This document shows, piece after piece, positions 1 through 23,114 of a stretch of 23,114 nt of DNA (positions within the stretch are counted from its first letter, which is position 1; the number at the start of each line of letters is the position of its first letter). A model generated the notes under the pieces. It did no database searches. It had not been told where the DNA came from and saw only the letters and a list, made by a program, of their open reading frames with translations. This stretch comes from a virus, in IMG/VR virus record IMGVR_UViG_3300026518_000061, positions 1 to 23,114 of that record; one strand, written 5' to 3'. Made by a program: the position numbers and the translations under genes.

Positions 1-20
1 AAGTTGTTTAGAGTTGTCAT
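1..20 (-). CDS. Start of a small minus-strand gene, cut by the window edge
   Basis: Only the first six codons are inside the window (Met-Thr-Thr-Leu-Asn-Asn). The start is supported by an AAAGGATAAGAGAC leader directly before the ATG. The same leader type precedes other genes of this cluster, and the TAA in it is the stop codon of the gene at 26-442. The gene is therefore the next cistron of the leftward operon and is probably translationally coupled to its upstream neighbour. No function can be given. Confidence 0.6.
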
Positions 21-25
21 GTCTC

Positions 26-442
26 TTATCCTTTATGTGTTGTGTTGCTTATTAAGTTCATAGCATCCATGATAATGGCGCTTGCGTCATCGCCTAGCAG
101 TTGTTCGCTATCGTTTGTCAGCGTGTCTAATAATTGAAAAGCACGTTTTAAGTCGTTTTCGTCTGCATTATCCATAATTTGTTGATAAGGGTTTACTTGT
201 TTAATCAACTCCATGTCTTGATAGTACCCATCAACTACATCATGACTCACCTCTGACCAGTCATAATCATAATCATAATCTATTAACGCCCTCACAATCC
301 TGTCGTTATGCTCTGGGTTGTTTATGTCATGTTCTAAGTTTTTAACATATGTTAAATGATCTAGGTTGAGTTCTAGCTCATAACGTATGCACTCGGTTGT
401 GACGTGCGTGTATTGTACTTTGTATGTTGGCTGTTGTTTCAT
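26..442 (-). CDS. Hypothetical acidic protein of the leftward early-type cluster
   Basis: A 138-residue protein that I do not recognise. It is acidic and rich in Asp, Asn and Tyr, with a run of alternating Asp and Tyr near residues 55-61 (DYDYDYDW) and an acidic, probably helical C-terminal half. No cysteine motif, signal peptide or membrane segment is visible. The start is well supported: AAAAGGATAAGAGAT lies directly before the ATG, and the stop codon of the upstream 52-residue gene sits in that Shine-Dalgarno (SD) block. Its own stop likewise overlaps the ribosome binding site of the next gene. The packing suggests co-translation with small neighbours, as in phage early regions. An early regulatory or host-takeover role is only inferred from position. 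Confidence 0.8.
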   Translation of the reverse strand: MKQQPTYKVQYTHVTTECIRYELELNLDHLTYVKNLEHDINNPEHNDRIVRALIDYDYDYDWSEVSHDVVDGYYQDMELIKQVNPYQQIMDNADENDLKRAFQLLDTLTNDSEQLLGDDASAIIMDAMNLISNTTHKG

Positions 443-447
443 ATCTC

Positions 448-606
448 TTATCCTTTTCTAAATAGTATTTTGTAAAACCCTTTCGGGCGTTTTAGATATT
501 TCTCAGCGCGTTCTATCGCTTTGAGGTGCAACCGCTTTTGTGTGTTGTCAATGTATGTGTTCTTATCCATGCGTGACGCAAAATGCAGTGTTGAAGTGTT
601 TAGCAT
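448..606 (-). CDS. Small hypothetical protein, 52 residues
   Basis: A short gene encoding 52 residues, basic overall, with a C-terminal half rich in Lys, Arg and aromatic residues (…AEKYLKRPKGFYKILFRKG). The ATG is preceded by ACACACAAAGGATTTAAAAAC, a good SD. The stop codon TAA is embedded in the AAAAGGATAAGAGAT ribosome binding site of the next gene, the same overlap seen at 20/26. The gene fills an otherwise unexplained gap between two cistrons exactly, which is strong support for it being real. No family is recognised. The basic composition would fit nucleic-acid binding, but this is speculation. Confidence 0.72.
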   Translation of the reverse strand: MLNTSTLHFASRMDKNTYIDNTQKRLHLKAIERAEKYLKRPKGFYKILFRKG

Positions 607-628
607 GTTTTTAAATCCTTTGTGTGTG

Positions 629-841
629 TTAGTTGCTTATAGTACCTATATAATGCACTGAACGGTTGAGAGTGTTAGCGCCATGATAACCATATGCAGC
701 GCCGTTGATCTCGTTTATATATACACCGCTGTAAGTTTCATGACATTGCAACGCATCAAGCACTTGTTCTACGTTGTCGCGCATTGTGTAAAGCGTGACA
801 TGTTGAATGTCGTTCAAGTCTTTAATAGTTGCAATGCTCAT
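629..841 (-). CDS. Hypothetical protein of the leftward cluster, 70 residues
   Basis: A 70-residue protein of unknown family (MSIATIKDLNDIQHVTLYTM…). It looks like a compact alpha/beta fold with no cysteine motif or membrane segment. The start has a strong SD (ACACACAAAGGATAAGACG before ATG). It lies 24 nt downstream of the 30-residue gene and 22 nt upstream of the 52-residue gene, so it belongs to the same leftward transcription unit. The opposite-strand reading frame at 683-880 is a shadow. No function is assigned. Confidence 0.72.
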   Translation of the reverse strand: MSIATIKDLNDIQHVTLYTMRDNVEQVLDALQCHETYSGVYINEINGAAYGYHGANTLNRSVHYIGTISN

Positions 842-865
842 CGTCTTATCCTTTGTGTGTTTGTG

Positions 866-958
866 TTACTCTGCAAATAGCTCTGCTATCACTGCGTCTG
901 TATCTGCTTGTGCATACTCATAAGCTTCTAATAAGTCTTGATCTGTTAAATGTCCCAT
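866..958 (-). CDS. Very small acidic protein, 30 residues
   Basis: A 30-residue gene with sequence MGHLTDQDLLEAYEYAQADT followed by DAVIAELFAE. It is strongly acidic and should form an amphipathic helix, a composition seen in small phage inhibitors and adaptor peptides, though no homologue is recognised. The ribosome binding site is one of the best in the window (CGAGGTAACATAA before the ATG). It is the first cistron after the promoter at 1007-1036, with a leader of about 40 nt, so it is placed to be the most strongly expressed gene of the leftward unit. Confidence 0.68.
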   Translation of the reverse strand: MGHLTDQDLLEAYEYAQADTDAVIAELFAE

Positions 959-996
959 TTATGTTACCTCGTTTTGTGTTGTTTAATTAACTTACC

Positions 997-1013
997 TTAT
1001 ACTTAAAGTATAA
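997..1013. promoter_or_regulatory. Perfect 17-bp palindrome overlapping the leftward -10 (operator-like)
   Basis: The sequence TTATACTTAAAGTATAA has two perfect 8-bp arms around a central A. It covers the -10 hexamer of the leftward promoter on the minus strand. A dyad of this size over a -10 is what an operator for a dimeric repressor looks like. The repressor is not identified. The HTH protein encoded just upstream at 1033-1356 is one candidate. Confidence 0.5.
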
Positions 1014-1036
1014 CGCGAATATTGAACATGTGTCAA
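1007..1036 (-). promoter_or_regulatory. Sigma-70-type promoter for the leftward small-gene cluster
   Basis: Read on the minus strand this is TTGACA, an 18-nt spacer, then TATACT. The -35 (1031-1036) matches the consensus exactly and the -10 (1007-1012) matches 5 of 6. The -35 overlaps the stop codon of the gene at 1033-1356. The first cistron starts at 958, leaving a leader of about 40 nt. Confidence 0.65.
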
Positions 1037-1356
1037 ACATTTTTTACAATAAATTTAGATATTTTTTGACCTTTTACGCGCCAGCCAAAACGTAAGGCTC
1101 TACATATTTCTTGAGGTGTTGAACCTAAAGCCTGTGCAAGTTCTTTTTGCGTTTTGAAAACCTGCGTATCGTTTAAAGCATAATTATATTGAACGTTGCT
1201 TTTCTCGGTTGAAAGGTCTAGCGCGTTTTGTGCTGCGTTGTGATAGCACCAAGATAAAGCGTCTAAATAGTTATCTGTACTATGGACTAGGTGAAGTGGG
1301 TTTTTTGTTTGTGTGGTGATTGTCAGTGTGTGTTCAGTTTTATAAATGTTGTACAT
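1033..1356 (-). CDS. Small protein with C-terminal helix-turn-helix-like motif
   Basis: A 107-residue protein. The N-terminal 60 residues are not recognised. The C-terminal part, residues about 66-104 (VFKTQKELAQALGSTPQEIC then RALRFGWRVKGQKISKF), has the pattern of a short HTH followed by a basic wing. It resembles the NUMOD-type DNA-binding modules found in phage homing endonucleases and small phage regulators. No nuclease motif is present, so it is more likely a free DNA-binding protein. The start has AAAGGCAC upstream of ATG. It is the leftward gene nearest the repeat-rich intergenic region and lies directly upstream of the palindrome-bearing promoter at 997-1036, so a regulatory role at either site is plausible but inferred. 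Confidence 0.7.
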   Translation of the reverse strand: MYNIYKTEHTLTITTQTKNPLHLVHSTDNYLDALSWCYHNAAQNALDLSTEKSNVQYNYALNDTQVFKTQKELAQALGSTPQEICRALRFGWRVKGQKISKFIVKNV

Positions 1357-1395
1357 GTGATAATGTGCCTTTGTTGTTGTGATTAAGATGGATGT

Positions 1396-1424
1396 TAATT
1401 AGCATTATTTTAAGATACTGTCAA
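1396..1424 (-). promoter_or_regulatory. Candidate promoter for the HTH gene at 1033-1356
   Basis: On the minus strand: TTGACA (1419-1424), a 17-nt spacer, then TAATTA (1396-1401) preceded by TGC, which gives an extended -10. The -35 is perfect but the -10 hexamer is poor, so the call rests on the -35, the correct spacing and the extended element. Confidence 0.4.
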
Positions 1425-1438
1425 GTTGTCGGTGAGTT

Positions 1439-1478
1439 GCTGTAAATTACCAAAAATTTTGGTGTAACGCTGTAAATT
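1439..1478. repeat. GCTGTAAATT direct repeat flanking a 15-bp palindrome
   Basis: GCTGTAAATT occurs at 1439-1448 and again at 1469-1478, exactly 30 bp apart. Between them, at 1449-1463, is the perfect palindrome ACCAAAAATTTTGGT, with 7-bp arms around a central A. The layout is like a protein-binding site with repeated flanks. Confidence 0.6.
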
Positions 1479-1482
1479 CTCA

Positions 1483-1509
1483 AAAAAGATCATCTTTTTT
1501 CATCTTTTT
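1483..1509. repeat. 27-bp perfect direct repeat, copy 1
   Basis: Identical over 27 bp to 1727-1753. It begins AAAAAGATC and holds two successive ATCTTTTT arms. The first AAAAAGAT arm can pair with either one, giving a tight hairpin or one with an 11-nt loop. A GTTACC word follows 6 bp later. Confidence 0.75.
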
Positions 1510-1726
1510 AAATAGTTACCAGTGTGTTGTCAGTGTGTTAAGTGTAGTTTTGTGTTTGTTTTCAGTATGTTATGCGCCGTTTTGTAATAAAATTATCAGT
1601 ATGCAAAAAAACCCTATTTAGCGTTTGAAAAGTATTGAAAATTAATAAAAGGTAACAAAACACTTTTTAATACTCTTAAAATGCCAGATAGGAAAAAGTG
1701 CGAATCTGGTAACTTATCGTGATTTT

Positions 1727-1753
1727 AAAAAGATCATCTTTTTTCATCTTTTT
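1727..1753. repeat. 27-bp perfect direct repeat, copy 2
   Basis: Identical to 1483-1509, 244 bp away. It runs directly into GGTAAC at 1754-1759. The AT-rich stems lack a GC core, so a simple terminator reading is weak. Confidence 0.75.
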
Positions 1754-1815
1754 GGTAACTTTTCGACTGCTAATAAACACACCGTCCAAAATCCTCAAAA
1801 CCTCAAACGTACTTC

Positions 1816-1862
1816 TTAACAGTTGTCAGCGTCTATTAACAGTGTCAATGTCAATTAACAGT
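1816..1862. repeat. Three TTAACAGT iterons
   Basis: TTAACAGT occurs at 1816-1823, 1836-1843 and 1855-1862, with start-to-start spacing of 20 and 19 bp, about two helical turns. TGTCA words are interleaved, and TGACA/TGTCA half-sites follow at about 1864-1877. Phased short words like this are typical of initiator or repressor binding arrays. Confidence 0.5.
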
Positions 1863-1897
1863 TTGACAATGCTGTCAGTTGTGTACGTTGTGTGATT

Positions 1898-1938
1898 GCT
1901 GGCGCTGGTGTGAAGTTGCTTCAACATGCTGGCGCTGT
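1898..1938. repeat. TGCTGGCGCTG repeat pair around a 13-bp dyad
   Basis: TGCTGGCGCTG is found at 1898-1908 and 1928-1938, with a 30-bp period. The dyad TGAAGTTGCTTCA (5-bp arms, 3-bp centre) sits midway at 1911-1923. The symmetrical layout suggests a protein-DNA assembly site. Confidence 0.5.
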
Positions 1939-1944
1939 TTTGCG

Positions 1945-1962
1945 AGGGGGGTAGCTCCCCCT
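1945..1962. promoter_or_regulatory. GC-rich hairpin upstream of the terminase genes
   Basis: AGGGGGG, then TAGC, then TCCCCCT: a 7-bp stem (one G-U pair) with a 4-nt loop. No T-run follows on either strand, so it is not a typical intrinsic terminator. It lies about 200 bp before the terminase operon, where cos sites are often found. Confidence 0.45.
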
Positions 1963-2159
1963 AGTATCTGAACGCCCCACCCCCTCCAGAAATTTTTTGA
2001 AATTTTCAGTTACCAAAAGGTTACTTCCAACATGCTCACCACACCCACAACATCACCCCTCCCTCCTTCACAACAGCTCAAAGGTTATAGTTGTCACTCA
2101 CAACAATATTGTCATCTCAAAACAACTCTGCTAACCTCATAATAACGAGAGGAACGCCC

Positions 2160-2315
2160 ATGCTAATTAACAGTAAAACACTGTCCCTTATGGAACGTCT
2201 GAGTAGAAAGTGCGATAAGTGCCACTGGCCTATGATCGGCATACTTCAAAAATCTGGAAAGCAAGCGCCACGTGAAGTATGTTCCTCATGCGGAGGAAAG
2301 GCGAAGGTAAAGTGA
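2160..2315 (+). CDS. Small zinc-ribbon protein upstream of the terminase
   Basis: A 51-residue protein with two CxxC pairs, Cys18-Cys21 (CDKC) and Cys41-Cys44 (CSSC), spaced as in a zinc ribbon. The segment between them is basic, so nucleic-acid or protein binding is likely. I chose the ATG at 2160 because GAGAGGAACGCCC provides an SD before it. An in-frame TTG at 2091 would add 23 residues without a good SD. Its TGA stop overlaps the GTG start of the next gene (GTGA), so the two are probably translationally coupled. Position directly before the small terminase suggests a packaging or late-control accessory role, but this is inferred from context only. Confidence 0.7.
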   Translation: MLINSKTLSLMERLSRKCDKCHWPMIGILQKSGKQAPREVCSSCGGKAKVK

Positions 2316-2893
2316 CACAACCCACTAGAGCTTACGACCTGTTAGAGGAGTTCGAAAAGCTTTGTGTTGACGAGTATGTAGATCATACGAAGCGTCAGCA
2401 GAAAATGCTTAACGAGCGTATCATACTGGCATTAAAGAAACCCATATGCACTGAACATCTAAAGCGATCACGCGGCGTGCTTCACAGACCCCTCGTCCGC
2501 GCCGCACTTCATGAACGTATAACTGAAGAAGCTGACGAAGAGGATCTTTCCCCGACGAGGGTGATACGAGAGTTGCAGAACATAGCTTTTTCAAACCAGA
2601 AGGATTATTACGAAGCAGGGGACTTTGGAGAGTTAGTGCTTAAGAACATCGACACCATATCACGTGAGAAAATGGCAGCGGTCAAAACCATTGAGTGTTA
2701 CCCCTCACCTATGGGGATGCGTCATAAAGTCGTACTCCACGACAAGAAAGATGCGCAGAAAATGTTAGCGTTACTCATGGGGCTTGTAGCGCCTGAGAAC
2801 CCTCCTGTACTGGAGGATTATGTGTCGCGTAAGGCTCAAGAAGCAAAAGATGAAGCGCCTGAAGAGATCTACGCTAAACTATTGGAGGGTTAA
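2312..2893 (+). CDS. terS: Terminase small subunit
   Basis: About 193 residues from the GTG start. The segment LSPTRVIRELQNIAFSNQKD, then a TIS/MAAVKTIE region, then VVLHDKKDAQKMLALLMGLV follows the conserved layout of the central and C-terminal part of small terminase subunits of the Terminase_2 type, which recognise the packaging site and present DNA to the large subunit. The GTG at 2312 overlaps the previous stop (GTGA) and has GAAGG just upstream. In-frame ATGs at 2279 and 2288 would add 8-11 residues, have weak SDs, and overlap the zinc-ribbon gene more, so they are less likely. The large subunit follows with a TAATG overlap. The family call rests on pattern and position. Confidence 0.75.
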   Translation: MTQPTRAYDLLEEFEKLCVDEYVDHTKRQQKMLNERIILALKKPICTEHLKRSRGVLHRPLVRAALHERITEEADEEDLSPTRVIRELQNIAFSNQKDYYEAGDFGELVLKNIDTISREKMAAVKTIECYPSPMGMRHKVVLHDKKDAQKMLALLMGLVAPENPPVLEDYVSRKAQEAKDEAPEEIYAKLLEG

Positions 2894-4641
2894 TGCACGA
2901 CCTCATAGGATGGCAGCAGACACAAGAGACACAAAAGATACAGCCAGAATGGAAGCCTGAACCACTCTCAAAGGAGCAATGGCCTCCTGACTACGCGGCG
3001 GTGTGGCGTTGGAGAGCAAAACAACTCAAAAAGCTCAGAAGTGATCCGAGACTACTCAAAGCAGCTAAAGCATATTACAGCACCAGACCTACTGAGTTCA
3101 TAATGCATTGGATGGATACGTATGATCCTCGGCGACCTAAGAACAAATGGATACCGTTTGTGTTCTTCATGAAGCAAGAGGAGCTGGTAACGTTCCTCCA
3201 GTCCCTAGACGCAGATCAGGAGAGTGGGCTCATTGAGAAATGTCGTGATATGGGCGCTACGTGGGTATGCTGTGGTTACTCAGTGTGGGCTTTCCTCTTC
3301 CTAGACGATGATGCGACTGGATGGGGTTCACGTAAAGAACAGCTGGTAGACAAGCTCGGAGACGCTGACAGCATCTTTGAGAAAATGCGACTAATTCTAA
3401 AAAGGTTGCCGAAATCCTTCCTTCCCGAAGGGTGGAACTGGTCACGTCACGCTACGTATATGAAACTAATCAATCCTGAGAACGGTTCGACGATCACAGG
3501 AGAAGCTGGGGACAACATTGGGCGCGGAGGTCGTAAAGCGCGTTATTTCAAAGACGAAGCGGCACACTACGAACGCCCTGAGAAGATTGAAGCAGCGCTG
3601 GGTGATAACACCAACGTTCAGATCGACATCTCCTCGGTTAACGGTCTGGGTAACGTGTTCCATAGACGCAGAGAGAACGGTGAGATCTGGTATCCTAACC
3701 GAGAACTCCAAAAAGGTTACGTCCGTGTGATGATAATGGACTGGTCGGATCATCCGCTCAAAACCCAAGAATGGTATGACACTCGTAAAGCCAAATACGA
3801 ACGTGAAGGGATGTCTCACGTCTTTGCGCAAGAGGTTGATCGGAACTATGCGGCAGCAGTTTCAAACGTTATGATCGACTATCAATGGATACAATCCGCA
3901 GTCGATGCTCACATTCATATCCCTTACATGGCTGAAGCGTATGAGGAAAACAAGGGTAAGTGGTATGGAGGGCTTGACGTTGCTGACGATGGTGAGGATA
4001 GGAACTCATTGTCACTTCGAGAGTGGGTGGTTTGGAAGTATGTTGAGGAATGGGGGGATCGTGACCCAGGCGTTACAGCCCGTAGAGCAATCATGAAGAT
4101 CCGTGAGATTGCAGGAAAAGCTATCGTAATGTATGACAGTATTGGTCTTGGAGCGGCTGTCAAGACCGAATACAACCGCCTGACAGAAGACCCAGACCCT
4201 CAGACAGGTGAGATCATTCTCAACAAAAACGAAGTCCCATTCGTACCGTGGAACGCTGGATCGAGCGTTGAGAAACCTTACGAGCGGATCATTCCAGACG
4301 ACACCGAGTCTTCAACAAACAAAGAACATTTCGCAAACCTTAAGGCTCAAGCGTGGCAGTCACTCTCAAATAGGTTCTATAAAACGCATAAAGCTCGCAC
4401 AGAAGGTGTACATTACGACCCAGATGAGTTAATATCACTTGACAGTAACATGCCGATGCTGGAACAGTTGAAGAAAGAACTAGCACAGCCGACCAGAGGT
4501 CAATCGAGCAATCTTAAAATGTTAGTTGATAAGAAGCCGCCAGGGACGAAATCACCTAACAACGCAGACGGTGGAATGATGATGTATTATCTTCTCGACA
4601 TTAACAATCAACCAATCTTGGTAGGTAACTATGGGCATTAA
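2893..4641 (+). CDS. terL: Terminase large subunit (ATPase and nuclease)
   Basis: A 582-residue packaging motor. The ATPase part has a Walker A-like EKCRDMGATW at residues 115-124, a Walker B ARYFKDEA at 216-223 with Asp221 and Glu222, and a coupling-type motif ISSVNG near 246-251. The nuclease part has the RNase H-like acidic residues in GLDVADDGEDRN (Asp362), VMYDSIGLG (Asp415) and NADGGMM (Asp559). The length is usual for the family. The start overlaps the previous stop (TAATG) with GGAGGG just before it. Its last 11 nt overlap the portal gene. It cuts concatemeric DNA and drives it into the prohead through the portal. Confidence 0.95.
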   Translation: MHDLIGWQQTQETQKIQPEWKPEPLSKEQWPPDYAAVWRWRAKQLKKLRSDPRLLKAAKAYYSTRPTEFIMHWMDTYDPRRPKNKWIPFVFFMKQEELVTFLQSLDADQESGLIEKCRDMGATWVCCGYSVWAFLFLDDDATGWGSRKEQLVDKLGDADSIFEKMRLILKRLPKSFLPEGWNWSRHATYMKLINPENGSTITGEAGDNIGRGGRKARYFKDEAAHYERPEKIEAALGDNTNVQIDISSVNGLGNVFHRRRENGEIWYPNRELQKGYVRVMIMDWSDHPLKTQEWYDTRKAKYEREGMSHVFAQEVDRNYAAAVSNVMIDYQWIQSAVDAHIHIPYMAEAYEENKGKWYGGLDVADDGEDRNSLSLREWVVWKYVEEWGDRDPGVTARRAIMKIREIAGKAIVMYDSIGLGAAVKTEYNRLTEDPDPQTGEIILNKNEVPFVPWNAGSSVEKPYERIIPDDTESSTNKEHFANLKAQAWQSLSNRFYKTHKARTEGVHYDPDELISLDSNMPMLEQLKKELAQPTRGQSSNLKMLVDKKPPGTKSPNNADGGMMMYYLLDINNQPILVGNYGH

Positions 4642-6100
4642 GCAAGAAAAACACCCCCTATTAAAACGAGCGCCTGATCTTGGTAAAATGGTTCCGTACT
4701 GGGACAAAACCGATGCGATCATCGAAGGTCATGACGCAATGCGTAGAGCAGGTGAGGAGTTTCTACCTAAGTTCGGTGACGAAGAGCAGTCAGACTACAA
4801 GAAGCGTCTGACGATCACTAAGTTCACTAACATCTTCCGTGACGTTGTTGAAGGGCTCTCAAGCAAACCTTTCCAAGAGGAAGTAACGTTGATCGGAAGT
4901 GACGTGCCTGAAGAGATCGTCAACTTCATTGAGAACGTAGACGGGTCTGGTAACAATCTGACAGTGTTCGCGGCTCAGACGTTCTACAACGCAATCGCAA
5001 GCGCTATTGACTGGATCTTCGTAGATTACCCGTCTGTAGACGTTACGCGCTCAATGACACGTGCAGAAGCTAAAGCGCGAAATATTAAACCTTTCTGGTC
5101 ACACATTCTAGGACGCAACGTACTTGAGATCAGAACGGAAGTTTTCGGGTCTGACGAGGTTATCGTGTACTTTCGAGTGTTAGAACCTGAGATTGACGGA
5201 AAAGATAAGGTTCGTGTCTTCACTAAACTTCCTGACGCTGTTGTGTGGGAACTTTATGAAGAGAACCCAGAAGCTAAGAAACTCGAAGACAAGATGGTTA
5301 AAATTGACGAAGGGCAACTTTCAATCGATGTAATCCCTATGGTTCCTTTCATCACTGGTCGTCGTGAAGGTAAAAAATTCAACATTCAACCGATCATGCA
5401 GGACGCAGCAGACCTTCAGGTTACATTGTATCAGGAAGAAAGCGGTCTACAGTTCATCAAGACGATGGCTGGTTATCCAATGCTTGCTGCTAACGGTATT
5501 AGACCAGAACGAGACAAAGACGGGCAACCTAAAAAGCTTCCAATCGGTCCGATGAAGGTTCTCTACGGTGCTCCTGACGGTTCAGGGAACCACGGAACAT
5601 GGAGCTATGTTGAGCCGAATGCAAACTCAATGGAGTTCTTAAAGAAGAGTATCGACAGCACGAAGCAGGATCTGCGTGAGCTTGGCCGTCAACCACTCAC
5701 AGCATTGTCCTCACAGCTTACAACAGTGACGACTTCTATCGCAGCTGGTAAAGCTAAAACAGCAGTCGGTGCTTGGGCTCTCATGCTCAAAGACGCGCTT
5801 GAGAACGCTTTAATGCTGACAGCGAAGTATATGAACTTAGAATATGAAACTGAGGTCAACGTCTACACAGACTTCGACAATGTGAGCGATACTAATGCTG
5901 ATATTGACAATCTCCTTACAGCTCGTGAGAAAGGTGACATCTCTCGTGAGACACTTCACTTTGAGATGAAGCGCCGTAAGATTCTTTCACCTGAGTTTAG
6001 TACTGAGGAAGAAAACAAACGACTTCTCGCAGAAATTCCTTCTGACGGATTGGATGCTCCTGAGAATGAGGAAGACATTGACAACGAAGATGATGTCTGA
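4631..6100 (+). CDS. Portal protein (DUF4055-type)
   Basis: A 489-residue protein directly downstream of the large terminase. The N-terminus (HPLLKRAPDLGKMVPYWDKT, then DAIIEGHDAMRRAGEEFLP) and the following FRDVVEGLSSKPF segment match the layout of DUF4055 portal proteins. The C-terminus is acidic (DAPENEEDIDNEDDV), as often in portals. It should form the dodecameric ring at the unique capsid vertex, serving as DNA channel and tail docking site. The ATG lies inside the terminase gene, overlapping by 11 nt, with GGTAGGTAACT as SD. The scaffold gene follows after 36 nt with its own AGG-type SD. Confidence 0.85.
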   Translation: MGIKQEKHPLLKRAPDLGKMVPYWDKTDAIIEGHDAMRRAGEEFLPKFGDEEQSDYKKRLTITKFTNIFRDVVEGLSSKPFQEEVTLIGSDVPEEIVNFIENVDGSGNNLTVFAAQTFYNAIASAIDWIFVDYPSVDVTRSMTRAEAKARNIKPFWSHILGRNVLEIRTEVFGSDEVIVYFRVLEPEIDGKDKVRVFTKLPDAVVWELYEENPEAKKLEDKMVKIDEGQLSIDVIPMVPFITGRREGKKFNIQPIMQDAADLQVTLYQEESGLQFIKTMAGYPMLAANGIRPERDKDGQPKKLPIGPMKVLYGAPDGSGNHGTWSYVEPNANSMEFLKKSIDSTKQDLRELGRQPLTALSSQLTTVTTSIAAGKAKTAVGAWALMLKDALENALMLTAKYMNLEYETEVNVYTDFDNVSDTNADIDNLLTAREKGDISRETLHFEMKRRKILSPEFSTEEENKRLLAEIPSDGLDAPENEEDIDNEDDV

Positions 6101-6136
6101 CATCCTGACTAAAACTTAACCCAAATAGGCAACGAA

Positions 6137-6934
6137 ATGAAAAACAAACTACCTTTTATTCTATCAAATCTACTTGTTCATGATAACTCTGGTTGGAAGC
6201 TTGACGATGACGGTCACGTTGTCATGAAGGATGGAAACCCAGTGTACCTTAACGGCGGTAACGAAATGACTGTTCGTGGAGACACTATCTCTCAGCTTAA
6301 CGGTGAAGCGCAACGCCATCGTGAAGAGAAGCAAGCACTTGAGAAAAAGTTGAAAGCGTATGATGGTCTTGACGCAGAGCAAGCACGTCAAGCGATCACT
6401 AAACTCGCTGACGTAGATTTGAGCAAGATGATCGACAAGGGTGAGATCGATAAAGTTAAGGCGCAGATCCAATCCGAGTACAATACTCTTATGGAAGAAA
6501 AAGACGGAGCGATTGGAAAGCTTCAGTCAGAGATCGACGGCATGAAGATCGACAGCATCTTTAACTCTAAGTTTGTACAAGAAAGCGTAGCCGTCCCTCA
6601 CGACATGTTCCAAGCTTCATTCCGTAATAACTTCAAAGTAGAAGACGGTAAGATCAACGCTTACGATAAGAGCGGCAACCGTCTTATGAGTAAAGAGCAC
6701 ATCGGTGAACCAGCGTCCCCTGAAGAAGCTCTCAAACTTCTGGTTGATGCGCACCCTCAGAAAGACACAATCCTCAAAGCTGACATTGGCAACGGTTCAG
6801 GAAGCAACGGTAGCGGCGGTAATCGCGGTACTGGTCGCATTCTCAAACGTGCTGAGTACGACAAGCTCCCACCAGTAAAGCAAGCAGAACTCGCAGGTAA
6901 AATGGCCAGCGGTGAACTGCAGATTGTAGATTAA
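6137..6934 (+). CDS. Capsid scaffolding protein, likely
   Basis: A 265-residue, charged, mostly helical protein. Residues about 50-145 are rich in Glu, Lys and Gln with heptad character (EAQRHREEKQALEKKLKAYD and on), a probable coiled coil. Residues about 218-232 form a flexible Gly/Ser/Asn linker (GNGSGSNGSGGNRGTGR), followed by a short C-terminal segment, the usual place of the coat-binding helix. Between portal and capsid genes, this composition is characteristic of scaffolds; the sequence recalls the DUF6651 family of phage proteins. It has no protease domain. A strong terminator lies just downstream, so scaffold and capsid belong to separate transcripts unless there is readthrough or antitermination. 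Confidence 0.75.
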   Translation: MKNKLPFILSNLLVHDNSGWKLDDDGHVVMKDGNPVYLNGGNEMTVRGDTISQLNGEAQRHREEKQALEKKLKAYDGLDAEQARQAITKLADVDLSKMIDKGEIDKVKAQIQSEYNTLMEEKDGAIGKLQSEIDGMKIDSIFNSKFVQESVAVPHDMFQASFRNNFKVEDGKINAYDKSGNRLMSKEHIGEPASPEEALKLLVDAHPQKDTILKADIGNGSGSNGSGGNRGTGRILKRAEYDKLPPVKQAELAGKMASGELQIVD

Positions 6935-6972
6935 GTTTAGAGACCGTCAAATCACACACCACACTGTAACGA

Positions 6973-7010
6973 AGACCCTTTCTCACACTCTCCTGAGAAA
7001 GGGTCTTTTT
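6973..7010 (+). terminator. Strong intrinsic terminator after the scaffold gene
   Basis: A perfect 13-bp stem, AGACCCTTTCTCA with TGAGAAAGGGTCT, has an 8-nt loop and is followed by TTTT on the plus strand. It is the only textbook terminator seen in the window. On the minus strand the stem is preceded by A residues, but no T-run follows it, so it works mainly rightward. Confidence 0.85.
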
Positions 7011-7015
7011 AATGT

Positions 7016-7044
7016 TTGACATGCTTTCAGAACTACCGTAGTAT
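7016..7044 (+). promoter_or_regulatory. Promoter for the capsid transcription unit
   Basis: TTGACA (7016-7021, consensus), a 17-nt spacer, then TAGTAT (7039-7044, 4 of 6). It begins 6 nt after the terminator and lies about 200 nt before the capsid start codon. Confidence 0.6.
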
Positions 7045-7058
7045 TTATTCACGACTTT

Positions 7059-7128
7059 CTTGGATGAGTAAAGTCGGGCACGGGTTGGATGACCCATTAA
7101 TCGATAGCGCTTTGACGGTTGGATGACC
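7059..7128 (+). repeat. Three TTGGATGA repeats in the capsid leader
   Basis: TTGGATGA occurs at 7060-7067, 7085-7092 and 7119-7126. The last two are part of an identical 12-mer, GGTTGGATGACC (7083-7094 and 7117-7128). They fall in the transcribed leader if the promoter at 7016 is used, so they could act in RNA or as DNA sites. Confidence 0.65.
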
Positions 7129-7244
7129 TAATAAGATCACGTTACGGTTTCTTATCACAAAAATTTGTTATTTGGTTTAACAATCGGTGTGTGCTCGATA
7201 ATCTTATCTATGTTCGCACCGTTCAAAGAAAAAAGGTACGAACA

Positions 7245-8465
7245 ATGAAAACATCTAATTTCTCGTTCAGTTCTGGTAAAGCTCCTTACATTTTGAGCGG
7301 CGCTTATCCGAACGACAACACTCTAACAGGTCTTATTCCTGATCTCTATGCTGGTCTTGACGTAGTTTCTCGTGAACTTGTAGGTATGATTCCTTCAGTA
7401 TCTCGTAACTCAGGCGCAGAACGTGCAGCAGTTGGTCAAAGCGTTGTGTATGATATAGCTCCAGAGATGGCTGCTTCTGACATTACACCGTCTATGACAA
7501 AGCCAACACCAACAAACCGTACAGCTGGTACAGGTAGCATGACAATCTCTAAATCACGTAAGGTCGAGTTCGGCTTCACTGGTGAAGAGCAACGCGGTCT
7601 TAATCACGGACCTGGTTATCTATCAGTTCAAGCAAGCTGGTTTGCTCAAGCTCTTCGTACTCTTACAAATGAGATTGAAAGCGATCTATGTACAGAAGGT
7701 TACAACCACGCAACACGTGCTTACGGTACTGCTGGTACAACTCCTTTTGCTACAACTCTAGGCGCTTCTGCTCAGACACGTAAGATCTTGGATGACAACG
7801 GCGCACCTGGTTCTGGTCGTTCGCTTGTTATCGACACCTCAGCTGGTGCAAACCTACGTACATTGCAGAACCTAACTCGTGTAAACGAAGCAGGTACTTC
7901 AATGACATTGCGTCAAGGTGAGCTTTTAGACATCCACGGTTTCTCAATCAAGGAATCAGCTCAGATCGTAAATCACACTGCAGGTACAGGTGCTTCAGCT
8001 ACAACTGACGCTTCTGGTTACGCTGAAGGTGCTACGTCAATTACTCTAGCTTCTGCTGGTACTGGTACAATCCTCGCAGGTGACTACATCACTTTTGCAG
8101 GTGACGATAACAAGTATCTAGTGTTGACTGGTGATGCTGACGTTTCTGGTGGTGGTACAATCACTATCGAAGCGCCTGGTCTTCGTCAAGCAATTCCAGC
8201 GTCTGCAACAGCGATCACAGTTATTGGTGACTCTACTCGCAGTCTTGCATTCAGCTCTAACGCTATCCAGCTTGTTACACGTGCTCCAGCTCTTCCGCAG
8301 GAAGGTGACGATGCATTAGATAGCATGATGATTGTTGACCCTCGTTCTGGTCTTACATTCGAGATCCGAGTGTATGCTGGTTATCGTATGGTCTACATGG
8401 AAGTAGCTTTGGCTTGGGGCTTTGAAGCCGTTAAGCCTGAACATATCGCAGCTCTACTGGGTTAA
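7245..8465 (+). CDS. Major capsid protein (P22 coat-like)
   Basis: A 406-residue protein, the expected size and place for the shell subunit. The overall layout and the C-terminal segment (…IRVYAGYRMVYMEVALAWGF, then EAVKPEHIAALLG) resemble P22 gp5-type coat proteins, which have an HK97 fold. Residues about 242-328 are a Thr/Gly/Ala-rich beta insertion (ATSITLASAGTGTILAGDYI and on) like the telokin-like I-domain of P22 coat. The start chosen is the ATG at 7245, with AAAAAAGG eight bases upstream. The frame is open back to a TTG at 7119, but that part lies in the repeat-bearing leader and lacks an SD. It has its own promoter and terminator-bounded leader, fitting the need for hundreds of copies. 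P22 membership is by recalled pattern. Confidence 0.85.
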   Translation: MKTSNFSFSSGKAPYILSGAYPNDNTLTGLIPDLYAGLDVVSRELVGMIPSVSRNSGAERAAVGQSVVYDIAPEMAASDITPSMTKPTPTNRTAGTGSMTISKSRKVEFGFTGEEQRGLNHGPGYLSVQASWFAQALRTLTNEIESDLCTEGYNHATRAYGTAGTTPFATTLGASAQTRKILDDNGAPGSGRSLVIDTSAGANLRTLQNLTRVNEAGTSMTLRQGELLDIHGFSIKESAQIVNHTAGTGASATTDASGYAEGATSITLASAGTGTILAGDYITFAGDDNKYLVLTGDADVSGGGTITIEAPGLRQAIPASATAITVIGDSTRSLAFSSNAIQLVTRAPALPQEGDDALDSMMIVDPRSGLTFEIRVYAGYRMVYMEVALAWGFEAVKPEHIAALLG

Positions 8466-8480
8466 GTTACTGCGAACTAG

Positions 8481-8512
8481 ACAGGTAGGGGTTTCTCGTT
8501 GCCCCTACCTGT
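8481..8512 (+). promoter_or_regulatory. Intercistronic stem-loop after the capsid gene
   Basis: A perfect 11-bp stem, ACAGGTAGGGG with CCCCTACCTGT, with a 10-nt loop. No T-run follows, so it is not a classic terminator. It may protect the 3' end of a capsid transcript or partly lower downstream expression. The next gene's SD (GAAGGAGAG) starts 9 nt later. Confidence 0.6.
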
Positions 8513-8533
8513 TACTCAAAGAAGGAGAGTAAC

Positions 8534-8827
8534 ATGTTTGACAATTACGTAAATCTTCAAGGTCACTCTGCTGAATCGTTGTCGGTCAGCACCAGCGCGG
8601 AAGTAACGACTTCACCTCTTCCTCCAGGTAAGTATGCAGTATGGTCTGACGTTGACGCTTACATCAAAGTTCATCAAGATTCTTCTGTAGCCGACGATGT
8701 AACGACCTCCACAGGATTTAAGGTCACAGGGCTTTCAAACCCTCTACCCGTCCTCATAAGTAGTAGCGCCTTTCTTGCAGGTATTGCAGGTGGTGACGGA
8801 ACGTTGTACTATCACAAAGTAGATTAA
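8534..8827 (+). CDS. Small virion protein, possibly capsid decoration
   Basis: A 97-residue, beta-rich protein (LPPGKYAVWSDVDAYIKVHQ, … LAGIAGGDGTLYYHKVD) with no cysteines and no membrane segment. It has a very strong SD (AAGAAGGAGAGTAAC). Its place right after the capsid gene and its small size fit a decoration or capsid-stabilising protein, but no family is recognised with certainty. The expected signal of such a protein, high expression, agrees with the SD. It could instead be another minor head component. Confidence 0.65.
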   Translation: MFDNYVNLQGHSAESLSVSTSAEVTTSPLPPGKYAVWSDVDAYIKVHQDSSVADDVTTSTGFKVTGLSNPLPVLISSSAFLAGIAGGDGTLYYHKVD

Positions 8828-8848
8828 AACTTAAACGAAGGAAAAGAT

Positions 8849-9229
8849 ATGGCTCGACTACCGACTGTACAGATCAAGACAGAAAATGGAGCGGTAACAA
8901 TCAACGTTGCTGACTACGACCCTAACAAACATCAAATCATTGGCGCACCTGTAGAGGTCGAAGAGAAAGTAGAGATTGACGAGCTTTACTTTGATGCAAT
9001 GACCGTTCAAGAACTTAAAGATTTCGCAGAAAAACATGAAATCGAATTAACAAGAGCTAAGAAAAAAGGTGAGATCATCGGTGTGATTTCGGCTGCTCTT
9101 CTTGCTCTTGAGCTTACAATCGAAGAGAAGGAAGATAAGTTCCTGATCGTTCTTGGTGAGACTTTAATCATCGAACAACCTTTCGACACAAAGGAAGAAG
9201 CAGAAGCGTTCCTAGAAAGCCTTAAGTAA
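8849..9229 (+). CDS. HeH/LEM-like domain protein of the head module
   Basis: A 126-residue acidic protein. Residues about 49-84 (DAMTVQELKDFAEKHEIELT, then RAKKKGEIIGVI) match the short helix-extended-helix (HeH, LEM/SAP-like) motif found in many phage structural-region proteins and thought to contact DNA or other proteins. A second alpha/beta part follows (DKFLIVLGETLIIEQPFDTK). The SD is GAAGGAAAAGAT. The stop overlaps the start of the connector gene (TAATG), so it is co-translated with neck proteins. The exact role is unknown; a head accessory or completion factor is inferred. Confidence 0.75.
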   Translation: MARLPTVQIKTENGAVTINVADYDPNKHQIIGAPVEVEEKVEIDELYFDAMTVQELKDFAEKHEIELTRAKKKGEIIGVISAALLALELTIEEKEDKFLIVLGETLIIEQPFDTKEEAEAFLESLK

Positions 9230-9726
9230 TGTACGGAAGCGCGGCAGAGTTCACAACCTATCATGAAGCAAGAGGTCGTACCGTTCCTGGTACTTGGGAT
9301 ACGGACAAGATCGAAGCTGCGCTTTTAGTTGCGTCTGAGTGGATCGACAATAAGTATGGTGATCGCTTTGTAGGTTTTAAGACAGGTGGTTACGCTCAAG
9401 AGCGTGAATGGCCTAGAGAGACTGCATGGGCTCGATCAACACCTGAGTATATCTTCGACGACGATGAAATCCCGACAGAAGTTGTTTACGCAACATATGA
9501 AGCGGCGTTCAGAGAAGCTACATCTTTAGGATCTCTTTACGCTGATTACGACCCTCAGAAGTATAACTCAGTGTCGATCAGCGGTGCTATCTCCGTCCAG
9601 TATGCTCAGAACCTCGATGTAAACTCAGTACAAAAGCAAATTCAAATCATTGAACAACTTCTCTCAGTATTGTTTGGTAACGACCCTGGTGGTTCGTCAC
9701 TTAGCGGGGGTTCGTACCGTTCATGA
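9229..9726 (+). CDS. Head-tail connector/adaptor (DnaT-like family)
   Basis: A 165-residue protein with the layout of the phage DnaT_2/gp4-like adaptor family: an N-terminal helical part (IEAALLVASEWIDNKYGDRF), a QEREWPRE motif near residues 62-69, then IPTEVVYATYEAAFREA, and a C-terminal part that is less conserved. These proteins bind beneath the portal and extend the DNA channel. Despite the family name, no role in primosome assembly is meant here. The start overlaps the previous stop by one base and the SD is weak, which suggests translational coupling. The end overlaps the next gene by 4 nt (ATGA). Confidence 0.72.
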   Translation: MYGSAAEFTTYHEARGRTVPGTWDTDKIEAALLVASEWIDNKYGDRFVGFKTGGYAQEREWPRETAWARSTPEYIFDDDEIPTEVVYATYEAAFREATSLGSLYADYDPQKYNSVSISGAISVQYAQNLDVNSVQKQIQIIEQLLSVLFGNDPGGSSLSGGSYRS

Positions 9727-10082
9727 GTATTTACGATGATCTAAAACCTGTAGTTTCAGAGATCATGGGTGAGTTTTCTCAAGGTACAGTTTCACTTGTT
9801 TCCGTTACAGCAGGGGCTGGGGCGATTGACGACCCTGGAGCCCCGACAGAAGAGACAACAGAATTAGATGCGACTGTCAGTGGTGTGTCATACAAATATG
9901 TCTCAGAAGGTCTTGCTGTTTCTACAGACCTAACCGTAACTGCAGCGCCGATTGACGGAATAACCGTCAGCGAGAAGGACTTTGTACTGGTTGACGGTGT
10001 AAGATATAAGATCGTTCAGGATATAAGTTTACCTTCAGCGGGAACGAAGCTAGTATGGAAGTTCATAGTCCGAAAGGGGTGA
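9723..10082 (+). CDS. Head closure / head-tail joining protein
   Basis: A 119-residue beta-rich protein. The C-terminal half (SEKDFVLVDGVRYKIVQDIS, then a KLVWKFIVRKG end) has the pattern typical of small head-closure or stopper proteins of the SPP1 gp16 / HK97 gp7 type, which seal the portal after packaging and receive the tail. The ATG overlaps the previous TGA (ATGA), and a good SD for the next gene lies near its end. Family assignment is by shape and position between the connector and the gp10-like gene, not by a unique motif. Confidence 0.65.
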   Translation: MSIYDDLKPVVSEIMGEFSQGTVSLVSVTAGAGAIDDPGAPTEETTELDATVSGVSYKYVSEGLAVSTDLTVTAAPIDGITVSEKDFVLVDGVRYKIVQDISLPSAGTKLVWKFIVRKG

Positions 10083-10086
10083 ACTC

Positions 10087-11115
10087 ATGGCTCGCAGAAC
10101 GATAGATAGTTTAATCGCTCTCACAATACCAGAAATTCAAGAAGCTTTTCTAACCGCAATGCAAGACGTTGTGGATAGAGCGATGCTTGCAGAGATGGTT
10201 GCAGCTATTGAAGCTAACGATGCTGAAGCTCTTTATAGAGCTACAGGTTTCTCTCCTGCAGCATTGAGCCCGATACTTGATAGAATAGAGCAAGCATATC
10301 TGGACGCGGCTGACGTTACTGTTGAAGGATGGCCCAACGTGATTCGAACACCAACAGGTCGAGTAGTGTTTAGATTCAACGGCAGAAACGCTGTGGTAGA
10401 GGAAGACCTTAAAGTTAGGTCTTCAGCGTTGATTACAGCTTTAAGTGAAGAGATCAGAGAGAATATAAGAACCACGTTAGAGCGAGGGATGATAGCTGGT
10501 GACAACCCTAGAACAACAGCTCTCAATATCGTAGGTAGAGTAGACCTTTCAACTAAGAAAAGGGTTGGAGGAGTTATAGGATTGACTAGAAACCAAGAGA
10601 GATGGGTTTCTAGCAGTAAGACTTATCTTGAGCAAGGCAGTGAGAAATACTTCTCCCTTTCTCTTCGTGACAAGAGGTTTGACGGTACGGTGAGGAAAGC
10701 GTTTGAAAGCGGTAAACCTTTGAGTAAAGATACGATCAGCAAGCTTGTCACCTCCTACAAGTCAAGGGCGCTACGATATAGGGCTGAAGCTATTGCGAGG
10801 ACGGAAACAATACAGTCCATAAATCGCGGTCAGTACATGTCGATGAAGCAAGGGATTGAGGAAGGTGTCTTACAAAATGGAGCGGTCACTAAGTACTGGG
10901 ATGCTGTGGGTGACAGGAAGACTAGACCAACTCATTCGTCACTAGAGGAAGCTACGAAAAAGAATCCATTACAGCTCGATGAACCTTTTGTTTCTCCTTC
11001 TGGCGACAGAATGATGTTTCCTGGTGATAGCAGTTTAGGGGCAGACGCAAAAGAGATAGTACATTGTCGATGCAGAATACGTTATAATGTAGACTTCAAT
11101 TACGGAGTGGATTGA
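10087..11115 (+). CDS. MuF-type head morphogenesis protein
   Basis: A 342-residue protein with a C-terminal Mu gpF / SPP1 gp7-like domain (PF04233 type). Visible marks are AEAIARTETIQSINRGQYM at about 233-251, KYWDAVGDRKTRPTHSSL at about 269-286 with His283, and HCRCRIRY at 326-333 with Cys327 and Cys329, which look like metal ligands. The N-terminal 220 residues are helical and less typical. Such proteins are minor head proteins linked to portal assembly or DNA ejection. The start has AAGGGG eight bases upstream. It is unusual that the gene lies after connector and closure genes instead of next to the portal. No toxin domain is fused to the C-terminus. Confidence 0.85.
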   Translation: MARRTIDSLIALTIPEIQEAFLTAMQDVVDRAMLAEMVAAIEANDAEALYRATGFSPAALSPILDRIEQAYLDAADVTVEGWPNVIRTPTGRVVFRFNGRNAVVEEDLKVRSSALITALSEEIRENIRTTLERGMIAGDNPRTTALNIVGRVDLSTKKRVGGVIGLTRNQERWVSSSKTYLEQGSEKYFSLSLRDKRFDGTVRKAFESGKPLSKDTISKLVTSYKSRALRYRAEAIARTETIQSINRGQYMSMKQGIEEGVLQNGAVTKYWDAVGDRKTRPTHSSLEEATKKNPLQLDEPFVSPSGDRMMFPGDSSLGADAKEIVHCRCRIRYNVDFNYGVD

Positions 11116-11540
11116 TGGATGATTTTGTAACGCAAATAGATAAGATAGTCGTTAACACTGAAGCTCGACTACTGGCGGTTGCTCGAAGCGCCATTAGAGA
11201 CGTAGTGAACGACACTCAGAAGCTGAAAACAGACGGAGGTAGAATGCCAGTCCGTACTGGTTTCCTATGGTCTTCTGGTGGTTCTTCTCTGAACTCTATG
11301 CCAGTCGGTGCTGTGAAAGGTGATAAGACAGCTTCTTACAACTGGGTTAACTCTACATTTGAACTCGATCTGGCTAAAATGAAGTTGGGTGATGTTTTCT
11401 ACTGGGGTTGGACGGCGGTTTACGCAAACATGCAAAACACGAGAAACGGTTTCTTAGAGTTCGGAACTGACAAGTGGGAGAAGTACGTTAATAAAGCCGT
11501 ACAATATTGGAGAGATAAGGACGCTAGAAATGCAGAATAG
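11115..11540 (+). CDS. HK97 gp10-like neck/tail-completion protein
   Basis: A 141-residue protein of the HK97 gp10 family. The signature is clear: MPVRTGFLWSSGGSS near residues 43-57, VYANMQNTRNGFLEFG near 100-115, and a C-terminal helix (DKWEKYVNKAVQYWRD). The ATG at 11115 is chosen over the TTG one codon earlier: GGAG lies 7 nt upstream and the ATG overlaps the previous TGA. It sits at the head-tail interface or tail end and helps attachment of the tail. It overlaps the next gene by 11 nt. Confidence 0.85.
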   Translation: MDDFVTQIDKIVVNTEARLLAVARSAIRDVVNDTQKLKTDGGRMPVRTGFLWSSGGSSLNSMPVGAVKGDKTASYNWVNSTFELDLAKMKLGDVFYWGWTAVYANMQNTRNGFLEFGTDKWEKYVNKAVQYWRDKDARNAE

Positions 11541-11952
11541 ATACATACTTGAAGCCTTGCAGAAAGGTGTCATAGCAGCGGTTGCAGCATCGACAACGGA
11601 TGACCTAACCATAAAGATGACAGGGAGAACCATTAACCCTCCGTCAAGCGGTAAATGGCTTGAGCTGATACATCTTCCTAACGATGAAGACAGAACGTGG
11701 GGTGATGAGAAACTATACAACGGTCGCTTGAGATTGATTCTCCACTGGCCTGTAGATGATCGTGGAAGTTATGAAGCTATAGAGTTGATGGAAAGTATTT
11801 TAGGGTATTTCAGCAAGGGGTCTTCCCATGCTGACGAAGGTGAGAACGTTTCCGTACGGATCATCGAGAACCCTTCTTATTTAGGTCATGAAGAAACAGC
11901 CCCTGAACAACTCTTCATGTATTCGGTACGTTATCAATATTACGATAAATGA
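11530..11952 (+). CDS. Tail terminator protein (DUF4128/GpU-like)
   Basis: A 140-residue protein with an N-terminal helix (YILEALQKGVIAAVAAST), then beta strands including GRLRLILHWPVDDRGSYEAI, and a C-terminal YSVRYQYYDK, the layout of tail terminators that cap the tail tube and dock it to the head. The gene order (gp10-like, terminator, then major tail protein) is the normal one except for the gene inserted after it. The start lies inside the preceding gene with AAGGA eight bases upstream. No gene follows for 85 nt. Confidence 0.72.
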   Translation: MQNRYILEALQKGVIAAVAASTTDDLTIKMTGRTINPPSSGKWLELIHLPNDEDRTWGDEKLYNGRLRLILHWPVDDRGSYEAIELMESILGYFSKGSSHADEGENVSVRIIENPSYLGHEETAPEQLFMYSVRYQYYDK

Positions 11953-11977
11953 TAATTTTTTCAACAAATTAAAAGTT

Positions 11978-12006
11978 TTGACACTCGTTGAAATCTACTG
12001 TACTGT
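11978..12006 (+). promoter_or_regulatory. Candidate promoter for the HTH gene in the tail region
   Basis: TTGACA (11978-11983, consensus), a 17-nt spacer, then TACTGT (12001-12006, 3 of 6). It falls in the 85-nt gap before the HTH gene. The near-palindrome GGTTTTCAAACC (12008-12019) lies just after the -10, around the expected start of transcription, as an operator would. Confidence 0.45.
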
Positions 12007-12037
12007 TGGTTTTCAAACCTTACAGAAAGGACGGACA

Positions 12038-12796
12038 ATGAGCAAACCGAACCCGTTAGAAAAATTCATTGCTGGAGGTGTTAGTTGGGACAAAGAAGGT
12101 TATAAAGGTGGTTTCTTGTCCTCCTACCATCTTTATAACGACTTCCATGTTGAACCGCATGAAATACATCATTTTATCGAAAATACGCGCTACGTTCTTC
12201 TTGGGGTGTGTGATCTTCAAAACGGTGAAGAAACAATGGTGTACGGCCTTAAAGGTCAAACCATCGGAGATTTCTTACTTCTTAATGACGGTGAGGAGTA
12301 CATGGTGATTGAAGCGGTTTGCGAGAAACTGAGCGTCTGTAAAACGACAGTTTATCGATGGTTGAAAGATGACGTAAACTTCCCTAAACCTTGCAAAAAA
12401 GGTAAGAGAAAAGTATGGAAGAAAGCTGACATAGAAGCATGGATTTCTCTCGACAACGATCCAAATTCAGCAATAAAGAAAGCTTTGTTGACAAGCGCGA
12501 ACATGACATCAAGCAATCCAAAAAAGATAAGATGTATAGTCGTTGACGACGATGGAAACTATGAGGTGTTTCTTGAGGACGGTTTGCTTTCTGTCTTCTT
12601 AAACGAGACTTCTCAGAAAACAACTGTCTCGGATATGCTTTCTTTCCTCTTCGAAACTGAACCTGAAGTCCACGAAATGATTGTTGCAAACAGATCGCGT
12701 CAAGCTAACGAGATTGTCAACAAGGTTAGAGCGTTTCTCACTAGTTCTGGGAGATTAAAGCAAGAAGAGAAGATTGAAGCTGTACCGACACAATAA
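12038..12796 (+). CDS. AlpA/MerR-type HTH protein inserted in the tail module
   Basis: A 252-residue protein. Residues about 87-136 (EEYMVIEAVCEKLSVCKTTV, then YRWLKDDVNFPKPCKKGKRK, then VWKKADIEAWI) form an AlpA/excisionase-like winged HTH: helix-turn-helix, the FPKP turn, basic wing, and a final DIEAWI helix. The N-terminal 86 residues and the C-terminal 115 are not recognised; the latter has an acidic, beta-like part and a helical end. The ATG at 12038 has AGAAAGGACGGACA upstream. An in-frame start at 11888 would lie inside the tail terminator gene and is rejected. Small AlpA proteins have about 70 residues, so this one carries extra domains. A late-gene regulator or an acquired cargo gene are both possible; a DNA-binding virion protein is less likely. 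Confidence 0.8.
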   Translation: MSKPNPLEKFIAGGVSWDKEGYKGGFLSSYHLYNDFHVEPHEIHHFIENTRYVLLGVCDLQNGEETMVYGLKGQTIGDFLLLNDGEEYMVIEAVCEKLSVCKTTVYRWLKDDVNFPKPCKKGKRKVWKKADIEAWISLDNDPNSAIKKALLTSANMTSSNPKKIRCIVVDDDGNYEVFLEDGLLSVFLNETSQKTTVSDMLSFLFETEPEVHEMIVANRSRQANEIVNKVRAFLTSSGRLKQEEKIEAVPTQ

Positions 12797-12801
12797 ACAG
12801 C

Positions 12802-12831
12802 TTGACCCGCTATAGCTTCCTAAGTTATCCT
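12802..12831 (+). promoter_or_regulatory. Candidate promoter for the major tail protein
   Basis: TTGACC (12802-12807, 5 of 6), an 18-nt spacer, then TATCCT (12826-12831, 4 of 6), 41 nt before the major tail ATG. The spacer holds the palindrome GCTATAGC. With the capsid promoter it would give separate control of the two most abundant virion proteins. Confidence 0.45.
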
Positions 12832-12871
12832 TTGTCTTGTGAAATTATAACTCCTTATGAGGTAGCGAACC

Positions 12872-13663
12872 ATGTTAAAACTCTTGAACCTTTTATCTTT
12901 GACAGCTCACGCAAACGCTAACGCTGCTTCTAAAATTTACGTTTGCGGTACAGCGCAAAACTCCGAACTTGCTCAAGTCGATTACGAAGGGCTTACATGG
13001 GTTGAGATCGGTGGTGTAGGTTCTCGTGGTGAACAAGGTAAGATTACAAACGTTCTTACATATGATACATGGAACGACACAGTTGTTCAAAAAGCTAAAG
13101 GTATGACTGACGCTGGTTCGGTTGATCTTGAAGTTGCTCGTGACCCGACTGACGCTGGTCAGATCATTCTACGTGCAGGAGCTGCAGTAGGTAACAACGA
13201 AAACTACGCCTTTAAAGAAGTTCGCGCAGACGGTACAAACGGCAATACAGGGACAGTGATTTACAACCGTGGTCTTGTTGCTGGTCTTCGTCGCCCTGGT
13301 GGTCGAAATGAAGACTTCGATCTTGAAGTTTACACTCTTGCTTTCCAACAGGAAGAAATCGTAGTTAATCCTTTAGATGGTGGTAACGCTCCTGTTAATA
13401 CGGTAGTTCCAGCAATCACAGGTACAGCTCAAGTTGGTGAAACACTTACTTCAGACACTGGTACATTTACAGGTGACGCTACAATTACCTATGAATATCA
13501 ATGGTATCGTGGTGGTTCGGCAATCTCAGGCGCTACATCATCTACATATGATCTTGTAGCTGCTGACGAAGGTTACATCATCACAGTCCGTGTAAGCGCG
13601 TCAAACGACGCTGGTTCAGCTTTCGCATTCTCTGCAGCTACTTCAGCTGTAGCGGCTGCATAA
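12872..13663 (+). CDS. Major tail (tube) protein with Ig-like C-terminal domain
   Basis: A 263-residue protein. Residues about 20-165 have the tail-tube pattern (GLTWVEIGGVGSRGEQGKIT; KAKGMTDAGSVDLEVARDPT; RGLVAGLRRPGGRNEDFDLE). Residues about 174-263 are a bacterial Ig-like domain (GTAQVGETLTSDTGTFTGDA; YQWYRGGSAISGATSSTYDL), which would project from the tube surface. The ATG has GAGGT eight bases upstream. The N-terminus MLKLLNLLSLTAHANANAAS is odd for a cytoplasmic tube subunit: hydrophobic, then Ala-rich, like a signal peptide, although it may only be a helix or arm. It makes the polymerised tail tube; copy number should be high, in keeping with its own promoter. Confidence 0.85.
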   Translation: MLKLLNLLSLTAHANANAASKIYVCGTAQNSELAQVDYEGLTWVEIGGVGSRGEQGKITNVLTYDTWNDTVVQKAKGMTDAGSVDLEVARDPTDAGQIILRAGAAVGNNENYAFKEVRADGTNGNTGTVIYNRGLVAGLRRPGGRNEDFDLEVYTLAFQQEEIVVNPLDGGNAPVNTVVPAITGTAQVGETLTSDTGTFTGDATITYEYQWYRGGSAISGATSSTYDLVAADEGYIITVRVSASNDAGSAFAFSAATSAVAAA

Positions 13664-13692
13664 TTTAAAACCCAGTAGGAGAAAAACGAGAA

Positions 13693-14073
13693 ATGGATTT
13701 AAGCGAGATTAAACCCGTTGAACGGATGATCGACATCATCCACCCGTCAACAGGCGAAGAAGTAGGTCTTAAGGTAACTGTTGTTTCAATAGATGACGAA
13801 AGACTTAAACGAGTAAAGCGTAAAATTCAGGACGAAAGTATTCGTCTTCAGAACAAAAACAAATCATTCAAAGCAGAAGACATTGAAGACAACCGACTTA
13901 AGTTGGTTTTCGCAGCAATGACCAGCTGGCAATGGGTCGGTGAAGCCACGTTCCACGGCGAAAAACCTGAGTTCAATCTTAAGAATGTTAAGGAGTTGTT
14001 CAAAGAGCTTCCTTGGGTTCAGGAACAGATCGAAAACGAGGTAAGCGATCAAGCTGCTTTTTTTACGATCTAA
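13693..14073 (+). CDS. Tail assembly chaperone, G-like product
   Basis: A 126-residue protein made when ribosomes stay in frame to the TAA at 14071. It is the equivalent of lambda gpG: small, charged, with SWQWVGEATFHGEKPEFNLK in the C-terminal half. It keeps the tape measure protein soluble and helps tube assembly. It follows the tube gene by 29 nt with AGGAG in the gap, and lies before the tape measure gene, the normal position. The last codons cross the slippery T-run at 14058-14064. Confidence 0.82.
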   Translation: MDLSEIKPVERMIDIIHPSTGEEVGLKVTVVSIDDERLKRVKRKIQDESIRLQNKNKSFKAEDIEDNRLKLVFAAMTSWQWVGEATFHGEKPEFNLKNVKELFKELPWVQEQIENEVSDQAAFFTI

Positions 14074-14486
14074 AGTATCAGCTGACCGAAGCGATCAGAA
14101 TATACGTCCGATACGAAACAATCAAAGACGAAGAAACAGGTGAAACTCGTAGAGAACTGAACGAGCGTTTAGGTATTCATTCCCCTGAGTTTCGCATCCC
14201 TGAAGTCGGTACTTATTTATGGCAGTGGTACAACGAGATCTCTCAGATCGGATCACCTCCTTCTGACAACGGGCGTGTAAATCCGATCCCTTATTCTGAG
14301 TATCGTTGTTGGGCTGAACTCACAGGAAAGATTGTATATCCTGTAGAATATGATATTCTCATAGCTATGGATCTAGCTTTCTGCGCTGAAACGAATGCTG
14401 AAACTGTAGCTAAGCGACTGAAAGAACAAGACCGAATGCAGAAAGAAGCGGAAGCAAAAAGCAAAGCCGCTCGCAGGAGAAGGTAG
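13693..14486 (+). CDS. Tail assembly chaperone fusion (GT-like) by -1 frameshift
   Basis: A predicted 264-residue fusion: 124 residues of the G-like frame, then 140 residues read in the -1 frame from position 14064. The junction reads …DQAAFF followed by YDLKYQLTEA. The downstream frame has no ATG and no SD at its open end; the first in-frame initiator is a TTG at 14013 inside the G-like gene. It is therefore best explained as the T part of a GT fusion. It holds YLWQWYNEIS and a basic, Ala-rich helical end. The T part is thought to recruit tube subunits while G binds the tape measure protein. The stop is 4 nt before the tape measure start. Confidence 0.8.
14058..14064 (+). promoter_or_regulatory. 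-1 ribosomal frameshift site (T TTT TTT)
   Basis: Seven T residues placed in phase with the G-like frame (GCT TTT TTT ACG ATC TAA) fit the X XXY YYZ rule with both codons able to re-pair after a -1 slip. The in-frame stop is 6 nt downstream. The -1 frame stays open for another 140 codons. Confidence 0.85.
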
Positions 14487-14490
14487 TTCA

Positions 14491-16866
14491 ATGGCAGACA
14501 TAGCTAAAATCGGTTTTCAAGCAGACACTAAAGCCCTCGAAGATGCTGTAGCAAAACTGAACAAAATCAAACCAGCAGCCAAAGGCGCTCAAGATTCAGC
14601 CAACCAACTGTCCAAAGCAGCCGCTGCAGCAAGTTTACAAGTCCAAAAAGCCGCAGTTACCGCAGCAAAAGCGGAAGCTTCTAAAGCTCAAGCGGTCTAC
14701 AACACAGCCAGAGCTTCTGCTACCGCATCCAAGCAAGACATTGCAGCAGCAGCTGCAGCAAACAAGAAAGCACAAGCAGCATACAGTAACGCTAAAGCTG
14801 AGCGCGACAGAACCACAGCGATCATTGCAGCAATGAACGCTGAGAAACAAATGCAGAAAGTTACAGACGCTACGACAAACGCTTTGATGCGTCAGGACGC
14901 GGCGCTTAATGAAGTAGCTGCTGGCTTGGGTAGAGTTGGTCGTGGAGGTGGAGCTGGTGGAGGTGTACCAGTCAATCCAGCAGTACCAGCAAACGACGCA
15001 ATGCCTAACCGTTTTAATACAGCCAACATTGCTGCACAGTTTCAGGACATTGGTGTTACTGCAGCAATGGGGATGAACCCTCTAACCATTGCTCTTCAAC
15101 AAGGTACACAGCTCTCAGCTATTCTTAATTCAATGGAGAGCCCACTTAAAGGTATAGCTGTCGCTTTCAGGTCGATCATCAACCCAGTGTCCTTAACATC
15201 TATTGCTCTGGTAGGTTTGATCGCTGGAGGTCTTCAGTTAGTTGACTGGATCTCTGTCGGTAAGTCGGCACTGAATACTTTAGCTGACGGGATGCAGTTT
15301 GTCGCTGACAATGCTGGGGCTTTGAGTGTAGCTTTCTTGGGTTTAAGTGTCTCAATGCTTGCTTTGAATTGGTCTTCGTTGATAACAGGTCTTAAGACTG
15401 CGACAGTAACTATGGCTGCTCTAGCAGCTTCAACCTGGGGAGTCATAGCGCCTTTCGTTGCTGCTGGAGCAGCCGCCGCAGCGTTTGCAGGAATACTTTA
15501 TGCTGTGTTTGGTCAAGACTTCATAAACGCAGTCAAAACTGGCGTTAACACTGGTATCGCGTTAATGGTTGGTTTTTTCAAATCTATTGCTGGTCTGTTT
15601 ACGAGTACATCATTGTCCAAGATATTTGTTGGCGCTTTTGCTTTTGCTTTAAACGCTGTAGGAGCTTTGATCGAAACCGCTATAAACGGGTGGATAGCTG
15701 TTATAAATGGTTTTCTTGATCGTTTACCGCAGAGCATGAAAGACAAACTCGGAATTAACTTGCTGAGCGATGTTGATATTCCTTCGGTTTATAATCCTCT
15801 TATCGAAGGTGGTGTTGAAGCTGCTTCGATCATTGCTGACAGCTTTAGAGAATCTTTTGGTACTGACTGGGTTGGTGTAACATCGGAAGCTGTCGAAAGT
15901 GCAGCGCAAGCTGCAGTAGGTAAGCTTAGAAATCTGGCTTCAGGTCTAGGTGACGAAGAGAAGAAAAAACGCGGAAAGACAGACGCTGAGAAATACCAAG
16001 ACGTAATTGACGCAGCAAACAGACGTATTGAAACTCTTCATGCCGAGCAGGAAGCGTTAGGTCTTACAGCGTTAGAAGCAGAAAAGCTCACTCGTTACAC
16101 AGAGATGCTTAACAGCGCTCAACAAAAGGGTTTAACTCTTACTGACGCTCAAAAGAACGAGCTGAGAGACTTAGCTGGTGAGATGGCGGTACTGTCCGAA
16201 GAGACGCGCAAGACCGAAGAAGTTTTAGACTTCATGAAAAGCACGAGTAAGAGTTTCTTCTCGGACATGAAGGGTTCTCTTCAGGAGGGTGAAAGTCTAT
16301 GGGATTCTTTTTCTAACGCTGTTGTGAATGCTTTGGATCGCATGCTTGAGAAGTTTCTGCAAGCTTCTCTGGATGGTCTGTTTGATAGCTCTATAGGAGC
16401 ATTTGGTGGTAACGGTGGTTCAAGTTGGTTAACCGATATTGGAAGTTTCTTGTTCAGTGCAAAAGGCAATGCGTTCGCTAATGACAACGTTGTACCATTT
16501 GCTAAAGGTGGCGCGTTTACGAACAGTATCGTTAGCAAACCTACAATGTTCGCGTACGGTGATTCTTTCGGTGTTATGGGTGAAGCGGGAGCTGAAGCTG
16601 TAATGCCGCTAGGAAGAACTGGTGACGGTTCATTAGGTGTTAAGGTTGCTGACAGTGGAATGTCGGGCGGTGGTGGAAACGTTGTCGTCAACGTGTATAA
16701 TAACAGCAGTGCAAAAGCTACAGTCAACCAGCGTCAGACAGCAAACGGTATGGAACTTGATGTTCTTGTTGATGAAACAGTAGCACAGAAAATGTCAGAA
16801 CAGGGTTCGGCTTCTAGCCGCGCATTAAACAACCGTGACAATCGCGGTTACATACGGAGGGGATAA
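14491..16866 (+). CDS. Tail tape measure protein
   Basis: A 791-residue protein whose length sets tail length. Residues about 1-145 are Ala/Lys-rich coiled coil, followed by a Gly/Pro linker (GRGGGAGGGVPVNPAVPAND). Residues about 178-215 hold the tape-measure motif IAAQFQDIGVTAAMGMNPLT, then IALQQGTQLSAI. Several hydrophobic segments lie between about 230 and 400 and may help DNA cross the inner membrane. Residues about 590-630 (LQEGESLWDSFSNAVVNALD…) resemble the lambda gpH C-terminal region, and GVMGEAGAEAVMPLGRTGDG is a frequent C-terminal motif. At about 0.15 nm per residue it would give a tail near 120 nm. SD AGAAGG lies before the ATG. Confidence 0.93.
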   Translation: MADIAKIGFQADTKALEDAVAKLNKIKPAAKGAQDSANQLSKAAAAASLQVQKAAVTAAKAEASKAQAVYNTARASATASKQDIAAAAAANKKAQAAYSNAKAERDRTTAIIAAMNAEKQMQKVTDATTNALMRQDAALNEVAAGLGRVGRGGGAGGGVPVNPAVPANDAMPNRFNTANIAAQFQDIGVTAAMGMNPLTIALQQGTQLSAILNSMESPLKGIAVAFRSIINPVSLTSIALVGLIAGGLQLVDWISVGKSALNTLADGMQFVADNAGALSVAFLGLSVSMLALNWSSLITGLKTATVTMAALAASTWGVIAPFVAAGAAAAAFAGILYAVFGQDFINAVKTGVNTGIALMVGFFKSIAGLFTSTSLSKIFVGAFAFALNAVGALIETAINGWIAVINGFLDRLPQSMKDKLGINLLSDVDIPSVYNPLIEGGVEAASIIADSFRESFGTDWVGVTSEAVESAAQAAVGKLRNLASGLGDEEKKKRGKTDAEKYQDVIDAANRRIETLHAEQEALGLTALEAEKLTRYTEMLNSAQQKGLTLTDAQKNELRDLAGEMAVLSEETRKTEEVLDFMKSTSKSFFSDMKGSLQEGESLWDSFSNAVVNALDRMLEKFLQASLDGLFDSSIGAFGGNGGSSWLTDIGSFLFSAKGNAFANDNVVPFAKGGAFTNSIVSKPTMFAYGDSFGVMGEAGAEAVMPLGRTGDGSLGVKVADSGMSGGGGNVVVNVYNNSSAKATVNQRQTANGMELDVLVDETVAQKMSEQGSASSRALNNRDNRGYIRRG

Positions 16867-17204
16867 TGGCAACTTGGCCTACAGACCTTAAGATAAATAG
16901 AGAAAACTTCAAAGAAGAACCGCCTAGCAATGCGTTGCGTTCTTCGATGGAGACGGGACCCGCTAAAGTACGCAAGAGAGCTGCTTCAGCAGTAAGACCT
17001 GTAAGCTTTAACATGATGTTGGATGATGACGACCTAGAGACTTTCGATGCTTTCTACTTGGCTAACGAAGCGTTGTCTTTTGACTTTACACATCCAAGAA
17101 CAGAAGCAACAGTAAGTGCTAGGTTTCAGACAGAAGAACCAGTCTCCTACGACCTTAAGGAAACAATGTGGGTCGTCAACGTTAAGCTGGAGATCTTACC
17201 GTGA
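16866..17204 (+). CDS. Minor tail protein, lambda M-like
   Basis: A 112-residue protein of the phage minor tail (gpM) type: an N-terminal FKEEPPSNALRSSMETGPAK segment, a basic KVRKRAASAVRPVSFNMML segment, then DDLETFDAFYLANEALSFDF and a C-terminal WVVNVKLEILP. It belongs to the tail-tip complex. The start overlaps the tape measure stop (TAATG) with GGAGGGG as SD, and the end overlaps the next gene through GTGA. Confidence 0.85.
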   Translation: MATWPTDLKINRENFKEEPPSNALRSSMETGPAKVRKRAASAVRPVSFNMMLDDDDLETFDAFYLANEALSFDFTHPRTEATVSARFQTEEPVSYDLKETMWVVNVKLEILP

Positions 17205-17701
17205 CCTTAGAAACGAGTGACGACTTTAAGAGAGAAGCTTACGCCCAAGAAACCGACAATGTTTTTATAACGTTGTTGACTTTCAGTAGTGATGAACTTG
17301 ACGAAGACATCTACATCACCGAAGCAGCTTACGAGACGTTACCGCTCGCTAACGTAGACGGTGTCGTAAGTAACGGTATAGAGTACATATACACTCCTTA
17401 TGACATTAGACTTCCTAGAGACGATGCTACAGGGACGGTAAGCGCTAAGTTGATTGTAGACAATGTAGCGAGAAGTCTAATAGCTACGGTTCGTTCTATT
17501 AGCTCACCTGTAACCGTAACCGTTCAAGTGGTTTTGAGTAGAGATCCTGATTACGTAGAGCGTGAGTATGACTTCTTCCAGCTCACCTCGGTTTCTTACG
17601 ATGCTTTTACCATCGAAGGTCAACTGACGTTAGATTACTGGGGTTTGGAACCGTTCCCGTCAGGACGATTCACACCTTCAGGTTTCCCAGGTTTATTCTA
17701 A
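17201..17701 (+). CDS. Minor tail protein, lambda L-like (DUF1833)
   Basis: A 166-residue protein starting at GTG, with GGAG eight bases upstream and a GTGA overlap with the M-like gene. Its features, FKREAYAQETDNVFITLLTF near the N-terminus, YTPYDIRLPRDDATGTVSAK in the middle, and a C-terminal LDYWGLEPFPSGRFTPSGFP, match the DUF1833 family that takes the place of lambda gpL in many phages. Lambda gpL carries an iron-sulfur cluster bound by cysteines; this protein has no cysteine, so it cannot carry one in the same way. It is part of the tail-tip assembly. Confidence 0.8.
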   Translation: MTLETSDDFKREAYAQETDNVFITLLTFSSDELDEDIYITEAAYETLPLANVDGVVSNGIEYIYTPYDIRLPRDDATGTVSAKLIVDNVARSLIATVRSISSPVTVTVQVVLSRDPDYVEREYDFFQLTSVSYDAFTIEGQLTLDYWGLEPFPSGRFTPSGFPGLF

Positions 17702-18135
17702 TGGAGTGGGTCAATCATTACGTCCGAACAGTGAAGTTCGTCGAAAGAGGGCGAGAAGAGACAAGAGCTGACTGCTGGGGTCTTGTTAGGTTGATATACA
17801 AGAACGAACTCAATGTAGACCTACCTTCGTTTCTCGATTACAAAACAACCAAGCAGTGTCGTAAGATCACTAAAATGATGGATGAAGAGCGTGAGATGAA
17901 CTGGGAGGAAGTCAGCGGTTCCGAAAAGCCCTTCGATGTAATTCTAATCAGAGAAGCAGGTTTTGCGATGCATGTTGGCGTTGTCATAGGCAAAGGGCTT
18001 ATGGTACATTGTCAGAACGGAAGCGATACGACCGTTGCAAACTACAAAACCAACAAAGACTGGACGAGTAAAGTAGAAGGTATTTACAGATATGCAAGAA
18101 ATTCAGACAGCGCTTCTACCGTTCCAACAAACTAG
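17701..18135 (+). CDS. NlpC/P60-type tail peptidase, lambda K-like
   Basis: A 144-residue cysteine peptidase. The catalytic Cys lies in RADCWGLVRLIYKNE (about residues 22-36) and the His in AFAMHVGVVIGKG-like sequence (near residue 81), with further polar residues at VHCQNG. This is the NlpC/P60 arrangement. Such tail-tip enzymes cleave peptidoglycan peptides or take part in tip assembly. The size fits a lone peptidase domain, without the JAB-type N-terminal domain of lambda gpK. Its start overlaps the L-like stop by one base, and its last 44 nt overlap the J-like gene. Confidence 0.88.
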   Translation: MEWVNHYVRTVKFVERGREETRADCWGLVRLIYKNELNVDLPSFLDYKTTKQCRKITKMMDEEREMNWEEVSGSEKPFDVILIREAGFAMHVGVVIGKGLMVHCQNGSDTTVANYKTNKDWTSKVEGIYRYARNSDSASTVPTN

Positions 18136-21100
18136 AAAGACAGTTGTAATCCCTGAAGGTATGACCTTACAGGAGATGATCGAATACTTGGTTCCTGTAG
18201 ATTACGCTAAGTTAGAGTTTAGAATTCTAATCAACTCTGAACTCATCGAGAAGAAGTACTGGCGCTCAGTACGACCAAAGCAATCAGCTATCGTCACAAT
18301 CAACACCGTCCCTGGTAAAGGTGGAGGGGGCAAAAACCCTCTAGCTACTGTAATTAGTATTGCAGCGTTGATTGCTGCTCCATACGCTGCAGGTGCTTTT
18401 GGTAGTAGTTTAGCGTTAGGTATTTTCGGCGGCGGTGTAGCGACAGCAGGTCAGGTGGCTTTTGCTAGTGGTTTGATTAAAGTAGGTATAGCAGGTGTAG
18501 CTTATCTAGCTACGTCAGCGCTATCCAGCACTCCTGCGCAAAGCAACAACACAAGATCAGCAAATACAAGCATAACAGAGTCAAAAACTCAGTACGTTGA
18601 AGGAGCTTCGAACGAGATACTACCTTACGGTATCATACCTGCAAACCTCGGTACTAACCGCATGTTCCCGCCGCAAGCAGCTTTACCTTACACAGAGACA
18701 AGTGGTAAGAAACAGTACTCCCGTCAAATGTTTACATACGGTTACGGTGATGTAGAGATCACAGAACGAAAGATCGGTGAGACACTGACAAGCGAGTTTA
18801 CCGAGATCGAGATGGAAGATAAACTGTCCTCAGATCTGAACGACGGTGTAGACCTCTATAGTAATGACGTGTATCAAGACGGTTATGCGGTTACTGTCAG
18901 TAACTCTACAGGTTGGATTACCAGAACAACACAACCTAATATAGACGAGTTTGAGATAGAACTTACATGGAGTCAGTTTTACGGCTTAAGTAGTGAAGGT
19001 GACGTTCAGAACATAACAGCAGCTTTCGAGTACAGATACGCTCCTACAGGAACTACTGACTACGTAGAGACTGTTGCGGTTTCCTATACTGAACGAACAA
19101 CAGTGTCGATACGTAAAGTGATACGGGTGGTTTTACCGTCGAACGGTCAATGGGATGTTGATATTCGTAGAACGACAGCAGACGACAGCGAGACTAAGTA
19201 TAGAAGTGAAGCGACACTAACCGCCATTCGTTCCATCACCTATGTAAACCCGATCAATCAGGAAGACATATCAGGAAGCGCCATGCGTATTCTTGGTACA
19301 GACCAACTTAACGGTTCTGTCGACAAGTATAACGTCATTTGTCAGACCTACATGGACGACTGGGACGCGGACGGGGAAGAGTGGCTTTCAAACCAACTCA
19401 CGTCCAACCCAGCGAGTATATACAGACACATCCTTCAATCACCAGCGTTTGCTAAAGCTATCCCTGACGAAAGACTGCGATTGGATGAGCTTCAGGAATG
19501 GCATGAATATTGTGATACAGAAGGTCTGACCTTCAATCGTGTCATCGACTATGAAACAAGCGTTGATGAACTCTTAGATGACGTTTGCGCCGCAGGTTTC
19601 GCTACCAAAAGTAAAGTCGACGGTACTTATGGTGTTATCGTCGACAACGAGAAACCAGTGATAAAAGGAATGATAACTCCTAGAAACTCTTGGGGTTATC
19701 AAGCAGAACTCATATACCCTGAGATACCTCATGCTTACAGGGTAAGGTTTAGAAACCAAGATAACGGTTATGCGCTTGATGAGCGTATTGTCTACGCTGA
19801 TGGTTACGATGAAGAGACAGCAGAACTTTATGAGGTTCTTGAGTTCTACAGCTGTACTGACGCTGAACTAGCTTATAAGTATGCTCGCAGGTATCTAGCC
19901 AATCTCTTGCTTCAGCCAGAAACTCATATTATCAACATGGACTTTGAAAACCTCACCTTCAACAGAGGTGATAGAGTAACACTCGTCAATGATGCGATCT
20001 TAGTCGGTATCGGTAGCGCTCGCATCAAGTCCTTAATTTACGACGATGACGAAACACCTACAGAAGTAACAGGTTTTGTTATAGATGATGTTGTTGAAGT
20101 CCCCACGAACGCTAACAACTTTGCTGTAAGAATTAGATATGCTGACGCTAGTTCTTTTGCCTACCATGAACTTGATACTGTTTTAGGTGAAACAAATGAG
20201 TTCACTTTCGTCACTCCGATAACTTATGACGACGACGAAGACACTGGGACAGACCAAATGCTCGAAGGGGCTCTGTGTTCGTTCGTAGAGGACGGGTTAG
20301 AGTTGGATGTTCTTATTCATGAAATAACAATGAACAAGGATCACTCAGCTCGCATCAGAGCTATTAACTATGCTCCTGAAAGGTTTACAGCATATGACGG
20401 TGACATTCCTGAGTTTGAGAGCAGAGTTACACTACCTTTAGCTAACTACCGCCCTGCCGCTCCTACACTGGACGGTGAGGTTCAGTCTGACGAAAGTGTT
20501 ATGCTCAAGAACAGTGACGCAAGTTACGTAACCAGAATGGTCATTCCGATCAAGAACACGAACGAAGAGAACATAGGTACTCTTGTTAGAATAAGAGCGT
20601 CTGGTACTGCTGAATGGCTTTACCCTAGCGCTCTGTCCGTAACACCTACAGAAGTCGTTCTGACAGGTCTGCAAGGCGGCAGTCGTTATGACATTGAGAT
20701 AAGATACCAGAGACTTACAGGGCAGAAGCTTATATCGCAACCACTAACATTAACGAACACTCTATATGAGGGGGCTACAGGAATACCTTCAGATGTTGAG
20801 AACTTCAGAGTAATCAAAGTCGGTGATTCAGGTTTCTTCGAGTGGGATGACATTGAAGACATTGATCTAAGTCATTACGTTATTAGACATAGCGCTTCGA
20901 CTAGCGGGGCTTCTTGGGGTACTTCACAGGTTGTTAGTGATCGCATCAAAACAAACCGTGTCCCTGTCTACCTGCAGAACGGTACGTTCTTGATAAAAGC
21001 TGTAGACATCTTAGGTAATGAGAGTGAGAATGCAACCTCTCTTGTTGTTGAGGATGTGAACTTCTATCGAAATGTTGTAGAGACGCTTGACGATGCTAAT

Positions 21101-21775
21101 GACAACAGCTGGGGTGGAACGAAAACTAATGTGGTTGTTGATGGAAGTACTATCACATTAGACGACAACACGAGTGTTGGTTATTATTACTTCTACGACG
21201 ATCCTTTAGATTTAAGTGAAATTTATGACAACAATCTGACCGCAACTGTAGAAGCCTACGGTGCTACGGTTGACGGGTCTGGTCTTAACATTAGGTCTGT
21301 CACATCTATTCGTGAAATAACATCCATTAGAGGGGTCGAGAACAACTCGTTTAGCGTCTCGCTTGAGATGAACTACAGTGACGATGACGTGACCTACAGT
21401 GGTTGGACGAGCTTTGTAACTGGTAAGCTGAGCGCAAGATACTTAAAGTTCAGGTTAGTACTTGAAAGCTTCGACCCAGCTATCAATGTTGTAGTTTCCT
21501 CAGCTATTGTAACTGTTGATATGCCTGACAGAGACGAAGCCGAATCAGAGCTCACAGTCCCTACAGGTGGGCACACTGTCACGTACTCTGCGGCGTTCCA
21601 GAACAACCCTGCAGTCAACATTACCGTCAAGGACGGTGAGGTAGATGACAAGATCGAATACACCAGTAAGGATGCGACAGGCTTTACTTTTAAGGTGTAT
21701 AACGCTACAGTAGGTGATTATGTGTCGCGTACATTTGACTACAGCGCGACTGGATACGGAAGGGTTGTCTCGTAA
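18092..21775 (+). CDS. Tail tip / central fiber protein, lambda J-like (gpI-like N-terminus)
   Basis: A 1227-residue host-recognition protein. Residues 1-75 form a beta-grasp-like part ending in VNTVPGKGGGGKNP. Residues about 83-145 are a hydrophobic Gly/Ala-rich segment. Both features are typical of lambda gpI, which lies as a separate gene in lambda; here it seems fused to the J part. Next come a tip-hub part (about 160-800), a fibronectin type III-like domain at about 893-985 (IPSDVENFRVIKVGDSGFFE…) and a C-terminal domain ending in SRTFDYSATGYGRVVS, common in J-like proteins. It starts inside the peptidase gene with GAAGG about 10 nt upstream. Variation in the C-terminal part is expected to set host range. 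Confidence 0.85.
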   Translation: MQEIQTALLPFQQTRKTVVIPEGMTLQEMIEYLVPVDYAKLEFRILINSELIEKKYWRSVRPKQSAIVTINTVPGKGGGGKNPLATVISIAALIAAPYAAGAFGSSLALGIFGGGVATAGQVAFASGLIKVGIAGVAYLATSALSSTPAQSNNTRSANTSITESKTQYVEGASNEILPYGIIPANLGTNRMFPPQAALPYTETSGKKQYSRQMFTYGYGDVEITERKIGETLTSEFTEIEMEDKLSSDLNDGVDLYSNDVYQDGYAVTVSNSTGWITRTTQPNIDEFEIELTWSQFYGLSSEGDVQNITAAFEYRYAPTGTTDYVETVAVSYTERTTVSIRKVIRVVLPSNGQWDVDIRRTTADDSETKYRSEATLTAIRSITYVNPINQEDISGSAMRILGTDQLNGSVDKYNVICQTYMDDWDADGEEWLSNQLTSNPASIYRHILQSPAFAKAIPDERLRLDELQEWHEYCDTEGLTFNRVIDYETSVDELLDDVCAAGFATKSKVDGTYGVIVDNEKPVIKGMITPRNSWGYQAELIYPEIPHAYRVRFRNQDNGYALDERIVYADGYDEETAELYEVLEFYSCTDAELAYKYARRYLANLLLQPETHIINMDFENLTFNRGDRVTLVNDAILVGIGSARIKSLIYDDDETPTEVTGFVIDDVVEVPTNANNFAVRIRYADASSFAYHELDTVLGETNEFTFVTPITYDDDEDTGTDQMLEGALCSFVEDGLELDVLIHEITMNKDHSARIRAINYAPERFTAYDGDIPEFESRVTLPLANYRPAAPTLDGEVQSDESVMLKNSDASYVTRMVIPIKNTNEENIGTLVRIRASGTAEWLYPSALSVTPTEVVLTGLQGGSRYDIEIRYQRLTGQKLISQPLTLTNTLYEGATGIPSDVENFRVIKVGDSGFFEWDDIEDIDLSHYVIRHSASTSGASWGTSQVVSDRIKTNRVPVYLQNGTFLIKAVDILGNESENATSLVVEDVNFYRNVVETLDDANDNSWGGTKTNVVVDGSTITLDDNTSVGYYYFYDDPLDLSEIYDNNLTATVEAYGATVDGSGLNIRSVTSIREITSIRGVENNSFSVSLEMNYSDDDVTYSGWTSFVTGKLSARYLKFRLVLESFDPAINVVVSSAIVTVDMPDRDEAESELTVPTGGHTVTYSAAFQNNPAVNITVKDGEVDDKIEYTSKDATGFTFKVYNATVGDYVSRTFDYSATGYGRVVS

Positions 21776-22791
21776 TGTCTCAGAATAGTGTTGATTTCTC
21801 CACAGACCCTACAGGCGCTCAACTGCTTGACACCTTGCTTACAAACTTTCAGGAAAACTTCCATACCTGCAACATAGGAACTTCCACACCGTCCTATGCT
21901 GAGATCGGTACTCTATGGCTCGACAACACATCGAGTCCTTGGCAGCTTAAGATATACAACGGCACGAATAACATTGTTATTGGTTACGTGGATAATATAA
22001 ATCTTAACTTCTACCCCTCAAAGATCGCAGACAGCTCTATAACTACCACAAAGATCAATGCGCTGGCTGTTACAGCTGCCAAGATTGCTGCGGACGCTGT
22101 AACGACTGTCAAGATACTTGACGCTAATGTAACGACTGCTAAGATTGCTGATAACGCGGTTACTCTCGATAAGCTCAATGGGGGAACTGCTGACAGGTTG
22201 TTAGGTTTTGACGGGTCTGGTAATCCGAGCGAATATAGTGTAGGTACGGGTCTGAGTTTGAGCGGTAGTGTGTTGAACTTAAATACGACAAGCCCTTACA
22301 CGGTCATCGATAGGGATGTCATCACGTCCGCAACAACAGTAGATTACAGTAGTATTTTCGAAACGGGTAAGAATTACATCTTCTTGTTTGACAACATTAC
22401 ATGGTCTAGCAGTGACGCAGCTCCTTTCTTTAAGATCGAGAACGGCGGTTCATTCTTAAGCAGCTCTATATACTTTCAGGAGCTGCTTAAGGTACAGTCT
22501 GGAGCAACCCCTACATATCTATACAATACGGGCTTGTCTCAAGGAACTATTTCACAAAACCTCGACAGTGGTGTTTTCGGTTCTTTGCGGTTGATAGCTC
22601 CTTACGACACCGACAACTGTAAGGTTTACGTTGAGTGTTATGGTTATAGGCTCAGCGGAGGAACATACATTTACACCAAAGGGGAGTTCACATTAAACAC
22701 CGCCGCTCCTTTTACTGGTTTACAGTTCGGTATAGGTGGTAGAACCATGAACGGCGGTACTATAACAGTCATTGAAGAGGATCTGTCATGA
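21775..22791 (+). CDS. Tail fiber or tip appendage protein with ten-residue repeats
   Basis: A 338-residue protein. Residues 1-80 look like an attachment domain (TLWLDNTSSPWQLKIYNGTN). Residues 83-137 are repeats of ten residues with the consensus KI-x4-[VI]T-x2 (KIADSSITTT, KINALAVTAA, KIAADAVTTV, KILDANVTTA, KIADNAVTLD, then KLNGG), a pattern of trimeric phage fibers. After a short LLGFDGSGNPSEYSVGTGLS linker the C-terminal 180 residues are beta-rich and probably a receptor-binding or capping domain; no enzyme motif is seen. The start overlaps the J-like stop (TAATG) with GGAAGGG upstream. It is the second host-contact protein of the window. Confidence 0.75.
   Translation: MSQNSVDFSTDPTGAQLLDTLLTNFQENFHTCNIGTSTPSYAEIGTLWLDNTSSPWQLKIYNGTNNIVIGYVDNINLNFYPSKIADSSITTTKINALAVTAAKIAADAVTTVKILDANVTTAKIADNAVTLDKLNGGTADRLLGFDGSGNPSEYSVGTGLSLSGSVLNLNTTSPYTVIDRDVITSATTVDYSSIFETGKNYIFLFDNITWSSSDAAPFFKIENGGSFLSSSIYFQELLKVQSGATPTYLYNTGLSQGTISQNLDSGVFGSLRLIAPYDTDNCKVYVECYGYRLSGGTYIYTKGEFTLNTAAPFTGLQFGIGGRTMNGGTITVIEEDLS
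22021..22170 (+). repeat. Five in-frame 30-nt repeats in the fiber gene
   Basis: Five units of exactly 30 nt, each coding ten residues that begin Lys-Ile. Protein conservation is higher than DNA conservation, although two units share GTAACGACTG. The period keeps the frame, so gain or loss of units would change fiber length without a frameshift. Confidence 0.7.
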
Positions 22792-23084
22792 CAACTAAAA
22801 CTGTAATCTCCAGAAACGAACAAGGTGAGATCGTAAAAACTCAAGTCGAACTAACCCCGTCCGAAATTGACGCTAGAGCAGCAGAAGCACTGACGCAAGC
22901 CGCCGATAAAGAAGTGCAGGATGTTCTTGCTGCTAGAAACTCAGCGAGAAGGTCTGTAGAGATTCAGCTTGAATACATCGCTGAAAATGGTTTTCAAGCT
23001 TGGCTGGAGCGTGAGTATCAGATCAGACTTAACAACCCCAAACCAGGTCAATCAACCCCTAACATGGATGACCCGTCCTCATAA
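22788..23084 (+). CDS. Small hypothetical protein after the fiber gene
   Basis: A 98-residue, Glu/Ala-rich helical protein (SEIDARAAEALTQAADKEVQ, then DVLAARNSARRSVEIQLEYI) with a disordered end rich in Pro, Asn and Asp. The start overlaps the fiber stop (ATGA), so it is translated with the fiber. Genes in this place often encode fiber-assembly helpers or small structural proteins, but no family is recognised. Confidence 0.72.
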   Translation: MTTKTVISRNEQGEIVKTQVELTPSEIDARAAEALTQAADKEVQDVLAARNSARRSVEIQLEYIAENGFQAWLEREYQIRLNNPKPGQSTPNMDDPSS

Positions 23085-23096
23085 AAAGGAGTAATC

Positions 23097-23114
23097 ATGC
23101 TTATTCAAGTTATT
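23097..23114 (+). CDS. Start of a further gene, cut by the window edge
   Basis: Six codons are seen (Met-Leu-Ile-Gln-Val-Ile) after the strong SD AAAAGGAGTAATC. The gene continues the rightward unit. The hydrophobic start would fit a membrane protein such as a holin, but six residues cannot show it. Confidence 0.55.

Follow-up and report, generated by a model that had tools for sequence, protein, structure and literature searches.

AlpA-family regulators occur as accessory genes and can act on the element that carries them, on a helper phage or on the host (PMC11773190). The protein described here shares with this family (PF05930/HTH_17 PF12728; e.g. AlpA of Gram-negative PICIs, PMC11773190) a winged helix that scores above curated cut-offs and a mobile-element setting. 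However, AlpA proteins measure roughly 60–90 residues, whereas the present protein has 252, with the domain in the centre and long unmatched ends. Its gene is flanked by tail genes inside a tail operon, without an adjoining integrase, rather than lying in an integration or control region. Paracoccus phage Pkon1, in which Arc-like, Arc and KilA-N genes lie 5' of the tape measure gene, offers a second comparison. In both cases DNA-binding accessory genes sit in the tail region and the phages have a related head morphogenesis gene, but the families and the junction differ, and Pkon1 has several genes there, on opposite strands.

The window, by which we mean the whole stretch of DNA analysed, is a virus contig of 23,114 bases with small and large terminase, portal, scaffold, capsid, connector and tail genes (Table 1). 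Integrase families gave no match among the window proteins scanned, which were a subset of the ORFs of this 23-kb record.

The extra gene and its winged helix

The first-pass annotation had placed an extra gene between the tail terminator gene and the gene for the major tail (tube) protein (MTP), and the profile matches of both neighbours (phrog_179 and phrog_158) bear this out. Its ORF opens with the ATG at 12038 and closes with a stop ending at 12796. At the composition of the window, an open stretch of 252 codons has a chance of p ∼ 2e-7 per start. The codon usage of the frame (+0.154) agrees with that of the rest of the window genes, the alternative frames give negative scores, and a ribosome-binding site read from the sequence lies 6 nt 5' of the ATG. 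Together with the curated domain match, length, codon usage and ribosome-binding site confirm that the predicted ORF is real.

The AlpA-like winged helix-turn-helix proposed at residues ∼ 87–136 was upheld by two Pfam families. HTH_17 (PF12728) matched residues 91–136 with E = 3e-7, passing the gathering cut-off, and Phage_AlpA (PF05930) matched residues 92–136 with E = 3.5e-6 (27.2 bits against a cut-off of 21). Regulator and excisionase families matched the helix, whereas the small terminase families gave weak matches (E 0.03–0.17). The remaining ∼ 200 residues had been described as matching nothing recognizable; consistent with this, profile searches of residues 1–86 and 137–252 gave no convincing family match. 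Homologues of the whole protein and of both flanks were sought in viral contigs, genome contigs, phages, plasmids and 538 alphaproteobacterial genomes, and every match either lay within the helix or was centred on it. Since there is no full-length homologue in the collections searched, the function of the protein has to be read from one domain.

Several further candidate identities were rejected. Matches to the NCBIfam/PADLOC family MAD1 covered the helix alone and fell far under the cut-off, an internal repeat between the N- and C-terminal parts was not significant (p 0.085), and an HNH_3 motif at residues 37–53 was a resemblance by eye, unsupported by any profile. With a threshold of E ≤ 5, neither Pfam nor PHROGs gave a match of the protein to the nuclease families HNH, GIY-YIG, LAGLIDADG, PD-(D/E)XK or endonuclease VII. 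The predicted structure of the whole protein, made with no relatives for an alignment, was unusable (pLDDT 39.7). A low-confidence model of residues 153–252 (pLDDT 61.8) has the order strand-strand-strand-helix-strand-helix; its best fold matches were mostly RNase H/RuvC-like nucleases, none of them below E = 0.01.

Two observations concern other proteins of the window. The MTPs of the group either stop after the core (∼ 150–185 aa) or have an extra C-terminal domain (13380–13663 in the window). This domain also occurs in unrelated phage proteins (e.g. of Stenotrophomonas phages, residues 173–241, ∼ 60% identity), as a putative mobile decoration domain. A 126-aa protein encoded 3' of the capsid gene (8849–9229) matches, at residues 30–83, a PHROG labelled endonuclease VII (E = 3e-10); the match need not indicate a nuclease and may come from a small C-terminal domain that both have in common.

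Table 1. Features of the window and of related loci (positions without a prefix are those of the window)
Feature	Position	Strand	Evidence or remark
Terminator-like hairpin and T run, 5' of capsid promoter	6972–7010	+	inverted repeat; 0/200 shuffles as good
Promoter-like TTGACA-17-TAGTAT, 5' of capsid gene	7016–7044	+	10/12; 0/100 shuffles as good
Two-hairpin GGAU leader element, 5' of capsid gene	7050–7101	+	cmsearch 41.1 bits; folds as modelled
Third GGAU hairpin (GGTT-GGAT-GACC)	7106–7128	+	
Tail terminator gene, upstream neighbour	11530–11952	+	phrog_179, E = 1.6e-7
Promoter-like TTGACA-17-TACTGT, 5' of extra gene	11978–12006	+	9/12 match; p ∼ 0.08 for own gap; weak
Ribosome-binding site AAAGGA	12026–12031	+	from sequence
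Accessory gene, predicted AlpA-type DNA-binding protein	12038–12796	+	252 aa; N- and C-terminal parts without match
Winged helix-turn-helix codons (residues 86–137)	12293–12448	+	PF12728, PF05930 above gathering cut-off; phrog_4745, E = 5.5e-9
Candidate MTP promoter TTGACC-18-TATCCT	12802–12831	+	p ∼ 0.03 in own gap; L039 parallel
MTP gene, downstream neighbour	12872–13663	+	phrog_158, E = 1.2e-23
Junction occupant	L084		HNH endonuclease with C-terminal helix-turn-helix
Junction occupant	L105/L106	opposite	endonuclease-VII-like gene
Junction occupant	L041–L044		LtfC-like beta-sandwich protein
Junction occupant	L156		3.5-kb cassette
Junction occupants	L124, L129		small phrog_2101-like ORFs, 71–76 aa
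Junction occupants	Xanthomonas and Stenotrophomonas prophages		other small ORFs
Junction occupant	L055		stretch without clear gene
∼ 70-aa ORFs	L124:4779–4994; L128:4779–4994; L129:4777–5007; L131:4783–4995; L024:5780–5998		mutually similar; phrog_2101 type where significant
AAA ATPase cassettes with ∼ 310–410-aa partner protein	L005:4456–7122; L007:3847–7090; L027:4291–7029; L029:4770–7070; L032:9558–12272		absent from window
Leader copies	L002:7934–7985; L006:3722–3773 and 7911–7961; L033:2560–2612; L034:4065–4116		
Leader copy, Rhizobium phage P106B	L177:1823–1873		

The junction between the tail terminator and MTP genes

A direct search with the MTP found 29 relatives in IMG/VR, and an MTP alignment search gave 80 viral and 43 genome loci. 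Profiles of the flanking genes gave 150 terminator/MTP pairs whose gap was measured; 114 of these are distinct. The gap is at most 150 bp in 94 of the 114; it exceeds 150 bp in 20 pairs, the window included, and 330 bp in 13. The assumption that the MTP gene normally follows the tail terminator gene directly is right for this phage group, and the cultured phages P106B and RHph_X2_24 have no gene at the junction. Among the ORFs of ∼ 150 loci from related phages and prophages there was no relative of the 252-aa protein. The nearest thing was a 77-aa AlpA-like protein on one contig, encoded elsewhere than at the junction. Among these loci the extra gene occurs in the window alone and is absent from the same place in related phages. 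Since no relative has the protein, the gene is not a conserved late regulator.

Because the larger gaps have unrelated contents (Table 1), the terminator/MTP junction is a site of repeated insertion, and the window gene is one of its occupants. Two of the other occupants, the free-standing HNH and endonuclease VII-like genes (L084 and L105), share with it the junction and a similar size (194 and 231 aa), but searches of the window protein turned up no nuclease motif. Several rhizobial prophages, and also one viral contig, carry the ∼ 70-aa ORFs at the junction; these are a second occupant, perhaps an older one. Other junctions of the operon are used as well: in many relatives, opposite-strand AAA-ATPase cassettes separate the head morphogenesis genes from the neck genes, and in RHph_X2_24 (L033) the ATPase of this cassette is annotated as an ATPase-domain protein.

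Promoter-like sites around the extra gene

Promoter-like sites had been reported on both flanks of the gene. Both are present, but as sequences they stand only marginally above chance (Table 1). A promoter pattern scan of the region showed no excess of sites (nine, with 10.6 expected by chance). The downstream site gains by comparison, and the upstream one is weaker. In L039 the sequence TTGACA-18-TATCCT occupies the matching place before the MTP gene. Moreover, 11 of 29 phages have a sigma-70-type promoter matching at least 10/12 positions within 160 nt 5' of the MTP start and the three neighbouring genes have none, which makes the candidate MTP promoter plausible. A promoter 5' of the MTP gene is, judging from these sequences, likely to be an old feature, with the extra gene lying upstream of it. 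A comparison of the two flanks with each other and with the capsid promoter region gave no significant common motif, operator or otherwise. An AT-rich inverted repeat at ∼ 11953–11971 reached p 0.01 in one of 27 tests and is not counted as evidence. No transcription terminator was found on the strand of the extra gene between it and the MTP gene.

A leader RNA in the phage group

In many relatives the MTP transcript runs from the promoter straight into hairpins with GGAT loops and differing stems. The leader RNA consists of two hairpins, both with a GGAU tetraloop, together with a GCGC linker and an outer helix GCY:RGC. In an alignment of 11 copies, 8 of 8 pairs change on both sides, and there are 23 double-change cells compared with 6.6 after shuffling (0 of 500 shuffles as high). 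A covariance model search gave 39 copies, every one on the coding strand, and the nearest gene downstream encodes the capsid protein in 19, the MTP in 10 and the scaffold in 10. The alignment of all 39, which was fitted to the covariance model and is hence biased towards it, has 104 double-change cells against 31.9 shuffled, and the outer GCY/RGC helix also covaries. A promoter of at least 10/12 stands upstream of 16 copies (0.7 expected from shuffles), and of the 20 copies that have a site scoring 9/12 or better, 18 show the end of the −10 box 3–7 nt upstream of the element. Since the scaffold-gene copies have no such promoter, the leader element is not merely part of a promoter.

In the window the leader is found at the capsid gene, and none was detected near the MTP gene (∼ 12000–12900), even with filters off. 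The order terminator-like hairpin, promoter, leader is seen 5' of the capsid gene in the window (6972–7044) and 5' of the MTP gene in L002 (7880–7930), which makes the start of each transcription unit look insulated.

Rfam gave no match for the leader in the window and seven relatives, and no published account of such a leader was found in the open literature. In P106B one copy falls beneath a short hypothetical ORF 5' of the coat protein gene, and the annotation of this phage marks no copy as RNA; the leader also occurs in the cultured Salicola phage CGphi29. It may be a cis-regulatory phage RNA so far undescribed, which might control translation or RNA stability or act in put-like antitermination. 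Sites for CsrA/RsmA present GGA in a hairpin loop, within an ANGGAN hexaloop. The tandem hairpins with GGA in the loop are alike, but in the leader the bases on either side of the GGAU pair and covary, which leaves a tetraloop and no ANGGAN hexaloop. The put RNA of HK022 forms two stem-loops close to the 5' end of a phage transcript; the leader has two stem-loops also, although some of its copies, at the scaffold gene, have no adjacent promoter.

Readings of the extra gene

We favour, with modest confidence, a lineage-specific accessory gene at the terminator/MTP junction that is transcribed late and encodes a DNA-binding regulator. The acquired accessory gene had been among the first suggestions for this locus, and it agrees with the lack of the gene in relatives and with the recurrent use of the site. 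Its insertion would have separated the MTP transcription unit from the tail terminator gene upstream. Given its place on the late strand, its own ribosome-binding site and the lack of a terminator 5' of the MTP gene, it is probably transcribed late. Through its central AlpA/HTH_17 winged helix the protein would most likely bind DNA as a transcription regulator, and it would act on its own promoter and/or on another phage or host target. DNA binding is supported by one line of evidence, the domain match, and the regulatory role is likewise inferred.

Since some of the junction inserts are nucleases, the gene could instead be a homing- or transposition-type element that has decayed or that carries an unrecognized nuclease domain. 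The HNH and endonuclease-VII-like genes at the same junction point this way, and the RNase H/RuvC-like fold matches of the C-terminal model provide a lead. However, no part of the protein matches a nuclease family, the fold matches are not significant and homing enzymes are not known to rely routinely on AlpA-type helices for binding DNA. We consider this origin improbable.

A dedicated late-gene regulator, which would bind beside the two candidate promoters and set the amount or timing of MTP in place of the relatives' RNA leader, also appears unlikely. The position of the gene between these promoters, the conserved position of the MTP promoter in relatives and the retention of the leader at the capsid gene but not at the MTP gene are consistent with it. 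However, the flanks have no common operator, either with one another or with the capsid promoter region, most relatives, among them the cultured phages P106B and RHph_X2_24, manage the operon without the gene, and several relatives that have no MTP leader have no such gene either. The original proposal of a regulator acting on the flanking promoters thus found no clear support. The coincidence of the extra gene with a missing MTP leader is suggestive, and one may imagine that the tail gene lost control by its RNA leader and that the newly acquired protein took over the tail promoter, exchanging control at the RNA level for control at the protein level. Because relatives without the gene also lack the MTP leader, the presence of the gene together with the missing leader is no evidence of such an exchange, and we regard it as highly doubtful.

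A structural or assembly protein with an incidental winged helix would suit the position in the tail operon on the same strand, and small terminases do contain a winged helix. It is very unlikely nonetheless, as none of the relatives that share these morphogenesis genes has the protein and its helix matches regulator and excisionase families, with small terminases giving only the weak scores above. That the ORF is no gene at all, to which the lack of homologues over most of its length might point, is extremely improbable in view of its length, codon usage, ribosome-binding site and curated domain match.

Significance

Taken alone, the extra gene is of modest interest, being another late-operon accessory gene, with a DNA-binding domain in an odd, otherwise unmatched protein. 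Its location is informative: the junction is reused for insertions and adjoins the start of a transcription unit. The leader RNA is probably the more important result. It would give a direct handle on how the amounts of the main virion proteins are coordinated in such phages, and P106B and CGphi29 are cultured phages that carry it.
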